From: Fibrobacter sp. UWP2
Lineage (GTDB): Bacteria; Fibrobacterota; Fibrobacteria; Fibrobacterales; Fibrobacteraceae
Direction: 5' to 3'
NCBI RefSeq assembly: GCF_900141705.1
Contig: NZ_FQYM01000005.1
Coordinates: forward strand, 1-64,000
Length of the DNA: 64,000 nt
This document shows, piece after piece, positions 1 through 64,000 of the stretch. How positions within the stretch are numbered: the stretch's first letter is position 1; the number at the start of each line of letters is the position of its first letter. The notes under the pieces are model-generated. The model was given only the letters and a program-made list of their open reading frames with translations, searched no databases and had not been told where the DNA came from. The position numbers and the translations under genes are program-made.

Positions 1-39
1 AAAAGAGCATGAAACTACTTGACAATGAAGCGCTAATAG

Positions 40-339
40 CCTAGATTTACACCAGTTGGAGACCTGGATTTTCAACTAAAAAAGGGACAAATTCGCCAAC
101 TCCAGATGTACGTGAATTACCACGACCGAGTCGAGAAATTGCCTGAAGAGAACCCGACCATCGGCATTCTTTTGTGCGCGGGCAAAAACGATTCTGCCGT
201 GAAAATGACTTTGCCCGAAGGCAACAAAACTATCCTCGCTAGTGAGTACAAATTGTATCTGCCCACCACCGAGCAACTGGTCGGTGAAATCAACGAGGCT
301 AAGGAACTCGTGAAAAAAGCAGGTCACTCAATAAACTAA
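40..339 (+). pseudogene. 3' remnant of a DUF1016 (YhcG-type) nuclease-family gene
   Basis: The only open part encodes the C-terminal end of a DUF1016/YhcG protein, recognisable by 'QLQMYVNYHDR', 'PTIGILLC' and 'KNDSAVKMTLP'. The frame is blocked upstream by a TAG at 37-39, and the first in-frame ATG (106) lies inside the conserved domain, so the N-terminal DNA-binding part and most of the PD-(D/E)XK-like domain are missing. Whole family members are roughly 330-370 residues; about 100 codons remain. I read it as a decayed gene rather than a small functional protein. The window edge hides anything before base 1, but the in-frame stop means that an intact copy does not simply continue across the edge. 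Confidence 0.7.
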
Positions 340-351
340 AGGAGAAATACT

Positions 352-549
352 ATGAAGAAAAATGCAAAAGGTGAGAACAAGAAAGGAAATGCCGGGTGGA
401 ATGCTTTCATGGACTTGCGCAGGCAGGCCCAGCGTGGTATGCTCCGGACCATGCGGCGGCTTTCCGCCGATGCCGAGAAGGCCGGCTCCGCAGGCATGAC
501 ACTCGACGAAATAAACGCCGAGATCGCCGCAGCCCGGCGCGGGAAGTAA
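352..549 (+). CDS. Small basic protein with antitoxin-like C-terminus
   Basis: A 65-residue, lysine/arginine-rich protein preceded by a good ribosome-binding site (aaaggag about 8 bases before the ATG) and 12 bases after the DUF1016 remnant. The last 18 residues, 'GMTLDEINAEIAAARRGK', resemble the conserved tail of many small RelB/Phd-type antitoxins, but no toxin gene lies next to it and the rest has no motif I recognise. It could be an orphan antitoxin left by decay of the surrounding accessory patch or an unrelated small protein. Expression is plausible from the ribosome-binding site; the function is inference. Confidence 0.55.
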   Translation: MKKNAKGENKKGNAGWNAFMDLRRQAQRGMLRTMRRLSADAEKAGSAGMTLDEINAEIAAARRGK

Positions 550-559
550 CGCGCGGGCG

Positions 560-588
560 TTGACTTTCCTCAAACCTCTTTGTATATT
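560..588 (+). promoter_or_regulatory. Strong vegetative promoter TTGACT-17-TATATT
   Basis: A -35 TTGACT at 560-565 and a -10 TATATT at 583-588 are separated by exactly 17 bases, which predicts a start near 595. No protein begins until the ORF6N gene at 881, so the transcript would first cover about 240 bases of structured non-coding sequence. The same hexamers recur before rpsU and the OmpA-like gene. Confidence 0.65.
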
Positions 589-595
589 TATCCCC

Positions 596-805
596 GTATT
601 ACGACAATCTCTGCGACAGTCGGCATAGGCCTTGCGGCCCGTACGTGCATCCGCGGTGGGGCTCATCAACCTTCTTGTTGATGTTGTTGGATAGCTGGCA
701 GGAACACGACCTGCTCGAGTGTGTGGCGAAAGCCGCGCCAGGTAACGCCGAGGAAGACCCTCGCCAACAGCACCGCAAGAGCATCCCAAAACATAAACAA
801 ACCCT
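596..805 (+). ncRNA. Candidate structured non-coding RNA, family unknown
   Basis: A 330-base gap without a convincing gene starts with a strong promoter and holds a series of stems: CATCAAC/GTTGATG (664-683), GCAGG/CCTGC (698-714), GGC-GAAA-GCC (725-734, a GNRA tetraloop), CGAGG/CCTCG (749-763) and a long-range pairing of 609-615 with 774-781 around one bulged A. A 13-base stretch at 737-749 (GCCAGGTAACGCC) matches, as I recall it, a segment of E. coli RNase P RNA, but the universally conserved 3' part of RNase P RNA is absent. 6S, tmRNA and SRP RNA signatures were not found either. The minus-strand open frames here lack protein-like composition. It could instead be a long leader of the ORF6N gene. 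Confidence 0.4.
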
Positions 806-832
806 AATTGCGCCTTCAGAGTAGGCGCAATT
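806..832. repeat. Perfect 10-bp-arm inverted repeat before the ORF6N gene
   Basis: AATTGCGCCT and AGGCGCAATT flank a 7-base loop. It could end the candidate RNA, but it is followed by A-rich rather than T-rich sequence (a T5 run comes only at 840-844), so it is not a textbook terminator. A similar perfect palindrome lies on the other side of the ORF6N gene. Confidence 0.6.
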
Positions 833-880
833 AAAACCGTTTTTAACGTTCGCATATGCCGTGCGGGCTAGAGGATTATT

Positions 881-1891
881 ATGGCAAGAAAAACTGACAA
901 TACCGATGTTGTTGCGGCCAGTCCACTTGTCGCAACAGGTGTAGAGAAAATGATTTTGGTCATCCGCGATAAGCAAGTGTTGCTGGACCGCGATTTGGCG
1001 ACGCTCTATGGGATCGCGACGAAAGTGCTGAACCAGGCTGTCAAGCGAAACGCCGAAAGATTCCCTGAAAGGTACTGTTTCCAGTTAAGACCCCAGGAGT
1101 ACATGTTTTTGAGGTCACAATCTGTGACCTCAAAAAAGGAAACTAGGGGAGGACGTCAGTATCTGCCCTATGTATTTACGGAACAAGGAATTGCTATGCT
1201 TTCTGCAGTCCTTCGAAGTGAAACTGCCGTTCGAGTGAGCATTGCAATTATGGATGCTTTTGTCGCAATGCGTCGCTATATGCTTGAAAATGGCGATGTT
1301 TCCAGCCGTCTTGTGCGTGTGGAAGGCAAGGAAATTGAGCAAGATCGTCGGCTTCTTGAACATGACCATAAAATAGACTCGCTTTTCGAGGCCATGGACC
1401 GCAGGGAATCCGACTTAAAAAAAGTCATGGAAAACATCATCGACCCGAGTACCTATAGGCACTTCCTGATTCTGAACGGGCAAAAGTTGGATGCCGATGT
1501 CGCCTACGCGCAGATTTACGGCATGGCGAAGAAGTCGGTGCTGGTTATTGACAACTATGTAGACGTTAAAACGCTGAATTTGCTCCGGAACGTGCGCAAG
1601 GGCGTTTCCGTCCTGATTTTCAGCGACTTGCTTGGTGGAAGCCGCATGACAGATGACATGCTTGCCGATTATCGGGCCGCCCGACCGGATGTGTCGATTG
1701 ACAAGAAACCCGCCATGCACAAGTTCCACGACCGCTACATTCTCGTGGATTTCAAGACCAAGAGCGAAAAGCTGTACCATTGTGGGGCATCTTCCAAGGA
1801 TGCTGGCAACAAGATTACGACCATCGTCCAACTCGACGATGTTGATGCATACCGCCCCATGTTTGAGGAATTGTTGGAGCAACCAAGATGA
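881..1891 (+). CDS. ORF6N domain protein with PLD-like C-terminal domain
   Basis: Residues ~25-135 match the ORF6N (KilA-N-related) DNA-binding domain: 'MILVIRDKQVLLDRDLATLYGI', 'FPERYCFQL', 'LPYVFTEQGIAMLSAVL'. A coiled segment follows (~145-180). The C-terminal half has 'VLVIDNYVD' and 'KFHDRYILVD' with 'LYHCGASSKDAG', the pattern of a PLD-like module with an HxxxD-type active-site remnant. This architecture is common on mobile and accessory DNA of gut bacteria; the role is unproven (DNA binding, perhaps anti-phage or regulatory). It is preceded by a weak ribosome-binding site (gagg) and flanked by two perfect palindromes at 806-832 and 1917-1945. Confidence 0.85.
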   Translation: MARKTDNTDVVAASPLVATGVEKMILVIRDKQVLLDRDLATLYGIATKVLNQAVKRNAERFPERYCFQLRPQEYMFLRSQSVTSKKETRGGRQYLPYVFTEQGIAMLSAVLRSETAVRVSIAIMDAFVAMRRYMLENGDVSSRLVRVEGKEIEQDRRLLEHDHKIDSLFEAMDRRESDLKKVMENIIDPSTYRHFLILNGQKLDADVAYAQIYGMAKKSVLVIDNYVDVKTLNLLRNVRKGVSVLIFSDLLGGSRMTDDMLADYRAARPDVSIDKKPAMHKFHDRYILVDFKTKSEKLYHCGASSKDAGNKITTIVQLDDVDAYRPMFEELLEQPR

Positions 1892-1916
1892 CCTTGTATT
1901 GGATACGGGAACTACC

Positions 1917-1945
1917 CAATTGGGAACGCACTGCGTTCCCAATTG
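1917..1945. repeat. Perfect palindrome, 14-bp arms with 1-base centre
   Basis: The arms CAATTGGGAACGCA and TGCGTTCCCAATTG surround a single C, 25 bases after the ORF6N stop. An A8 run follows instead of a T run, so it is not a clean terminator for the plus strand. It may be a cruciform, a repeat end, or a processing site. Confidence 0.75.
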
Positions 1946-1994
1946 AACTGGTGAAAAAAAAACAATTCAGTCAACCAAATAAAGGAAAATTACT

Positions 1995-2327
1995 GTGAAG
2001 AAAAAAGCAGAGAACGAGAAAGAACTTGAGTTGCCGAAGGAACTCTTGGAATCAATAGCTGGGCTTAATGAACTTATGAGCCAACAGCAGGATCAAGCCG
2101 CCGCAATGATGTACAGATTGATGTTCCGCCATGAACGGAACATCCATGTTCTGGACCGCTACTCAGATGTCGTACTTGAAGGCGTTTCTGGCATGGGCAG
2201 CGTGTTCGCGAAAGAGGATTACAGAAATTTCTTACAATACCTGTCGTATGTTGTTCCGAACGAATATGCCCCACATAAAGAAATGTACGAAGAAGAGCTC
2301 AGAATCGCCGAAGATGATGATGAGTGA
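1995..2327 (+). CDS. Hypothetical acidic protein, 110 residues
   Basis: The family is not recognised. The ATG has a ribosome-binding site (aaaggaaa). The N-terminus is rich in lysine and glutamate, the middle is helical and methionine-rich ('MMYRLMFRHERNIHVLDRY'), and the C-terminus ends in an acidic run. There is no signal peptide or membrane segment. It stands between the ORF6N gene and an antitoxin-like gene in the accessory patch; it does not look like a BrnT-, RelE- or HicA-type toxin. Confidence 0.6.
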   Translation: MKKKAENEKELELPKELLESIAGLNELMSQQQDQAAAMMYRLMFRHERNIHVLDRYSDVVLEGVSGMGSVFAKEDYRNFLQYLSYVVPNEYAPHKEMYEEELRIAEDDDE

Positions 2328-2336
2328 ACAGCATGT

Positions 2337-2390
2337 ATTACAATTTGTATTGTAATGTGTATTGACAAGTGTATATACATTTTCTACAAT
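2337..2390 (+). promoter_or_regulatory. Promoter TTGACA-17-TACAAT with two operator-like palindromes
   Basis: The -35 TTGACA (2362-2367) and -10 TACAAT (2385-2390) have 17-base spacing. An inverted repeat ATTACAA-N6-TTGTAAT (2337-2356) lies just upstream, and the 10-bp palindrome TGTATATACA (2370-2379) sits in the spacer. This arrangement is typical of autoregulated antitoxin promoters, where the downstream ribbon-helix-helix protein binds; that link is inference. Confidence 0.6.
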
Positions 2391-2423
2391 AGGGAGGGTG
2401 CGTAATAACTGTAAGGAGAGCTT

Positions 2424-2759
2424 ATGAAGACGAAGTGCAAAAAGCGCGAGAAGGTTAGGCTGCCCAAGGGGTTCAAGCTGGTTGACGATTTCTTGTCTAA
2501 AGAGGAGATTGAAGCGCTTGAAAACGACACCTCGATGAGAGATCCGATGGTTATCACCGGTGGTCATGAGTCGGAGACGCTAGAGGAATCCATTGCGCGT
2601 ATCAGTCGCGCCATTGCCGAGGCCAAGGAAGAAAAGAAGATGTATTCCATAAGGCTCAAGGTCAAGACGGTGGAATCGATCAAACGCAAGGCCGCCGCCG
2701 CGGGCATCCCTTACCAGACTTACGTGAACGTGTTGCTCGACAACGCCGCTTCCGCCTAA
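2424..2759 (+). CDS. BrnA/CopG-like ribbon-helix-helix antitoxin-type protein
   Basis: The last ~40 residues, starting at 'YSIRLKVKTVESIKRKAA' and continuing 'GIPYQTYVNVLLD', match the ribbon-helix-helix DNA-binding fold of BrnA/CopG antitoxins: a short beta strand, a helix, 'GIPYQT', and a second helix. The N-terminal ~70 residues are charged and would be the toxin-binding part. The ribosome-binding site is aaggag. brnA normally follows brnT directly; here the preceding gene is not BrnT-like, so the antitoxin seems to be an orphan or to pair with an unknown partner. The palindromes in its promoter suggest autorepression. Confidence 0.7.
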   Translation: MKTKCKKREKVRLPKGFKLVDDFLSKEEIEALENDTSMRDPMVITGGHESETLEESIARISRAIAEAKEEKKMYSIRLKVKTVESIKRKAAAAGIPYQTYVNVLLDNAASA

Positions 2760-2803
2760 TGTGAGTGTCAACAGATGGTGTTGACTTTTATATCTTATTT
2801 GTT

Positions 2804-4072
2804 ATGGGTTCTTTAGGCAAAATTTTTGGGAAAGTTGCGCTCATGGCGATTGCGGCTCTGTGGGCGGCGTGTAGCGAAGACTCCGTTTCAGAGCCTTCAG
2901 ACGCCGACGTGGTCCTTTCGAGTGCAGGCGCCAGTTTCGTCGCCGAGAGTTCAAGCTCGTCGCAAACACCTAACTCCTCTGAAACTTTTGCCGAACCAGG
3001 CGCCCTCGCAATCGCGACGACCGTCGCCCAAGACACACTCGAGCTTTTCAACTTCGGGGGCGTCCCGCTCGACTTTGCGGCGGATTCGTTCCTCACAAAG
3101 TTCGATTACGGCGACATCGTTACGCTGATGATCGACGGCTACGACACGCTTGACGTCCCCGTGACCGCGAACTTTAACGATGTCACCGTGGGCGAGTTCT
3201 TTTTGTACGCCTCTGGCGGTACAAACAACGTAATGCTTGAACTCAGTTACGGCCAGGCGGCAGAGGCGTTTGGCATTACGCGGGGCGCGAAATTCCCGAT
3301 TAATGCGGCCGTGCAGCTAAAAGAAAAGAGCGGCTACCTCGCCTATTGGGCGATGTCCGAGAACATCTTGATGTCGGGTGACCCCGAAATGTACCCCGGC
3401 CTCTCCATCGAAGAGTTCGCGAATTTCAGGATGGTGAAAACCCGCGGGATGGGCGAGGGCGTGCTTTACCGTTCATCGAGCCCGGTCGACCCGGCGCTTG
3501 CCCGCAACACCTACGCAGATTCCCTGTCAAAGGTCGCCGGAGTCGCCACGTTCGTGAACCTTGCGAACAGCGAAGAAGGTGCCGCGTCGTTTACCGGTTT
3601 CGCTGAATCCTATTACGCCACGCAGAACGTGGTTTATCTGGAACTACAGCCGTCTTTTGCGAACACGTCGTTCAAGGAGGGCCTTGTCCAAGGGTTCCGC
3701 TATATTGCCGACCACGACGGCCCCTACCTGGTGCATTGCACATACGGCATGGACCGCACGGGCTTCACGATCGCGGTGCTCGAAGCCCTGATGGGCGCCA
3801 CCGCCAGTGAAATCAAGGATGATTACGTGCAGACCCACAAAAACTTTTACCTTTATTCCAAAGACGGCTACTCCCCCTTGACGGTGGAGCATTTGGATTT
3901 GTACAAGAAAATCATAGCCAAGAACTTGCAGGCCGCCTATAACCTGGTCGATGTCGACATCTCCGATTTCGAGAACGCCGATCTCGCCGCCGCGACCGAG
4001 AAATACTTGCTCGCCATCGGCATGCAAAAGTCCGAAATCGCCGCACTAAAAAACCGCCTGAGTGCTCCATAA
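2804..4072 (+). CDS. Lipoprotein with protein-tyrosine-phosphatase domain
   Basis: The likely start is ATG 2804, which gives a lipoprotein signal peptide ending in the lipobox 'LWAAC'; the frame is open 13 codons further back to a GTG at 2765. A serine-rich linker ('ESSSSSQTPNSS') follows. The C-terminal half carries the PTP signature 'VHCTYGMDRTG', i.e. HC(X5)RT, with the catalytic Cys at about residue 312, and 'GVLYRSSSP' before it, as in the Y_phosphatase3 family. So it is probably an envelope-anchored tyrosine phosphatase acting outside the cytoplasm or on lipids or phosphosugars; the substrate is unknown. No clear ribosome-binding site is seen at either start. Confidence 0.8.
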   Translation: MGSLGKIFGKVALMAIAALWAACSEDSVSEPSDADVVLSSAGASFVAESSSSSQTPNSSETFAEPGALAIATTVAQDTLELFNFGGVPLDFAADSFLTKFDYGDIVTLMIDGYDTLDVPVTANFNDVTVGEFFLYASGGTNNVMLELSYGQAAEAFGITRGAKFPINAAVQLKEKSGYLAYWAMSENILMSGDPEMYPGLSIEEFANFRMVKTRGMGEGVLYRSSSPVDPALARNTYADSLSKVAGVATFVNLANSEEGAASFTGFAESYYATQNVVYLELQPSFANTSFKEGLVQGFRYIADHDGPYLVHCTYGMDRTGFTIAVLEALMGATASEIKDDYVQTHKNFYLYSKDGYSPLTVEHLDLYKKIIAKNLQAAYNLVDVDISDFENADLAAATEKYLLAIGMQKSEIAALKNRLSAP

Positions 4073-4103
4073 TCGTCGCGGCTTTGGATTTTGCCGACCC
4101 GTA

Positions 4104-5144
4104 CTAAACCTTAATCCCCAGGCGATTCACCTTGTAGTGCATCATGCGGGGGCTCACGCTCAGGTCGCGGCCGGCGGCGCTCAGGTTGCCGTTGTTCCTG
4201 CGCAGGGCTTCGGTCAAAATCTCGCGCTCGTAGCTGTCCATGAGGGTGGCTAGCGGGCTTCCGCCTTCGGGCAAAAGCGCGGTGCCGCTGGTCACGTCGG
4301 TCTGCAAGGTGGGCGGCAGGTCGTGCGAATGGATGCAGTCGTCGGTGGTGGCGAGCGCCGCGCGTTCGATGCAGTTCTCGAGTTCCTGTACGTTGCCCGG
4401 CCAGTGGTAGCTCATGAGCATGTCGATGGCGGGCGTAGAAAGGCGCGTCACGTGCTTGCCGTACTTGAGGTTCACCTGTGCGATAAAGTGTTCTGCCAAC
4501 AGCAAGATGTCGCTCTTGCGTTGCGCCAAGTCGGGGAGCGTAATCTGCACGATGTTCAGGCGGTAGAAGAGGTCTTCGCGGAACAGCTTCTGCTGCATCA
4601 TCTCTTCGAGATTCCTGCTCGAGGCGGCGATGAGGCGCACGTCGGAATGGAGCTGCATGTTTCCGCCCAGGCGGTTGAAGGTCTGCCCTTGCATAAATCG
4701 CAGCAGTTTCTCCTGGTCGGGGAGGCCGAGCGCCGAGACGTCGTCGAGGAATAGCGTGCCGCCGTTCGCGACTTCTGCCTTGCCGATATGGCGGGTGTTC
4801 GCGCCGAGGAATGCCCCGCGTTCGTAGCCGAAGAGTTCGCTCTCGAAGGCGCTCGCCGGGTTTCCGAAGCTTTCGCGGAGGTTCGCGCACCCGAGTACGG
4901 TGAACGGGCCCCCTTTGCGCGGGGAGAGTTCCGCGATGGTGCGGGCGGTGAGCTCCTTGCCGGTGCCGTCGTTGCCGTAAATAAGCGCGGGCGCGTCGTT
5001 GCCGGCGCAGGCTTTAATTTGCTTGTACACGCTGCGCATCTCGCCGCTGTTGCCGACCATCTTGCCGGGCTTCTCGTCGATGATATCGCGCAGAGCCTTG
5101 ATTTCGGCTTTCAGCCGTTCTATTTCTTCTGCTTCCGTCGTCAT
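4104..5144 (-). CDS. AAA+ enhancer-binding-type regulator, divergent from glnN
   Basis: This 346-residue protein has a short coiled N-terminus, a sigma-54-interaction AAA+ domain (~25-265) and a Fis-type helix-turn-helix at the end ('GNLSAAGRDLSVSPRMMHYKVNRLGI'). There is no receiver or GAF domain. Key motifs deviate: Walker A is 'GNDGTGKE', Walker B is 'LFLDDV' with Asp in place of the catalytic Glu, and the sigma-54-contacting loop is GAFLGA rather than GAFTGA. The arginine-finger region 'FREDLFYRL' is intact. Its position opposite type III glutamine synthetase suggests nitrogen control. Whether it still activates sigma-54 polymerase is open, because the GAFTGA Thr is normally essential. 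Confidence 0.88.
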   Translation of the reverse strand: MTTEAEEIERLKAEIKALRDIIDEKPGKMVGNSGEMRSVYKQIKACAGNDAPALIYGNDGTGKELTARTIAELSPRKGGPFTVLGCANLRESFGNPASAFESELFGYERGAFLGANTRHIGKAEVANGGTLFLDDVSALGLPDQEKLLRFMQGQTFNRLGGNMQLHSDVRLIAASSRNLEEMMQQKLFREDLFYRLNIVQITLPDLAQRKSDILLLAEHFIAQVNLKYGKHVTRLSTPAIDMLMSYHWPGNVQELENCIERAALATTDDCIHSHDLPPTLQTDVTSGTALLPEGGSPLATLMDSYEREILTEALRRNNGNLSAAGRDLSVSPRMMHYKVNRLGIKV

Positions 5145-5161
5145 TCCTTGTCCGTTAAGTC

Positions 5162-5208
5162 ATGCTGAACAACGTCACCCTGAATTCATTTCAGGGTTGG
5201 TTCAGCAT
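5162..5208. repeat. Nested extragenic palindrome (large cruciform)
   Basis: Outer arms ATGCTGAAC/GTTCAGCAT enclose inner arms ACCCTGAA/TTCAGGGT around a 5-base loop. The core 'GTCACCCTGAA...' resembles the dispersed 'GTCATCCTGAGC' elements at 7509 and 47493, so I treat it as an extragenic repeat rather than a gene-specific site. Confidence 0.65.
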
Positions 5209-5231
5209 CTGCATTCTCGTGTCTGAACCTC

Positions 5232-5283
5232 TTGTGTCATTACAATAATGTAATAATATACATTAATTTTACAAAAATGTAAT
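5232..5283 (+). promoter_or_regulatory. glnN promoter region with two operator-like inverted repeats
   Basis: ATTACA-N4-TGTAAT lies at 5239-5254 and a near-identical TTTACA-N4-TGTAAT at 5268-5283; their centres are 29 bases apart, close to three helical turns. A candidate promoter TTGTGT (5232-5237)-16-TAATAT (5254-5259) reads toward glnN, placing the first repeat in the spacer and the second over the start point. This looks like a repressor or nitrogen-regulator site pair. The binding protein is unknown; the divergently encoded regulator is one candidate. Confidence 0.55.
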
Positions 5284-5383
5284 GAAATTTCGGAAAAACA
5301 CTCCAAAAAACGGGTGCCAAGCTCTATTTTTATTCCTAATTTCTTTTTCATAAAATGAAAAACCGCCCAAAATGAGGTTCAAG

Positions 5384-7504
5384 ATGAGCGTAAGCTACCG
5401 CAAAAAGACAATCAACGAAATCGCGAAGGAGCCGACCGCGCCTGTCAAGCCGGCTGCCCCGGTCAATGTCGATTTCTACGGCGAAGATGTGTTCAACATC
5501 GATGCCATGCGCGAATACCTGCCCAAGGACGTTTGCGAAAAGCTGATTGCGACCATCAACGAGGGCGCCGCCCTTGACCCCTCCATCGCTGCCGACGTGG
5601 CGCATGCCATGAAGAAGTGGGCGATGGACCGCGGTGCCACTCACTTTACGCATTGGTTCCAGCCTTTGACGGGTTCCACCGCCGAGAAGCACGACAGCTT
5701 CCTAGAACCGAGCGGCGGCAAGGCCATTATGGTGTTGAGCGGCAAGAACCTGATTGTGGGCGAGCCCGACGCCTCGAGTTTCCCGAGCGGCGGTCTGCGT
5801 TCCACGTTCGAGGCCCGCGGCTACACCGCCTGGGACCCGACTTCCCCTGCATTCATCAAGCGTCACGGTAACGGTGCAACGCTCTGCATCCCGACGGCGT
5901 TCTGCAGCTACACCGGCGAAGCGCTCGACAAAAAGACTCCGCTCCTGCGCAGCCTGCAGGCCCTTTCCAAGTCTACCCGCCGCCTCATGACCTGCTTCAA
6001 GGCGGGCCCCAAGAAGACGACCGTCACACTCGGTGCCGAACAGGAATATTTCCTCATCGACAAGCGCTTCTACCTGCAACGCCCCGACCTGTACCAGGCC
6101 GGCCGCACGCTGTTCGGTGCCGCTCCCGCGAAGCACCAACAGATGGATGATCATTACTTTGGTAGTATTCCTGCCCGCATCCTCAATTTCATGAACGAAG
6201 TCGAGACCGAACTCTGGAAGCTCGGCATCCCGGCGAAGACTCGCCACAACGAAGTCGCGCCCGCGCAGTTCGAACTCGCCCCGATGTTCGAGGAAGTGAA
6301 CCTCGCCTGCGACCACAACATGATGATTATGGAAGTGCTCCGCAACGTGGCCGACAAGAACGGCCTCGTGTGCCTGCTGCACGAAAAGCCCTTCGCCGGC
6401 GTGAACGGTTCCGGCAAGCACAACAACTGGTCGCTCTCCTACGGCAAGGGCAACTTGCTCAACCCGGGCAAGGACCCGCACCAGAATGCCGTGTTCCTCA
6501 CCACGCTCTGCGCCATCATCTACGCTGTCGACACTCACGCCGATTTGCTCCGCATGACTGTGGCTGGCGCCGGCAACGACCACCGCCTCGGTGCGAACGA
6601 AGCTCCTCCGGCGATCGTCTCCATGTTCCTCGGCGATCAGCTGATGGACGTCATCGAACAGATTGAACAGGGCGTGCCCAAGTCCTCTAAGCAGGCTGGC
6701 GCGCTCCGCATTGGTGCCGACATGTTGCCGGCCCTCCCGCGCGATGCTACCGACCGCAACAGGACTTCTCCGTTTGCGTTCACCGGCAACAAGTTCGAAT
6801 TCCGCGCTCCGGGTTCCAGCCAGAGCTGCTCCGAACCGAACGTGGTTTTGAACACCATCGTGGCCGAAGCTTTCGACATGATTTCGGAACAGCTCGAAAA
6901 GCTTGACGAGAAGAACTTCCACACGGGCCTGCAAAAGATTTTGCAGAAGATCGTGAAGGAACACAAGCGCGTGATTTTCAACGGCAACGGCTATACCGAC
7001 GAATGGATTGCCGAAGCTGAACGCCGCGGTCTCCCGAATATTCGTACCTCCGTGGAAGCCCTCAAGGCTCTCACCAAGGAAGAAAATATTCAGTTGTTCG
7101 AAAAGTACGGTGTGATGAACCGCCGCGAAATGGAATCCCGCTACGAAATCAACGTCGAAGATTTCCACAAGAGAATCCACATCGAAGGCGAAGTCTGCCG
7201 CGACATGGCCAAAAACATCATCTTGCCGAAGGTCGTCGAGGCTTACTCCAGCGCCCTCAAGACGAACGAGATGGCCTTGAACCAGGGCTTCCCGGGCGTC
7301 GATGCCTACGTGAAGTCTCTCGGCGAAGGCGTGAAGAACCTGAGTGCCGCCATCGCAACGATGGAAGAAAGCCTGAACGGCCTGCACGAAGAAATTCTCG
7401 ATGCGATGGCCGCTTTGCGCAAGGTTGTCGATGGCCTCGAGAAGGTCGTCCCCGACGAGATGTGGCCTTTGCCGAAGTATCGTGAGATGTTGTTTATTTA
7501 CTAG
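5384..7504 (+). CDS. glnN: Glutamine synthetase, type III
   Basis: ATP-dependent ligation of ammonia to glutamate, the main route of ammonia assimilation in rumen-type bacteria. At 706 residues it has the length of the GSIII class (about 700-730) and not of GSI or GSII. It keeps the GS core: '[10 protein letters not shown]' (metal-binding Glu), '[14 protein letters not shown]', '[24 protein letters not shown]' and '[23 protein letters not shown]'. The ATG at 5384 is preferred because GAGG at 5374-5377 gives a 6-base spacing; another ATG lies at 5372. Two operator-like repeats precede it, a divergent enhancer-binding-type regulator gene lies upstream, and a terminator follows at 7572. Confidence 0.97.
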
Positions 7505-7508
7505 TAGT

Positions 7509-7552
7509 GTCATCCTGAGCGGAGAGGCAAAGCCTCGTAGTCGAAGGATCTC
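7509..7552. repeat. Dispersed extragenic repeat (GTCATCCTGAGC...GAAGGATCT)
   Basis: It begins GTCATCCTGAGC, contains the hairpin GAGGC-aaa-GCCTC and ends GTCGAAGGATCT. The same parts are scattered through 47493-47637 (GTCATCCTGAGC, GAGGCGTAGCCTCGAAGTCGA, CAGGATCT). It is a widespread intergenic repeat type with no coding content. Confidence 0.6.
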
Positions 7553-7571
7553 TAGTAATAGTCCTTAAATT

Positions 7572-7599
7572 TTCCCTGCCTTCGGGCGGGGAATTTTTT
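7572..7599 (+). terminator. Rho-independent terminator after glnN
   Basis: TTCCCTGCC-TTCG-GGCGGGGAA (one T-G wobble) is followed by six T. It ends the glnN transcript just before the SGNH-protein gene. Confidence 0.85.
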
Positions 7600-7614
7600 A
7601 GATTTGGTTCTGTC

Positions 7615-8568
7615 ATGTTTTTCAGGAAACATCTGGGGCTTGTCTTTGGATTTGGAGTGGCGGCAGTTTCGCTTGCCATGGTCTGCCTTTCTACTCGTCC
7701 GCTTATCCCGTTGGTCGTTCAGGAACAGATTGAAGACGATCTTGAAAAATGCGGCGGTGAACTGAAAGAGGCCCGCTGTGCGGTAAGTGGCGAAGACGGC
7801 TGGATTTTCTTGCAGGAAAGCCTTGTCAATCTGGTGGTGGACTGGAAAGAAAACTTGAATTCTTTTGTCGCCTTCAATGATTCACTGGAAGCGCGTGGTA
7901 TCAAGTTGGTGGTCGTGCCTGTTCCGGACAAATTGCAAATCGAGGCGGAACATTATTCGGAAGAATTGTCGGGAGGGATTGTCGCCCCGCAATATGAGGA
8001 ATGGGTGGACGCTCTGCAAGACGAAGGTGTTGTCGTTATCGATGCGGTAGAGGAGTTTCTCGAAAAGAACGAGGAAACGCCCATGTTCGAGGCGTACGAA
8101 AGCCATTACACCAGCGCGGGCCGGCAGGTTCTTGCACAGATGATTGCCGATACCATCAACGAGATGGACTTGGATGTTCCGAGGGAAGAATGGTTCCTGC
8201 GCGATACGGTTGTTCCCGGTACCGGAAATCTTTATCACCTGAAGTACAATTCTTATCCTGATTACGATGTGCAGGTTTTAAAGACAGTGGATGCGGAAGG
8301 GAAACGCTACCGCGGATCCAAAGATGCTCCCATTGTGGTAATTGGCGACAGCAATGCCGATTTCGGCTGGAACAGTTCTTCTAACATTGGCGCCTACATT
8401 GCGCAGGCGACAGGGATAGAAACGTTTACGCGCAGCCGTATCGGTGGCGGAAACCTGGGCCCGACCTTGTTCAAGAACCGCTCGGAATTCCTGGAAGGCA
8501 AAAAGATGGTGGTCTGGGTGTTTGACGGCCGCGAACTTTACGGCGATTTCAGCATGCCGGAATTTTAG
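7615..8568 (+). CDS. AlgX/AlgJ-like SGNH hydrolase-fold protein, membrane-anchored
   Basis: A hydrophobic segment at residues ~7-30 anchors the protein or serves as signal sequence. The periplasmic part resembles the AlgX/AlgJ SGNH family, which acetylates exopolysaccharides: 'GEDGWIFLQES' near the start of the domain, 'VVVPVPDKLQIEA', 'MFEAYESHYTSAGRQVLA' (candidate catalytic His after 'YES') and the block-I-like 'VVIGDSNADFGWN' with the nucleophile Ser. An MBOAT acyl-transferase normally supplies acetyl groups, but none lies nearby, so the substrate is unknown. The gene starts 15 bases after the terminator run with no clear ribosome-binding site. Confidence 0.75.
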   Translation: MFFRKHLGLVFGFGVAAVSLAMVCLSTRPLIPLVVQEQIEDDLEKCGGELKEARCAVSGEDGWIFLQESLVNLVVDWKENLNSFVAFNDSLEARGIKLVVVPVPDKLQIEAEHYSEELSGGIVAPQYEEWVDALQDEGVVVIDAVEEFLEKNEETPMFEAYESHYTSAGRQVLAQMIADTINEMDLDVPREEWFLRDTVVPGTGNLYHLKYNSYPDYDVQVLKTVDAEGKRYRGSKDAPIVVIGDSNADFGWNSSSNIGAYIAQATGIETFTRSRIGGGNLGPTLFKNRSEFLEGKKMVVWVFDGRELYGDFSMPEF

Positions 8569-8651
8569 CTTTTTACGAAAATGGCGGTGGCGTGCGCCAT
8601 GGTGCCGTTGATTTGCGCCTTGCTGCTGCACCATTCGTGGCCGACGCGCGG
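8565..8651 (-). pseudogene. Possible in-frame remnant of a hotdog thioesterase after sufS
   Basis: Directly after the sufS stop codon (minus strand) the same frame stays open for 28 codons and reads 'VGHEWCSSKAQINGTMAHAT' before the next stop. This resembles the end of PaaI-type hotdog thioesterases, which often finish with an 'AHATA.F' strand. It lacks a start and the rest of a fold. It may be the tail of a decayed gene fused by deletion, or coincidence. Confidence 0.3.
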
Positions 8652-9893
8652 TTATGCGAACAGTCGGACGACTCTCTGGAGGCCTGCGACAAGGCGGTCG
8701 ATATCGCGCTTCAGGGTGTAGGCGCCAAAGCTCAGGCGGAGCGTGGCATCTACGCCGAAGCGGTCCATCACAGGCTGGGCACAGTGGTGCCCGCTACGCA
8801 CGGCCACGTTCTCTTCGTCTAGAATCATGGCGGCGTCGCCCACGGCAATCTCGCCGAGAGTGACACTCAAAAGGGCGCCGCGTTCCTTCGGGTTCCCGAG
8901 TACTTTCACCTGCGGGATTTTCGCAAGCTGTTCCAGCGCGTACTGCGTGATTTCTGCTTCGTGCCTGCGGATGTTTTCGATGCCCTTCTCGTTAATCCAT
9001 TCGATGGCTTTGCCGAGGCCGATGACTTCGGCAATCATGGGCGTGCCGGCCTCGAAGCGGGCGGGAACGTCGGCGTACGTTGTCTTTTCGAAGGTGACGT
9101 TCTTGATCATCTCGCCGCCGCCGTGCCAGGGGGGCATGCTATCCAGAACGTCGTACTTGCCGTAGAGCACGCCCACGCCTGTGGGGCCGTACATCTTGTG
9201 CCCGCTGAAGGCGAGGAAATCGCAGTCGAGTGCCTGCTCGTCAATCTTGATGTGGCTGGAACTCTGGGCGCCGTCAATCAGGATCTTTGCCTGCGGGGCG
9301 GCGGCGCGAACGGTCTTGATGATTTCTGCAATCGGGTTCACGGTGCCGACGGCATTGCTCACGTGTGTCACCGCGACCATCTTGGTTCGTGGGTTGAGCA
9401 AACCCGGGAGCTGTTCCAGGTCGAGGTCTCCGTCATCTTTCACGGGGATGACCCTGATCTTTGCGCCCTTCATCTCGGCGACGAGCTGCCAGCTCACGAT
9501 GTTCGCGTGGTGCTCGAGCCCGCTAATCAAAATTTCGTCGCCGGCCTCAAAGAACTTGCGCCCGTAACTCCACGCCACCAGATTGATGCTCTCGGTGGTG
9601 CCGCGTGTGAACACGATCTCGTCTTCGCTCTTGGCGTTCAAGAATTTGGCGACGCTTTTGCGGGTCGCCTCGAAGGCCTCGGTGGTGCGGGCGCTCAAGC
9701 GGTAAACGCCGCGCTTCACGGAGCTGTAGTGTTCGCGGTAAAAGTCGTCCATCACGCTAATGACGCACTCCGGTTTTTGCGTCGTGGCGGTGCTGTCCAA
9801 AAAGGCGAGGGGCTTAGGCTCCTTGTCGCCCGCGACAAGCATCGGGAATTCGCTGCGGATTTTTTCGGCGTCAAAAGTCATTGTTTGTGGCAT
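8652..9893 (-). CDS. sufS: Cysteine desulfurase, SufS type
   Basis: PLP enzyme that takes sulfur from cysteine for iron-sulfur cluster assembly. At 413 residues it is normal for SufS/CsdA. Visible are 'EDEIVFTRGTTESINLVAWS', the aspartate pair region 'ILIDGAQSSSHIKID', the PLP lysine in 'FSGHKMYGPTG', and the catalytic Cys in 'VRSGHHCAQP'. The usual 'LDNAATTQKP' reads 'LDSTATTQKP'. No sufBCD or sufU gene is next to it. The first Met (9893) or the fifth (9881) may be the start; neither has a clear ribosome-binding site, and an A/T-rich TATCTAAATTT just upstream hints at a very short leader. Confidence 0.93.
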   Translation of the reverse strand: MPQTMTFDAEKIRSEFPMLVAGDKEPKPLAFLDSTATTQKPECVISVMDDFYREHYSSVKRGVYRLSARTTEAFEATRKSVAKFLNAKSEDEIVFTRGTTESINLVAWSYGRKFFEAGDEILISGLEHHANIVSWQLVAEMKGAKIRVIPVKDDGDLDLEQLPGLLNPRTKMVAVTHVSNAVGTVNPIAEIIKTVRAAAPQAKILIDGAQSSSHIKIDEQALDCDFLAFSGHKMYGPTGVGVLYGKYDVLDSMPPWHGGGEMIKNVTFEKTTYADVPARFEAGTPMIAEVIGLGKAIEWINEKGIENIRRHEAEITQYALEQLAKIPQVKVLGNPKERGALLSVTLGEIAVGDAAMILDEENVAVRSGHHCAQPVMDRFGVDATLRLSFGAYTLKRDIDRLVAGLQRVVRLFA

Positions 9894-9984
9894 GCGCCAA
9901 ATTTAGATAAGTCGCGGGTCTGTTTGATGCCCCCGGTCACTGTCCTACCTGGATTTTCTTTAAAAATCGGTAATTTCGGGTGCT

Positions 9985-10024
9985 TTGTAAACCGCGGTTT
10001 ACAAGGGGGCGCGAAAAAGCGCCC
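9985..10024. repeat. Perfect 20-bp palindrome and adjacent GC hairpin
   Basis: TTGTAAACCGCGGTTTACAA (9985-10004) is a perfect palindrome, and GGGCGC-GAAAAA-GCGCCC follows at 10007-10024. They lie between the divergent sufS and FISUMP-protein genes. The TTGTAA...TTACAA ends echo the palindrome at the pflB promoter, so this may be an operator; no T run supports a terminator. Confidence 0.5.
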
Positions 10025-10083
10025 AATGGGGGGCGGTCCTGTAAATTTATGTTTTTTAGATAAATTACCCCCTTTTTCATTGC

Positions 10084-10109
10084 TATATTGAATTGTGACG
10101 AAAATCACA
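10084..10109 (+). promoter_or_regulatory. TATATT -10 with CRP-type box TGTGA-N6-TCACA
   Basis: A -10-like TATATT (10084-10089) is followed at once by TGTGACGAAAATCACA (10094-10109), an exact match to the core of the CRP/FNR-family recognition site known from other bacteria. Lying over the expected start point it would act as a repressor site for the FISUMP-protein gene at 10154. No good -35 is visible. Confidence 0.5.
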
Positions 10110-10153
10110 TTCGGTTTGGGACTTGGGTGAAATTCGTTAAAAAAGGAAATTTG

Positions 10154-11551
10154 ATGAAAAGTTTGTTTGCGGGTTTGTTTTTGTGCGCCGGGCTTGTTGC
10201 TGCCCCGGCTGCCTTTGCACAAGATTCTTTGCACGAGGCGATTGATTCCGGCGACCTGGCCACCGCCAAAAAGATGGTGAAGAACGGCGAGATAGAGGAA
10301 ATCTATTGCGGAAAGTTGTCTGCAAACGATGCCGTGAGCGTTTACGAAAAGATCTTTAAGCAAATGCCCGACGAGAGCTTTGCGGCGTGCCCCAACCAGT
10401 TCGCCTACGGTTACGGAGCCAAGGTTTGCGCAAACGCGAAGGCGCTCAACGCCTGCACCGAGGTGGTCACGCACTTGCTCAACGAGTCCACCGCTGGCAA
10501 CACCAATGCGCTCGATGCGCTCGACAAGGTCGCCAAAGCGGCGCTCAAGACCAAGGCCTTTGCAAAGCCCGTCAAGGAGAAGGTCGATACTACCATGTGG
10601 GTCGCCTGCCCCAAAAAGGGCAAGGCGAGGGAGGAATGCCTCGCCGAGTGCATTGCCCAGGCCGACTCCATGTACGACGTGGCGCACAAGCTCTCTTGCC
10701 CCACCAAGCCCGAGCATTACATTGAGACGAACATCACGGTGACCAAGCCCTCGCCGCTCTACGAAAAGCTTTTGACAGGCCTCAAGGAGGGCTACTGGAA
10801 GTCACCCATGTCGGTGGCCGAGCGTTTTGCCAAGCTCATGCAGGCAAACGCGAAGGCGCTCGCGATTCCCGATTCGGCGATTCCCTCGGTCAAGTACGTG
10901 GCGCATTGGGCAGAATCGCACAAGGCCGATTCCACGGCGCTCCCGGGCGGCCAGCTGTTCCGTTTTTGCACGGCGTGGCAACCGCAGGTCGACTCCGTTT
11001 TGGCGGCGCTGGAATTCGAGAACCGCTGCCCGGTGTTCGAGTCGTTTACCGACCCGCGCGACGGCCAAACGTACAAAGTAAAAGAGATCAACGGTACCAA
11101 GTGGTTTGTGCAGAACCTGAATTTTGCCGTAGAAGAGTCTTCTATGTGCTATGACCGCGAAGACGACAACTGCAAGGTGTTCGGTCGCCTGTACACGCAG
11201 ACCGCGGCAAGGGAAGCCTGCCCGGAGGGGAGCCGCCTTGCGACCGATGCCGACTGGAAGATGTTGGAGGTGTATGCGGGCGGTGCCAGTGATGCCGCGG
11301 TAAAGCTGCGCAGTAACGGTAGCGACGATTACGCGTTCACGGCGATGTTCGGCGGCTACGCCAACAAGAATGGAATTTCGACGACGGTAGGCGAAGGCGC
11401 CTACTTTTGGACGGAGAAGGCCGACGGTGACAAGCGCGGCACGGCTCGTTCGATGTTCAGTACCGACAAAGAGGTCTCGTCCATTTCTGTGGACAATAAG
11501 TTCTTCCTTTCGGTGCGTTGCATTGTAGTGGAGCCTGGTGACAGGAACTAG
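10154..11551 (+). CDS. Secreted protein with C-terminal FISUMP (TIGR02145) domain
   Basis: ATG 10154 has a ribosome-binding site (aaaaagga) and begins a clear signal peptide (MKSLFAGLFLCAGLVAAP, cleavage near 'AFA|Q'). Residues ~25-310 are cysteine-containing and helical with no family I recognise. The last ~150 residues are the Fibrobacter succinogenes major paralogous domain: 'FTDPRDGQTYKVKEINGTKWFVQNLNF', 'ACPEGSRLATDADWKMLE', 'AYFWTEKADGD', 'FFLSVRCI'. The domain is extracytoplasmic and of unknown function, related to formylglycine-generating-enzyme/lectin-like folds as far as the W/R pattern suggests. The CRP-type box upstream suggests catabolite or redox control. Confidence 0.88.
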   Translation: MKSLFAGLFLCAGLVAAPAAFAQDSLHEAIDSGDLATAKKMVKNGEIEEIYCGKLSANDAVSVYEKIFKQMPDESFAACPNQFAYGYGAKVCANAKALNACTEVVTHLLNESTAGNTNALDALDKVAKAALKTKAFAKPVKEKVDTTMWVACPKKGKAREECLAECIAQADSMYDVAHKLSCPTKPEHYIETNITVTKPSPLYEKLLTGLKEGYWKSPMSVAERFAKLMQANAKALAIPDSAIPSVKYVAHWAESHKADSTALPGGQLFRFCTAWQPQVDSVLAALEFENRCPVFESFTDPRDGQTYKVKEINGTKWFVQNLNFAVEESSMCYDREDDNCKVFGRLYTQTAAREACPEGSRLATDADWKMLEVYAGGASDAAVKLRSNGSDDYAFTAMFGGYANKNGISTTVGEGAYFWTEKADGDKRGTARSMFSTDKEVSSISVDNKFFLSVRCIVVEPGDRN

Positions 11552-11569
11552 GTGTTGTAAGGGGTAAAA

Positions 11570-12541
11570 ATGGTTGAGTTTTCGAGTAAGTTTGCGCCGA
11601 CATGTTCGCGTGACACTTGGGTGGAGCGTCAGGCGCTGCTCACCAAGGTCAGGGAGTTTTTTGGGAACAGGCACGTGCTCGAGGTGGAGTCGCCCACGCT
11701 TTCGCAGGCGGGCGGCACCGATCCGCAGCTGGACTACTTCGAGGTGGTCTCGGAGCCAACGCAGTTCATGATGACGAGCCCTGAGTTCCACATGAAGCGC
11801 CTGCTGGCCGCGGGCTTTGGCGACATATTCCAGATTACCAAGTCGTTCCGCCGAGACGAATTCGGTAGCCACCACAATAACGAGTTCAGCATGGTGGAGT
11901 GGTACCGCGTGGGCATGCCGCAAGAGCAGCTGATGGACGAGGTCGAGGCGCTGGTGAGCGAGATTACGGGCAAGCCTTTGAAGGCCCGCCGCACGCGCTG
12001 GATTGACGCCTTCAAGAATTACGCCGGCGTGGATCCGTTTTGCAAGGACTTGAACAACTTTGTGGAGACCTGCGAGTTCCACAACGTGCCCGTTCCCGAG
12101 AACACGGGCATGATGAGTCGCGAGGACTGGTGGGATTACCTGATGGTGTTCGTGGTGGAGCCCGCGTTGGCAAGCCACGGCCCCGAATTCATCTTGGACT
12201 ACCCGCCTTCTCAGGCGGCACTCGCGCAAACCTATGTTGACAAGGAAGGCCTCATTTGGGCAAAGCGCTTTGAACTTTTTGTAGACAAAGTAGAACTGTG
12301 CAATGGCTATACCGAACTTACCGATGCCGCCGAGCAGCGCCGCCGTTTTGAAGCGGATTTGAAAATCCGTCGCAAAATGGGCAAGCCGCTGCCGCCCGTG
12401 GATGAGCGTTTTTTGGCGGCTCTGGAATCGGGGATGCCCTCCTGCTCGGGCGTAGCGCTCGGTCTCGATCGCCTGTTCATGTTGGCGTTGGGCAAAAAGG
12501 AAATCGCCGACGTGATCCTCTTCCCGAGTCCCGTCGCGTAG
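11570..12541 (+). CDS. epmA: EF-P-(R)-beta-lysine ligase EpmA (truncated LysRS-like)
   Basis: Class II aminoacyl-tRNA-synthetase-like catalytic domain without the N-terminal tRNA-binding domain; 323 residues, as in E. coli EpmA (325). Motif 2 is 'ITKSFRRDEFGSHHNNEFSMVEWYR' and motif 3 is 'SGVALGLDRLFMLALGK'; 'MMTSPEFHMKRLLAAGFGDIFQI' is the EpmA/LysRS signature. EpmA attaches (R)-beta-lysine to elongation factor P to ease polyproline translation. Its partners efp and epmB are not in the window. It follows the FISUMP gene by 18 bases and may be co-transcribed. A fused LysRS-like ligase for another substrate is less likely. Confidence 0.9.
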   Translation: MVEFSSKFAPTCSRDTWVERQALLTKVREFFGNRHVLEVESPTLSQAGGTDPQLDYFEVVSEPTQFMMTSPEFHMKRLLAAGFGDIFQITKSFRRDEFGSHHNNEFSMVEWYRVGMPQEQLMDEVEALVSEITGKPLKARRTRWIDAFKNYAGVDPFCKDLNNFVETCEFHNVPVPENTGMMSREDWWDYLMVFVVEPALASHGPEFILDYPPSQAALAQTYVDKEGLIWAKRFELFVDKVELCNGYTELTDAAEQRRRFEADLKIRRKMGKPLPPVDERFLAALESGMPSCSGVALGLDRLFMLALGKKEIADVILFPSPVA

Positions 12542-12568
12542 TCGCCATGTGGCGACGGCTGCAAAAAA

Positions 12569-13084
12569 TTATTCCAGGATTTGTTCGAGAGCAGCGCGAA
12601 TGCGCTGCTCTTCGAGTATGCCCGCCTCGATCAGGACGATATCGTCTGTACCGTTGACCAGGTACGATACGGGTATCACCCGCGGGTTGCCGAGGGCGGT
12701 CATGAGTTCGTAATTCCAGTGCACCACGGTCCACGGCATTTTGTTGGCTGCCTTGAAGCGGGCTGCAGCTTTGAGGTTGTCGTCTTCGCTCACCATCAAA
12801 ATGTTGAGGCCCTTGGGCGAGAATTCCTCATGCAGCTTTTTGAGCACGGGCATCTCGGCCATGCAGGCGGGGCACCAGCTGGCGCTCAAAACAATCAGTG
12901 TGGCGTAGCCCTTTTCGCGGGCGTAGTCTGTTTTTTGCCCGCTCACGTCGAGGGCGGCGAAGTTTGCGACGGTCTTGGGCATTTCTTGGAACGGCCTGGT
13001 ATATTCCCTGTATTGGTAGTACAGGAATACCAGGAATATTAAACTCCCCAAAATGGCCAGTATTTTATAGGATTTTGACCACAT
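12569..13084 (-). CDS. Membrane-anchored thioredoxin-like protein (TlpA/redoxin type)
   Basis: An N-terminal transmembrane segment (~8-25, 'ILAILGSLIFLVFLYYQY') anchors a periplasmic thioredoxin domain with the active site 'SASWCPACMAEMPVL' (CPAC) and the cis-proline region 'RVIPVSYLV'. It would reduce or shuttle disulfides in periplasmic proteins, like TlpA/ResA. The length (171) is typical. No cytochrome-maturation genes lie next to it, so the target is unknown. It is convergent with epmA and divergent from pilT. Confidence 0.87.
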   Translation of the reverse strand: MWSKSYKILAILGSLIFLVFLYYQYREYTRPFQEMPKTVANFAALDVSGQKTDYAREKGYATLIVLSASWCPACMAEMPVLKKLHEEFSPKGLNILMVSEDDNLKAAARFKAANKMPWTVVHWNYELMTALGNPRVIPVSYLVNGTDDIVLIEAGILEEQRIRAALEQILE

Positions 13085-13136
13085 ATCCTATAAGAATTTA
13101 TTTTTTTTTTGGAATGTTTTAATTATATTCTGCAAT

Positions 13137-14204
13137 ATGGCATACAATATTCAAGATCTTCTGTCTGAAATGGTCAAACGCGGGGCTTCTGACTTGCATA
13201 TTACGGCTGGTGCGCCCCCGCTGATACGTCTTTCTGGTAAGTTGACCCCCATTGGTGAAGACAAGCTCAAACCGGACGAAACCATGAGAATGACCTACAG
13301 CTTGATGAACGAGCTGCAGAAAAAGTCCTTTGAACAGAACAAGGAGTGCGATTTCTCGTTCGGTATTGCGAACCTGGCCCGTTTCCGTGCCAACGCCTAC
13401 CTGCAGCGTGGTTGCGTTGCCCTCGCCTTGCGTATCATTCCTCTCGAAATCAAGACTTTCAAAGATTTGGGCCTTCCCAAGATCCTCGCCGAGTTCACGA
13501 CCCGCCCCTCGGGCCTTGTGCTGGTGACTGGCGCTACCGGTTCCGGTAAGTCGACGACGCTTGCTGCCATGATCGACAAAATCAACAAGGAACGCCACGA
13601 CCACATTTTGACAGTCGAGGACCCCATTGAATTTTTGCACAAGCACCAGGGTTGCATGATCAACCAGCGCGAAGTCGGCAGCGATACCAACAGTTTTGCC
13701 ATGGCCCTTAAGATGGCCCTCCGTCAGGATCCCGACGTGGTGCTCATCGGCGAAATGCGTGACAACGAGACCATGCGTTGCGCCTTGACCATCGCCGAAA
13801 CGGGTCACTTGGCCTTTGCAACCTTGCACACCAACTCTTGTGTGCAGACTATCAACCGTATTATTGACGCGTTCCCCAAGGGTGAACAGCAGACCGTGCG
13901 TACGCAGCTCAGCTTTGTGCTGCAGGGCGTTATATGCCAGACTCTTGTGCCCCGCATTGGCGGCGGCCGCGTGATGGCTTACGAGATTATGAACGTGACT
14001 CCGGGTATCCGTGCGCTTATCCGTGACGATAAGGTGCACCAGATCGAGTCCATGATCGAAATTGGTCAGAAGTTCGGCATGAACACCATGAACATGTGCC
14101 TGTGCGAGTTGGTGAAGAACCGCAAGGTGGACCGCTTTGAGGCCCTGGCACGCTCTCCGAGCCCGGACCAGCTGGAACAGTTGTTTGTGAAGGAAGGGGT
14201 CTAG
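13137..14204 (+). CDS. pilT: Type IV pilus retraction ATPase PilT
   Basis: A hexameric ATPase that powers pilus retraction at the inner membrane. Residues 1-355 match PilT along the length: 'MVKRGASDLHITAGAPPLIRLSGKL', Walker A 'GATGSGKSTT', Asp box 'ILTVEDPIEF', Walker B 'DPDVVLIGEMRD', His box 'TGHLAFATLHTN' and the PilT-specific C-terminal 'GIRALIRDDKVHQIES' (AIRNLIRE in others). Only 3 bases separate it from pilC. A TATATT-like -10 (ttatattctg) lies a few bases before the ATG, so the leader is very short. It is the intact counterpart of the two divergent PilT-like proteins at 30.2-32.8 kb. Confidence 0.96.
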   Translation: MAYNIQDLLSEMVKRGASDLHITAGAPPLIRLSGKLTPIGEDKLKPDETMRMTYSLMNELQKKSFEQNKECDFSFGIANLARFRANAYLQRGCVALALRIIPLEIKTFKDLGLPKILAEFTTRPSGLVLVTGATGSGKSTTLAAMIDKINKERHDHILTVEDPIEFLHKHQGCMINQREVGSDTNSFAMALKMALRQDPDVVLIGEMRDNETMRCALTIAETGHLAFATLHTNSCVQTINRIIDAFPKGEQQTVRTQLSFVLQGVICQTLVPRIGGGRVMAYEIMNVTPGIRALIRDDKVHQIESMIEIGQKFGMNTMNMCLCELVKNRKVDRFEALARSPSPDQLEQLFVKEGV

Positions 14205-14207
14205 TTT

Positions 14208-15410
14208 ATGGCAGAGTTCTTGTACAAAGCCCAGAACGCCCAGGGCAACAACTTTGAAGGTACGTTGGAGGCGCAGGACAAGGCCGAGGCCGAAGCCCTC
14301 TTGATGCGCCGTCGCTTGACGATTGTGAGCCTCAAAAAGAAGCCCAAGGAACTCAAGATCAAGATTGGCAACGGCATTAAGCACGAGGACCTCACGCGCT
14401 TTACGCGTATGTTCTCTTCGATGTGCTCCGCCGGTTTGCCGATGCTCCAGTGCTTGACAATTCTCGAGGAACAGTGCGAGAACCCCGAACTTAAGGCGGT
14501 TATCCACAAGGTGACGCAGTCCATTAACGGTGGTTCTTCGCTCGCCGATTCGCTTGCTTTGCACCCCAAGGTTTTTGACTCGTTGTATGTGAACATGGTG
14601 GCCGCCGGTGAAGCGGGCGGTATCCTTGAAGGGATTCTTGCGCGTTTGGCCGAGACCATGGAAAACAGTATGCGCTTGCGCCGTAAGGTCAAGAAGGCGT
14701 TGACGTATCCGGTCATGGTTATTATTGTCGGTATCCTTGTGGTGATCGCCCTTATGACGTTCGTGGTGCCGACCTTTGCCGAGCAGTTTGCCGCTTTGGA
14801 TGCCGAACTGCCTGCACCGACCCAGGTGGTGATGAACATCTCTGACTTTATACGCGACAATGGTGCCTTTTTGTTCATTGGCGTGGTGACTTTGATTGTG
14901 GGCTTTAAACTTGCTTTGAAGGTAAAGACCATAAAATTTGCCTTTGACAAACTGATGCTGAAGGTACCCAAAATAGGTGACCTGCAAATCAAGTCGTCCA
15001 CAGCGAGTTTCTCCAGAACATTGGGGACTCTTTTGAACGCCGGTGTGAGCGTGATGGATGCCTTGAAGGTGGTCGCCTCTACCGCCGGCAACATGGTGGT
15101 GGAGCAGGCAATCGGAAAAATTGCCATAGGCATTGCCGGTGGTAAGTCCATTGCGGACCCCATGCAGGAAGTAGGAATTTTCCCCCCTATGGTGATTCAA
15201 ATGACCGGCGTGGGTGAAAAAACAGGTAACTTGGGCGGCATGCTTTTGAAGCTAGCGGACTTTTATGACGAAGAAGTGGATGCCGCAGTGGATGCCGTCG
15301 TCAGTATGATTGAACCTTTGATCATCGTGTTCTTGGGCGGCGCCGTGGGCGGCCTCCTAATCGCTATGTATATGCCGATGTTCAGCATGAGCGACGCTGT
15401 CAAGGGCTAA
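14208..15410 (+). CDS. pilC: Type IV pilus inner-membrane platform protein PilC/GspF
   Basis: 400 residues with the two T2SSF domains of the PilC/GspF family. It starts 'MAEFLYKAQNAQGNNFEGTLEA'; each repeat has the hallmark 'FTRMFSSMCSAGLPMLQCLTIL' and 'FSRTLGTLLNAGVSVMDALKVV' with 'GEAGGILEGIL' and 'GEKTGNLGGMLLKLADFYDEEVD'. Three transmembrane segments are visible (~170-190, ~222-240 and ~375-395). It forms the platform on which PilB and PilT act. No pilB, pilM-Q or pilin gene is in the window, so the rest of the pilus cluster lies elsewhere. Confidence 0.95.
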   Translation: MAEFLYKAQNAQGNNFEGTLEAQDKAEAEALLMRRRLTIVSLKKKPKELKIKIGNGIKHEDLTRFTRMFSSMCSAGLPMLQCLTILEEQCENPELKAVIHKVTQSINGGSSLADSLALHPKVFDSLYVNMVAAGEAGGILEGILARLAETMENSMRLRRKVKKALTYPVMVIIVGILVVIALMTFVVPTFAEQFAALDAELPAPTQVVMNISDFIRDNGAFLFIGVVTLIVGFKLALKVKTIKFAFDKLMLKVPKIGDLQIKSSTASFSRTLGTLLNAGVSVMDALKVVASTAGNMVVEQAIGKIAIGIAGGKSIADPMQEVGIFPPMVIQMTGVGEKTGNLGGMLLKLADFYDEEVDAAVDAVVSMIEPLIIVFLGGAVGGLLIAMYMPMFSMSDAVKG

Positions 15411-15443
15411 TAAACTGCGTAATACTTCGTTACTCCCCCTCTC

Positions 15444-15574
15444 GCCGTAGGTTTAACTACGGCTTCGGGGGTCGTGGCCTCGTCTTACTTGTTTCTTACC
15501 CCTTGCTGAAAACTGCGCCTTGTCTCGCTAGGTTTTTAAATTCCCAAATTCCACATTTCACATTGTGAAATGTG
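15444..15574. repeat. Intergenic palindromes between pilC and pflA
   Basis: GCCGTAG-GTTTAA-CTACGGC (15444-15463) and a second inverted repeat with 11-bp arms CACATTTCACA/TGTGAAATGTG (15552-15574) that overlaps the pflA stop codon. The gap of about 150 bases has no gene. The second hairpin may end the pflA transcript, but no T run follows on either strand. Confidence 0.45.
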
Positions 15575-16328
15575 CGGTTTCGAGGATTCGCTTGGCGTTG
15601 GCGACGCGGTCGGCGGTAGGGGACTGTGTGTCCTTGAGGGCGTAGTCGATGCCGAGCTCGGTATACTTGCCTAGGGCAAAGGCGTGGTAGGGCAGCACGT
15701 CGACTCGCTTTACGTTGTTCAAAGTGCGAATGAAGTCGCGCGTCTTAATCAAATCTTCGTCGTGGTCGCTAATGCCGGGCACCAGCACGTGCCTTATCCA
15801 AATGGGTTTGTGAATCTCGTCGAGGTAACGGAAAAAGTCAATGATGTTCGCGTTGTCGTGACCGGTCAACTTGCGGTGGACCGCGGGGTCAATATGTTTG
15901 ATGTCGACTAGCAAAAGGTCGGTCACGGCGAGCAACTTTTGGAACTTCTCGAAGTTCGCGGCGTCTTTGTCGGCGCGCGTGAAGTTTACTCCGCTGGTGT
16001 CAACGCAGGTGTGTACACCCTGCGCTTTGGCGAGCGTAAAGAACTCGGTCAAAAAATCCATTTGCATTAGGGGCTCGCCGCCGCTCACGGTAATGCCGCC
16101 GTCCTTGCCCCAAAAGGTTTTGTAGCGGATTGCCTTGGCGAGCAGGTCCTCGGCGGTCAGGTGCATAATGCCGTCGTTCGTCTCGCCCGGCTTTGAGAAT
16201 TTCCAGGTCTCGGGGTTGTGGCAAAAGAGGCAGCGCATGGGGCAGCCCTGCAAAAACACGACAAAGCGGATGCCCGGTCCGTCGACCGAGCCGAACGATT
16301 CCAACTTGTTCACGTGTCCCAGAGTCAT
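15558..16328 (-). CDS. pflA: Pyruvate formate-lyase activating enzyme
   Basis: A radical-SAM enzyme that installs the glycyl radical on PflB. The SAM-cluster motif CX3CX2C is in 'LQGCPMRCLFCHNPETW', followed by 'DGGITVSGGEPLMQMDFL' (GGE motif). The start at 16328 ('MTLGHVNKLESFGSVDGPG') fits the family; the frame runs open 32 codons further upstream without family similarity. Length 256 (E. coli 246). No ribosome-binding site is obvious. The gene is on the same strand as pflB but separated from it by the lichenase gene in the opposite direction, so the two are transcribed separately. Confidence 0.95.
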   Translation of the reverse strand: MTLGHVNKLESFGSVDGPGIRFVVFLQGCPMRCLFCHNPETWKFSKPGETNDGIMHLTAEDLLAKAIRYKTFWGKDGGITVSGGEPLMQMDFLTEFFTLAKAQGVHTCVDTSGVNFTRADKDAANFEKFQKLLAVTDLLLVDIKHIDPAVHRKLTGHDNANIIDFFRYLDEIHKPIWIRHVLVPGISDHDEDLIKTRDFIRTLNNVKRVDVLPYHAFALGKYTELGIDYALKDTQSPTADRVANAKRILETAHFTM

Positions 16329-16418
16329 GTCGCAAAGATAGTAGTTTGCGCCCCGGGGGCGGATCCGTGGCCGAGCCATCCATATAAAAGCAAAGAAAAA
16401 ATGCGTTAAAAACATTTG

Positions 16419-16433
16419 ATACACTTAGTGTAT
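16419..16433. promoter_or_regulatory. Inverted repeat upstream of the lichenase gene
   Basis: ATACAC-TTA-GTGTAT is followed by T5 and TATA, about 70 bases before the lichenase ATG and in the pflA/lichenase divergent region. It could be a weak terminator-like stem or an operator. Confidence 0.35.
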
Positions 16434-16503
16434 TTTTATATGTTGCGGCTATTTTCTGCGCGGCACAATCATAGTATCTTTAAAGGAGAAACGAGGATTT
16501 ACT

Positions 16504-17484
16504 ATGAAAAAGCTATTCACACTTTCTGCGTTTGTCTTTGCGGGCTGGATGATTTCTGCTTGCTCCGACGATAGTTCTAATAACCCCGCCACTCCCGAGA
16601 CTCCGGCTCCGGTGCCGGAGTCTTCGGATGCTCCGCTCCCTGCCGACCCGACTTCTTCGGATGCCGCCCTCCCGCCAGACCAGACGTTGAGTTCCGCGGC
16701 CCTGCCTGTGGAAGTCTCTTCTTCGAGCGCGGCGGTTAACCCGAACCAGACCTACACTTATTACGGCACCGAGTTGACTGGCAAGGATCAGTTCCTTTAC
16801 GGTCGTTTCGAGGCTCGCATGAAGATGGTTTCTTTCCCGGGTTCCGTGAGCTCGATGTTCCTCTACTACGATCCTTCGTACCTGCTGGGCGCCCAGCCGT
16901 GGAACGAAATCGATATCGAAGTTCTGGGCAAGAGCGATACGGTTTGGCAGGCGAACCTCATTACCCGCGAGCCCAACACCACCGAGAAGAAGAATGCGAA
17001 GATCACTTCTGAGACCAAGCACAATTTTGGTTTCGATGCGACTGCCGACTTCCATCTCTATGCCATTGTGTGGACGCCCGAGTACATCGCCTGGGAAATC
17101 GACAGCGTCGAGATCCGTCGCGATTCGATTGGCAATGCAGACAACCGCAAGCACGACCAGGTGGCCTTCATGAACCAGGAACAGTCCCTCCGCTTTAACG
17201 TGTGGATCTCGGGCAGCGCCAGCTGGGTCGGCAAGTTCACCGGTGAAGAACTCGCCGCGGGTCCGCAGATCCAGTACATTGACTACGTGCGCGCCTTTAC
17301 GTACGACACCACTTCCAAGGCTTTCACGCTTAAGTGGCAAGACGACTTCGATGGCGACGACCTCGATTGGGATCGCTGGTCCAGGGGCAACTGGGAAATG
17401 GAAAAGGTCACTTACCGCCCCGAGAACCTCGTGGTCAAGGACGGCATGGTGCAAATGATTTTGGATCGTGAAGCCGACCTGTAA
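16504..17484 (+). CDS. Circularly permuted GH16 lichenase (1,3-1,4-beta-glucanase) lipoprotein
   Basis: A signal peptide with lipobox 'ISAC', then a Pro/Ser-rich linker (~20-80), then a family-16 glycoside hydrolase domain. The catalytic motif is 'NEIDIEVLG' with Glu135 (nucleophile), Asp137 and Glu139 (acid/base); 'YGRFEARMKM' and 'SSMFLYYD' precede it. The strand block that is N-terminal in Bacillus lichenases ('WQDDFDGDDLDWDRWSRGNW...NLVVKDGMVQMIL') is at residues ~280-320, after the catalytic domain: the same natural circular permutation as the known F. succinogenes 1,3-1,4-beta-glucanase. It cleaves mixed-linkage beta-glucan at the cell surface. The ribosome-binding site is aaaggag; tandem terminators follow. 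Confidence 0.9.
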   Translation: MKKLFTLSAFVFAGWMISACSDDSSNNPATPETPAPVPESSDAPLPADPTSSDAALPPDQTLSSAALPVEVSSSSAAVNPNQTYTYYGTELTGKDQFLYGRFEARMKMVSFPGSVSSMFLYYDPSYLLGAQPWNEIDIEVLGKSDTVWQANLITREPNTTEKKNAKITSETKHNFGFDATADFHLYAIVWTPEYIAWEIDSVEIRRDSIGNADNRKHDQVAFMNQEQSLRFNVWISGSASWVGKFTGEELAAGPQIQYIDYVRAFTYDTTSKAFTLKWQDDFDGDDLDWDRWSRGNWEMEKVTYRPENLVVKDGMVQMILDREADL

Positions 17485-17515
17485 AAATTCTCTCTAAAAG
17501 CAGCCAGTAAAGAAA

Positions 17516-17580
17516 GCCCGGGCAAAAGCCCGGGCGTTCTTGTATGAACGAAAACCACCGACGTAGCCGGTGGTTTCCTT
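17516..17580 (+). terminator. Two tandem hairpins ending the lichenase transcript
   Basis: GCCCGGGC-AAAA-GCCCGGGC (17516-17535, followed by GTTCTT) and AAACCACCG-N7-CGGTGGTTT (17552-17576, followed by CCTTTT). The second has the better T tract. They also lie about 40 bases past the end of the convergent pflB gene and may serve both strands. Confidence 0.75.
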
Positions 17581-17620
17581 TTAAAGCCATAGGAGCGCGT
17601 TAACTGCGACCCGATTTGCC

Positions 17621-19882
17621 TTACAGCACGCCGTGTGCCTGGCGGGCAATCACGTCGAGCTGCTGTTCGCGGGTGAGCTTGATGAAGCGCACGGCGTAGC
17701 CGCTTACGCGGATGGTGAAGTTCTGGTATTCTTCCTTCTCTGGGTGCTCCATGGCGTCCTTCAGCTTTTCGATACCGAACACGTTCACGTTCAGGTGGTG
17801 ACTCGAGGTGCCAAAGTAGCCGTCCAGAACCTGCACCAGCTTGAGCGTGCGCTCGGCATCGTCGTGGCCGAGGGCCGCGGGGTTGATGGTCTGCGTGTTG
17901 CTGATGCCGTCGAGGGCGTAGTCGTACGGGAGCTTCGCCACCGACATGAGCGAGGCGATGAGGCCGTTCTTCTCGGCGCCGTAGCTCGGGTTCGCGCCCG
18001 GGGAGAGCGGCTCGCCTTTTTTGCGGCCGTCGGGGAGCGTGCCCGTCGCCTTGCCGTACACTACGTTGCTCGTAATCGTGAGGATGGAGGTCGTGGGTTC
18101 GGAGTGACGGTAGGTCGGGTTGTGCTTGATCTTGGCCATGAAGGTCTTGAGGAGCCACACGGCAATGTCGTCGGCGCGGTCGTCGTCGTTTCCATAGCGC
18201 GGGAAGTCTCCCTCGATCTGGAAGTCCTCGGCAAGTCCGGTCTCCTTGTCGCGGATGACCTTCACCTTGGCGTACTTCACGGCACAAAGGCTGTCGACCA
18301 CGTGGCTGAATCCTGCAATGCCTGTCGCGAATGTGCGGCGCACGTTCGTGTCGATGAGGGCCATTTCGGCGGCCTCGTAGTAATACTTGTCGTGCATGTA
18401 GTGGATGAGGTTCAGGGTATTCACGTACAGGCGGGCAAGCCAGTCGAGGTACAGGTCGAACTTGTGCACCAGCTCGTCGTAGTCCAGGTACTCGCTGGTG
18501 ATGGGCGGGTACTCGGGGCCAATCTGCTGACCGCGGCAAATGCATTCATCCTTGCCGCCGTTGATGGCGTAAAGGAGTGCCTTCGCAAGGTTCGCGCGAG
18601 CGCCAAAGAACTGCATCTCCTTGCCGGTCTGGGTGGCCGAGACGCAGCAGCAAATGCTGTAGTCGTCGCCCCAGATCGGGCGCATGGTTTCGTCGTTCTC
18701 GTACTGGATGGCGCTGGTCTTCACCGAGATCTCGGCGGCGAACTTCTTGAAGTTCTCGGGCAGACGCGGGCTGTAGAGCACCGTGAGGTTCGGTTCGGGC
18801 GAGGGACCCATGTTCACGAGCGTGTGCAAAAAGCGGTAGTCGGTCTTGGTCACCATGTGGCGGCCGTCTTGGCCGAGGCCGGCGACTTCGAGCGTCGCCC
18901 ACACCGGGTCACCGCTAAACAGTTCGTTGTAGCTAGTGATGCGGGCGAACTTCACCATGCGGAGCTTCATTACCAGGTGGTCGATGAGTTCCTGGGCTTC
19001 GCTCTCGGTGAGGATGCCGGCCTTGAGGTCGCGTTCAAAGTAAATGTCGAGGAATGTTGAAACACGGCCAACACTCATGGCGGCGCCGTTTTGCGTCTTG
19101 ATGGCAGCGAGGTAGCCAAAGTACAACCACTGCACGGCTTCACGTGCATTTTTCGCGGGCTTGGAAATGTCGTAGCCGTAAATCTTCGCCATGGCCTTCA
19201 TGCCTTCGAGCGCCTTGATCTGCTCGGCGAGTTCCTCGCGCAGGCGTACGACCTCTTCGGTCATGTCGGATTCGTCGGAGAGGGCTTTGTCAGCTTTCTT
19301 TTTCTCGATCAGGTAGTCTACGCCATAGAGGGCGACACGGCGGTAGTCGCCCACGATACGACCGCGACCGTAGGTGTCGGGAAGACCCGTGATGATGTGC
19401 GCCTTGCGTGCGGCGCGCATGGCGGGGGTGTATGCGTCGAACACGCCCTGGTTGTGCGTCTTGTGATAATCGGTAAAGATGTGGTGCAGTTCCTTGCTCG
19501 GTGTGTAGCCGTAGTTCATGCAGCTTTCTTCGGCCATCTTGATGCCGCCGAACGGCATGAAGGCGCGCTTGAGCGGCTTGTCGGTCTGCAGGCCCACAAT
19601 CTTCTCGAGGTCTTTGGATCCTTCGGCGATGTAGCCGGCAGCATGGCTCGTGAGGCCAGACACAACGTCGGTGTCCATGTCGAGGACGCCGCCCTTGGCG
19701 ATTTCCTGCTTCTGCAGGTCCTGGACCTCGTTCCAAAGTTTGGTCGTGGCCTCGGTCGGGCCAGCGAGGAACGACTTGTCCCCATCGTACTGCGTGTAGT
19801 TCTTCTGGATGAACGTGCGCACGTTGACTTCTTCTTTCCAGCGCTGTCCAGCGAAACCTTTCCACTCTTCTTTATCTACCAT
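17621..19882 (-). CDS. pflB: Formate C-acetyltransferase (pyruvate formate-lyase)
   Basis: Converts pyruvate and CoA to acetyl-CoA and formate, a central step of anaerobic mixed-acid fermentation. The length of 753 is typical (E. coli 760). Catalytic adjacent cysteines are in '[28 protein letters not shown]'; the glycyl-radical site is '[21 protein letters not shown]' near the C-terminus; '[15 protein letters not shown]' and '[13 protein letters not shown]' are family blocks. The ribosome-binding site is GAGGAAAT. Its promoter carries a palindromic operator-like site (20001-20015). Activation is by the pflA product nearby. Confidence 0.97.
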
Positions 19883-20000
19883 ATTTCCTCTTTTGTGCAG
19901 TGACCTGCATTTCTTTGCTATTTGAATACACCATCAAATTTACCAAAAGAAAGCGCGGTCCGATGCTCGTTTTTGGGTGCCGTTTGCATTTGTTTTGATT

Positions 20001-20043
20001 TTGTAATCATTACAAATATAGATAATAAATTAACAAAACGCAA
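20001..20043 (-). promoter_or_regulatory. pflB promoter with palindrome over the start point
   Basis: On the minus strand a -35 TTGCGT (20038-20043), a 17-base spacer and a -10 TATATT (20015-20020) lead to pflB. TTGTAATCATTACAA (20001-20015), a 7-bp-arm palindrome, begins at the last base of the -10. That position suits a repressor. The half-site TTGTAA/TTACAA resembles the repeats at glnN (5239, 5268) and 9985. The remaining ~300-base pflB-alaS gap shows no gene. Confidence 0.55.
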
Positions 20044-20188
20044 CAACTTTTTAAAATATTTTTGTAAGTCGTTGATGGCTATGGATTTGAAGCTCCAGGG
20101 GGTGATTGGGGGTCGGTTCAGGACCGCACCCGCTTAGAGGCAACGTTTTTTTTCTAAATTTACGCCCGAAAAATAAAAGGGACACATT

Positions 20189-22840
20189 ATGCCTACTATG
20201 ACTTCTGCGCAGGTGCGCGAATCTTTCATCAAGTTCTTTGAATCCAAGGGCCACCTCTTCGTGCGTTCTTCGCCGGTGGTCCCGCATGACGACCCGACGC
20301 TCATGTTCACGAACGCGGGCATGAACCAGTTCAAGGCAATTTTCCTTGGCGACAATCCGAAGGGTTGGAAGCGCGTATGCAACAGCCAGAAGTGCCTCCG
20401 CGTGTCCGGTAAGCACAACGACCTCGACGTGGTGGGCCGCGACAACTACCACCACACCTTCTTCGAGATGCTCGGCAACTGGAGCTTCGGCGACTACTAC
20501 AAGAAAGAAGCCATTGCCTGGGCTTGGGAACTCTTGACCGAAGTTTGGAAGCTCCCGAAGGAACGCCTCTTTGCTACGGTCTATCAGGACGATGACGAAG
20601 CCTGGCAGATTTGGAAGGACGTGTCCGGCCTTCCGGATGACCGCATCATGCGCTTCGACGCTCACAGCAACTTCTGGGAAATGGGCGACACCGGTCCGTG
20701 CGGCCCTTGCTCCGAAATCCATTACGACCGCGGCGACCTCGCTACGCAGGCCGAAACGTTCAAGGACCCCATCAAGGGCGTGAACGGCGAAAACGACCGC
20801 TACATCGAAATCTGGAACAACGTGTTCATGCAGTACGAACGCGTGAGCGACGGAAGCTTGATTCCGCTGAAGTCAAAGAACGTCGATACCGGTATGGGTT
20901 TCGAACGTATCTGCGCTATTCTGCAGGGCAAGACCAGCAACTACGACACCGACGTGTTCACCCCGATTATCGCAAAGATTGCTGAACTCAGTGGCGTGCC
21001 GTACAACGATGGCGAAGCCGGTACTCCGCACCGCGTGATTGCCGACCACATCCGCGCTATTTCTTTTGCTATTGCCGACGGTGCCTTGCCGAGCAACGAA
21101 GGTCGTGGCTACGTGCTCCGCCGCATTTTGCGCCGTGCTAGCCGCTTTGCCCGCCTGCTCGGCCAGAAGAAGCCGTTCATTTGCCAGCTCGTGCAGGTGC
21201 TTGCCGACACGATGGGCGACGCCTTCCCGGAAATCCGCGAACGCAAGGAATTCGTTGCCTCCGTGATCAAGAGCGAAGAAGAAAGCTTTATCCGCACGCT
21301 CGACGCCGGTCTCGAACGCTTCGCCGCCATTTCCGCCGACTTGAAGAAGGGCGACAAGATTCCGGGCGACAAGGTGTTCCTCCTTTACGATACCTACGGA
21401 TTCCCGCCGGACCTCACCGGTATTCTCGCCGAAGAAAAGGGCCTCCTGATTGACGAAGAAGGCTACGAGAAGTGCATGGAAGAACAGAAGGCCCGCGCCC
21501 GCGCCAACATGAAGCAGGGCATCAACACGATGGGTACCGAAGGCTGGACACAGTACAGCGAAGAAAGCACCAAGTTCGTGGGCTATGAACTCTCCGCTTG
21601 CGAAACGAAGGTCGTGCGCTGGCGCGAAGACAAGGGCGTGCTCTCCATCGTGCTTGAAACTTCTCCGTTCTACGCCGAAATGGGTGGCCAGGTCGGCGAT
21701 AAGGGTACGCTCGTTTCTGGCGACCTCGAAATTGACGTATTTGACACCGTGAAGGTGAACGACACCGCCCTCTGCCGCGGCAAGGTAAAGAAGGGTACGG
21801 CAAACGAAGAAACGATGGGTGCCGTCTTTATGGCTACCGTCGATAACGAACGCCGTAACGACATCCGCAAGAACCACTCCGCCACCCACTTGCTGCAGGC
21901 CGCGCTCCGCCAGGTGCTCGGCACTCACGTGCAGCAGCAGGGTAGCTTCGTTTCCAACGAACTCCTCCGCTTTGACTTCAGCCACTTCAATGCGATGACC
22001 GCCGAAGAAATCCAGAAGGTGGAAGACATCGTGAACGCGAAGGTCATGGAATGCCTCCCGGTCAACACCCAGGTGATGGGCGTCGACGAAGCCAAGGCCA
22101 GCGGTGCCATGGCTCTGTTCGGCGAAAAGTATGGCGACGAAGTCCGCGTGGTGAAGATGGGCTGCGCGAACGAAGAGTTCTCCAAGGAACTCTGCGGTGG
22201 CTTGCACGTGCAGAACACCGGTAACATCGGCCTCGTGAAGATTATCTCTGAATCTAGCGTATCCGCAGGCGTGCGCCGTATCGAAGCGGTCTCTGGCCGT
22301 GGCGCCTTGAGCCTCCTCCGCGCCGGTACGCAGATTCTCACGGCTCTCCGCGAACAGCTCCGCTGCAAGGACGCCGAAGTTCTCGATCGCATTCAGCAGT
22401 CCTTCGCCAAGACGCAGAACCTCGAAAAGAGCCTGCAGTCCGTGAAGCTGGAACTTGCAACGCTTGCCGCTGCCGAACTCCTGAACGGCGGCATCAACGT
22501 GATGGGCGTGAACCTCTACGTTCGCGAACTCGCTTTGCCGGACGAAAAGTACAAGAACTTGCTGGACGGCGTTCAGAACAAACTCGACACCGATAGCGTC
22601 GCCGTGATTGCCAACAAGGATAACGGTGCCGGTAGCATCGCCGTGATGGTGGGCAAGAATGTTCAGGCCAAGGGCATCAAGGCCGGCGACCTCGTGAAGG
22701 ACCTCGCCGCTGCTTGCGGTGGCCGTGGCGGTGGACGCCCGGACCGCGCTCAGGCCGGCACCAAGGAAGTCGACAAGATTGCCGGTGCTATTGCCAACGC
22801 CAACAACTGGATCAGAGCTAAACTGACCGCTCAGCCCTAA
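20189..22840 (+). CDS. alaS: Alanyl-tRNA synthetase
   Basis: Class II synthetase charging tRNA-Ala with alanine. 883 residues (E. coli 876). N-terminal catalytic core 'RESFIKFFESKGH', 'LMFTNAGMNQFK', 'DNYHHTFFEMLGNWSFGDYYKKEAI'; the 'GRGYVLRRILRRASRFARLLG' block; the editing domain with zinc ligands 'HSATHLLQAALRQVLG' and 'ELCGGLHVQNTGNIG'; the C-terminal DHHA1-type domain 'AACGGRGGGRPDRAQAG'. The ribosome-binding site is aaaaggga. A bidirectional terminator follows. Divergent from pflB. Confidence 0.98.
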   Translation: MPTMTSAQVRESFIKFFESKGHLFVRSSPVVPHDDPTLMFTNAGMNQFKAIFLGDNPKGWKRVCNSQKCLRVSGKHNDLDVVGRDNYHHTFFEMLGNWSFGDYYKKEAIAWAWELLTEVWKLPKERLFATVYQDDDEAWQIWKDVSGLPDDRIMRFDAHSNFWEMGDTGPCGPCSEIHYDRGDLATQAETFKDPIKGVNGENDRYIEIWNNVFMQYERVSDGSLIPLKSKNVDTGMGFERICAILQGKTSNYDTDVFTPIIAKIAELSGVPYNDGEAGTPHRVIADHIRAISFAIADGALPSNEGRGYVLRRILRRASRFARLLGQKKPFICQLVQVLADTMGDAFPEIRERKEFVASVIKSEEESFIRTLDAGLERFAAISADLKKGDKIPGDKVFLLYDTYGFPPDLTGILAEEKGLLIDEEGYEKCMEEQKARARANMKQGINTMGTEGWTQYSEESTKFVGYELSACETKVVRWREDKGVLSIVLETSPFYAEMGGQVGDKGTLVSGDLEIDVFDTVKVNDTALCRGKVKKGTANEETMGAVFMATVDNERRNDIRKNHSATHLLQAALRQVLGTHVQQQGSFVSNELLRFDFSHFNAMTAEEIQKVEDIVNAKVMECLPVNTQVMGVDEAKASGAMALFGEKYGDEVRVVKMGCANEEFSKELCGGLHVQNTGNIGLVKIISESSVSAGVRRIEAVSGRGALSLLRAGTQILTALREQLRCKDAEVLDRIQQSFAKTQNLEKSLQSVKLELATLAAAELLNGGINVMGVNLYVRELALPDEKYKNLLDGVQNKLDTDSVAVIANKDNGAGSIAVMVGKNVQAKGIKAGDLVKDLAAACGGRGGGRPDRAQAGTKEVDKIAGAIANANNWIRAKLTAQP

Positions 22841-22892
22841 GTTCAGAAATGAACTTGTGATTGGGCTTCGCTCCCACCAAAGTCAAAGCGTA

Positions 22893-22926
22893 AAAAAAGA
22901 GTCCCCTTGCAGGGGCTCTTTTTTGT
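22893..22926. terminator. Bidirectional terminator after alaS
   Basis: AAAAAAAGAGTCCCC-TTG-CAGGGGCTCTTTTTT: an 8-bp GC-rich stem with an A tract on the left and a T6 tract on the right. It works for alaS and is usable from the other strand. Confidence 0.85.
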
Positions 22927-22939
22927 TTAAATTTATACC

Positions 22940-23542
22940 ATGCTTTTTGCGATAGACATGCTCGGGACGCTGGCGTTCGCCATAACGGGGGCCTACAAGG
23001 GAATCCGCTACAACCTGGATTGGCTCGGCATTCTCATTATGTCCATTGCGACGGGCGTGGGCGGCGGCATCGTGCGCGATGTGCTTTTGGGCGAGACTCC
23101 GCCGGTCGCTTTGCGGAGCCCCACCTATATCGTGGTGTGCGCGGTCGCTTGTGCGGCGATGATCGGTGCGAAGAAGGCATTGACGGCGAGCTGGGCCTTT
23201 GTGTTGGTGGCCGACGCGCTCGGGCTCGGGTTCTTTACGGCGGTGGGGGCGAGCAAGGCCGCGGCCCTGGACGCAGGGCCGGTTGCCGTCATTTTCATGG
23301 CGGCAATAACGGCGGCGGGTGGCGGACTTATCCGCGATGTGCTGGTTCGTGAAATCCCGCAGATTTTAAAGAGCGACTTTTATGCGACGGCAGCAATCCT
23401 GGGCGGAATCCTTTTCGTGGTGCTCCCGTATGTCGGCGTGCCGCACATGGAGGCGCGTATTGTCGTGACGACGGCCTTCACCTTCCTTTTGCGCTTGATT
23501 GCAATGCGCAAAAAGATGCACCTTCCGCATACGCGTAAGTGA
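22940..23542 (+). CDS. TRIC-family (YadS/UPF0126) membrane cation channel
   Basis: 200 residues and about seven transmembrane helices, with the internal duplication of the family: 'GTLAFAITGAYKGIRYNLDWLGILIMSIATGVGGGIVRDVLLGETPP' and 'GLGFFTAVGASKAAALDAGPVAVIFMAAITAAGGGLIRDVLVREIP'. The GGGxxRD motifs in both halves mark the bacterial trimeric intracellular cation channel (formerly UPF0126). The physiological role in bacteria is thought to be potassium or other monovalent cation conduction. No ribosome-binding site is seen; an A/T-rich TTTAAATTTATACC lies directly before the ATG, suggesting a near-leaderless message. Confidence 0.9.
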   Translation: MLFAIDMLGTLAFAITGAYKGIRYNLDWLGILIMSIATGVGGGIVRDVLLGETPPVALRSPTYIVVCAVACAAMIGAKKALTASWAFVLVADALGLGFFTAVGASKAAALDAGPVAVIFMAAITAAGGGLIRDVLVREIPQILKSDFYATAAILGGILFVVLPYVGVPHMEARIVVTTAFTFLLRLIAMRKKMHLPHTRK

Positions 23543-23562
23543 TTTGCGACGCTGTTGCAGCG

Positions 23563-24597
23563 TCATCCTAGAATTTTTTTGAAAGATTCCTTTTCGCGGC
23601 CAAGGTCAAGCTCTGGGATTTCTGCTTCAAGTCGTTCCGCTTCGGCGAGGTACTTGTTTGCGAACTCGACCGCCTTGGCACTCCCGTCGTTTACGATGCG
23701 GTGACTTGCCGCCTTCATGAACTTCTCGACGCGCTTTGTGTTCGCGATGGTTGCCTCGTCAAAGTACGTCTGTTGCATGCGCTCAAAAATATAATCCTCG
23801 GCTGTTGCAGACAAATGAATCATGTCGTTTGCGTAAAAGCGGTAGTCGCGCAGTTCGTCCATCACGATTTCGTAACTCGGGAAGTAGCTTGCCACGGCGC
23901 GGTTCTCGCAGGCAACTTGTGCTAGGGTCCGGTCGATGGCGAGTTGCAGGGTCGCCTTTGAGAGTGTGTTCCCATGGGCCCCGTCGCCCATGTGCCTAAG
24001 CGGCGACACGGTAAAGACGACATGCATTTTGGGGTTGATGCTTTTGAGCTTGGCGAGGGTGTTTTCCATTGCCGCCGTCGCTTCGTCAACGGTAATGAGC
24101 CTGCGTTCAAAGAGGTCCGTATTTTGCCGGTGGCAGTTCGCGACGGCTCGACCGTCCTCTTTTAAAAAATACACGTAGGCGCTCCCGAGCGTGATGAACA
24201 CGATGTCGGCGGTTTTCAAGAATTCACGGGCGCGGTTCCTGGCGCGTTCTAGCCTCGCGATGCATTCGTCGCGTGTCGTGGTGGAGAGCGAACCGTGCGC
24301 ATCCCAGCTGCTCCACTTTTCGCCGTCAAAGAACACGCGGTCGGTGCAGTTCAAATTTGTGCCGCAGTCCTCACTGGCGGTGCGGTTGTAGCCCTCGCCG
24401 GCGACTGCCTCCACCGTCTGTTCTATGGATAGTGGGTTGTAGATAATCCCGAGGGGGTTCACCAACGTGCGAAATCCAAGCCCGGTAAACTTGGAGGCAA
24501 TGTTCTCTGCAAAGCACGACCCGAAAAACGCGATGCGGCTCGTGTAATCGATGCGAATGCTCGATGCGGGAATGTCGATTTTGGTGAAAAGTTCCAT
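23563..24597 (-). CDS. GSCFA-domain protein (SGNH-like)
   Basis: The domain name motif is visible: 'RIAFFGSCFAENIASKFTGLGF' at residues ~22-43, followed by 'NPLGIIYNPLSIEQTVEA', 'DIVFITLGSAYVYF' and 'VVFTVSPLRHMGDG'; 'FYANDMIHLSATAEDYIFE' would supply the catalytic Asp/His near the end. The family is SGNH-like and of unknown substrate, common in Bacteroidetes. There is no signal peptide, so it is cytosolic. Convergent with the TRIC gene, ending 20 bases from it. The last 60 residues are acidic and helical. Confidence 0.88.
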   Translation of the reverse strand: MELFTKIDIPASSIRIDYTSRIAFFGSCFAENIASKFTGLGFRTLVNPLGIIYNPLSIEQTVEAVAGEGYNRTASEDCGTNLNCTDRVFFDGEKWSSWDAHGSLSTTTRDECIARLERARNRAREFLKTADIVFITLGSAYVYFLKEDGRAVANCHRQNTDLFERRLITVDEATAAMENTLAKLKSINPKMHVVFTVSPLRHMGDGAHGNTLSKATLQLAIDRTLAQVACENRAVASYFPSYEIVMDELRDYRFYANDMIHLSATAEDYIFERMQQTYFDEATIANTKRVEKFMKAASHRIVNDGSAKAVEFANKYLAEAERLEAEIPELDLGREKESFKKILG

Positions 24598-24733
24598 GCC
24601 GTAAATATAGGTAAAGGCGGGCTCCTTGAAAATAAGCGCGACTTTGCATTGTAGAAAAATGCATGTTTTTTATGATTTTTTAAATAACTGTTGAAATTTG
24701 AATAAAAACGCAATTTTTGTATTGCAAAATAAG

Positions 24734-24761
24734 TTGACTTTTGCGGAATAAGAGGTATATT
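24734..24761 (+). promoter_or_regulatory. Promoter TTGACT-16-TATATT for the TIGR02147 operon
   Basis: TTGACT at 24734-24739 and TATATT at 24756-24761 with 16-base spacing precede the TIGR02147 gene by 45 bases. Confidence 0.6.
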
Positions 24762-24806
24762 TGGTAACGTGAAGCCGTCGGAAGCGGGGCCTTGTCAGGA
24801 GGAAAA

Positions 24807-25637
24807 ATGAAAGATGTCTTTGAATATACGGGCTACCGCCAGTATATTGCGGATTATTACGCCGAAAGGAAGGTGAAGTCTGCGTTTACCTGGCGGGAGT
24901 TCGCAAGGGTGGCGGGGTTCTCCTCGTCGGTCCACTTGAAGTATGTGAGCGAGGGGCGTTTCAACCTGGGCGAAGATGCCGCCGAGCGTGTGGCCAAGGC
25001 CATGGGGCTAAGCGGGAACCGGCTGGAATATTTTCGCGCGATGGTGGAGTTTGACCATGCAAAAACGGATGCCGAAAAGAAGGCCGCTTACGGCAAGATG
25101 ATTTCGATTGCCAAGGCGCACAAGGCGAAGGTCCTGGAAGGCGATTCGTTCCGTTTTTTCAGTGACTGGAAAAATCCGGTCATTCGCGAACTCGCGCCTG
25201 CCATGCCGGGGGCAAAACCCTTGGCCCTTGCCCATGCTTGCCGCGAAAAGATAACGGCGGCCGAGGTGAGCGAAACCTTGAATTTCTTGGTCAAGGCGGG
25301 CTTGCTCCAAAAAGACGATGTCGGCAACTATACGCAAACCGAAAAGTCGGTGACGACGGGCCCTATGGAAGTAACGCCTGTCGCCGTTCGCGGGATGCTC
25401 CGCCAAATGGGCGAGTTCGCCCTTGACGCGATCGAGGGCGTTCCGCAAGCGGAACGGCATTTTTCGGGTGTTACGCTGGGCGTTACGCACGAAGCTTACG
25501 ACGAAATTGTGCAAGTGATTGCCGAGTGCCGTAAAAAGGTAATCGCAATCGCGACTAGGGATTCTGCGGCAGACGAGGTGTACCGCTTGAACATGCAGTT
25601 TTTCCCGATGACAAACATCAAGGGTTTAAAAAAATAA
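24807..25637 (+). CDS. TIGR02147 family protein (Fibrobacter-type putative regulator)
   Basis: It starts 'MKDVFEYTGYRQYIADYYAERK' with an excellent ribosome-binding site (AGGAGG) 6 bases before ATG 24807. The N-terminal ~70 residues look like a helix-turn-helix ('FTWREFARVAGFSSSVHLKYVSEGRFNLGEDAAERVAKAMGL'), and the C-terminal half has 'AAEVSETLNFLVKAGLLQKDD' and 'HFSGVTLGVTHEAYDEIVQVIAECRKKVIAIA', the TIGR02147 pattern described from F. succinogenes. Probably a transcriptional regulator with a ligand-binding C-terminal part. It lies 15 bases before a FISUMP lipoprotein gene, with which it almost surely shares a message. Confidence 0.88.
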   Translation: MKDVFEYTGYRQYIADYYAERKVKSAFTWREFARVAGFSSSVHLKYVSEGRFNLGEDAAERVAKAMGLSGNRLEYFRAMVEFDHAKTDAEKKAAYGKMISIAKAHKAKVLEGDSFRFFSDWKNPVIRELAPAMPGAKPLALAHACREKITAAEVSETLNFLVKAGLLQKDDVGNYTQTEKSVTTGPMEVTPVAVRGMLRQMGEFALDAIEGVPQAERHFSGVTLGVTHEAYDEIVQVIAECRKKVIAIATRDSAADEVYRLNMQFFPMTNIKGLKK

Positions 25638-25652
25638 AACGAGGAGGACGTC

Positions 25653-27293
25653 ATGAACTACTTAAAAAGACAAAAGGTCTGCAAAGCGGCGGTGCTATTC
25701 GCCTTGACTCTTGCGGCATGTTCCACGGATGACGGTAAACCCGACACCGTGATGGGCGGCTCTGCCGAAGAGACCGGCTTGACCCCGGTGCTTGCCGATA
25801 TTTCGGTGGGTGGCAAAATGGCGAATATGCCTTCGCTTGTCACTCCGAACGGTAATGAATACGATGAGAACACATCAATTCAGCTTAATGTATCGCTGAT
25901 GAAGGTGTTCGAATTGGATTCGTCGACTTTGGATACGACGGGAGTTGTTTATGAAGGCGCTTTTATAAACGAATCCGGAAAATTCGCAATCGACAGCGTT
26001 ACTTTTAACAGTCCGTATGCGCAATTCGAAATTCACCCCAATCGAAATAGTGATGATTGGTACGACGGCATCTGGTACAAGGATTATGTCCCGTATCAGG
26101 CCATAGTGGATTTGCGCGAGACTAGGAATGTGAATGTCAATGTAATGACCTACTTGGAAGCTTACCGTTTGCGCTATCTGGTGAATTCGGGTAAAACCTT
26201 TGCCGAAGCAAAAGCGCAGGCTGACAGGGAAGTTCTCGCGGCGTTTGGAATCGAGGGTGTTCCGTTCAATTTCGAAAAGAATGAACATGCCGCAGATTCT
26301 GATGTTGTCGATGTCCTGAACTTTGTGGGTTTGTACTTGGGCCCATCTTTGAGCAAATCTAGCGTTGAATCGTTGGCGCAAAAGTTTGGCGAAGACGGAA
26401 CGTTTAACAATATTGACGAAGAGACGAAAAAACGTTTTACCGCATGGTCGTTTAGCAAGCTGAATACTATTGTGAAAGAAGACGCCCAAGGCGTTTTGAA
26501 AATGTCCGAGCTGTCCAAAGAAATCAATACGAACTTTGCGATTCTTATGCAGGGCCTGGAAGAATGTACTGCGGAAAAAGAAGGTGCCGTTATTGAAAAT
26601 TCGGGTGTCTTGTTCAACTTTGTCTGTACGTCAAAAAAGTGGACAACTTCGGTTAAACAAGCTCCCTATGTTGCGGGCTCTATGACTGACGAACGCGACG
26701 GAAAGACATACAAGACGGTGACGTACACCTTGGAAAACGGAACGCAGACATGGTTTGGTGAAAACCTGATGTTCAACAGCCCCAATGGTTATTACTCGTT
26801 GTCCGAAGTGCTTGCGCTGGATACCTCGATTGTGATGGTGTCGCTTGATGAATGTCTGGCAGAAAGCGAAGTGCCGTCACTTTGCGATACGTTGCATGCC
26901 ATGGGCAATAACATCAACTACGATAGAATGATGGCCGCAATCGATTCTGTTGAAAAGGCTACTGGAACTTATCAGGGGGTTTGCCCCGATGGCTGGCGTC
27001 TTCCGAATGGCAACGATTGGGAGAAAATGTTCGGCTTTGTCAAGGAATCGCTGGATCTTGAAGTTTATACCCTTGCGGATTACTTGTTTGCCGCTGGATT
27101 TGGAAACGTGACTTCGAAAGATGGCGGCAAGGAAGTTTGGACCTATTATGCGGTAAAGCCCGATAGTGCGTATTCGGACCCTTGGGCATCGATGATCATG
27201 TTCGAAAGCTATGGAAAATGGCTCGTACAGCAACGTGCGCTGTGGTCTGACCAAATTATCCAGTTGAATGTGCGCTGCATCAAGGACGAATAA
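25653..27293 (+). CDS. Lipoprotein with C-terminal FISUMP (TIGR02145) domain
   Basis: The signal peptide ends in the lipobox 'LAAC' at about residue 23, and AGGAGG lies before the ATG. Residues ~50-300 form an uncharacterised extracellular region with 'NVNVMTYLEAYRLRYLVNSGKTFAEAKAQADREVLAAFGI', a pattern I have no family name for. Residues ~340-546 carry the FISUMP domain: 'MTDERDGKTYKTVTYTLENGTQTWFGENLMF', 'GVCPDGWRLPNGNDWEKMFGFV', 'RALWSDQIIQLNVRCIKD'. Likely surface-exposed. It is the downstream partner of the TIGR02147 gene and ends at a terminator. Confidence 0.87.
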   Translation: MNYLKRQKVCKAAVLFALTLAACSTDDGKPDTVMGGSAEETGLTPVLADISVGGKMANMPSLVTPNGNEYDENTSIQLNVSLMKVFELDSSTLDTTGVVYEGAFINESGKFAIDSVTFNSPYAQFEIHPNRNSDDWYDGIWYKDYVPYQAIVDLRETRNVNVNVMTYLEAYRLRYLVNSGKTFAEAKAQADREVLAAFGIEGVPFNFEKNEHAADSDVVDVLNFVGLYLGPSLSKSSVESLAQKFGEDGTFNNIDEETKKRFTAWSFSKLNTIVKEDAQGVLKMSELSKEINTNFAILMQGLEECTAEKEGAVIENSGVLFNFVCTSKKWTTSVKQAPYVAGSMTDERDGKTYKTVTYTLENGTQTWFGENLMFNSPNGYYSLSEVLALDTSIVMVSLDECLAESEVPSLCDTLHAMGNNINYDRMMAAIDSVEKATGTYQGVCPDGWRLPNGNDWEKMFGFVKESLDLEVYTLADYLFAAGFGNVTSKDGGKEVWTYYAVKPDSAYSDPWASMIMFESYGKWLVQQRALWSDQIIQLNVRCIKDE

Positions 27294-27323
27294 CGAATTT
27301 GGGGTAGAGAACAACGAGAGAAC

Positions 27324-27361
27324 GAGAAGGCGGGTCTCCAACCCTCCTTCTTCTTTTTTTT
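27324..27361 (+). terminator. Terminator after the FISUMP lipoprotein gene
   Basis: GAGAAGGCGGGT-CTCCA-ACCCTCCTTCTTC with one mismatch is followed by T8. Confidence 0.7.
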
Positions 27362-27430
27362 GTGGCAAGGAGGAAACAAATAATGTATCTTTATGGTATC
27401 TTGCGGAGTAGACGCAAGAAAAGGAATTGT

Positions 27431-28186
27431 ATGAAACCTGGTAAGACCGAACTTCGCCTGAACGCAGAAATCGAAAAGCGCGGTGCCTTGTTTGCCGTGC
27501 TCATTGACCCGGACACGTCCGATGAGGCCGCGTTCGTGAAGGCGGGCGCGATGGCCGCCGAGAACGGCGCCGACCTGCTGCTCGTGGGCGGTTCTTACCT
27601 GGGTAACTTCACGCTCCCCAAGCAGGTGGCTGCCCTCAAGGCCAACGTGGACCTGCCCGTGGTCCTTTTTCCGGGTGGCGCCTCGCAGGTGGTTCCCGGT
27701 TTCGACGCGATGCTTTTCATGACGCTCGTGAGCGGCCGCAACCCGAACTACCTGATTGACGAACAGGTGCGCGGTGGCGCGCTCGTGCGTGCGCTCAACA
27801 TGGAAGCCATCCCGACGGCTTACCAGCTCATCAACAGCGGCAAGCGCACGACGGTGGAATACATCAGCGGTACCATGCCGGTGCCCGCCAACAAGCCCAA
27901 GCTCAGCATGGTGAATTCCATTGCCGCCGAACTCATGGGCATGCGCTATGTGTACCTCGAGGCCGGCAGCGGCGCCGAGGAACCGGTCCCTGTGGAGCAC
28001 ATCGCCTACACCCGCCGTGCCACCGAAATGACCATCATTACGGGCGGCGGCATCAAGGATCCGCAGACGGCTGCGGTGCGTGTGGCTGCCGGTGCGCAGA
28101 TTATTGTAACCGGGACTCTTTGGGAAAAAGTGAATGACCCCGCCCTTTTAAAGGAGTTTGCGGTGGCCATCCATACAAAAGGCTAA
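27431..28186 (+). CDS. Geranylgeranylglyceryl-phosphate synthase family (GGGPS/PcrB)
   Basis: A TIM-barrel prenyltransferase that joins a polyprenyl diphosphate to sn-glycerol-1-phosphate. Visible family blocks: 'FAVLIDPDTSDEAAFVKAGA', 'GADLLLVGGSYLG', 'VVLFPGGASQVVPGFDAMLFMTLVSGRNPNYLI', 'GMRYVYLEAGSGAEEPVP' and 'ITGGGIKDPQTAAVRVAAGAQIIVTGTLW'. The fit is with the group II enzymes found in archaea and in Bacteroidetes/Fibrobacteres rather than the shorter Bacillus PcrB. ATG 27431 is preferred (aaaaggaa before it); the frame is open 23 codons upstream. The product lipid in this bacterium and the source of glycerol-1-phosphate are unknown. Confidence 0.9.
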   Translation: MKPGKTELRLNAEIEKRGALFAVLIDPDTSDEAAFVKAGAMAAENGADLLLVGGSYLGNFTLPKQVAALKANVDLPVVLFPGGASQVVPGFDAMLFMTLVSGRNPNYLIDEQVRGGALVRALNMEAIPTAYQLINSGKRTTVEYISGTMPVPANKPKLSMVNSIAAELMGMRYVYLEAGSGAEEPVPVEHIAYTRRATEMTIITGGGIKDPQTAAVRVAAGAQIIVTGTLWEKVNDPALLKEFAVAIHTKG

Positions 28187-28248
28187 AAAAAGTGTATTTT
28201 TCAAAAAAGGAAAAGCCTCGGCTTCGGGGCTTGTTTTGAGGTATCGTA

Positions 28249-28497
28249 ATGAATAAACTCATAATACTGACCTATGTACTCCGTGGGCTTGGCTTTGTCC
28301 TGGTCCTGCTGAGCCTTTTTGGCCATAGCGTGATTTTGAATGTGTTCCCGGGGCTGGAAGGCCAGTCCATCAACCCGATCTTCTATTCGGGCATTGTGGT
28401 GTACCTGGTGGGTGCTGTCATCTATTTTATTGTGAACAAGAAACTGCGTGCCGAAAAGCGCCGCCGTGAAATTGAAGAGGCCCAAGACAAGCTATGA
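28249..28497 (+). CDS. Small two-helix membrane protein heading the ABC/PilT-like operon
   Basis: 82 residues with hydrophobic segments at ~4-27 and ~43-64 and a charged C-terminal tail ('KKLRAEKRRREIEEAQDKL'). The family is not recognised. It overlaps the next gene by 4 bases (ATGA), which ties it to the ABC transporter. It may be a transporter subunit or assembly factor; that is inference from position alone. Confidence 0.75.
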   Translation: MNKLIILTYVLRGLGFVLVLLSLFGHSVILNVFPGLEGQSINPIFYSGIVVYLVGAVIYFIVNKKLRAEKRRREIEEAQDKL

Positions 28498-29405
28498 TCC
28501 AGATTGAGCATTTGCACAAGACCTACCGCAGCGGCTTTTTAATGAAGCCGAAGCTCGCCCTCAAGGACGTGAGCTTTAATGTTGAGGACGGTCAGGTTTA
28601 CGGCTTTATTGGCCCCAATGGGGCGGGCAAGTCCACCACCATCAAGGTGCTGACGGGCCTGTTGAATTTTGATTCGGGCAAGGTGCTGGTGAACGGCATC
28701 AGCCCGCGCGATGTGAAGAGCCGCCGCTACATCGGTTACTCCCCGGAGCAGCCGTACTTTTACGATTACCTCACGGGGCGCGAGCTCCTGCGCTTCTACG
28801 GCAAGCTGGTGGGACTCGACGGTGCGAAACTTGACAAGCGCATCACCTGGGCGCTCGAGCTTCTGCACGCGAACAAGGACTGGATCGACCGCCGCCTGCG
28901 TTCGTACTCCAAGGGCATGATGCAGCGCGTGGGCATTGCGCAGGCGATTCTCGGCAAGCCGAAACTCTTGATTCTCGACGAGCCGATGAGCGGGCTCGAC
29001 CCGATGGGCCGCCGCGACGTGCGCGAGGCTATACAGCAGCTGAACCGCGATGGCGTGACTATCTTCTATTCGAGCCACCTGCTGAGCGACGTTGAAAGCA
29101 TTAGCCACAAGGTCGCGATGATCGTGGATGGCAAGATTGTGCGAGAAGGTACAGTCGACGAGATTACCGAGTCGTGCGGGGTGGAATACCACGTGCGTAC
29201 GCGCAAGGCGATTCTCGAGAGCGACCTGCCGCAGGGCGTTTCGCTTACGGGACACCCGGAAGAATTCGTGTGCGAGGACGATGCCGCCCGCGACCGCCTG
29301 CTGGGCTACTGCCTTGCGAACGGGATTGCGGTCGAGAAGATGGACCACAAGCGTCCGAGCCTCGAGGACATTTTGACGGAGGAGATTGCACGTGCAGACG
29401 CTTAA
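28494..29405 (+). CDS. ABC transporter ATP-binding protein (ABC-2 type)
   Basis: The first ~220 residues are a full ABC ATPase: Walker A 'GPNGAGKSTT', Q-loop 'GYSPEQPYFYDYLTGREL', signature 'YSKGMMQRVGIAQ', Walker B 'LLILDEPMSGLDP', H-loop 'FYSSHLLSD'. The C-terminal ~80 residues are an accessory domain common in export ATPases of the CcmA/drug-efflux class. With the following ABC-2 permease it forms an exporter or lipid/protein mobilising system at the inner membrane. Translationally coupled on both sides. Confidence 0.95.
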   Translation: MIQIEHLHKTYRSGFLMKPKLALKDVSFNVEDGQVYGFIGPNGAGKSTTIKVLTGLLNFDSGKVLVNGISPRDVKSRRYIGYSPEQPYFYDYLTGRELLRFYGKLVGLDGAKLDKRITWALELLHANKDWIDRRLRSYSKGMMQRVGIAQAILGKPKLLILDEPMSGLDPMGRRDVREAIQQLNRDGVTIFYSSHLLSDVESISHKVAMIVDGKIVREGTVDEITESCGVEYHVRTRKAILESDLPQGVSLTGHPEEFVCEDDAARDRLLGYCLANGIAVEKMDHKRPSLEDILTEEIARADA

Positions 29406-30195
29406 GTATATTGCGGTTATCGCTCACAACACATTCCGCGAATCTATCCGCGACAAGATTCTCTACAACATCGTGTTCCTCGCGATTGCGCTCACCCTGT
29501 TCAGCATCGTGCTTGGCGAATGGTCGGTGTTTGACCGCGCCTACGTGATCAAGTCCACTACGCTTTCGGTGATGAGCCTCTCGGGCCTCCTGATTTCCAT
29601 CTTCGTGGGTATCAGCCTGGTGCAGAAGGAAATCCAGCGGCGCACGGTGCTCACGCTGCTTTCTAAGCCGATTAGTCGCGTGACGTTTATCGTGGGCAAG
29701 TACTTTGGCCTCCTTGCCGTGGTGGCGGTACACCTCACGCTTTTGACGGTCATCTACTACCTGATGCTTTTCGTGATGAACGCGGAACCGACGGCGAGTC
29801 TGCTCCTTGCCATATACCTCATCTTCTGCGAGATGGCGGTGGTGATTGCGGTGGCGCTCCTGTTCAGCAGTTTCAGCAGCACGATTCTTTCGGCGCTCTT
29901 TACGCTGGGCGTGTACTTTGCGGGCCACCTGAGCAACGAGCTGTTGGAACAGGTGAGGTTTGCAAGTCGCATGGGCGAGATGGGCGATGCCTCTACGGCA
30001 TTGCTCGAAAAGGCTGCGGTGGTGATACACGCGATTTTCCCGGGGCTCTACCGCTACAACGTGACGAGTTACGTTGTGCACGGGCTTGCGCTCCCGGATA
30101 TGTATTTGTTCTGGAACACCGTCTATGCACTCGGTTACGTGGGAGTATTCCTCGCGATTGCAAGCTGGTGGTTTAGCCGGAGGGATTTCCTATGA
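29392..30195 (+). CDS. ABC-2 type permease
   Basis: Six transmembrane segments in the ABC-2/NosY-like arrangement: 'AHNTFRESIRDKILYNIVFLAIALTLF' at the start, then ~58-75, ~105-130, ~140-165, a long helix-rich loop, and the last at ~240-258. A family-typical sequence 'LVQKEIQRRTVLTLLSKPISRVTFIVGKYFG' follows the second segment. GTG 29392 is chosen as the start because GGAGGAG at 29378-29384 lies 7 bases before it; a TTG at 29386 is possible. It overlaps the ATPase gene by 14 bases and the next gene by 4. Confidence 0.9.
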   Translation: MQTLKYIAVIAHNTFRESIRDKILYNIVFLAIALTLFSIVLGEWSVFDRAYVIKSTTLSVMSLSGLLISIFVGISLVQKEIQRRTVLTLLSKPISRVTFIVGKYFGLLAVVAVHLTLLTVIYYLMLFVMNAEPTASLLLAIYLIFCEMAVVIAVALLFSSFSSTILSALFTLGVYFAGHLSNELLEQVRFASRMGEMGDASTALLEKAAVVIHAIFPGLYRYNVTSYVVHGLALPDMYLFWNTVYALGYVGVFLAIASWWFSRRDFL

Positions 30196-31805
30196 GAAAC
30201 CTGTATATGGCGAAGGTCCTCGTCCACAACAAGATGGTGACGCAGGATCAGGTGGATGCCCATTGGGCCGAGGCGAACGACCAGGTCGATATCGGCCAGG
30301 TCTTGGTGAAGGCCGGGCTCTTGCAACAGGCGGTTTACGAGAAGGTGCTTGCCTTCGTGAAGAACCTTGAAGCGAAGAATGCTGCCGCGCAGCCGGCGGC
30401 CGAGAGTGCCGCGCCCAAGCGTTCCACCATGTCCATCCCGGCGGTCAAACCGGTGGGTGTCCCGACCCCCGCGGCCCCGTCCCCGGTTAAGGCCGAGCCC
30501 AAGGACGAGGAGCCGACGCTCCAGATCGAGGGCAACAACATTTACGGTGAATCTACGTCCTCGAACCTTGATGTTGAAAAGGTCTCGGGTCTCGAGACCA
30601 CGAGTATTGCAAGCATTGGCATCACTACCGAGGATGGTTCCGACGAGTCTGCCGAAGAAGGCGAACTCCCGAGCCGCTTTGCGGTGGCTACGGGCGAGGG
30701 CACTGCTGTCGAGGCCCCCGAAACGCTGACCAACAAGATGAACTTGAAAAAGATGATCGCGTATGCCCGCAAGTTCGGTGCGACCGACATCTACCTGTTT
30801 GCTGACCGCCAGGTGGTGATGCGCCAGTCCGGGGCTTTGTTCCCGGTGACGGATCAGACGCTCGACAAAACGCGCTTGACGGAACTTTTGTCCGAAGCCT
30901 CCGAAGGATTTGCCGATGGTTACAAGGTCGCCATGGGCAAGAACTTTAGCAAGACATTTGGGCTTCCCGGTGTCGGGCGCGCCCGCATCACGGTGACCTG
31001 GAATGAGGTGGTGCCGAGTATCGCGATCCGCGTAATCCAAATGGAATCGGCGACGCTCGAGAATCTTTACTTGCCTCCGTTCTGCAGCAAGTTCGCAGAG
31101 CTCCACAGCGGTCTTGTGCTTATTGCAGGGCCGGCGTCCAGTGGTCGTTCTACGACCATGACATCTTTTGTCGAGACGATTGCCGCCAACCGTCAATGCT
31201 ACATCCAGACCATTGAACGCCCCATTGAGCGCGTGTTGCAGAACCCGAACGGGGCCCTCGCGCAAAAGGAAGTGGGTCTGCATGTGCGTTCTGGCATTGC
31301 AGGAATCGAGCTCGCCATGCGCGACGGCGCCGACGTGATATGCTTTGACCACTTGGAATCGATGGACGAACTCTCGCTATTGCTGCAGGCAGCTAATGCG
31401 GGCGCGCTTGTGTTCGCGGTGACGAACGGCAACAACATCCACGCATTGCTCTCGCGCCTGTTGGCGTCCGTTCCCGACGCCAACCGTTCGGCCTTTGCGA
31501 ATTCGCTTGCCGAACAGCTCAAAGGTGTTATTGTGCAGCACTTGATCCCGGTGGTGCAAAATCAGGGACTGGTGCTCGCTGCCGAGGCCATGCGTATTTC
31601 CTCGACTGTTGCGAACATGATTCGCAAGTGTGACCTCTCGCAGGTCGCCGCTGCCATCAGCAGCCAAAAGGATCAGGGCATTACGCTTGACGATTCCTTG
31701 CAAAAGTGCTTGGAGTCGGGTTACATTGAAGGTTCCGAAGCTTGGAAGCGCGCTTATGACAGCCGTCGCTTTGCGGCTTATCGCCCCACAGGTAAGGAGG
31801 CTTAA
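30192..31805 (+). CDS. PilT-like protein with substituted Walker A (pseudo-ATPase candidate)
   Basis: Residues ~1-60 resemble the N-terminal MshEN-type domain of pilus/secretion ATPases ('VLVHNKMVTQDQVDAHW', 'IGQVLVKAGLL'). A Pro/Ala linker (~65-110) and an acidic linker follow. Residues ~180-510 follow the PilT fold: 'MIAYARKFGATDIYLFADRQVVMRQSGALFPV', the P-loop 'IAGPASSGRSTTM' and 'ADVICFDHLESMDEL' at the Walker B place. The invariant P-loop Lys is Arg, and the Walker B/GE dyad and His box are lost, so nucleotide hydrolysis is doubtful. Two bases separate it from the next PilT-like gene; together they may form a mixed ring. Confidence 0.82.
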   Translation: MRNLYMAKVLVHNKMVTQDQVDAHWAEANDQVDIGQVLVKAGLLQQAVYEKVLAFVKNLEAKNAAAQPAAESAAPKRSTMSIPAVKPVGVPTPAAPSPVKAEPKDEEPTLQIEGNNIYGESTSSNLDVEKVSGLETTSIASIGITTEDGSDESAEEGELPSRFAVATGEGTAVEAPETLTNKMNLKKMIAYARKFGATDIYLFADRQVVMRQSGALFPVTDQTLDKTRLTELLSEASEGFADGYKVAMGKNFSKTFGLPGVGRARITVTWNEVVPSIAIRVIQMESATLENLYLPPFCSKFAELHSGLVLIAGPASSGRSTTMTSFVETIAANRQCYIQTIERPIERVLQNPNGALAQKEVGLHVRSGIAGIELAMRDGADVICFDHLESMDELSLLLQAANAGALVFAVTNGNNIHALLSRLLASVPDANRSAFANSLAEQLKGVIVQHLIPVVQNQGLVLAAEAMRISSTVANMIRKCDLSQVAAAISSQKDQGITLDDSLQKCLESGYIEGSEAWKRAYDSRRFAAYRPTGKEA

Positions 31806-31807
31806 TC

Positions 31808-32815
31808 ATGGCTACAGAAATTGAATCCCTGTTGGATTACGTGATGAACATTGGCGGTAGCGAACTGATTGTTGCCGAAGGCGCCCCTTCTGCGGTTCGT
31901 TTGGCTGGCAAGGTCTGCCGTATTCCCGACGCTCCGGCGGTGGGGTTTGGTGCCCTTCGCGAATTTTTGGGTTCCGTTGAAGGCGAATCCGGCTCGCTGA
32001 TTGGCGGCCCATGGGCTGGCACCAAGTGGCGCGTGCGTTATTTCCGTGAAGCGCTCGGTAACTCGGCAGTGTTCCGCCCGCTCATGGCCGAGTGCCCCAA
32101 CTTTGCGGACTTGGGTGCCCCGCAGACCATGGCGAACTTGCTCGGCATGAGTTCTGGCCTGGTAGTGTTCGCCGGTCCCGCCTGCTCTGGCAAAACCATG
32201 ACGGCAACCTCCTATGTGAACGCTCTTTGCGAATCCCGCATGATGCGTGCCTGCTTTTTGGATACGGCGAAGGAATTCCCCATTCGCACGGGCGAAAGTC
32301 TGGTGTTCGAGAACTCGAACGGTTCCGTTGCCGAAAAAATGTTGCAGGCACTCCGTTGCGGTTGCGATCTCTTTTGGATGGGCGACTTCAACAGCGAAAA
32401 CCTGATTCCCATGCTCCGTGCGGCCGAGTCGGGCGCTCTGGTGGTTTGCACCGTGACCGCGGGCAACTCCGTTGGCGTCCTTGACGCCTTGCTCTCGGCA
32501 GTGGCGCCCGAAGACCGCAACTTGGCACGCACTATGCTCACGGCGGCATTAAAGACCATTGTGGTCCAGCGCTTGTTGCAGGGTGCCGGCGAAAACGCAG
32601 GTGCGGTTCCCGCCTGGGAAATCCTTTACAACACGCAGAATGCGGCTTTGTTTATCCGTAGTGGCGACTTCTTCAAGTTGCCTTCTGTAATTGCGGCGTC
32701 CGCCTCGGAGGGCATGCTCCTGATGGACGACTGTTTGGCTGAACTCGTTCGTGCGGGTTACGTGACTCGCGAAGAAGCAGGTAGGTATGCTTCTAATACG
32801 GCACGCCTTGGCTAA
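31808..32815 (+). CDS. Second divergent PilT-like protein
   Basis: 335 residues, the length of PilT, with the same order of blocks but weak conservation: 'LLDYVMNIGGSELIVAEGAPSAVRLAGKV' (compare PilT 'ASDLHITAGAPPLIRLSGKL'), Walker A 'FAGPACSGKTMT' with the Lys present, 'CDLFWMGDFNSENL' at Walker B (Glu replaced), 'ESGALVVCTVTAGNSVGVLDALL' at the His-box position with no His, and 'GMLLMDDCLAELVRAGYVTREEA' near the end. It is a paralogue of the gene before it. The last 29 bases overlap the patatin-barrel gene. Confidence 0.8.
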   Translation: MATEIESLLDYVMNIGGSELIVAEGAPSAVRLAGKVCRIPDAPAVGFGALREFLGSVEGESGSLIGGPWAGTKWRVRYFREALGNSAVFRPLMAECPNFADLGAPQTMANLLGMSSGLVVFAGPACSGKTMTATSYVNALCESRMMRACFLDTAKEFPIRTGESLVFENSNGSVAEKMLQALRCGCDLFWMGDFNSENLIPMLRAAESGALVVCTVTAGNSVGVLDALLSAVAPEDRNLARTMLTAALKTIVVQRLLQGAGENAGAVPAWEILYNTQNAALFIRSGDFFKLPSVIAASASEGMLLMDDCLAELVRAGYVTREEAGRYASNTARLG

Positions 32816-35156
32816 ACTTTTTAGTGCGAAAACGGCTGCTGCTTTGGCGGTGGCGTTTTCGCTAGTGTCTGCGCAAAATGCGTCGGTCGCGCCCAATGCG
32901 ACGCCTCCCGACTCGTCGCTCCTTTTGCTGCAATCGCTTTCGGCGGCTCCGGATTCGGCGGCGCCTGCGGCTCAACAGCCATCAACAACGGCTCCTCAAC
33001 AACCTTCAGCAACGGCGGCTCAACAGCCCTCTCCGCCGCCGCAGCCTGCAAGCGCTTCGGCATTAAAATCAGTTCTTTACCTGGGTGGCGGGGAGCATTC
33101 GCCGTGGTTCCACCTGGGCGTGCTCTACGCTATCGAAAGCTATTCCATCCCGGTCGATTCCATTGTGGGCACTTCGTGGGGAGCCTACATCGGTTTCCTT
33201 TGGGCAAAGGGCCTCCCGCTCGACGACATCCAGCGTATTTTGCTGGATTCGTACGTAATCGAGTACGTGGGCCACAATGAGTTTGACGACCTTTACAAAA
33301 CAAAGGAACGTGTGTTCGATTTCCCGGTATCTGTCAACGGACTGCCGAGTCTGCGCCACCGCTTTACGGTTGCGGCAGATACCAATGGAACGCTCCGCCG
33401 CAATGTGAAACCGCTTGAGCCCGATTCTGCGCTCATCCGGCGGTCCTTGGCTAAGCTCCGCTTGCAGGAATCTCTCTACCGCCAGCCGGCGGGGTTCATC
33501 ATTCCGTTCAATGTTAAGGATTGTGACGGTCGGCTCTCCAATTCGGCAGATGATGTTTTCAAGACGATTCCATTAAAAGAAAACGGAGCGTCTACAGAAC
33601 TTTGCCCTTACAGCGCGGTCCCTGCCGAAGACAACATGGCTGAATTCCCGATGATCTCGGTGGCGGCACCCATTACGCAGAACGCGTCCAACTCTCCATG
33701 GAATTCTCCATGGCAAAAGGCTTTGGCTGACCGTGAACTGCAAAACTTGGGCACGCAGCCGGGAGTGATTATCCGTGCGCACACGGTATTGGATACCGCC
33801 CGCAAAACATGGATCCAAGCGGGATTCTCTGCCATGGAACGCCGTTTGAGTGAGGCCGCCCGCTTGTTCCCGCGCAAGGTGGACTACGCAGCAAAAAAGA
33901 GAACGTCCATGCCCTGGTTCAAGTTTAATCCTGTGCTAGATAGTTTGTCTGCAGAGCAACAGTCTCCCGTAAAAACATACTGGAACCCGCAAGACACGGG
34001 AATGCTTGCTCCAGAGAATTTTGCAAACGCCTTGATGGCTGAACCCGCCTACGATTCTGTGGAATTCCAGATGCTACCTACGGGCGACTTGTGGGTGAAC
34101 GCTTCGGTCCACCCGACGTTCGATGTTTTTGCCGGTGGATTTGGCTCAAACGCTCTTGGTCCCAACGCCTATGCGGGAGTCTCCATGGCCTATGTCGACC
34201 AAATGGAAATTGAAGCAACCCTCTCGGGATTTTGGGGCGGAGAAACATACGGGTTTACGCCGCGCATAATGATCTCTCGCCTGTGGAACAAACATTGGTC
34301 CTTCCTTTTTGGCTACGACCTAATGCATTTGCAACCGTTAAAATCCTATGCAGGCAACGTCGATTTGGCATGGCGGATTCTTTCGGAAGAACGCAGCGAC
34401 CTTCACATGACTGTCGATTACCAAATGACCGATTTGCAAAAGGTCTCGCTCGACTTTATGTTTGGCAACCGCACATACGAACTGAATCCGACGACCTACA
34501 CAAAGCATAAGGTTAACACCTACCCGGTGTCGCCTAGCGTCCGATATGAACTGCGCTCTGGCGAAAACGACAGTTGGTTTGCCGCCGAGGGGTTTGCCGT
34601 GACGGGTGAACTTGGGTTGCAGTCGATAGGTTTGGATCTCGACATGTACGATGGCATTCCCATTTACTGGCGGTCCAGCGTCGAGGCTCGCTATTCCCAT
34701 TCGCCCACGGACTTCTTTACGTTCAACGTGGCTGCCGCGGGTGGATTGAACATTTACCATGAAGAAGGCCACGGCTACGTTTACCCGGACACGTTTGAAA
34801 TCAAGGCGCTAGACAACACGTTCCGTCAGCGTATTCGCGCTACGCCGTGGAGCACGGAGTGGTACAATCCCGACCTGGCTTCGCACCATTACGGCTTGCT
34901 CCGCGCCAATGCAGGTGTGCACTATGGCGTTGTGGGCGCTTGGCTCTTTGGAGCCTATGTGCGTGACTTCGAAGAAAACGAGTCGGCAAAGCTCGGTGCC
35001 GACAAGTTCATTTTTGAACCAGCCCTCCGTTTTGCGTACAAGTCCATCACGGCCTATGCGGGCTTGACTCGTACGGTGGATTCCGATACGTTTGACGACT
35101 TGAGCAAGTTTAAGAATTACCGTTACTTTATCCGTATCGGCAACTACGAGTTCTGA
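32787..35156 (+). CDS. Patatin-like protein fused to an outer-membrane beta-barrel
   Basis: A signal peptide (~1-30, ending 'LVSAQ'), then a Pro/Gln/Ser-rich linker (~40-90). Residues ~90-360 look like a patatin phospholipase: 'VLYLGGGEHSPWFHLGVLYAIE' in place of GGGxRG, and the nucleophile elbow 'VGTSWGAYIGFLWAKG' (GxSxG, Ser130). A clear DG[GA] catalytic Asp was not found. Residues ~430-789 alternate polar and aromatic residues as amphipathic strands and end in Phe ('IGNYEF'), the signal for BAM insertion. The layout resembles type Vd autotransporters such as PlpD. It closes the ABC/PilT-like operon. Confidence 0.8.
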   Translation: MLLIRHALAKLFSAKTAAALAVAFSLVSAQNASVAPNATPPDSSLLLLQSLSAAPDSAAPAAQQPSTTAPQQPSATAAQQPSPPPQPASASALKSVLYLGGGEHSPWFHLGVLYAIESYSIPVDSIVGTSWGAYIGFLWAKGLPLDDIQRILLDSYVIEYVGHNEFDDLYKTKERVFDFPVSVNGLPSLRHRFTVAADTNGTLRRNVKPLEPDSALIRRSLAKLRLQESLYRQPAGFIIPFNVKDCDGRLSNSADDVFKTIPLKENGASTELCPYSAVPAEDNMAEFPMISVAAPITQNASNSPWNSPWQKALADRELQNLGTQPGVIIRAHTVLDTARKTWIQAGFSAMERRLSEAARLFPRKVDYAAKKRTSMPWFKFNPVLDSLSAEQQSPVKTYWNPQDTGMLAPENFANALMAEPAYDSVEFQMLPTGDLWVNASVHPTFDVFAGGFGSNALGPNAYAGVSMAYVDQMEIEATLSGFWGGETYGFTPRIMISRLWNKHWSFLFGYDLMHLQPLKSYAGNVDLAWRILSEERSDLHMTVDYQMTDLQKVSLDFMFGNRTYELNPTTYTKHKVNTYPVSPSVRYELRSGENDSWFAAEGFAVTGELGLQSIGLDLDMYDGIPIYWRSSVEARYSHSPTDFFTFNVAAAGGLNIYHEEGHGYVYPDTFEIKALDNTFRQRIRATPWSTEWYNPDLASHHYGLLRANAGVHYGVVGAWLFGAYVRDFEENESAKLGADKFIFEPALRFAYKSITAYAGLTRTVDSDTFDDLSKFKNYRYFIRIGNYEF

Positions 35157-35163
35157 CCGGTCG

Positions 35164-36174
35164 CTATTCGCCGCGATTCTTGGCGGCGACATCCTTGTAC
35201 TTGTTGTGGTCAGTAAGCGTGCTGCTAAAGAAGTGCGTCCCCGACCCGTCGTCCTTTGCCACAAAATACAGCGCCTTGGTCTCGGCGGGGTGCAGCGCAG
35301 CCTCAATGGCCTTGCGGCCCGGGTTCGAGATGGGGCCGGGCATCAGTCCCTTGAACTTGCGGGTGTTGTACGGGCTGTCGCTGTTCAACTGGCTCTTGTA
35401 GATGGGTCCGGTCAAGTTCCTGAAGATGAACCTCACCGTGGGGTCCGCCCCCAGCGGCATGCCAATGCGCAGACGGTTGTGGAACACGCCCGAGATCAGC
35501 GGGCGCTCGTCTGCCTTGCCGGTCTCTTCTTCGACGACGCTTGCGAGGGTCAACACGCGGTGCCAGTTGCCCAAGGTTTTCCACATCGACTCGCCGGGCA
35601 TTTCCTGCAGTTCGTCGCGGAGTTTCAGGTTAGCAGCCACCATCTGCTTGAGGATGGTCTCTTCGTTGGCGTCAATGGGGAAGGGGTAGGTGTCGGGGAG
35701 GAGGTAGCCCTCGAGCGACTTCGCGTCGACCCCGAGGGAGGCGGTGAACTTCGGGTCCTGGACGAGTTTGTTCCAGCGGTCTTCGTCCAGGCTTGGAAAC
35801 GCCTTTTTGAGGTAGGCGGGAATTTCCCACGAGGCCCGACCCTCGGGGATGGTCACCTTGCGTACGGCGTTCTTGCCGCTCTCGATGATGCCGATGATGC
35901 TTTCCAGTTTTTGGTGGGGCGGTATTTCGAACCAGCCTGCCTTGAGCGAGGGCGGGTTGAGCTTGCACCACAGTTTGAAGGCGAGGTCGTCGGTCCAGAC
36001 TCCCTTTTCCTGTAAAATTTGAGATACTTTGGCGGCAGAACTCCCCTTAGGAACCTCCAAAAGAACGGTTTCGGAGTTGACGGAGGGCGCATTTATGCGT
36101 TTTTTTGCCTGAAAAACGCAAAAAAACGAAATTAGAACCACCAAAACAATAAAAATCGCAAAAATCTTCTTCAT
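35164..36174 (-). CDS. mltG: Endolytic murein transglycosylase MltG
   Basis: 336 residues from the start at 36174: one transmembrane segment ('IFAIFIVLVVLISFFCVF'), a LysM-like region ('VLLEVPKGSSAAKVSQILQEKGV') and the YceG/MltG catalytic domain with 'EGYLLPDTYPFPIDANEETIL', 'LTLASVVEEETGKADERPLISGVFHNRLRIGMPLGADPTV' (catalytic Glu in 'EEETG') and 'LNSDSPYNTRKFKGLMPGPISNPG'. It cleaves nascent peptidoglycan glycan strands at the membrane to end synthesis. The long open frame upstream of 36174 is antisense to the next gene and not coding. Confidence 0.95.
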   Translation of the reverse strand: MKKIFAIFIVLVVLISFFCVFQAKKRINAPSVNSETVLLEVPKGSSAAKVSQILQEKGVWTDDLAFKLWCKLNPPSLKAGWFEIPPHQKLESIIGIIESGKNAVRKVTIPEGRASWEIPAYLKKAFPSLDEDRWNKLVQDPKFTASLGVDAKSLEGYLLPDTYPFPIDANEETILKQMVAANLKLRDELQEMPGESMWKTLGNWHRVLTLASVVEEETGKADERPLISGVFHNRLRIGMPLGADPTVRFIFRNLTGPIYKSQLNSDSPYNTRKFKGLMPGPISNPGRKAIEAALHPAETKALYFVAKDDGSGTHFFSSTLTDHNKYKDVAAKNRGE

Positions 36175-36270
36175 AGCGTAAAAATTTAAAAGAAATTTCA
36201 ACAAAAGGCAAAAATAAAAGGTATATTCCTTATGCATTGTTGAATATTTTCCCTTGTTTTGAGGAATGTT

Positions 36271-36714
36271 ATGAAAATGATTAAAAAGGTTATGTTTGTC
36301 GCCCTTGCTGTATTGGTCGCTTCGTCCTTCGCTGCTAAGAAGGTCAAGTCCAAGATTGGCGACGTCGATCTCACCAAGGAAAAGGGTGGTGGATCTGTGG
36401 TTTGCACCGCCGGCTTTAACGACGAACTCACGATTGTTAAGGAAGCCGATACCGACGTGCTCGTGAAGGGCAACTGCGGTCAAGGCTGGGTCGAAAAGTC
36501 CAAGATTGAATACGTTGCACAGGCTGCTGGCGACAAGTCCATGAAACTCGAAGGCGTGGACGTGGTCGGCTGGCTCGATAACCCGTCTGCCGTGTTCGTG
36601 TTGGAAAACGACGATCTCGATTTTGATGGCGTGAACATCGACCGTGACTTCAAGGAATACCTGCAGCACACGATGGACCGCGAACAGATGGAAATGCACA
36701 ACAACGAAAACTAG
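36271..36714 (+). CDS. Small secreted protein, hypothetical
   Basis: 147 residues with a signal peptide (MKMIKKVMFVALAVLVASSF, cleavage near 'SFA|AKK') and GAGG before ATG 36271. The mature part has two cysteines ('SVVCTAGF', 'KGNCGQGW'), which could form one disulfide, and an acidic C-terminal half ending 'DREQMEMHNNEN'. No family recognised. Possibly periplasmic. A promoter element TATATT lies at about 36221-36226, and a strong terminator follows. Confidence 0.75.
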   Translation: MKMIKKVMFVALAVLVASSFAAKKVKSKIGDVDLTKEKGGGSVVCTAGFNDELTIVKEADTDVLVKGNCGQGWVEKSKIEYVAQAAGDKSMKLEGVDVVGWLDNPSAVFVLENDDLDFDGVNIDRDFKEYLQHTMDREQMEMHNNEN

Positions 36715-36744
36715 TTGTTAGCGCATATTCGAGCTGACTTTCGG

Positions 36745-36772
36745 CACCCCGCAAAAAGCGGGGTGTTTTTTT
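36745..36772 (+). terminator. Strong terminator, CACCCCGC stem with T7
   Basis: CACCCCGC-AAAAA-GCGGGGTG followed by TTTTTTT, 30 bases after the stop of the small secreted-protein gene. Confidence 0.9.
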
Positions 36773-36895
36773 ACATCCAGACCATTTTTGTATACCCCCG
36801 TGTCCACAAAAAACACAAGGGTGTTCTGTATCACGTGGAAAAAAAGCGGACTGAAATTATTTTTGGGGGGTATTGGAATGTGTGAGGTTTTACCT

Positions 36896-39460
36896 ATGAA
36901 AAAATTGATTGCTTTGGGAATGGCTCTCTTGGCCACCACAGCTTTCGCGGCGAACCGTGTGGGACCGGTGAGTCAGTACGGTCAGCTACAGGCTGGCAAG
37001 AACAACAACGGGCAGGGTCGCATTTATGGCAGTTGCCCGTCGTATTCCACATCGGGCAACGAAGTGCAGGTGCAGGGCATGAGCCTTTTCTGGAGCATCT
37101 CGAGCGATGTGGGTTCTCCGTTCTGGACCGCCGACTATATTTCGGGCCTGGTCTCCCGTCAAAACATCCAGTTGATTCGCGCGCCCATGGGCGTCGACGA
37201 GAACTGGGGCTCGGGCAATTATTTCTCAAACAAGGGCTACTACCAGGGCCTTATGAACACCGTGGTGCAGGCGGCAATCGACAACGACATCTATGTCATC
37301 ATCGACTACCATTCCCACAAGGCGACCAACAGTGTGGATAACGCCAAGACCTTCTTTAGCGAGATGGCGCAAAAGTGGGGCAAGTACGACAACGTGATTT
37401 TTGAGATTTTCAACGAGCCCACGGACCAGAGCTGGAACGAGATCAAGTCGTATGCCAACGACGTGGTCAAGACAATCCGTCAGTATTCCGACAACCTGAT
37501 TTTGGTCGGCAACCCCAGTTGGGACCAGCATCCCGAATACGCCGTCAACAACGAGGTGACCGACAGTCAAAAGAACATCGCCTATACGTTCCACTTTTAT
37601 GCCGGCAGTCATTCTTTGGGCCGCGAGGGCTCGCAGGCCGTTTCTGCCATGAACAGCGGCCTCCCGGTGTTCGTCTCCGAGTGGGGGACTGTCAATGCCG
37701 ATGGCGATGGCGCCGTGAGCGGCAACGCTTCTGGGTGGGTTGACTGGATGAACCAGCACAAACTCTCTGGGGCGAACTGGGCTGTATCGAACAAGAACGA
37801 GGGCGCCTCTTATTTTAGCGGCAGCGCCTGGAACTACTCTAACAGCGGCAAGTGGGTGAACGAGAATGTGTTCGCCAAGCTCTCGACGTCGTACAAGCCG
37901 TGCTCTGGTTCTTCGCCGAGCTCTAGCTCTTCGATTGCTTCTAGTTCGAGTGTTGTTCTGCCCGCGGGTTACACCGACTACATAGACGATTTTGAGGACG
38001 GGGACAGCCTTGCTTTTACGGGGGGCATTTGGTACGCTTATACGGATGCCGCCGATAATGGGGCGTCCACCATCAGCAACGCCAAGGTCAAGGATCGCAA
38101 CGGCGAAGACGGCTATGACGTTGTTCTTACCGCCGACAATGAATCCAGGAACATGGCTGGCATGACGGGAATAAGGCTGAGTCAGGGGGGCAATGAATAC
38201 GAACCTTATGTCGCCTTGGGTGTCAAGTTCAACGCCAATGAGTCCGCTTACGACCTCTCGGCCTGTAACACCATCTCGTACAAGTACAAGGGCGCTGGCC
38301 ATAATTTCAAAGTGGAGACCACGGGCGTTATCGATTACGGCTACCACCAAGTGGTCAAGAGCGACGCGGATTCCTGGACCATGGTCACTCTTTCGTGGGA
38401 CATGCTGAATCAGCCCTCGTGGGCTGACGAAGTCACCCTCAACAAAAAGAATGTCACCAAGTTCACGTGGGAAGTCAAGGGTGATATGAAGGGGACGCAG
38501 CCGAAAAAGAATTTCCTCTCCGTCGATGATGTCCGTTGCGTGGGGTGGTCTACCAAACCGTTTGTCCCGTCGTCATCGAGTGTTGCGCGTTCCAGCTCTA
38601 GCGTTGCGCCGTCGAGTTCCAGCGTAACTCCCTCAAGTTCGAGCATCGCGCCGTCCAGTTCTTCGATTGCATTTAGTTCTAGCTCTGTTCAGCAGTCGTC
38701 GTCGAGTATCGTTCGTTCTTCCTCCAGCAGCGTTATACTTTCTTCGAGCTCGTCGGCAAAGTCCAGCTCTAGCGTTGCGCCTTCGAGTTCCAGCGTAATT
38801 CCCTCCAGTTCGAGCGTCGCGCCGTCCAGTTCTAGTGTCGCTCCAGTGGAATACAAGATCATCGGGAACCTGGAACAGTCTGTGGCGAAGGGGGCGGAAA
38901 TCGATTTGATTACTGTAACAGGAGTCAAGTCTTTCACGCGCGATAGCTACATGGCTTACTTCCTGGATGCCGTAGTGTCCAACGGGACGTTGACGATTTT
39001 TGGCAAGGTTCCGGAATTCTTCTACTTGGAGGGCCTTGTGACGGAAAAGTTCACTGTTAACGGAGAACGTATCGAGCTGAAGTTGACTGTGCTTGCGTTG
39101 GTCTCCAGCAGCAGCGAAGAGCCGCCGCAGTCCTCGTCCAGCGAAGAGACTGTAACGTCCTCGAGTAGCGTGCTGCCGGAATCTTCTTCGAGTGCCGAGG
39201 AACCTCCCATGTGCATGCCCGTGGCGACTCTCGACAAGTTGGGCTTTAGCTATGCGCGCAATACGCTCTCGATTCTTGGTGTTCGCGGCACAATCAATAT
39301 CCAGGTGTTCGATCTCATGGGACACTTTGTAAAGGAATTTGTCGCCAATTCTTTGTTAGGGGAGGTCCAGTTCGATTTGAACGTCCTTCCCAAGGGGAAT
39401 TACCTGGTTCGTTACACGGCGAATGCGGTTGCTAAAACGGCCCGAATTGCCGTTCGCTAG
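36896..39460 (+). CDS. GH5 endoglucanase with carbohydrate-binding module and Ser-rich linkers
   Basis: 854 residues. A signal peptide (~1-20) is followed by a GH5 (subfamily 2-like) catalytic domain to ~330: 'LIRAPMGV', 'DIYVIIDYHSH', acid/base Glu174 in 'FEIFNEPTDQ', 'YTFHFYAGSH', nucleophile Glu262 in 'FVSEWGT'. Residues ~360-555 form a CBM11-like beta-sandwich starting 'TDYIDDFEDGD' and ending 'NFLSVDDVRCVGW'. A poly-serine stretch (~560-645) and an Ig-like domain follow. The final ~65 residues ('FDLMGHFVKEF...LPKGNYLVRYTANAVAKTARI') look like a type-9-secretion-type sorting domain. It hydrolyses cellulose at or outside the cell surface. GAGG before ATG 36896 supports the start. Confidence 0.92.
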   Translation: MKKLIALGMALLATTAFAANRVGPVSQYGQLQAGKNNNGQGRIYGSCPSYSTSGNEVQVQGMSLFWSISSDVGSPFWTADYISGLVSRQNIQLIRAPMGVDENWGSGNYFSNKGYYQGLMNTVVQAAIDNDIYVIIDYHSHKATNSVDNAKTFFSEMAQKWGKYDNVIFEIFNEPTDQSWNEIKSYANDVVKTIRQYSDNLILVGNPSWDQHPEYAVNNEVTDSQKNIAYTFHFYAGSHSLGREGSQAVSAMNSGLPVFVSEWGTVNADGDGAVSGNASGWVDWMNQHKLSGANWAVSNKNEGASYFSGSAWNYSNSGKWVNENVFAKLSTSYKPCSGSSPSSSSSIASSSSVVLPAGYTDYIDDFEDGDSLAFTGGIWYAYTDAADNGASTISNAKVKDRNGEDGYDVVLTADNESRNMAGMTGIRLSQGGNEYEPYVALGVKFNANESAYDLSACNTISYKYKGAGHNFKVETTGVIDYGYHQVVKSDADSWTMVTLSWDMLNQPSWADEVTLNKKNVTKFTWEVKGDMKGTQPKKNFLSVDDVRCVGWSTKPFVPSSSSVARSSSSVAPSSSSVTPSSSSIAPSSSSIAFSSSSVQQSSSSIVRSSSSSVILSSSSSAKSSSSVAPSSSSVIPSSSSVAPSSSSVAPVEYKIIGNLEQSVAKGAEIDLITVTGVKSFTRDSYMAYFLDAVVSNGTLTIFGKVPEFFYLEGLVTEKFTVNGERIELKLTVLALVSSSSEEPPQSSSSEETVTSSSSVLPESSSSAEEPPMCMPVATLDKLGFSYARNTLSILGVRGTINIQVFDLMGHFVKEFVANSLLGEVQFDLNVLPKGNYLVRYTANAVAKTARIAVR
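38566..38848 (+). repeat. Degenerate tandem repeat encoding poly-Ser linker
   Basis: About 14 copies of a ~21-base unit of the type 'gcg ccg tcc agt tct agc gtt' (A/V-P-S-S-S-S) inside the GH5 gene. Copies differ at wobble positions, so the array is old or selected at protein level, but unequal exchange could still change linker length. Confidence 0.75.
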
Positions 39461-39525
39461 TTGTGTAGTGCGTATATTTGCATATTTGCACTGACGGGGT
39501 CGTGGGTCATATTTATATTTGGCCC

Positions 39526-40242
39526 ATGATTTTTAATAAGGGAATAAAAGACGGTTTGCCGATAGGCCTTGGCTATTTTGCCGTCTCTTTTTCGTTCGGT
39601 ATCGCGGGGGCGAAGTTCCTCAGCTGGCCGCTCGTCACCCTCATTTCGATGACCAACTTGACTTCAGCGGGGCAGTTTGCCGGCCTTCAAATTATGGCGG
39701 ATGCCGCGGGGACGCTCGTCGAGATGGCCATCGCTTCTTTTTTCATCAACCTTCGTTATTCGCTGATGGCGGTTTCGCTATCACAAAAGGTCGATGGCAA
39801 TTTTGGCACTTTCAAGCGTCTGCTTTTGGCGACTGGCATCACTGACGAAATTTACGCCGTCGCCATGGGGCAAAAGTCGAAGGTGAACGCGCTTTATTTT
39901 TTGGGGCTCATGGTACTCCCGTATATCGGCTGGTCGTCGGGGACGCTTTGTGGCGGTGTTTGCGGAGAGATTCTCCCGCCCATGGTGACAAACGCCCTTG
40001 GCGTCGCGCTGTACGGCATGTTTGTCGCGATTGTCGTCCCTCCCATGAAGCACAGCCGACCGACCTTCATCGCGGTCGCCATCGCCATAGCGTTGAGCCT
40101 TATGTTCAAGTATGTTCCCGCGTTGAGCGGGGTTTCTGTGGGGTTTGCGATTATCATTTGTGCCGTGCTTGCGTCGCTGGTGTGTGCGTTCCTGTTTCCT
40201 GTCCACGACAAGCACGTGGCCACCAAGCCGGAGGCCTCCTGA
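39526..40242 (+). CDS. azlC: AzlC-family branched-chain amino acid exporter, large subunit
   Basis: About 238 residues and six or more transmembrane segments. Family blocks: 'GIKDGLPIGLGYFAVSFSFGIAG', 'LTSAGQFAGLQIMADAAG', 'FFINLRYSLMAVSLSQKV' and 'GITDEIYAVAM'. With AzlD it exports valine and related amino acids. ATG 39526 is preferred because the family begins at 'KGIKDGLPI'; the frame is open to 39478. A TATATTT element sits immediately before 'ggcccATG', suggesting a near-leaderless start. Confidence 0.92.
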   Translation: MIFNKGIKDGLPIGLGYFAVSFSFGIAGAKFLSWPLVTLISMTNLTSAGQFAGLQIMADAAGTLVEMAIASFFINLRYSLMAVSLSQKVDGNFGTFKRLLLATGITDEIYAVAMGQKSKVNALYFLGLMVLPYIGWSSGTLCGGVCGEILPPMVTNALGVALYGMFVAIVVPPMKHSRPTFIAVAIAIALSLMFKYVPALSGVSVGFAIIICAVLASLVCAFLFPVHDKHVATKPEAS

Positions 40243-40559
40243 TGGATCTCAAGACGTATTTTTTGTACCTGGCGGTCATGTCGGGCGTTACGTACCTCTT
40301 GCGCGCCATCCCGTTCATTTTGCTCAAGGGCGAAATCACCAGCCCGTTCTGGAAATCGTTTTTGGCATACATCCCGTACACGGTGCTCTCTGCCATGACG
40401 GTGCCCGCCATATTCTACGCTACAGATAACATAATTTCCGGTGTGCTCGCCCTCGTGACGGCGGTTATTGCGTCTCTTTTGGGCCGCGGCCTTGTTGTCG
40501 TCGCCGCCATCGCCTGCATCACCGTTTTAGCCGCCGATAGCGCGATGCTGGTGATGTAA
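40242..40559 (+). CDS. azlD: AzlD-family branched-chain amino acid exporter, small subunit
   Basis: 105 residues with four hydrophobic segments, 'YLAVMSGVTYLLRAIPFILLKG' and 'FLAYIPYTVLSAMTVPAIFY' being the AzlD hallmarks. The ATG overlaps the azlC stop (TGATG), so the two are translationally coupled. GGAGG-like GAGGCC lies 6-9 bases before the ATG. Confidence 0.92.
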   Translation: MDLKTYFLYLAVMSGVTYLLRAIPFILLKGEITSPFWKSFLAYIPYTVLSAMTVPAIFYATDNIISGVLALVTAVIASLLGRGLVVVAAIACITVLAADSAMLVM

Positions 40560-40632
40560 ATAAACATTTTACTTGCTTTCCTGCATATACATATATATAT
40601 TAAAGTGATTAATTTGTTTGGGGTCACTTATC

Positions 40633-43321
40633 TTGTTTAAAAAGTTCATTTTTTTTCGCCCTGGTTGCATTTTCGAGTGCGTCTTTCGCTCTTTCCGTGG
40701 AGACGAAGGACGAACAGGCCGCGTCGGCGAACATGGAGGTTCTTCGCTTGCGGGTGGTGAACGACGGACCTCTCGACTTGAGGAACGTGAAAATCAAGTA
40801 CTACATCCGGAATGGTCTGGCTGTCGACGTGTATGATTCCGCTGGGAATGCGGTGTCTGTTGACACAGTGGATTCGGAAACCCTCGCTTTGACCGTAAGT
40901 GTGGATGTACTCCCTGTAGGAGTATTCCCCTATGAAGCTGGCATGTGCTTCGGCATCCATGGAGGCGACTGGCTCCCGTATGACAAGTCGGGGAACTACA
41001 GCTATACAGGCAACGTTGTCTTCGGGTTGAATGCAAATGTGACAGTGTACGTCGGGGACTCCCTTGCTTATGGTACGCCGTTTGGCGGCGCATTTCCAAA
41101 AACATCTGAAGCGAACCCGCTTACGTTGGTCCCCGATACGAAAATACTTATCAATCCTGGAGATTCAGTCTCTTTTGCATGGCATTACGTTCCCGATGCG
41201 GAAAAATACAGATTGACGATTCTCTCTCTGGATTCTGAAAAAGTTTATCAAGAAGAATTGTATGGACTTCGAAAGGCTGTTCAGCTGAGCCCGGGGAATT
41301 ATTTATGGAATGTACAAGCTGGCTCCTCAGAGGCATTGTCGCAAAAAAATAATAATGTAATCAACTACAATCCTTTGACCGTGGCGGATTTCCATTCGCT
41401 TCATATTACAAAGCAAAAGTATCTCGGCGTACCTTCGGTTTCCGGTCGAAAGGACACTCCTATGCTTGTTGTAGGGTATGGGGAATATGCTGATTTGAGA
41501 GAATGGGACAGGCCTCATTTGAATCACCCAGGACTGGATGAATTGGAATCTGATGTCTGTTGGGCGATTGCCCTAAAAAAACTCAATGCCTTTTATGGGG
41601 GAACGCTTTCTTTGGACGAGATAATTTTTCATAAGAAAAAATCGGCCGTAGAACGGATAAATGTTTTTCTTTTTTTAATAAATGCTGCATCTGGCATATC
41701 TGAATATGACATACAGCAAGTTCTTGACTCAACAAAATCCTATTCAATGGGAAGTAAATTAAAAAATCCGCTAATATCAGAAAATGCAAAAAATTATATC
41801 GATGGAAATAATATATTGCTTATTCAGATGAATTGGGAAAGCGGCGAAGGACACTATATGCTTATTGATGGATATGTTGAAAGCGAGGAAGAAACTTTTT
41901 TTAGATACGTAAACACAGACAATTACGGCAGTTACGGTCTGTTTGACGAATCTTTTTTGCAGACAATAGGTTCTTATTTTGTAATTGAACCACTTGATAA
42001 TGTTCGCAACATGGATTCCACTCTGGGCGTTGTAAAATACGATATGTACAATACGTGGACGGAATGGAAAGATTCCGATGGGGATGGTCTCACCGATTTC
42101 GACGAAATCGAACGATTTCATACCTGTTCGGGCTTGCCCGCATACGACCCGGACTATTGTGTCGGTGTTGACCCGCAGGATTCCGATGGAGACGGCGTGG
42201 ACGACAAGGATGAAATCTATTCGTACACTATTCTGGAAAAGAGCCGGTTGAACTTGAATTCTGCATACCCGGGACCGTTTGATTTAAATCAAATGCAGGT
42301 GATTGCGGGGATTGAAAGCGAGTATATGGCTGATGTGGATGGGGACGGCCTGCGGGCCGAACTGGACAAAGATTCCGACGGGGATTCACTACTAGATGGA
42401 GTTGATCCCAATCCATACAATTATGATTTCCTTGGTGCTGTTTCGCTGGAAGAAAATGAACTTCCTGAAGATGTTGTCTTATATGCAAGAGAGCGACTAA
42501 GAGTAAACGACGGATGTACTTGCATTGGACAATATAGCGTTCCATGTGTGTATGCCTCAGAAGATACAGTCTTTAATTATGGCGTAACGTTAGGTGTAAA
42601 TACATCCGGAGCCTTGGTACACTCAAAAAATAATGTTTTTATTCAAAGTAACAGAGCGAATACATTTTTTGTGAATTTCTACGGAGACGAAAAACTAAGA
42701 GCGGACCGCCAGGATGAAAAAGCTACGATTGTTCAATACAAAGATCCGAAACATTGGCCTTGGAAATTGAACATAAACCTGCCCGTGTTTGACGAGGGTG
42801 ATTCCGTTCTGGTTGTGCAGCGGGGTGACACCTGTTACTTGGATGATGGAGCTCACTTAAAAGAGTTGAAAGTTGAATCTGGCGGTGTTGTGTATTTCCC
42901 AGCCGGGAACGTTTACATAGGATATTTGCAACTGGATGCCGGGTCGTTAATCTTCCCTAAACCTCTTTACGAAAGTAACCTTTATGTGAAAAGGAATATG
43001 ATATGGAATAGCTCTTTTCCCGTATATCCCAAATTTGAACCTAAAGATTTGGCTGAGAATTTTAGACTATTTTATTATGGAGATCGAAGGATATTTATAA
43101 ACGCGAATTGGTTCGGGACGATAATTGCACCGGATGCTGCGGTAGTTTTAGGGCAAACGCAAAAAAAGAGTATGTACGGCCAGGTTTATGCCAAAGAAAT
43201 TGTGGTACACCAAGTTACTGATTTGCACAATGTCCCATTCAATCCGACATATTCAAATGAAAAAACAGAATATGTGCTAGATTCAGAAATTTTTTTAAGA
43301 AGTAAAGAAGGCTGCTTATGA
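40633..43321 (+). CDS. Secreted CBM3-like / C39-peptidase-like / calcium-repeat protein; split signal peptide
   Basis: The long frame starts only at GTG 40697 (874 residues), but a signal peptide is split over two frames: TTG 40633 (GGGG 9 bases before) begins MFKKFIFF, and after a run of eight T (40649-40656) the other frame continues ALVAFSSASFA into the long frame. Seven T would join them. Domains: a CBM3-like sandwich (~10-120; 'NVKIKYYIRNG', 'GIHGGDWLPYDKSGNYSYTG'), a C39/papain-like peptidase (~260-430; 'SDVCWAIALKKLNA', 'GEGHYMLIDGY'), thrombospondin-3-type calcium repeats (~455-600; 'DSDGDGLTDFDE') and a C-terminal 'FGTIIAPDAAVVLGQ' beta domain. The DNA is AT-rich against its neighbours. 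Probably surface-bound to polysaccharide; the protease role is inferred. Confidence 0.75.
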
Positions 43322-44085
43322 AAAAACTGCTGTTTTCGCTATCGTTTTTATTTGTGGCAGATGTTATTGCCGTCTGTAATAATCAATACGTCGGAGAAAT
43401 TGTAGAGTTTTTGGATAGCTCTATATGGTATAATAATGATGGAGGGGCTTTTCTCCATGGTTTTCCCACTTTGGTTAATGGGGAGGTTTCTTACTTTCTT
43501 GAAGATGGATATAATTGCGAGCAAAAGGAATCAAAGCGAAGTTTTTTGGATTCAAATAACGCTTTTTTATATCGGAGACAAGATTCATATTCGCAAATGC
43601 TTAGCGTTGTAGTTCTCGACGCTTCGACTTTTCTGCCCGGCGATATTTTTAGAGATGAATTTCTGCATTGGCAGCGGTGTGGAATGTTAAGTTTATCCTA
43701 TGAAGAGGCCGATTCCGTAGTAACGCCTTTGGTTAAGGCTATGAATGAGTATTTTACTGAAGAGGATAACAGCGGGGAATTCAGTTCACAATTTTTTCGC
43801 GCTACACCGGACTATATTGGTTTGTCAAAACAAATTAATCAGTGGATGGAACAATCCTGTGAAGCGGCTCCTTTACCTCAATCAAGTTCCGTTTCTCATT
43901 GTCAAATTGTTTTTATGAATGGCCTAATCCAAATTCCCCCGGAATTGCAGGGCAAGCATTATTTTATGTTCGACTTGAACGGACAGACGCTCCAGAGCGG
44001 AAAATTGGAACAGAATGTCACTCTTCCTCGCCATCCGGTCATCTTGAAGATCGATGGGCAACGGGAAATTTTCATCCGGAATTAG
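43318..44085 (+). CDS. Secreted protein, partner of the C39-like protein
   Basis: 255 residues; its ATG overlaps the previous stop (ATGA), so it is translationally coupled. Signal peptide ~1-19 (MKKLLFSLSFLFVADVIA). Several cysteines ('AVCNNQY', 'YNCEQK', 'QRCGMLSL', 'QSCEAA') may pair in the envelope. The last ~50 residues ('HYFMFDLNGQTLQSGKLEQNV...VILKIDGQREIFI') resemble a short type-9-type C-terminal sorting strand set. No known family for the core. Same AT-rich composition as the gene before it. It could be a substrate, inhibitor or chaperone of the putative protease. Confidence 0.7.
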   Translation: MKKLLFSLSFLFVADVIAVCNNQYVGEIVEFLDSSIWYNNDGGAFLHGFPTLVNGEVSYFLEDGYNCEQKESKRSFLDSNNAFLYRRQDSYSQMLSVVVLDASTFLPGDIFRDEFLHWQRCGMLSLSYEEADSVVTPLVKAMNEYFTEEDNSGEFSSQFFRATPDYIGLSKQINQWMEQSCEAAPLPQSSSVSHCQIVFMNGLIQIPPELQGKHYFMFDLNGQTLQSGKLEQNVTLPRHPVILKIDGQREIFIRN

Positions 44086-44103
44086 AAATAGGGCTAGGAT
44101 TAA

Positions 44104-44175
44104 TACCCATGTCCGGAATCGAACCGGAATAACCTCCTTCGGAGGGAGGGACACTATCCATTGTGATACACGGGC
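44104..44175 (-). tRNA. tRNA-Arg (anticodon CCG)
   Basis: On the minus strand 72 bases fold into a cloverleaf: acceptor GCCCGTG/CATGGGT (with G-T wobbles at pairs 1-72 and 5-68), D-loop AATGGATA with GG and A20, anticodon stem CCTCC/GGAGG around loop CTCCGAA (anticodon CCG), a 4-base variable region, and T-arm TCCGG-TTCGATT-CCGGA. The discriminator is A; CCA is not encoded. A20 and C35 fit arginine identity. Pair 10-25 of the D stem is a T-T mismatch, so the molecule is slightly degenerate. Its 3' end faces the AT-rich pair at 40.6-44.1 kb. Confidence 0.85.
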
Positions 44176-44201
44176 AGATAGTTTGCCAAATATATAAAAC
44201 T

Positions 44202-45512
44202 TTATAGCAATTTGACGATGAGTTCGTGCGGTTCGGCGTCCACCACCAGCGCATCGCGGAATTCGCCCACGTCGGCATCGCCCTCGAGTACCTTCACGAT
44301 GTCGTCGTTCTCCATCGAGTTGCCTTCGGTACGCCCGTAGAAGTGGTATTCGCTTTCTTCGGCCACCTGGTCGATGATGATCCGGACGGTCTTCCCAATC
44401 ATCGATTCGGCGTGTTCCGCGTCGATTTCTTCTTGCAGGTCGGTCACCGCGTCGAGCCTTGCGCGGGCCTCGCTCTCGTCCACGGCGGGCAAGTCCATCT
44501 CCATCACGGGCGTGCCCTCTTCGGGGCTGAACACGAATCCGCCCAGGTGGTCGAACTGGATGTCCTGCAGCAGTTCCATCAGTTCCTCGAAATCCTCGTG
44601 CGTCTCGCCGGGAAACCCGACAAGCACGGTCGTGCGGAGCATTACTCCCGGGATGCGCTCGCGGATCTTGTGCAAAATGTCCACGAGTTCTTTTTTGCGG
44701 TAGTTCCGCTTCATGTTCTTGAGCACGTTGTCGCTGGCGTGCTGGATAGGCATGTCCACGTACTTCACGAGTCTGGGCTCGTTTGCCATCAGGTCCAAAA
44801 GTTCGTCGTCCACAAACATGGGGTACCAGTACAGCGTGCGTATCCACGGGATGTTCGTGTTGTCGAGAATCGCTTTCAAAAGTTGGGCTAGCGTGCCGCC
44901 TTTTTTCCCTTTTTCACGACCAAAGTAAGTGGTGTCCTGTGCAATCAAGGTGATTTCTTTGACGCCCTGCTTTTCCAGTTCCTTCGCCTCGGCCACAATG
45001 TCTTCGATGGGGCGGGAAACCTGTTTGCCGCGAATCAGCGGGATGGCGCAGTAGGCGCACCGCCGGTTGCAGCCCTCGGCAATCTTCAGGTAGGCATGGT
45101 GCTTGAACCCGCCCAAGTTCATGCGGGCGAGGTTCTCTGCCTCACAGCCCTTCGGGGCGACAAAGCCCATCTTCTTCAAAAGTTCGCCCGGCTTGTACGT
45201 GCCCACCCAGTAATCCACTTCGGGCAGTTCCTTTTCAAGTTCCTTGCCGTAACGGCCCGAAAGGCACCCCGAAACAATCAGTTTCTGCTTCTTTTTTTTG
45301 CCGTTAATTTGTGCGAGAATCGCGTTGATGGATTCTTCCTTGGCGGCTTCAATGAACCCGCAGGTGTTGACCAAAATGTAATCTGCCTTTGCCGCACTGT
45401 CGCAGGTGGCAAAGCCCGCGTGCAGCATCTCGCCGACGAGGTTCTCCGCGTCGACCTGGTTCTTGGCGCATCCTAAGTGGACAACGAAAACTTTGGGCTT
45501 CTTTGTAGGCAT
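44202..45512 (-). CDS. rimO: Ribosomal protein S12 methylthiotransferase RimO
   Basis: A radical-SAM enzyme that methylthiolates Asp88/89 of S12. The N-terminal UPF0004 domain has 'VHLGCAKNQVDAENLVGEM' (RimO type) and Cys residues in 'NTCGF' and 'VSGCLSGRYG'; the radical-SAM cluster is 'AEGCNRRCAYCAIPLIRG' (CX3CX2C); the C-terminal TRAM domain follows ('GKTVRIIIDQ...EFRDALVVD'). 436 residues is typical. It ends 26 bases from the tRNA-Arg gene on the same strand. Confidence 0.96.
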   Translation of the reverse strand: MPTKKPKVFVVHLGCAKNQVDAENLVGEMLHAGFATCDSAAKADYILVNTCGFIEAAKEESINAILAQINGKKKKQKLIVSGCLSGRYGKELEKELPEVDYWVGTYKPGELLKKMGFVAPKGCEAENLARMNLGGFKHHAYLKIAEGCNRRCAYCAIPLIRGKQVSRPIEDIVAEAKELEKQGVKEITLIAQDTTYFGREKGKKGGTLAQLLKAILDNTNIPWIRTLYWYPMFVDDELLDLMANEPRLVKYVDMPIQHASDNVLKNMKRNYRKKELVDILHKIRERIPGVMLRTTVLVGFPGETHEDFEELMELLQDIQFDHLGGFVFSPEEGTPVMEMDLPAVDESEARARLDAVTDLQEEIDAEHAESMIGKTVRIIIDQVAEESEYHFYGRTEGNSMENDDIVKVLEGDADVGEFRDALVVDAEPHELIVKLL

Positions 45513-45542
45513 GTTTGCAAATTTAGAAAAACGGGGACACGA

Positions 45543-45569
45543 AAAAAAGAGCCCCGGAGGGCTCTTTTT
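45543..45569. terminator. Bidirectional terminator between rimO and the SPOR gene
   Basis: AGAGCCC-CGGA-GGGCTCT with A7 on the left and T5 on the right. On the minus strand it ends the SPOR lipoprotein transcript before rimO. Confidence 0.85.
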
Positions 45570-45588
45570 AAAGCTTTGTGCGTTTCAC

Positions 45589-46359
45589 TTATTCCCAGTC
45601 GTCCACGACATTGGCGGCGGGAGCGGCCGGTGCTGCGGGGGCAGGAGCCGGTTCTGCAGCAGGAGCTGCCTGCGGAGCGGGTTCCGGTTGCGGGGCCGGT
45701 TCCGGTGCGGCTTGAACTGCGGGTGCCGGTTCAGCGGCGGGAGCCGGTTCTGCCGGAGTTTCTTCGGCAGGGGCGTAATAGGTGGTGCTGGAGTTGTTGT
45801 AGCTTTCGCCTTCGTCACCACCCGGGTTGCCGACCGAGTCGTTGTTGCTGTTGTCAACCCACCAGGGGAAGTTCAGCGGAGAGAGAACTTGGGTACCGTA
45901 GTCTTGGGCCATTTTGACAGAGGAGAAGTAGCCCACGCGAACGCGGTAGTACGTGCCTTCGAGTTCGCCCGGGTTTTCAACTTCGGCCACGTAGGCTTCG
46001 ATGTTCTGCTCGGCGAGTTTCTTGACAATACCATCGGCAGCCTTTTTGGAGGGCTGGATGCTGACTTGGATTACGTAGGAGCCGTCTTCGAGGGGTTTGA
46101 TGTCGCTCGAAACCGGTGCCGCGGCGGATTTTGCTTCTCCGGCTGCCGGAGCGTCCTCTTTCTTGTCGCCAGAGAGGGACTGGATAGGAACCAGTTCGGG
46201 TTCGTCGGCTGCCGGAGCGGGAGCCGCTTCCTTTTCGACCTTAGCGGCTGGTTTTGCGTCCATTTGGGGGACGACGTCTTCTTCTGCCTTGCTGCATGCC
46301 GTATAGACGGCACAGGTAAGAGCTAATGCGCTAATGGAAAGAACCGAAAGCGATTTCAT
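45589..46359 (-). CDS. SPOR-domain lipoprotein with Pro/Ala-rich tail
   Basis: A lipoprotein signal ends in 'VYTAC'. An Ala/Pro/Glu linker (~30-85) leads to a SPOR domain (~90-165: 'SYVIQVSIQPSKKAADGIVKKLAEQNIEAYVAEV', 'YYRVRVGYFSSVKMAQDYGTQVL'), which binds denuded peptidoglycan at division sites. The last ~70 residues are repeats of PAPAAEPAPA type, an unusual place for such a low-complexity segment, ending in 'NVVDDWE'. It may link the outer membrane to the septal wall. Confidence 0.87.
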   Translation of the reverse strand: MKSLSVLSISALALTCAVYTACSKAEEDVVPQMDAKPAAKVEKEAAPAPAADEPELVPIQSLSGDKKEDAPAAGEAKSAAAPVSSDIKPLEDGSYVIQVSIQPSKKAADGIVKKLAEQNIEAYVAEVENPGELEGTYYRVRVGYFSSVKMAQDYGTQVLSPLNFPWWVDNSNNDSVGNPGGDEGESYNNSSTTYYAPAEETPAEPAPAAEPAPAVQAAPEPAPQPEPAPQAAPAAEPAPAPAAPAAPAANVVDDWE

Positions 46360-46560
46360 TAAGATCTCCAGGTTATCGTTAAAACGCCAATTTTATGAAT
46401 AAAATTTGCCTTGTTTATAGAAAAATATACATAAGTCTTTGACAACCCGCAAGTTATAAAGAAAAAAAGTGCAAAAATTGGACCAAAAACGTGGAAAACT
46501 GAGCCGAAGGAGGTCGTTTTGCCTTCTCTGGTCGCTTTTTTTGCCCCGATTGTGTGCCCC

Positions 46561-46589
46561 TTGACGAAAAACCGAGAGTTAAATATATT
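46561..46589 (+). promoter_or_regulatory. rpsU promoter TTGACG-17-TATATT
   Basis: TTGACG (46561-46566) and TATATT (46584-46589) with exact 17-base spacing, 36 bases before rpsU. It is one of the clearest promoters in the window. The rest of the 265-base gap before it shows no gene. Confidence 0.75.
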
Positions 46590-46624
46590 TGGGCTCCAAA
46601 TGAAATTTTAACCAAAGGAATATC

Positions 46625-46834
46625 GTGATCGGCGTTATTGTTAAGTCCAACGAACCTTTCGAACGCGCACTCAAGCGTTTCACCAAGTCTTGCGAAAAGA
46701 ATGGCATCATTTCCGATGTCAAGAAGCGTCAGCGCTTCGAAAAGCCTTCCGAAGAAAAGAAGCGCATTGAAACGGCTGCCCGTCGCAAGCGTCTCAAAGA
46801 GATTGCTGACCAGAACCGCAAGCGTCTCTACTAA
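46625..46834 (+). CDS. rpsU: 30S ribosomal protein S21
   Basis: 69 residues, starting at GTG with the ribosome-binding site AAAGGA. 'VIVKSNEPFERALKRFTKSCEKNGIISDVKKRQRFEKPSEEKKR' is the S21 signature; the tail is highly basic. It binds late in the 30S subunit near the anti-Shine-Dalgarno region. yqeY follows after 83 bases, as in the macromolecular-synthesis operon of other bacteria, but dnaG and rpoD do not follow here. Confidence 0.96.
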   Translation: MIGVIVKSNEPFERALKRFTKSCEKNGIISDVKKRQRFEKPSEEKKRIETAARRKRLKEIADQNRKRLY

Positions 46835-46917
46835 TTCGGTTTTATATATTTTTGAATGGGTCGCCGACATAGCCTGTCGGGGGCTCATTAGTTGTATATG
46901 GACAAAAGGAGTTCACT

Positions 46918-47388
46918 ATGAGCAGTGCATTGCTTACCAAGATTCTCGATGATATCAAGACCGCCATGAAGGCGCACGATGCCGAAACCCTGAGCACCCT
47001 CCGTACTCTCCACTCCGACATCAAGAACGAGGCCATGAAGTCCGGCGCGACTCCGGCCCAAATCACCGACTCCATCACCGACGAAATGTGCGTCGACGTG
47101 CTCGCTAAGAGCGTGAAGCAAAAGCAGGAATCCATCGAGATTTTGAAGAAGGGCGGATTCATGGACAAGGTCCCTGCCGAAGAGGCCGTGATCGCCATCT
47201 ACCGCAAGTACATGCCCGCCGAAATGAGCGAAGACGAAGTCAAGGCCCTCATCGCCGAAATCAAGGCTGCCACCGGAGCCTCTAGCCCCAAGGACATGGG
47301 CAAGATCATGAAGGAACTCTCCCCGAAGGTCAAGGGTCGCTTCGATGCGAAGCGCGCCAGCGCCCTGGTTCAGGAAGCTCTTAAATGA
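46918..47388 (+). CDS. GatB/YqeY domain protein
   Basis: 156 residues matching YqeY along the length: 'LLTKILDDIKTAMKAHDAETLSTLRTLHSDIKNEA', 'DVLAKSVKQKQESIEILKKGG' and 'EVKALIAEIKAATGASSPKDMGKIMKELSPKVKGRFDAKRASALVQEAL'. The family shares the tRNA-binding tail domain of the GatB amidotransferase subunit; a role in tRNA quality control has been proposed elsewhere. The ribosome-binding site is aaaggag. Genetically linked to rpsU as in many bacteria. Confidence 0.95.
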   Translation: MSSALLTKILDDIKTAMKAHDAETLSTLRTLHSDIKNEAMKSGATPAQITDSITDEMCVDVLAKSVKQKQESIEILKKGGFMDKVPAEEAVIAIYRKYMPAEMSEDEVKALIAEIKAATGASSPKDMGKIMKELSPKVKGRFDAKRASALVQEALK

Positions 47389-47402
47389 CCGCTCGGCTCT
47401 AT

Positions 47403-47682
47403 CGTAGGTAAAGAACCTACGCATTCGCCTCGCTCTCGCTACCGCCCCAGCTTAACGTCTGGGGCTTTGTGGCTCACAGAGTAACACGAAGTGTCATCCT
47501 GAGCTATACGAAACTAAGAACTTTAGTTCTAAAGTTGAGTTATCCTCTTTGTGGAGGAGAGGCGTAGCCTCGAAGTCGATATACAAGACTTGGGGCTTTA
47601 GCCCCATAGTTGCGTTAGGTTCGAAGGAGCAGGATCTAGACCCGCATTGTCATGCCCGGCTCGACCGGGCATCTCTTTTTTT
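47403..47682. repeat. Gap filled with nested extragenic palindromes and a terminator
   Basis: The 318-base gap between yqeY and the PLD-like gene has no coding content. It holds CGTAGGT/ACCTACG (47403-47421), GCCCCAG/CTGGGGC (47444-47465), the GTCATCCTGAGC element (47493 on) interrupted by AACTTTAG-TT-CTAAAGTT (47519-47536), TGGGGC-TTTA-GCCCCA (47591-47606), and ATGCCCGG-N5-CCGGGCAT with a T7 run (47652-47681), which is a good terminator. It looks like stacked insertions of several repeat types. Confidence 0.65.
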
Positions 47683-47706
47683 CAAATTTTCTTTATATTT
47701 ACTCCC

Positions 47707-48228
47707 GTGCCCACATTCACTAAGTATATCCAGAACGAGGAACATTACTCCGAGGTCATCTCGCGGATTGCGAAGGTCCGCGAGACGTTGTGGATCGGTA
47801 CTGCCGACATCAAGGATGTCTACGTGAAGCAGGATGGCGAATCGATGCCCCTGCTCGGGCAACTGGCCGCACTCCTGAAGCGTGGCGTTGGCGTGCGGCT
47901 CATTCACGCGAAGGAGCCGGGCCCGAACTTCCGCGAGGACTTCGACCGCTTCAAGATTCTAGCGACCGACCTTGAACGCGTCATGTGCCCGCGGGTGCAT
48001 TTCAAGATGATGATTTTTGACTTGGAAACAGCCTACATCGGCTCCGCGAACTTGACGGGTGCGGGCATCGGCATGAAGAGCAGCTTGCGCCGCAACTTCG
48101 AGGCGGGTATCCTCACCAACGATCCCGAACTCGTGCAGCCCGCCATTGAACAGTTCGACACACTCTGGATGGGCTCGCACTGCAAAAATTGCGGCCGCCA
48201 GGAATTCTGTGGCGACCGGATTAAGTAA
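47707..48228 (+). CDS. PLD-like domain protein with C-terminal cysteine cluster
   Basis: It starts at GTG 47707 ('MPTFTKYIQNEEHYSEVI'). It has one phospholipase-D motif, 'HFKMMIFDLETAYIGSANLTGAG' (HxKx4D), so it would work as a homodimer or act as a nuclease-like protein. It ends in 'HCKNCGRQEFC', a probable metal-binding or disulfide cluster. There is no signal peptide. No ribosome-binding site; TATATTTACTCCC precedes the start directly, so the message is probably leaderless. It lies 9 bases before the regulator gene and is probably co-transcribed with it. Confidence 0.8.
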   Translation: MPTFTKYIQNEEHYSEVISRIAKVRETLWIGTADIKDVYVKQDGESMPLLGQLAALLKRGVGVRLIHAKEPGPNFREDFDRFKILATDLERVMCPRVHFKMMIFDLETAYIGSANLTGAGIGMKSSLRRNFEAGILTNDPELVQPAIEQFDTLWMGSHCKNCGRQEFCGDRIK

Positions 48229-48237
48229 ATTTCACAT

Positions 48238-49767
48238 ATGCCTACGTCGCAATCTAAAATCCAGGAACTGGAACTGCTCTACAAGATCAGCTCCATTCTA
48301 AACCAGACGCTCGATTTCGAGAGCGTTGCGCATCCGATTTTGGAAGTGGTAGAATCTACGATGGGCGTGGAGCATGCGACACTTACCCTGTACAACCGCC
48401 ATACGGGCGAAATCTCCATTGAAATTGCAGAAGGACTTTCGAACCGTCAGGCGCGCAAGGGTCGCTACAAGGTGGGCGAGGGCATTACCGGCCGCGTTGT
48501 GGAAACGGGCAGGCCAATTATCATTCCCTCCGTGGCGAAGGACCCGGATTTTCTGGACCGCACGGGACGCGGCAAGACCGAGGACAAGGCGTTCCTCTGC
48601 GTGCCTGTGATTATGGAACATCAGGTGATTGGCGCCTTCAGTGCCGACGTGCAGAACCCGGTCGAAGAAGAACTCCCTGAAAAACTTCGTTTGTTAGAAA
48701 TTATTGCGCAGATGCTTGCTGCTGCCGTAAAGCTCCGTCGCGAGGCCCGCGAAGAAAACGAACTTTTGAAGGCCGAAAACGAACGCTTGACCTTGGAACT
48801 CAAGGACCGTTTCCAGCCCGACAACATCATCGGGCGTTCAAGCGAGATGCAGCGCGTGTACGCGCAGATTGACCAGGTTTCGAAAAGCCCCCTGCCCGCA
48901 TTGATTGTAGGCGAGGTGGGTACGGGCAAGGGGCTCGTGGCCGAAGCCATCCATTACCGTTCCGACCGCAACATGGGTCCGTTCGTTCGCGTCCATTGCG
49001 CCTCCATGCCGGAATCGGTATTGGACCGCGAACTGTTCGGCAGCGTGCGCGGAGCCCTCGTGGGCGTATTTGCCGAGACTCCCGGCCGCGTAGAACAGGC
49101 CGAAGGCGGCACGCTGTTCCTTGACGAAGTGGGCGAACTTTCTCCGAACTTGCAGGTGAAACTCTTGCGCCTGTTGCAGAACGGCGAAGTGGAACGCATT
49201 GGTGCCCGCATTCCCAAGAAGGTGAACGTGCGCGTGATTGCGGCCACCACCAAGAACCTGCAGCAGATGGTCGAAGAAGGAACCTTCCGCGAAGATCTCT
49301 ATTACCAGCTGCACATCTTCCCGATTTACGTGCCTCCGCTCAGGAACCGCAAGACAGACATCGTGCTTTTGGCGGACCACTTTGTGGAGCATTACTGCCG
49401 CATCGTGGGCAAGAACGTGCGCCGCCTCGCCCGCACCACCATCAACATGCTCATGAGTTACCCGTGGCCCGGAAACGTGCGCGAACTCGAAAACGGCATT
49501 GAACGCGCCGTCCTTGTGGCCGACGAAGACGTCATCTACCCGCACCATTTCCCGACTACGCTCCAGACCGCCGAAACCAGCGGCACTCCCGTGAACGGAA
49601 ACCTGAAACTCATGGTGGAGGCTTACGAGAAGGACATTATCTGCGACGCCCTCAAGAGCTCTAAGGGAAAAGTCGCCGCTGCCGCCCGTAGCCTCTCTAC
49701 GACTCCGCGTATTTTAACGTACAAGATCAACCAGCTTGGCATAGACCTCGCTGGTTTTGGAAAATAA
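48238..49767 (+). CDS. GAF-AAA+-Fis regulator (NifA/enhancer-binding type)
   Basis: 509 residues: a GAF sensor domain (~10-165), a short coiled linker, a sigma-54-interaction AAA+ domain (~195-430) and a Fis-type helix-turn-helix ('GKVAAAARSLSTTPRILTYKINQLGI'). Walker A is 'GEVGTGKG', Walker B 'LFLDEVGEL' is intact, and the arginine-finger region 'FREDLYYQLHIFPI' is kept. The GAFTGA loop reads GALVGV, which should prevent the normal contact with sigma-54. Domain order is that of NifA/FhlA. The signal and targets are unknown. It may be a repressor or a sigma-70-type activator, as known for a few relatives such as TyrR. Confidence 0.9.
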   Translation: MPTSQSKIQELELLYKISSILNQTLDFESVAHPILEVVESTMGVEHATLTLYNRHTGEISIEIAEGLSNRQARKGRYKVGEGITGRVVETGRPIIIPSVAKDPDFLDRTGRGKTEDKAFLCVPVIMEHQVIGAFSADVQNPVEEELPEKLRLLEIIAQMLAAAVKLRREAREENELLKAENERLTLELKDRFQPDNIIGRSSEMQRVYAQIDQVSKSPLPALIVGEVGTGKGLVAEAIHYRSDRNMGPFVRVHCASMPESVLDRELFGSVRGALVGVFAETPGRVEQAEGGTLFLDEVGELSPNLQVKLLRLLQNGEVERIGARIPKKVNVRVIAATTKNLQQMVEEGTFREDLYYQLHIFPIYVPPLRNRKTDIVLLADHFVEHYCRIVGKNVRRLARTTINMLMSYPWPGNVRELENGIERAVLVADEDVIYPHHFPTTLQTAETSGTPVNGNLKLMVEAYEKDIICDALKSSKGKVAAAARSLSTTPRILTYKINQLGIDLAGFGK

Positions 49768-49788
49768 AGAACTATATTTGATTAAAAA

Positions 49789-51009
49789 ATGATGAATAAT
49801 GTGTACAAGTTATTTTTCTCTTTTGTCTTTGCGGCATTCTTTGTCTCGGCTTGTTCCGACAATTCCTCGGACAGTTCTGATATCGATGCCCCTGATGTAG
49901 AGCAATCGTCGGCTTCAGAAATTCTCTCGTCTGAAACCGTTGCAGACACCTTCGTTGAATATGTCGAACCGCCGACGCTGTCTTGTGAGCCGGTCGAAAA
50001 CATCCAGTTTGAATCTTCGACTGAGCAGGATACGTCGTTTAATATCATAAGTTTTGGTTTTTATGGCGATGACCTGATTGCCATCCCCCGTCATTTCAAT
50101 ATGCGAGGGTTTTATGGTCATGAAGATGATCCTGCCATAGATACTTTTTACGTCAAAAAGAACGGGTCGTCCTCCTGGCAAAAGTATGCAGCCTTTGAAC
50201 ACTATTTATATAAGCAGGAAGGCCATAATCTTTGTATTGTAGGCGACAAACTGGCGTTAGTTCGCTCCGGTGGTTATGCTCCTAACGAGGGCCGCGAGTT
50301 ATGCCATTCGGAAGATGCGAGAAATTGGACTTGCGATTCTGTCCAGGGTGATATTCATAGTGATTTTTGGTTGACCTGTGATGACAAGTATTTCTACAAA
50401 AGTGAAAATGACAAACTCTATTATTCCGAGGATGCATCCGTTTGGAATCCGATTGCTTTTGATTTTACGGATGGGATTCACTCAGTTTATGATGCTTTCT
50501 CTAATGATACTGCTCACTTTGTTTTAGTTAACTACAATGAACCAATCCTGAATAATGCTGGTGAAGCGGTTGATGTGAGTTGGAGAACTGCGCTTCTTCA
50601 TTCCAGGGATATGGTTACTTGGGATACGACTTACATGATGGAAGGTGTAGGGTGGTCTCTTGCGCGTATTGGGGATGTGTATGTATCGAGTGTAGGATGG
50701 GGAGGAAGTGGATTTCTGTATTATTCAAAAGACTTGAAGAACTGGACTCGCGTAAATTTGGTAAATGGAGATTACCGAGCCGAAACCGAAATGACAGATG
50801 CTTCAATGGTTGTGTCAAATGGAACTTTGGTTGCGGTTGGCAACAGGTATGTTTTTGCTTCGAGGAATGGAAAGGACTTCAAGGTTCAGGAAGCTTGCAG
50901 AACCAAGGACAGGTATGTCGACTTGATTGTGGATTCTCAGGGGGCTTTCTATGCCCTTTGGGGTGACATGTATGGCGGAAAATACAATATCCTCCGAGTC
51001 GTAGAATAG
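49789..51009 (+). CDS. Lipoprotein with BNR/sialidase-like propeller repeats
   Basis: The signal peptide ends in 'FVSAC', followed by a Ser/Asp-rich linker ('DNSSDSSDIDAPDVEQSSAS'). The rest (406 in total) has repeated 'YYSEDASVW', 'LLHSRDMVTWD', 'YYSKDLKNWT' and 'FASRNGKDF' units: the Ser-x-Asp/Asn-G/D-x-x-W pattern of BNR/photosynthesis-stability-factor-like propellers. It binds or scans carbohydrate or peptide in relatives, but catalytic sialidase residues are not evident. Surface lipoprotein, substrate unknown. ATG 49789 or 49792 is possible. Confidence 0.75.
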   Translation: MMNNVYKLFFSFVFAAFFVSACSDNSSDSSDIDAPDVEQSSASEILSSETVADTFVEYVEPPTLSCEPVENIQFESSTEQDTSFNIISFGFYGDDLIAIPRHFNMRGFYGHEDDPAIDTFYVKKNGSSSWQKYAAFEHYLYKQEGHNLCIVGDKLALVRSGGYAPNEGRELCHSEDARNWTCDSVQGDIHSDFWLTCDDKYFYKSENDKLYYSEDASVWNPIAFDFTDGIHSVYDAFSNDTAHFVLVNYNEPILNNAGEAVDVSWRTALLHSRDMVTWDTTYMMEGVGWSLARIGDVYVSSVGWGGSGFLYYSKDLKNWTRVNLVNGDYRAETEMTDASMVVSNGTLVAVGNRYVFASRNGKDFKVQEACRTKDRYVDLIVDSQGAFYALWGDMYGGKYNILRVVE

Positions 51010-51033
51010 CGCAAATACCGGCAATTCCAAAAG

Positions 51034-51058
51034 TCTCTCGTCTCTCATCTCTCGTCTG
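51034..51058. repeat. Heptamer tandem repeat upstream of tyrS
   Basis: TCTCTCG-TCTCTCA-TCTCTCG-TCTG: three and a half copies of a pyrimidine-rich 7-mer, about 65 bases before tyrS and just before a TATATTTACCCC promoter-like element. A second 7-mer array precedes mqnD. Confidence 0.7.
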
Positions 51059-51123
51059 TTTCTATATTTACCCCGTATGATAATCCATTCCTTCTGCATG
51101 GACTTTTAACCACTGAGAAAATT

Positions 51124-52341
51124 ATGCAATTCCGTCCTGTAAAAGAACAGCTTGATATTTTGATGCGCGGCGTTATCGATGTTGTGCCGCAGGAAGAACT
51201 CGAAAAGAAACTCCAGAAGTCCTACGATACCGGGGTCCCGCTCCGTATCAAGATGGGTGTTGACCCGACAGCCCCGGACGTGCACTTCGGCCATACGGTC
51301 GTGATGCGCAAGCTCCGCCAGTTCCAGGACTTGGGACACACGGTTGTGCTCATCGTGGGTGACTACACCGCACAGATCGGTGACCCGAGCGGCCGCAACA
51401 AGGCCCGCCCGCGCCTCAGCCATGAACAGGTGCTCGAGAATGCGAAGGAATACCAGGAACAGTTCTTCAAGGTCGTCCGCCGCGACCAGGTGGAAATCCA
51501 CTACAACGGCGAATGGTTCAGTAAGCTCCCGTTCAGCAAGGTGACCGAACTCATGGGTCAGTTCACCGTGGCCCAGATGCTCGAACGCGAGGACTTCCAC
51601 AACCGCTATACAGCTAACACGCCCATCAGCCTGCACGAGTTCATGTACCCGATGATGCAGGGCTACGATTCCGTGGCCATCAAGAGTGACGTGGAACTCG
51701 GTGGCACCGACCAGAAGTTCAACGTGCTCCGCGGTCGCGACTTGCAGCTTTTCGAAGGCATGGAACCGCAGATCGGCCTCTTCATGCCGATCCTCCTTGG
51801 TACCGACGGCAAGGTCAAGATGAGTAAGTCCATCGGCAACTACGTGGGCCTGAACGAGCCCGCCGACGTGATGTACCACAAGATTTACAGCCTCGCCGAC
51901 AGCATCGTCGAGAACTGGTTCGAACTTCTCACCAACATCCCGCTTGCAGAAATCAAGCAGATGATGGCAGACATTGCCGCTGGCAAGATGAACCCGAACG
52001 ATGCCAAGCACCGCCTCGCCATCGACATCGTCACTCAGTATTACGGCGCAGACGCCGCCGAGGCCGCCGCAGCGAAGGAACGCGAAATCCACAGCGGTAA
52101 CGCCATCCCGAGCGATGCTGCCGAATGCAGCGTGGCGGCCGGCACCTACGGTGCCCTGGACCTGCTCGTTGAAATCAAAGCCTTTGCAAGCAAAGGCGAA
52201 GCCCGCCGCATGGTCCAGAACGGCGGCGTGAAGATTGGCGGCGAAAAGCTTGCCGATCCGCAGTCCCAGATTGAAATCAAGGGCGCAGACCAGCTGGTGG
52301 TCCAGGTGGGCAAGCGCAAGTTCTTCAAGGTGAATTTCTAG
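51124..52341 (+). CDS. tyrS: Tyrosyl-tRNA synthetase
   Basis: Class I synthetase, 405 residues. HIGH motif 'PDVHFGHTVVMRKLRQ', 'LIVGDYTAQIGDPSGR', 'MQGYDSVAIKSDVELGGTDQKFN', KMSKS motif 'DGKVKMSKSIGNYV', and a C-terminal S4 RNA-binding domain ('FASKGEARRMVQNGGVKIGGEKL'). It is the TyrRS subclass with HFGH found in many Gram-negative bacteria. No ribosome-binding site is obvious (ccactgagaaaatt before ATG). It is 4 bases before the PfkB-kinase gene. Confidence 0.97.
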   Translation: MQFRPVKEQLDILMRGVIDVVPQEELEKKLQKSYDTGVPLRIKMGVDPTAPDVHFGHTVVMRKLRQFQDLGHTVVLIVGDYTAQIGDPSGRNKARPRLSHEQVLENAKEYQEQFFKVVRRDQVEIHYNGEWFSKLPFSKVTELMGQFTVAQMLEREDFHNRYTANTPISLHEFMYPMMQGYDSVAIKSDVELGGTDQKFNVLRGRDLQLFEGMEPQIGLFMPILLGTDGKVKMSKSIGNYVGLNEPADVMYHKIYSLADSIVENWFELLTNIPLAEIKQMMADIAAGKMNPNDAKHRLAIDIVTQYYGADAAEAAAAKEREIHSGNAIPSDAAECSVAAGTYGALDLLVEIKAFASKGEARRMVQNGGVKIGGEKLADPQSQIEIKGADQLVVQVGKRKFFKVNF

Positions 52342-52345
52342 TACC

Positions 52346-53302
52346 ATGCCGCAAGAAACTCTGATTCTCGGGCTGAACCCCGCCTGGCAGCGTCTTTTTT
52401 TCCTCGACAAGTTTACGCCGGGGGAGGTGCATCGCGTCCCCAAGGTCGAGGAATACGCTTCGGGCAAGGGCATTAACTGCGGTCGTGTGCTGCAGCACCT
52501 GGGCGGGAACCCCTTGCTCATGCATTTTCTCGGTGCCGACTACGGCTCCCGCATTTTTGATGAGCTCTCGGCATGCGGCTTGAACCAGGCGCCGGTGTGG
52601 ATCAAGGAACCGACCCGCATTTGCACGACCATCGCCTGTGAGGGTGATTCGACGGAACTCATTGAACCGTCCCCGATACTTACCGAGGCCGAGAACGAAG
52701 ACTTTATCCAGACCCTCAACGAGTACTGGACCTCCACGCAGTGCGTGGCGCTTTGCGGTTCGTTCCCGCAGGGCTTTGACGTTAGCCGCATCAATGCGTT
52801 CGACTTTGCCGGCAAGCGCGTCTTTATCGATGCTATCGAAGACATTGACGCCTGGCTCGAGAAGGGCGTGGAACTCCTCAAGATCAACTTGAAGGAATAC
52901 TGCAAGTTGCTCTCGCGCCTGGGAATCCCGCAGGTGACCTCGAGCCCGCAGTTCTGGAAGATGACCGCCACCGCTGTCCTCGAACGCCTCCCCATCAAGA
53001 ATCTAGTGGTGACCGACGAGGATTCGCCGGTTCGCGCCTTCCGCCTGGTCGAAAAGAAGTTCCAGGGGATGCAGCTTCAGCCGCCCGCCATTACGGTGCA
53101 AAACGACATTGGTGCCGGCGATTCCTTCTTTGCCGGTTGGCTCTATGCCGATGGCGAGGGTCTAGGCTTCGAGGAGGCCTTGGTCAAGGCGACTGCTGTC
53201 GCCGTCGCCCGCTGCGAGGTCGAACGTCCGTGGAACCTGAGCCTGGAACGCGTCGCCGAACTCGAAGCCGAACTCCAGTCCCAAATCGAAAAACTGGAAT
53301 AA
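52346..53302 (+). CDS. PfkB-family sugar kinase (1-phosphofructokinase/tagatose-6-P kinase-like)
   Basis: 318 residues with the PfkB order of motifs: 'LILGLNPAWQRLFFLDKFTPGEVHR' (the LacC/FruK type opening), 'YASGKGINCGRVLQHLGG' (substrate site), and 'VQNDIGAGDSFFAGWLYADGEG' (GAGD catalytic Asp, anion hole) near the C-terminus. It phosphorylates a sugar phosphate in central metabolism; the exact substrate cannot be read from sequence. It follows tyrS by 4 bases and precedes mqnB by 18, in one probable transcript. Confidence 0.85.
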   Translation: MPQETLILGLNPAWQRLFFLDKFTPGEVHRVPKVEEYASGKGINCGRVLQHLGGNPLLMHFLGADYGSRIFDELSACGLNQAPVWIKEPTRICTTIACEGDSTELIEPSPILTEAENEDFIQTLNEYWTSTQCVALCGSFPQGFDVSRINAFDFAGKRVFIDAIEDIDAWLEKGVELLKINLKEYCKLLSRLGIPQVTSSPQFWKMTATAVLERLPIKNLVVTDEDSPVRAFRLVEKKFQGMQLQPPAITVQNDIGAGDSFFAGWLYADGEGLGFEEALVKATAVAVARCEVERPWNLSLERVAELEAELQSQIEKLE

Positions 53303-53320
53303 GGTCCTCAGGAGGTCCGG

Positions 53321-53968
53321 GTGAACAAGACTCTCGTTGCATTTGCCTCCAAGCAGGAATTCAATACACTTTTCCCGCAAATCTCGGCGGTGGTCGCCGC
53401 GTCGACTCCTGTTTCCGTGGGTGCGCTCTACGATGTGACCGTCTGCGGTGTGGGCGTCCTTGATTTTTCTGTGAATCTTGCTTCCCAGTTGAGCAAGCAC
53501 CGCTACGAGCGCGTAATCATGCTGGGTATTTGCGGTGCCTACGAAGGTCGCGATATCCAGGTTGGCGAGGTGGTCCGCGTCGATACCGAGGTGGTGGGCG
53601 ACATGGGCGTGCAAAATGCCGAGGGCCACTTTATCCCGTGGGGCGAACTTATTGGGGAACCGGTCATTTACAAAGGCGATTCTCCCCGCTTGCTCCCGTT
53701 GCGCCTGGCTTCCGTTCGTTCGGTGGTGGGCGTCACGGTCAACACCTGCACGGGCACGCGCTACCTCTCGCTTCGCCGTTCGGGCATGTTCAACGCCGAT
53801 GTAGAAACTATGGAAGGCGCCGCCTGTTTTGCCGTTTGCAAAAAGTTCGGTGCGTCCGTTTTCCAGTTCCGCGCCGTGAGCAACATCGCGACCGACCGCG
53901 ACACCTCTGCCTGGAAAATTCCCGAAGCCCTCGCCGCCCTCAAGGAACGGGTCCTGGACAACCTTTAA
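53321..53968 (+). CDS. mqnB: Futalosine hydrolase
   Basis: A GTG start with CAGGAGG 5 bases before it. 215 residues of the PNP/MTAN nucleosidase fold: 'VCGVGVLDFSVNLASQLSKH', 'VIMLGICGAYEGRDIQVGEVV' and 'NADVETMEGAACFAVCKKFGASVFQFRAVSNIATDRD' (catalytic 'VETMEGAA' and the late Asp). Futalosine hydrolase removes the base from futalosine in the alternative menaquinone pathway. mqnD downstream supports this assignment over MTA/SAH nucleosidase. Confidence 0.88.
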   Translation: MNKTLVAFASKQEFNTLFPQISAVVAASTPVSVGALYDVTVCGVGVLDFSVNLASQLSKHRYERVIMLGICGAYEGRDIQVGEVVRVDTEVVGDMGVQNAEGHFIPWGELIGEPVIYKGDSPRLLPLRLASVRSVVGVTVNTCTGTRYLSLRRSGMFNADVETMEGAACFAVCKKFGASVFQFRAVSNIATDRDTSAWKIPEALAALKERVLDNL

Positions 53969-54081
53969 CCCGCGATAAACATTCATCGGCCAGCGATAAA
54001 CATCCTTCGACCCGCGATAAACGTCCCGCCCCCGCACCAATTATCCATCATCCATTATCAATTATCAATCATCAATTACCC
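53969..54081. repeat. Two tandem arrays between mqnB and mqnD
   Basis: Three 21-base copies (53969-53989, 53990-54010, 54011-54031) share CCCGCGATAAAC, followed after 8 bases by six 7-base copies of ATTATCA type (54040-54081) that end exactly at the mqnD start codon. No ribosome-binding site remains between the array and the ATG. Copy-number change would alter the mqnD leader. Confidence 0.8.
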
Positions 54082-54873
54082 ATGCGTCTTTCCCTCGGCA
54101 TCTCCACCTGTCCAAACGACACCTTTATCTATGAAGCTTTAATCCACGGGCTAGAAAATTCGCCTTTCGAATGGGATGTGCACTTTGCCGACGTGCAGAC
54201 CTTGAACGAGATGGTCATGCGTGGCGAACTGGACGTGGCGAAGGTGAGCGCACAGATTTATCCGCAGGTAAAGCGGAACTACCGGTGCCTTGATTGTGGC
54301 GGAGCCATTGGTTATGGCTGTGGTCCACTTCTGCTCTCGTCCAAAGAAAACGGGTTTGACCCCGCCGCCTTTACCACGCTCCCTGGACAAAACACCACGG
54401 CGGCGCTTCTGTTCAAGTTCTGGTACAAGAACGAATTTGGCGGGACTCCAAAACTCGACTACGCCCTTTTTAACGAAGTCTACCAAGGGCTCCTTTCGGG
54501 GCGGGTCGTGCAGGGGGTCACCATCCACGAGCACCGCTTTACTTGGAAGCGCGACGGACTGCATCTTTTGCAAGACCTGGGCGCCTACTGGGAAGCGAAA
54601 ACGTCGGCTCCGATTCCCCTTGGCATTGCGGTTGCGCGGTGTGATGTTCCTCACAACGTTGTCGCGCAAATCGAATCCGAAATTCGCGAGAGTTTGCGCA
54701 TCGCAAAAAAACGTGCCAATATTGTTTCTCCGTTTATCGCCCAAAAAGCACAAATTGACGATGAAAATGTCATCGTTTCGCACATCAAAATGTTCGTGAA
54801 CGACTTCTCCGAGGACGTGGGCGAGGCGGGCAAGAGGGCTTTGGAGCGTCTTTGGGGCTTTTTTGGCTGTTAA
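54082..54873 (+). CDS. mqnD: 1,4-dihydroxy-6-naphthoate synthase
   Basis: It acts late in the futalosine menaquinone pathway, opening cyclic dehypoxanthinyl futalosine to 1,4-dihydroxy-6-naphthoate. The N-terminus 'LGISTCPNDTFIYEALIHG' is the MqnD signature; 'DVQTLNEMVMRGELDVAKVSAQIYPQV', 'CDCGGAIGYGCGPLLLS'-type loop and 'TIHEHRFTW' (catalytic His) follow. 263 residues with the periplasmic-binding-protein fold; no signal peptide. ATG 54082 sits immediately after the 7-mer array. With mqnB it shows that this anaerobe makes menaquinone, consistent with fumarate respiration. Confidence 0.93.
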   Translation: MRLSLGISTCPNDTFIYEALIHGLENSPFEWDVHFADVQTLNEMVMRGELDVAKVSAQIYPQVKRNYRCLDCGGAIGYGCGPLLLSSKENGFDPAAFTTLPGQNTTAALLFKFWYKNEFGGTPKLDYALFNEVYQGLLSGRVVQGVTIHEHRFTWKRDGLHLLQDLGAYWEAKTSAPIPLGIAVARCDVPHNVVAQIESEIRESLRIAKKRANIVSPFIAQKAQIDDENVIVSHIKMFVNDFSEDVGEAGKRALERLWGFFGC

Positions 54874-54880
54874 TAAGCTG

Positions 54881-54909
54881 TTGATAAGCCAAAAAACGTG
54901 TAATAATAT
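54881..54909 (+). promoter_or_regulatory. Promoter TTGATA-17-TAATAT for the H1-like gene
   Basis: TTGATA (54881-54886), 17 bases, TAATAT (54904-54909). The predicted leader of about 85 bases contains a GTAAAA/TTTTTAC stem at 54916-54931. Confidence 0.55.
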
Positions 54910-54999
54910 CTAAATGTAAAAGTGTTTTTACAAAATCGCTGTTTTTTGCGAAAAACTTTATTTATTTTCCAAAAAGCATCTTTTTTTGGAGATATGCTT

Positions 55000-55200
55000 A
55001 TGAGTATAGTTAACGACCTCGATCAAGAAGTTGAAAACTTCAAGCGTGAGTACGAAAAGTTCGAACGCGGCAACAAGTCCGCTGGAACGCGTGCTCGCAA
55101 GGTTCTGCAGGACATCAAAAAGACCTGTCAGGAAATCCGTGTATCTATCCAAGGCGCCAAGAAGGAGGAGGAAAAGTCCAACATTCCCCCTGCAAATTGA
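55000..55200 (+). CDS. Histone-H1-like (Hc1-type) small nucleoid protein
   Basis: 66 residues, starting at ATG 55000 with GGAG 8 bases before it. 'NFKREYEKFERGNKSAGTRARKVLQDIKKTCQEIRVSIQGAKK' matches the N-terminal helical domain of chlamydial Hc1 and its relatives, without the long Lys/Ala tail. It probably forms a helical dimer that binds DNA. Copies of this type occur widely in Bacteroidetes and Fibrobacteres. It has its own promoter and a downstream hairpin (55242-55265). Confidence 0.8.
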   Translation: MSIVNDLDQEVENFKREYEKFERGNKSAGTRARKVLQDIKKTCQEIRVSIQGAKKEEEKSNIPPAN

Positions 55201-55241
55201 CGTCTAAAAACCTGATAGATGGCATGGATCACTCTTTTTTC

Positions 55242-55265
55242 CGCAAAAAACGGGCGTTTTTTGCG
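55242..55265. terminator. Perfect 11-bp-arm hairpin after the H1-like gene
   Basis: CGCAAAAAACG-GG-CGTTTTTTGCG. The T6 run is inside the stem and the hairpin is followed by AAAAACG, so it is at best an atypical terminator. It sits just upstream of the OmpA-gene promoter. Confidence 0.45.
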
Positions 55266-55273
55266 AAAAACGT

Positions 55274-55302
55274 TTGACTAATGCCGTTTTTGAAGGTATA
55301 TT
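55274..55302 (+). promoter_or_regulatory. Promoter TTGACT-17-TATATT for the OmpA/TPR/TolQR operon
   Basis: TTGACT (55274-55279), 17-base spacer, TATATT (55297-55302): an exact copy of the pattern at 560-588. The expected start is near 55309, leaving a leader of about 80 bases before ATG 55388. Confidence 0.75.
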
Positions 55303-55387
55303 CCCACTTGGGTTTAGATTTGTCAATTTTGGCAAACTATAAGTTCAACGATTTTTATGTGTTCTATGATTGGAGAAACGTAGCAGT

Positions 55388-56905
55388 ATGACCCTAAAGA
55401 AACTGGTCTTAATCACGGCCGGGGCTTTGCTTCTTTCTGGAACCGCCATGGCAAGAAATATCAGCGTGCCAGGCGATTTCTCGACGATTGCAGATGCTCT
55501 CGGTAATGCCGATGCTGGCGATACTATCAAGGTAGCGCGCGGCACTTATAACGAAAACATCACCCTCATCATGGGTGTCGTACTTAAGGGCGAGGATCCC
55601 TTGACTACCATCATCGATGGTGGCCGTCGAGGTCCGACCGTCATGGGTACATCGGGCGCCGAAATGTCGCACTTCACAGTGAGGAACGGTCTCGAAGGTA
55701 TCCTTTGCGAGAACGCCGCTCCTTATATCCATCACTGCTATGTGATCGACAACCACTGCACGGGTATCGGCGCCTTCATCTCGCTGCCCTGGCTCCGCAA
55801 CAACGTAGTGTACGGCAACCGCTGGTCCGGCATCCTCGCTTGGGGCGCCAAGTCGCTCGATGCGTACGTCGAACATAACGTTGTTCTCCGCAACGGCTAT
55901 TCGGGCCTTGCGTTGAAGGGACCGACCAACCTGGTCGCCCGTAACAACATCTTCATGGACAACCACTACTACGGTGTGTTCGCTGACCCTGCTGCTGGTC
56001 AGACGAAGGTGGAGTACAACAACATCTACAAGAACTACTATCCGTTCAACCAGTTCATCAAGGTGAACCGCACGAACGTTTCTCTCGATCCGAAGTTCAT
56101 CAACTACTCTCTCTCCAAGCCGAACTTCTACCCGCAGTCCACCTCGCCGATGGTGAAGCGCGGCAAGGGCAAGCTCGACATTGGTCTTACCACTGCCGAA
56201 GTGGCAAAGGAAGAAGAAGTTGTTGAAGAAACCCGCAATCCCGATACCGATGCTGACGGTCTCTGCGATCCGTGGGTTTCCGAAGAAGGTGTTTCCGACA
56301 AGTACGCTTCTGTTTGCACGGGCGTTGACAACTGCCCCGAAGAAGCCGAAGACTTTGACGGCTACCAGGACGACGATGGTTGCCCGGATCCGGACAACGA
56401 CCGCGATGGTCTTTGCGATCCGTGGGTCGAAGCCAAGGCCATGTTCGCCAACTTCGCTCACATTTGTAAGGGCGTTGACCTCTGCCCCGAGCAGTCCGAA
56501 ACTTTGAACGAATTCAAGGATGACGATGGATGCCCGGACGAAGTCCCGCAGCCGCCCAAGAAGGTGTTCGTCCTCGAAGGCGTGAACTTTGAATCCGGTA
56601 AGGCTACCATTACTCAAGACTCCTACATCTCCCTGATGAAGGTGGTCGACATCATGGAAACCTTCTCCGAAGCCACATTTGAAATTGTCGGCCATACAGA
56701 CAACGTTGGTGACAAGGAAAAGAACATGCAGCTCTCCGCTGACCGCGCCGCTGCCGTGAAGAACTTCCTCGTCGAAAAAGGCATTGCCGAAAGCCGTATG
56801 GTCACGAGCGGTAAGGGTGATTCCAAGCCGGTCGCTTCTAACAAAACCCCCGAAGGGCGTGCGCAGAACCGTCGTATCGAGTTCATCCGCACGGACATTA
56901 AGTAA
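55388..56905 (+). CDS. Right-handed beta-helix / TSP3 / OmpA-family outer-membrane protein
   Basis: 505 residues from ATG 55388. A signal peptide ends near 'AMA|RN'. Residues ~25-265 are a pectin-lyase-like beta-helix ('IADALGNADAGDTIKVARGTYNENITL', 'NNVVYGNRWSGILAWG', 'RNGYSGLALKGPTNLVARNNIFMDN'). Residues ~285-385 are two thrombospondin-3-like calcium segments with 'DDDGCPD'. Residues ~395-505 are an OmpA C-terminal domain that binds peptidoglycan ('VNFESGKATI', 'IVGHTDNVGD', 'LSADRAAAVKNFL', 'GRAQNRRIEFI'). So it anchors a beta-helix to the wall. First gene of the envelope operon, 8 bases before the next. Confidence 0.9.
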   Translation: MTLKKLVLITAGALLLSGTAMARNISVPGDFSTIADALGNADAGDTIKVARGTYNENITLIMGVVLKGEDPLTTIIDGGRRGPTVMGTSGAEMSHFTVRNGLEGILCENAAPYIHHCYVIDNHCTGIGAFISLPWLRNNVVYGNRWSGILAWGAKSLDAYVEHNVVLRNGYSGLALKGPTNLVARNNIFMDNHYYGVFADPAAGQTKVEYNNIYKNYYPFNQFIKVNRTNVSLDPKFINYSLSKPNFYPQSTSPMVKRGKGKLDIGLTTAEVAKEEEVVEETRNPDTDADGLCDPWVSEEGVSDKYASVCTGVDNCPEEAEDFDGYQDDDGCPDPDNDRDGLCDPWVEAKAMFANFAHICKGVDLCPEQSETLNEFKDDDGCPDEVPQPPKKVFVLEGVNFESGKATITQDSYISLMKVVDIMETFSEATFEIVGHTDNVGDKEKNMQLSADRAAAVKNFLVEKGIAESRMVTSGKGDSKPVASNKTPEGRAQNRRIEFIRTDIK

Positions 56906-56913
56906 AGGAGTAG

Positions 56914-59154
56914 GTGATGATGCATACTAGTTTCATCAAGAAAGCAGCAGTCTTTGGACTCGCTTTAGCCAGCACTTCTTTGTTCGCTGAGGCTACCTAT
57001 TCTCCGCACAAGTACCAGCAGAACGACTGGTTCGCAGAATTTGGCGGCAACACCGCCATGTACGTGAACCCGGCTGGAATTTCCGAGACGGAACAGCTTG
57101 AATTCAGCGCCGCGTTCTTTAGCTCCATCAGTGGCGAAGCCAGCCAGGAATACGTCAGCTTGACGTTCCCGATGGACTACAAGCATACGCTCGGCTTCTC
57201 GTTCTTCGAAAACGGCGCCTCCATTGACGACGGCCCGTCTTACGGCGAATATGCGTTCATGTTCGGTTATGCGTACAACTTAATGCAGTTCCTTGCGTTG
57301 GGTGTCGACATCTCCGTCCTTTACATCAACCAGTTCGACGAAGTCAAGCAGCTCACCATGGGTGCCGATATCGGTATCAACTGGAACCCGCTTGCCTCTT
57401 CCAAGTACGGCTACCTCCTTGTTGGTGTCGCCATGCAGAACGTTCTTCAGCCTGCGGTTAGCACCGCTGCCGAAGAAAGCGGCATGAAGTTCGTCCTCTT
57501 TACCGAGAGCGAAGCCTACAAGATTCCTTCCAACTTGAACGTTAGCTTGTTCTACCGCGGCCTCAACCGCAGCTTGGAAGCCAAGGCCGAAGTCTCCATC
57601 ATCGACGTGATGCACGAAAGCTCCGAAGGTGGTGAAGGCATGAACCTCGAAACGAGCTTCACCTTGACCTACTACCTCTCCCCGCACCTCGGTGTGCGCG
57701 CCCGCTTCACCAAGGAATGCTACCCGGTGATCGGTGCCACGGTGAACGTCAAGGACGTGAGCATCTTCCGTTACCTCGCTCTTGATCTTGAACTCTCTCA
57801 CGACGACCTGTGGGAAAAGAAGAACCGCGGCTTTATCTGGGCCGTGAAGCTGACCTCCCGCTTCGGTGACACCCGTGAAGAAAAGATTGGCGAAGAACGC
57901 TATCGCCGCTTGAAGATTGAACCTGAAAACGACTACCGTGCCGCTATGCGCTTGTACTTGAACCGTCAGTTCCTCGAAGCCGCCTATGCCTTCGGTAAGG
58001 TCCAGACCAAGTACCCCGCTTTCCACTTGGTTGACCAGGCTGCGTTCTACAAGGCAAAGTCCTTTGAAAACCTCCGTATGCACAAGGCTGCCAAGGCCGT
58101 GTACGAAGACGCTATCAAGCGCTATCCGCAGAGTGACCAGCGCGCCAAGTATCACTTCCAGTTGATGAACATCGACTATAAGGAAGGCAAGTACACCGAA
58201 GCTATGGCGAAGTACCAGAACATCGCCCAGAAGTTCGGTGAAAGCGACGTGAAGGCTGACGCCGACTACGTTGCCGGCCAGATCAAGTTCGAACAGGGCC
58301 TCTACCAGGAATCTGTCGACCTCCTCGCCGCCATCCTTCCGGGTAACGCCAACTACTTCTACGCCCGCTATACTATGGGTATCGCCTATAGCCGCATGGG
58401 CAAGTGGGAAGAAGCCGAAAACTGCTTCCGCGACATTACGGAACAGCCGGTTTCCAACCAGTCTGAACGCGATTTGCAGGATGCCGCCAAGGTGAAACTC
58501 GGCCACATCTACTTCTCTGGCGAAAAGCCGGACATTGCTACTGCTGCCCAGATGTATGGCCAGGTCGAAGCCGGTTCCCCGGTGTACGACGAAGCTATGC
58601 TCGGTATTGCATGGTCCTTCCTCAAGGTGAACAAGCCGGACGAGGCTATGAAGCCGGCGCAGTGGATCATCAACAACCTTCCGGAATCCTTCCTGATTTC
58701 TGAAGCCTACCTGGTGATTGGTTACTGCCACTTCATGAAGAAGGATTACAACGGTGCTGCCAAGGCCCTTGAACAGGCTGAAAAGCGTACCGAACAGCCG
58801 GTCGTGACTGTCGCCGCCCGCGATAGCGCCCGCCAGGCTTACGATGCCATGCAGGACCAATTTGACTCTGTTCAGGTGCTGGCCTTGGATCTCGCTCGCC
58901 AACTCCCCACCCCGCGTGTGGAAAGCAAGCGTGAAGCCCTCCGTCCGACCTTCGATAAGGCCAACCAGTCTATCGAAGAGTATGCAGCATTTACTCAAAA
59001 GTCCATCCAGAGTGACCGCTTCGAATCCAACCGCAAGCGCATTCAGGAAGACGTCGGCTTTACCTTGGCTACTGTGAAGACCAAGATGAGCCAGGGTTCT
59101 ACAGGTTCGTCTGAAGCTGCACAAGAACTCGAAGATTTGGAGGACCTGGAATAA
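56914..59154 (+). CDS. Outer-membrane barrel (PorV-like) fused to TPR repeats
   Basis: 746 residues with a signal peptide (~1-25). Residues ~30-330 form a FadL/PorV-type barrel: 'GGNTAMYVNPAGISETEQLEFSAAFF', 'EYVSLTFPMDYKHTLGFSFFENGAS', 'LALGVDISVLYINQF'. Residues ~345-660 are TPR-like helical repeats ('FLEAAYAFGKVQTKYPAFHLVDQAAFYKAKSFENLRMHKAAKAVYEDAIKRYP'). The C-terminal ~80 residues are coiled and acidic. Such a barrel-TPR fusion is unusual; it would place the TPR scaffold on the periplasmic or outer face. Ribosome-binding site aaaggag. Directly downstream of the OmpA-like gene. Confidence 0.82.
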   Translation: MMMHTSFIKKAAVFGLALASTSLFAEATYSPHKYQQNDWFAEFGGNTAMYVNPAGISETEQLEFSAAFFSSISGEASQEYVSLTFPMDYKHTLGFSFFENGASIDDGPSYGEYAFMFGYAYNLMQFLALGVDISVLYINQFDEVKQLTMGADIGINWNPLASSKYGYLLVGVAMQNVLQPAVSTAAEESGMKFVLFTESEAYKIPSNLNVSLFYRGLNRSLEAKAEVSIIDVMHESSEGGEGMNLETSFTLTYYLSPHLGVRARFTKECYPVIGATVNVKDVSIFRYLALDLELSHDDLWEKKNRGFIWAVKLTSRFGDTREEKIGEERYRRLKIEPENDYRAAMRLYLNRQFLEAAYAFGKVQTKYPAFHLVDQAAFYKAKSFENLRMHKAAKAVYEDAIKRYPQSDQRAKYHFQLMNIDYKEGKYTEAMAKYQNIAQKFGESDVKADADYVAGQIKFEQGLYQESVDLLAAILPGNANYFYARYTMGIAYSRMGKWEEAENCFRDITEQPVSNQSERDLQDAAKVKLGHIYFSGEKPDIATAAQMYGQVEAGSPVYDEAMLGIAWSFLKVNKPDEAMKPAQWIINNLPESFLISEAYLVIGYCHFMKKDYNGAAKALEQAEKRTEQPVVTVAARDSARQAYDAMQDQFDSVQVLALDLARQLPTPRVESKREALRPTFDKANQSIEEYAAFTQKSIQSDRFESNRKRIQEDVGFTLATVKTKMSQGSTGSSEAAQELEDLEDLE

Positions 59155-59199
59155 TTCCGGGGCCTCCCCTTTTATGAAACTATAGGTGGATAGAGAACG

Positions 59200-62100
59200 A
59201 TGAAAAAAATCATTCTGGCTATGGCGATGATTTGCACCCTAGTGGGTACTTCATTTGCCGCCGATCCTTGCAAGGAAAAAACAAACGAAGCAAAGAAATT
59301 GCTTGCCAAGTGCAAGTCCATGGAGAAAGGCTCCGCCAAGTACAAAGAATGCGCCAACTCCTATAAGGTGGCCAAGAACGCAGCTGCACAGGCTTGCCGT
59401 TCGGGTGGCCTCGACGAGAAGGGCATGCAGGATGCCATTGCCCAGTGGGAAAAACAGGTAAACAACTGTAAGGGCAAGCAGAACAAGCGCTGCGCCTCCG
59501 CCCTCCAGCAGCTGGGTCATTACCAGTTCCAGTTGGAAGAAAAGCTGTTCCTCGATAAGCAGGCTCAGTACGAAGAAGATGTCGCTTGGTGCGCCGACCG
59601 CGATAACAAGCCCGAAAAGTGCGCCAACATCGACCAGTTCCCGAAGGCTGACCACCAGAAGTCCCTCGGTTACTTCCTCGAATACATCGATAAGTATCCT
59701 AAGGAAGACAAGACTCCTGTGGTGCTCTACCAGGCTGCAGCCGTGCAAGAAGCTAGCGGCGAAGACGACAAGGCCTTCCACCTCCGCGACCGCCTCGTCC
59801 GTAACTTCCCGGATAACGGCCTTGTCCCGAAGGCTTGGCTCCGTATTGCAGAATACCACTTCATGAATCGCAAGTTCCGTGACGCTATCTCTGCTTACAA
59901 GAAGGTGACTGGCTTCGAAAACCTCACCGGTAAAGAAGCCGCTCTCGCCATGTATCACTTGGCCGAATCCTACTACAATATTGCCGAATACGAAACCGCT
60001 GCCGTCAAGTACTACGATTACATCATCGGTGCCGACAAGGGTAAATACCCGAACGACTTGCGCGCAGAAGCTATGGACTTCATGGCAGCCTCCTTCTCTG
60101 ACCTCGAAGGTGGTGGTGTTGCCGAAGCTGAAGCTTTCTTGAAAGACAAGAAAGTCCCGTTCAAGGATTCCGTGTACTACCGTATCGGTATGAAGAACAA
60201 GGACCACGACCGTAACGAAGAAGCCGTCCAGTCCTTCAAGCGTTTGATGTCCATCAACCCGGACTACATCGACGCTCCGCTTGCTGATATTGCGATGATC
60301 GAAATCCTCATCATCCAGCAGAAGTTCGAAGAAGCCCAGCAGCACCGTTATGTTGTTGTGAAGCGCTATGACCGTAGCTCCTCCTGGTACAAGAAAAACC
60401 AGAAGTATCCGGAATCTGTGAAGAACGCCGAAACGGCTATCCGTGGCGCTATGCTCGACATCCCGCAGTACCACCATGCTCGTGCGGCCAAGCTCACCAA
60501 GGAAGGCGACTTGGAAGCCGGCAAGAAGCAGTATGCCGAAGCCATCAAGGCCTACGAAGCGTTCCTCAAACGCTATGCCAAGGAACCGACTTGGGACGAA
60601 TACAAGGTGCACATCAACTTGGCACTCGTTTACCAAGAAATGGGCCAGCATGCTAACGCCGCCAAAATGTTCAACTGGATTGTCGATACCGACACCACCC
60701 GTTATGGCCGTCGTCCGATGGGCTCCGAAGCTCTCCTCAAGAAGGAAGAAGCTGCCTACAACGCTGTTCTCATGATGGACCAGGCTCGTGAAGACGCCAA
60801 GAAGAAGAAGGCTGGCGACGATGCCGTTAAGGCTTACAACCTCCCCGAGACCAAGGCTTACTTCGCCCAGGTCGACAAGTACATGAAGAAGTACGGCGAG
60901 AACAAGGAAGCAGCAGAACTTGCCTACAACGCCGCCATCGTCCATTACGATGCCAAGCAGTACAAGACCGCTGTGACCGTGCTTCGTGAACTTCGCCAGA
61001 AGTATCCGAACCACCAGTACATTTTGCTCATCAGCCGTATGCTTGCTCAGTCCCTCTTGGAATCCGACCAGCTCGACGAAGCCTTGACCGAATTCGAATG
61101 GCTCTACAAGCAGTACCACGATGTGAAGGCCACTAAGAACGACTCCATGGCCAAGGAAATTGAAAAGGCTATCGCAGCCGTGCTCTTCCAGAAGGCTGAA
61201 AAGGCTGTCAAGAACCAGCGCTACGAAGAAGGTGCCGTGGCTTACTTGGCTCTCGTCAAGCGCTACCCGCTCGTCTCCTTCGCCGACAAGGCCGTGTTCG
61301 AAGCCGGTGTCGCTTACGAAAATGCTAAGCAGCACGACAAGGCTGCCGAAACCTTCATGATCTTGCCGAAGTCCTACGCATCTTCCTCCTTGACCATCAA
61401 GGGTATCTTGCGTGCGGCCAGCAACTACAAGAAGGGTGGCAAGCCGCAGCAGGCTGCGACCACGTTCCTCTTCATTACGAACAATTTCCCGCAGGATTCC
61501 ATGGCCTTCCAGGCTATCGGCTTCGCTGCCCAGACTTACGATTCCATTCCGGACAAGAAGAACGCCGCTGTGACCTTCGAGCTCGCCTACAAGCGCTACC
61601 CGAAGCACGAAAAGACTCCGGCCTTCCTCTATAGCGCCTGCTTGAGCTACGACGAAGCCAAGATGACCGACGAAGCCATCCGCTGCTCCAAGGACCTCGT
61701 TCGCGACTACCCGAAGAGCACTTACGCTCTCGACGCCGCGTTCAGCATCCCGGTTGCTTACGGCAACGCCAAGAAATGGGATCTCGCTGCTCAGGAATAC
61801 CACTTCTTCATCAAGAACTACGGCAACGACGACAAGGAAAAGCTCATCGCTGCCTATATCGGTGCCGCTCGCGCCTATATGGAATTGAAGGAAGAAGAAA
61901 AGGCTGTTGAAGATTACCGCAAGACTCTCGAAGCCTACGACAAGTACGGTCTTCAGATCAAGAATGCTGACCCGGGCGTCCCGGCTGAAGCTGCCTTCTT
62001 CCTCGGTGAATACGAGTACCACAAGATGGAACCGATCGTCATCAAGGGCAAGGAAAAGGACAAGGCCAAGGTTATCAAGCAGTTGGTCGAAATCCTCCAG

Positions 62101-63039
62101 AAGGCTATGAGCCAGTACTCCAAGTCTGCAACCTACGCCTCTGAAAAGTGGACCTTCCGTGCCACCAACAAGATGGGTATGCTCTTTGTGACCATGGCCG
62201 CCAAGATCCGTGAACAGGAACTCAACGGCAAGAAGGAAGAAGAAAAGTTCGCAGAACGCATCGGTATTGTGCAACAGCTGCCGAGCTACTACGAACAGGC
62301 TCGTCCGATTTTCCAGAAGAACATTGACCTTGCTCGTGACCAGGGCTTCTACAACAAGGACGTGGTCGAGGCCGAAGAAGGTTACATTGAAATGTACTAC
62401 CAGGGCTGCGCCGTGTTCGTTGAAGTTGCCGATGCATTCGCCAACTCCCCGCTCCCCGACTCCGCCGCCATTGTGAAGGAGTATGTGGAATACGAAGGCG
62501 CCGTCAAGGAAGACGCTATCGAAATGGCCCACGAAGACTTGGAAGCCTACCGTGAAGAGTTGAACACTCGTTCCGAAGGAGCCAAGCAGCTCGCCATTCC
62601 GCAGTGTGCTACGGGTATCAAGGCTTCTGCTCACTACGGCATTGACAACCAGTGGACCGCTAAGTTGTTCGAACTCCTCAAGAGCTTGGACGAAAATAAC
62701 GAAACGCTGAACACCAAGATCGAAAAGTTTGACCCGTCTACTTTGTTCGCAGACCCGTCTTACTTCAAGACGAAGGCTCGTTTGGAACAGATCTCCAAGT
62801 CCGAAGTCATGACTCCGGAAGAACAGATCAACACCTACCGCGACATTATCAAGGACGCGAAGGCTGAAAACGAAAAGTTGAAGGCTGAACTCGCTGAATT
62901 GAAGAAGCAGATGGAACCGGCTCCGTCCACCTCCATGGGTGGTATGGATGACGCCTCCATGGATGCTTCCGAACCGGCTCCTGCCCCTGCTGCCCCCGCC
63001 AAGAAGGCTTCGGGCAAGAAGAAAGGCAAGAAAAGGTAG
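59200..63039 (+). CDS. Giant periplasmic TPR protein
   Basis: 1279 residues. Signal peptide ~1-21 (MKKIILAMAMICTLVGTSFA). A cysteine-containing N-terminal helix bundle ('DPCKEKTNEAKKLLAKC') is followed by about 15-20 TPR-like helix pairs from ~140 to ~1000 ('AFHLRDRLVRNFPDNGLVPKAWLRIAEYHFMNRKFRDAISAYKKV'), each with the YPxx or YP-K turn typical of YbgF/BamD-type repeats. A coiled coil at ~1225-1250 and a Lys-rich tail follow. It would act as a large periplasmic scaffold between outer-membrane barrel and TolQR-type motor. YbgF (CpoB) and the Tol system give a loose precedent. Confidence 0.88.
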   Translation: MKKIILAMAMICTLVGTSFAADPCKEKTNEAKKLLAKCKSMEKGSAKYKECANSYKVAKNAAAQACRSGGLDEKGMQDAIAQWEKQVNNCKGKQNKRCASALQQLGHYQFQLEEKLFLDKQAQYEEDVAWCADRDNKPEKCANIDQFPKADHQKSLGYFLEYIDKYPKEDKTPVVLYQAAAVQEASGEDDKAFHLRDRLVRNFPDNGLVPKAWLRIAEYHFMNRKFRDAISAYKKVTGFENLTGKEAALAMYHLAESYYNIAEYETAAVKYYDYIIGADKGKYPNDLRAEAMDFMAASFSDLEGGGVAEAEAFLKDKKVPFKDSVYYRIGMKNKDHDRNEEAVQSFKRLMSINPDYIDAPLADIAMIEILIIQQKFEEAQQHRYVVVKRYDRSSSWYKKNQKYPESVKNAETAIRGAMLDIPQYHHARAAKLTKEGDLEAGKKQYAEAIKAYEAFLKRYAKEPTWDEYKVHINLALVYQEMGQHANAAKMFNWIVDTDTTRYGRRPMGSEALLKKEEAAYNAVLMMDQAREDAKKKKAGDDAVKAYNLPETKAYFAQVDKYMKKYGENKEAAELAYNAAIVHYDAKQYKTAVTVLRELRQKYPNHQYILLISRMLAQSLLESDQLDEALTEFEWLYKQYHDVKATKNDSMAKEIEKAIAAVLFQKAEKAVKNQRYEEGAVAYLALVKRYPLVSFADKAVFEAGVAYENAKQHDKAAETFMILPKSYASSSLTIKGILRAASNYKKGGKPQQAATTFLFITNNFPQDSMAFQAIGFAAQTYDSIPDKKNAAVTFELAYKRYPKHEKTPAFLYSACLSYDEAKMTDEAIRCSKDLVRDYPKSTYALDAAFSIPVAYGNAKKWDLAAQEYHFFIKNYGNDDKEKLIAAYIGAARAYMELKEEEKAVEDYRKTLEAYDKYGLQIKNADPGVPAEAAFFLGEYEYHKMEPIVIKGKEKDKAKVIKQLVEILQKAMSQYSKSATYASEKWTFRATNKMGMLFVTMAAKIREQELNGKKEEEKFAERIGIVQQLPSYYEQARPIFQKNIDLARDQGFYNKDVVEAEEGYIEMYYQGCAVFVEVADAFANSPLPDSAAIVKEYVEYEGAVKEDAIEMAHEDLEAYREELNTRSEGAKQLAIPQCATGIKASAHYGIDNQWTAKLFELLKSLDENNETLNTKIEKFDPSTLFADPSYFKTKARLEQISKSEVMTPEEQINTYRDIIKDAKAENEKLKAELAELKKQMEPAPSTSMGGMDDASMDASEPAPAPAAPAKKASGKKKGKKR

Positions 63040-63058
63040 CGGTAAAAACAATTTTACT

Positions 63059-63084
63059 GGGGAACCTAGTTCATAGGGTTCCCC
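63059..63084 (+). terminator. Weak hairpin after the TPR gene
   Basis: GGGGAACC-N10-GGTTCCCC, followed by TTGATTGT rather than a solid T run. It may only attenuate reading into the TolQ-like gene. The remaining ~145 bases of the gap are A/T-rich with an aaaggag ribosome-binding site at the end. Confidence 0.45.
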
Positions 63085-63229
63085 TTGATTGTAGGGTTTT
63101 AGGGCGGTTTTAGAGGCGGTAAAGAAAGTTTTACAGCCTCCTACCCTCCCAAAATGCTCTAAAAAAAATAAATATGAACGAAGAATTTCAAAAAACAAAC
63201 CAAAAACAACACTCGAAAGGAGTACTCTA

Positions 63230-63850
63230 ATGTCTAAAATGCTTCAATCTTTCAGCCCCGAATCCGATGGTTGGCAGTTCATGTGGATCATCTTGGCCGT
63301 GTTCATCATCGGTCTCGGTTTCTCCATTGAACGTATTGTCTACATCATGGTGAAGAGCTCTAAGGGCCGCGCTAAGTTCCTCGCTGACTTCGGTAAGCTG
63401 ATCAGCTCTCAGAACTTCGACCAGGCTTTGAGCCTGGCTAATGCAACGAACCTCCCGGTCGCTCGCATTATGTCTGCCATTGTCAGCAACCGTGCCGGTG
63501 GCCGCGAACAGATGCAGGCCGCTTGCGACGCTGTGTTCCTGACTGAAGCTCCGCGTCTGACTCGTTACGTTAGCATTGTCCAGGTTATGGCTTCCATCTC
63601 TACGTTGCTCGGACTTATGGGTACGATTTACGGTCTGATCTTCACATTCGACGCTGTGGCTAACAAACCGGCTTCTGAACGTGCTAAGGCTCTTGCCGAC
63701 GGTATCGCTATCGCTATGGGTACGACGCTCCTCGGACTTCTCTCCGCTGTGCCTCTCCTGGTCATCGTGGGTATCCTCAACATGAACTCCGAACGCCTTA
63801 TCCAGGAAATGGAAGAAAAGGGCCTCAAGATTATCAACTCCCTCTCCTAA
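63230..63850 (+). CDS. MotA/TolQ/ExbB proton channel family protein
   Basis: 206 residues and three transmembrane helices: ~16-38 ('FMWIILAVFIIGLGFSIERIVYIMV'), ~118-142 ('IVQVMASISTLLGLMGTIYGLIFTFDAV') and ~160-185 ('ADGIAIAMGTTLLGLLSAVPLLVIVGIL'). The signatures 'LLGLMGTIYGLI' and 'IAIAMGTTLLGLLSAVP' are those of TolQ/ExbB; the Thr residues lining the proton path are present. It uses the proton gradient to drive a TolR/ExbD partner, whose gene starts 39 bases downstream. Ribosome-binding site aaaggag. Confidence 0.94.
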   Translation: MSKMLQSFSPESDGWQFMWIILAVFIIGLGFSIERIVYIMVKSSKGRAKFLADFGKLISSQNFDQALSLANATNLPVARIMSAIVSNRAGGREQMQAACDAVFLTEAPRLTRYVSIVQVMASISTLLGLMGTIYGLIFTFDAVANKPASERAKALADGIAIAMGTTLLGLLSAVPLLVIVGILNMNSERLIQEMEEKGLKIINSLS

Positions 63851-63888
63851 TCATTAACCGAGAGTAATTTTAACTGGAGTTATAAAAC

Positions 63889-64000
63889 ATGGCAAAACAA
63901 TTAAAGAAATCAGCTAAGCCTGAAGAACCGGATTTGCTCCCGGCGATGGGCTTGTTCACTATTCTGATTCCTATGCTTTTGACCATGACGGCTTTCTCTA
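63889..64000 (+). CDS. TolR/ExbD-like protein, truncated by the window edge
   Basis: Thirty-seven codons are visible: a basic start ('MAKQLKKSAKPEEPD') and the beginning of a transmembrane helix ('LLPAMGLFTILIPMLLTMTA'). The position right after the TolQ-like gene and the short cytoplasmic N-terminus before one helix are as expected for TolR/ExbD. The key transmembrane Asp is not yet seen in the visible part (the Asp of 'EEPDLLPAMG' could correspond to it in a shifted alignment). GGAG lies 8-12 bases before the ATG. Confidence 0.7.
   Translation, partial: MAKQLKKSAKPEEPDLLPAMGLFTILIPMLLTMTAFS

Follow-up and report, generated by a model that had tools for sequence, protein, structure and literature searches.

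A run of eight T splits the signal peptide of a putative secreted peptidase in Fibrobacter sp. UWP2, most likely through ordinary slippage

In the 64,000-nucleotide stretch of contig NZ_FQYM01000005.1 of Fibrobacter sp. UWP2 that was analyzed here (hereinafter the window), the reading frame of a gene for a predicted secreted peptidase is broken within the signal peptide at a run of eight T on the forward strand (T8, 40649-40656). The frame break appears to be real and correctly read, with ordinary slippage as its most likely origin, and its interest is modest unless mixtures are seen in sequencing reads. In our judgment, T8 is probably a recent slippage indel in an otherwise intact gene, and we infer that the allele would be able to revert and is probably leaky. 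The simplest cause is replication slippage: an indel in the longest homopolymer among the codons for the signal peptide would cut off the h-region from the start and the n-region. Most ribosomes of the sequenced clone would then make a 67-residue dead-end peptide, and the exported peptidase would be scarce or missing; with the rest of the gene intact, reversion could occur at the rate usual for T8, and slippage of RNA polymerase (U8 to U7) may still yield some exported protein. If this scenario is correct, one base change, itself reversible, has (mostly) stopped a gut Fibrobacter clone from exporting one cellulose-targeted peptidase, and the peptidase gene would be miscalled as unsecreted by annotation pipelines.

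Direct reading of the sequence places a TTG start codon (40633-40635) upstream of the run; the frame that opens there encodes MFKKFIFFRPG... and ends after 67 residues with a stop at 40836. The frame of the 874-residue protein, free of stops from 40613 on, reads FVWGHLSCLKSSFFFALVAFSSASFALSVETKDEQ... and contains no ATG, GTG or TTG before GTG 40697; in it, FALVAFSSASFA followed by LSVETKDEQ leads into the 874-residue protein (Table 1). The positively charged n-region, hydrophobic h-region and AxA-like cleavage site that make up a Sec signal peptide when they lie in one frame are split over two frames in the window copy. This is the arrangement given in the preliminary description (TTG 40633 with GGGG ending nine bases 5' of it, MFKKFIFF, a frame shift at T8, and ALVAFSSASFA running straight into the long protein in the second frame), and both the sequence and the frame reading bear it out. 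The accompanying statement that a T7 tract would unite the signal peptide holds, but T7 is not unique in this: when tract lengths of 5 to 11 were tried, T7 joined the two frames, as did T10, and no other length. T8 is the most likely but not the certain site of the indel, with one base gained or two lost; a plausible signal peptide would also result if the indel lay in the A5 run (40639-40643). The start at TTG 40633 is supported by the paralog in the same genome, which has GAGG, nine bases and TTG at the equivalent place. TTG 40618, which aligns with an upstream ATG of the paralog, shares the frame of TTG 40633, and therefore the conclusion of a frame break does not depend on the choice of start.

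Table 1. Features of the peptidase locus, with positions in the window
Feature	Position	Strand	Basis
Signal peptide 5' part: TTG start, MFKKFIFF (alternative in-frame TTG 40618)	40633..40656	+	GGGG upstream; paralog has GAGG-N9-TTG
T8 run, likeliest indel site (+1 or -2)	40649..40656	+	A5 run 40639-40643 is the alternative
Signal peptide 3' part in the 874-residue frame, ALVAFSSASFA followed by LS	40657..40696	+	Paralog has SFALSVETKDEQ in the equivalent place
67-aa peptide encoded out of frame by the T8 allele as it stands	40633..40836	+	Frame reading
Peptidase body P0001, 874 codons, uninterrupted	40697..43321	+	No stops; residues 1-862 share 49% identity with the G028 copy
CBM3-fold (cellulose-binding module), residues 1-132	40697..41092	+	Foldseek 3zqx E 1.4e-5; VIA Z 15-16, rmsd 1.9-2.6
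Papain-like (staphopain-fold, C39_2-like) peptidase domain	41402..41989	+	Invariant C288, H386, N406; PF13529 in relative L005; staphopain C Z 11.3
DxDxDG thrombospondin-3-like acidic repeats	42071..42406	+	Weak TSP3_bac matches in relatives
Ice-binding-like / choice-of-anchor A adhesin domain	42449..43237	+	VIA Z 16.5 to 4nu2; NCBIfam TIGR04215 sub-threshold
Small partner gene, likewise encoding a signal peptide	43318..44085	+	Peptidase stop overlapped by its ATG; several relatives have a similar partner behind the peptidase

The paralog (G000:C21, where G000 denotes the genome of the window) has a related upstream region and reads MFGRRFILAIVLFFVNMSFALSVETKDEQ from the equivalent TTG in a single frame. 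Given that the paralog and nearly all of about 36 relatives, including G028, G007, RUG11387 and G025, carry a continuous signal peptide ahead of the conserved motif VETxDEQ, the signal peptide appears to be ancestral, and the window copy to have lost its continuity through a real lesion rather than to be a wrongly called gene. The claim that the signal peptide of a secreted, peptidase-like protein is split here is thus supported by the homologs and by the paralog. Initiation at GTG 40697 was rejected because the Val-Glu that it begins lies within VETxDEQ, and the well-resolved relatives all start upstream with a signal peptide. Near-cognate start codons were sought in the 874-residue frame as well; none lies 5' of T8, and the first CTG follows the run, within the h-region.

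The product, P0001, relatives of which are present in 28 of the 61 genomes searched, is predicted to be a cellulose-binding, probably surface-attached papain-like peptidase. Its presumed peptidase activity is suggested by fold matches, by a Cys-His-Asn triad (C288, H386 and N406) that is invariant across 12 members, and by relative L005, which passes the Pfam cut-off for Peptidase_C39_2 (PF13529) missed by the window copy. The fold matches come from a model of the full-length protein (pLDDT 72), whereas a separate model of the peptidase domain (pLDDT 55) was left unused. In the full model, residues 236-431 match staphopain (Z 11.3 to 8oig, 153 residues, rmsd 2.6), and residues 585-847 match bacterial ice-binding domains (Z 16.5); the CBM3 beta-sandwich was recovered by both Foldseek and VIA, although the Pfam cut-off for CBM_3 (PF00942) was missed, the sole match being a sub-threshold one in the paralog. 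Thus, the window domain resembles staphopain and Peptidase_C39_2 in its predicted fold and in its invariant Cys, His and Asn but differs in its location between the CBM3 and ice-binding-like domains, as well as in falling below the Pfam cut-off. The staphopain fold also prompts the idea, by analogy, that the small partner gene (43318-44085) might encode a staphostatin-like inhibitor.

The preliminary description left three causes of the frame break open, namely phase variation, transcript slippage and an assembly error; the present analysis favors a slippage frameshift and weakens the case for dedicated phase variation, given that the tract is not conserved, its length is at chance level and mismatch repair is intact. 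Under an assembly or sequencing error, the true tract would be in frame and the gene normal; this would fit a gene in which T8 is the only lesion, a single-base change in a homopolymer being a classic error. The genome assembly, however, is 3.23 Mb in 72 contigs and 100% complete, the locus lies within a 136-kb contig, and the contig statistics resemble those of a short-read assembly, in which T8 would normally be called correctly; the published isolate set, if this genome belongs to it, was sequenced mainly by Illumina (PMC6291624). Systematic assembly indels were looked for in a 456-kb sample of the genome and were not found: the frame is kept at 72 of the 75 coding runs of six or more bases (mostly 6-mers), and the remaining three are normal gene junctions, leaving no run with a frame break. 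On these grounds, an error appears unlikely. A copy from another strain of the species was sought in 111 genomes from this bacterial family, in plasmids and in viral contigs, and none turned up.

The T8 run itself is at chance level in this genome: the window contains 10 overlapping T8 matches against 8.7 expected, and A or T runs with a length of exactly eight number 52 in the 456-kb sample. The break at such a run is out of the ordinary: among the signal-peptide-like open reading frames in the same sample, 161 are intact and one, the window gene, is broken at a run, the other listed candidates having been set aside because they have normal starts downstream of the run. We further surveyed 1.2 Mb of Fibrobacter loci, a sample enriched for this peptidase family in which additional listed candidates were judged spurious by eye. 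Where the longest run does not exceed seven bases, there are 297 intact signal peptides and no genuine broken case; where it is at least eight, four are intact and two are broken (those of the window and of G011), both in this peptidase family. Breaks at runs of eight or more rather than seven or fewer are what is expected if long runs are indel hot spots.

Decay is common in the peptidase family, and single indels are found at long runs. One copy (L041) has stops and deletions, and those of G109, G085 and G088 have single stops. In G011, the MKQLLILLF frame enters VVPAFASDFFVETLDEQ only across a T8 run within the signal peptide (L007:258-265); given that the frame of this copy breaks again near residue 260 and that an IS30-like transposase ORF (L195:60-914, G011:C25) ends just upstream of it, it looks decayed. 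In the homolog from F. intestinalis ATCC 43854, the change of frame coincides exactly with a G8 run (L035:4160-4167), around residue 75-88; G121 carries the same contig and so does not provide independent support. The breaks at T8 in G011 and at G8 in F. intestinalis are suggestive, but mutation hot spots alone suffice to explain them. The clear decay of these five copies (L041, G109, G085, G088 and G011) would favor the possibility that the window gene, one of several paralogous peptidase genes, has taken an early step toward permanent loss, an alternative that overlaps with the slippage allele preferred here and differs solely in what happens next. We consider it extremely improbable, as the 874-codon body contains no second lesion and retains its catalytic residues.

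Another scenario is that selection maintains the T run as a contingency tract at which slipped-strand mispairing toggles export of the peptidase, as the CTCTT repeats of the Neisseria opa genes do. The likeness to Opa is one of position, with an indel-prone repeat in the leader-peptide codons that would decide the export of a surface protein (PMC3960869); in addition, the protein is predicted to be surface-associated and substrate-binding, and in three family members the frame is lost at homopolymers of eight bases (T8 in the window and in G011, G8 in F. intestinalis). The opa genes, however, contain many CTCTT pentamers and switch at about 1e-3 per cell per generation (PMC3960869), whereas the window gene has one short T8 of chance-level length, no variants of which were observed. 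Thus, a simple repeat is present exactly where the frame changes, as in contingency genes, but it neither exceeds chance nor is kept in homologs. In a synonymous-codon control across the family, one run of at least eight bases was observed against 0.91 expected, so no excess indicative of selection for the tract was detected at this length; for runs of at least seven, the figures are 9 and 3.55, with three of the nine coming from one lineage. The lack of conservation of the tract among homologs and the outcome of this control argue against a selected switch, as does the decayed appearance of the G011 copy with its second frame break. Furthermore, MutS and MutL are present in the genome with open frames, and mutation of A/T runs is taken to be about five-fold rarer than that of equally long G/C runs (PMC2430213); an unusual switching rate is therefore not expected. 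A selected phase-variation switch is therefore unproven, nothing found here showing a dedicated on-off device, and we regard it as distinctly unlikely for the window gene. Equally doubtful is the broader proposition that the family of cellulose-binding secreted peptidases comprises contingency genes in which homopolymer slippage switches export or production, to which the T8 here, the T8 of G011, the G8 of F. intestinalis and an in-frame G9 of G028 could be assigned. If it were true, the homopolymer breaks would mean that a key fibre degrader hedges its bets with surface peptidases, and would be a case of phase variation in a phylum of fibre-degrading gut commensals for which our full-text literature search found no paper describing it in Fibrobacter.

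The tract could also be bypassed during expression, with transcript slippage (U8 to U7) or a +1 ribosomal shift at UUU-UUU-C routinely yielding the full pre-protein. Sites of this kind are often homopolymers of eight or more (PMC3711429), E. coli RNA polymerase recovered about 10% of reporter signal through deletion on T8 (PMC6260861), and re-pairing from UUU to UUC for a +1 shift is conceivable. At eight bases, the window run reaches the length at which the E. coli enzyme slips but not the nine from which selection against slippery A/T runs is mostly evident (PMC1088944). Programmed sites are conserved across homologs, whereas this tract is not, the run being missing from the paralog and from most relatives, which read through ordinary continuous frames. 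A programmed +1 ribosomal shift is unlikely given that the tract is followed by CGC, which this genome uses more than any other Arg codon, so that no hungry A-site arises, and -1 frameshifting on a U-rich heptamer was rejected because its direction is wrong, +1 or -2 being needed. Routine recoding accordingly appears very unlikely, whereas transcript slippage, listed as a cause in the preliminary description, is plausible, by analogy with the E. coli figure, as a leak of some product from the T8 allele.

Two described systems are comparable in anatomy. In tssM of Citrobacter rodentium, a homopolymer likewise parts two frames of one functional protein, but the tract is 11 A, with measured frameshifting of about 20-25% (PMC4256274), whereas the window gene has 8 T that are not conserved, and any slippage there is a prediction. 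In the 'pseudo pseudogenes' of Baranov et al. (2005), an otherwise intact gene is similarly broken only at an A/T run, but in those cases the calls were made on runs of nine A or T and sister sequences were available (PMC1088944), whereas here the run is of eight and there is no sister strain. The window gene is therefore Opa-like in position and similar to the slippage cases in anatomy, and it lacks the conservation of the tract that was tested for both.

Several other homopolymers were encountered in this analysis. The G9 of G028 (L188:2986-2994) belongs to another member of the family and lies at about residue 805 of 1083, and in F. intestinalis ATCC 43854 a G11 is located 3' of the partner genes of the peptidase (L035:8973). 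The genome of the window contains a G17 (G000:C14:43575-43591) and a G12 (G000:C29:26120-26131); its poly-G tracts were considered as contingency loci and dismissed, as most of the 16 tracts with at least eight G are intergenic or adjacent to GC-rich hairpins. In G121 (F. intestinalis), there are 87 overlapping G8 matches, with runs up to at least G14, which are candidate contingency loci; one long poly-G (C28:11292-11305; L191:2293) is located at the junction of ORFs of 253 and 558 aa.
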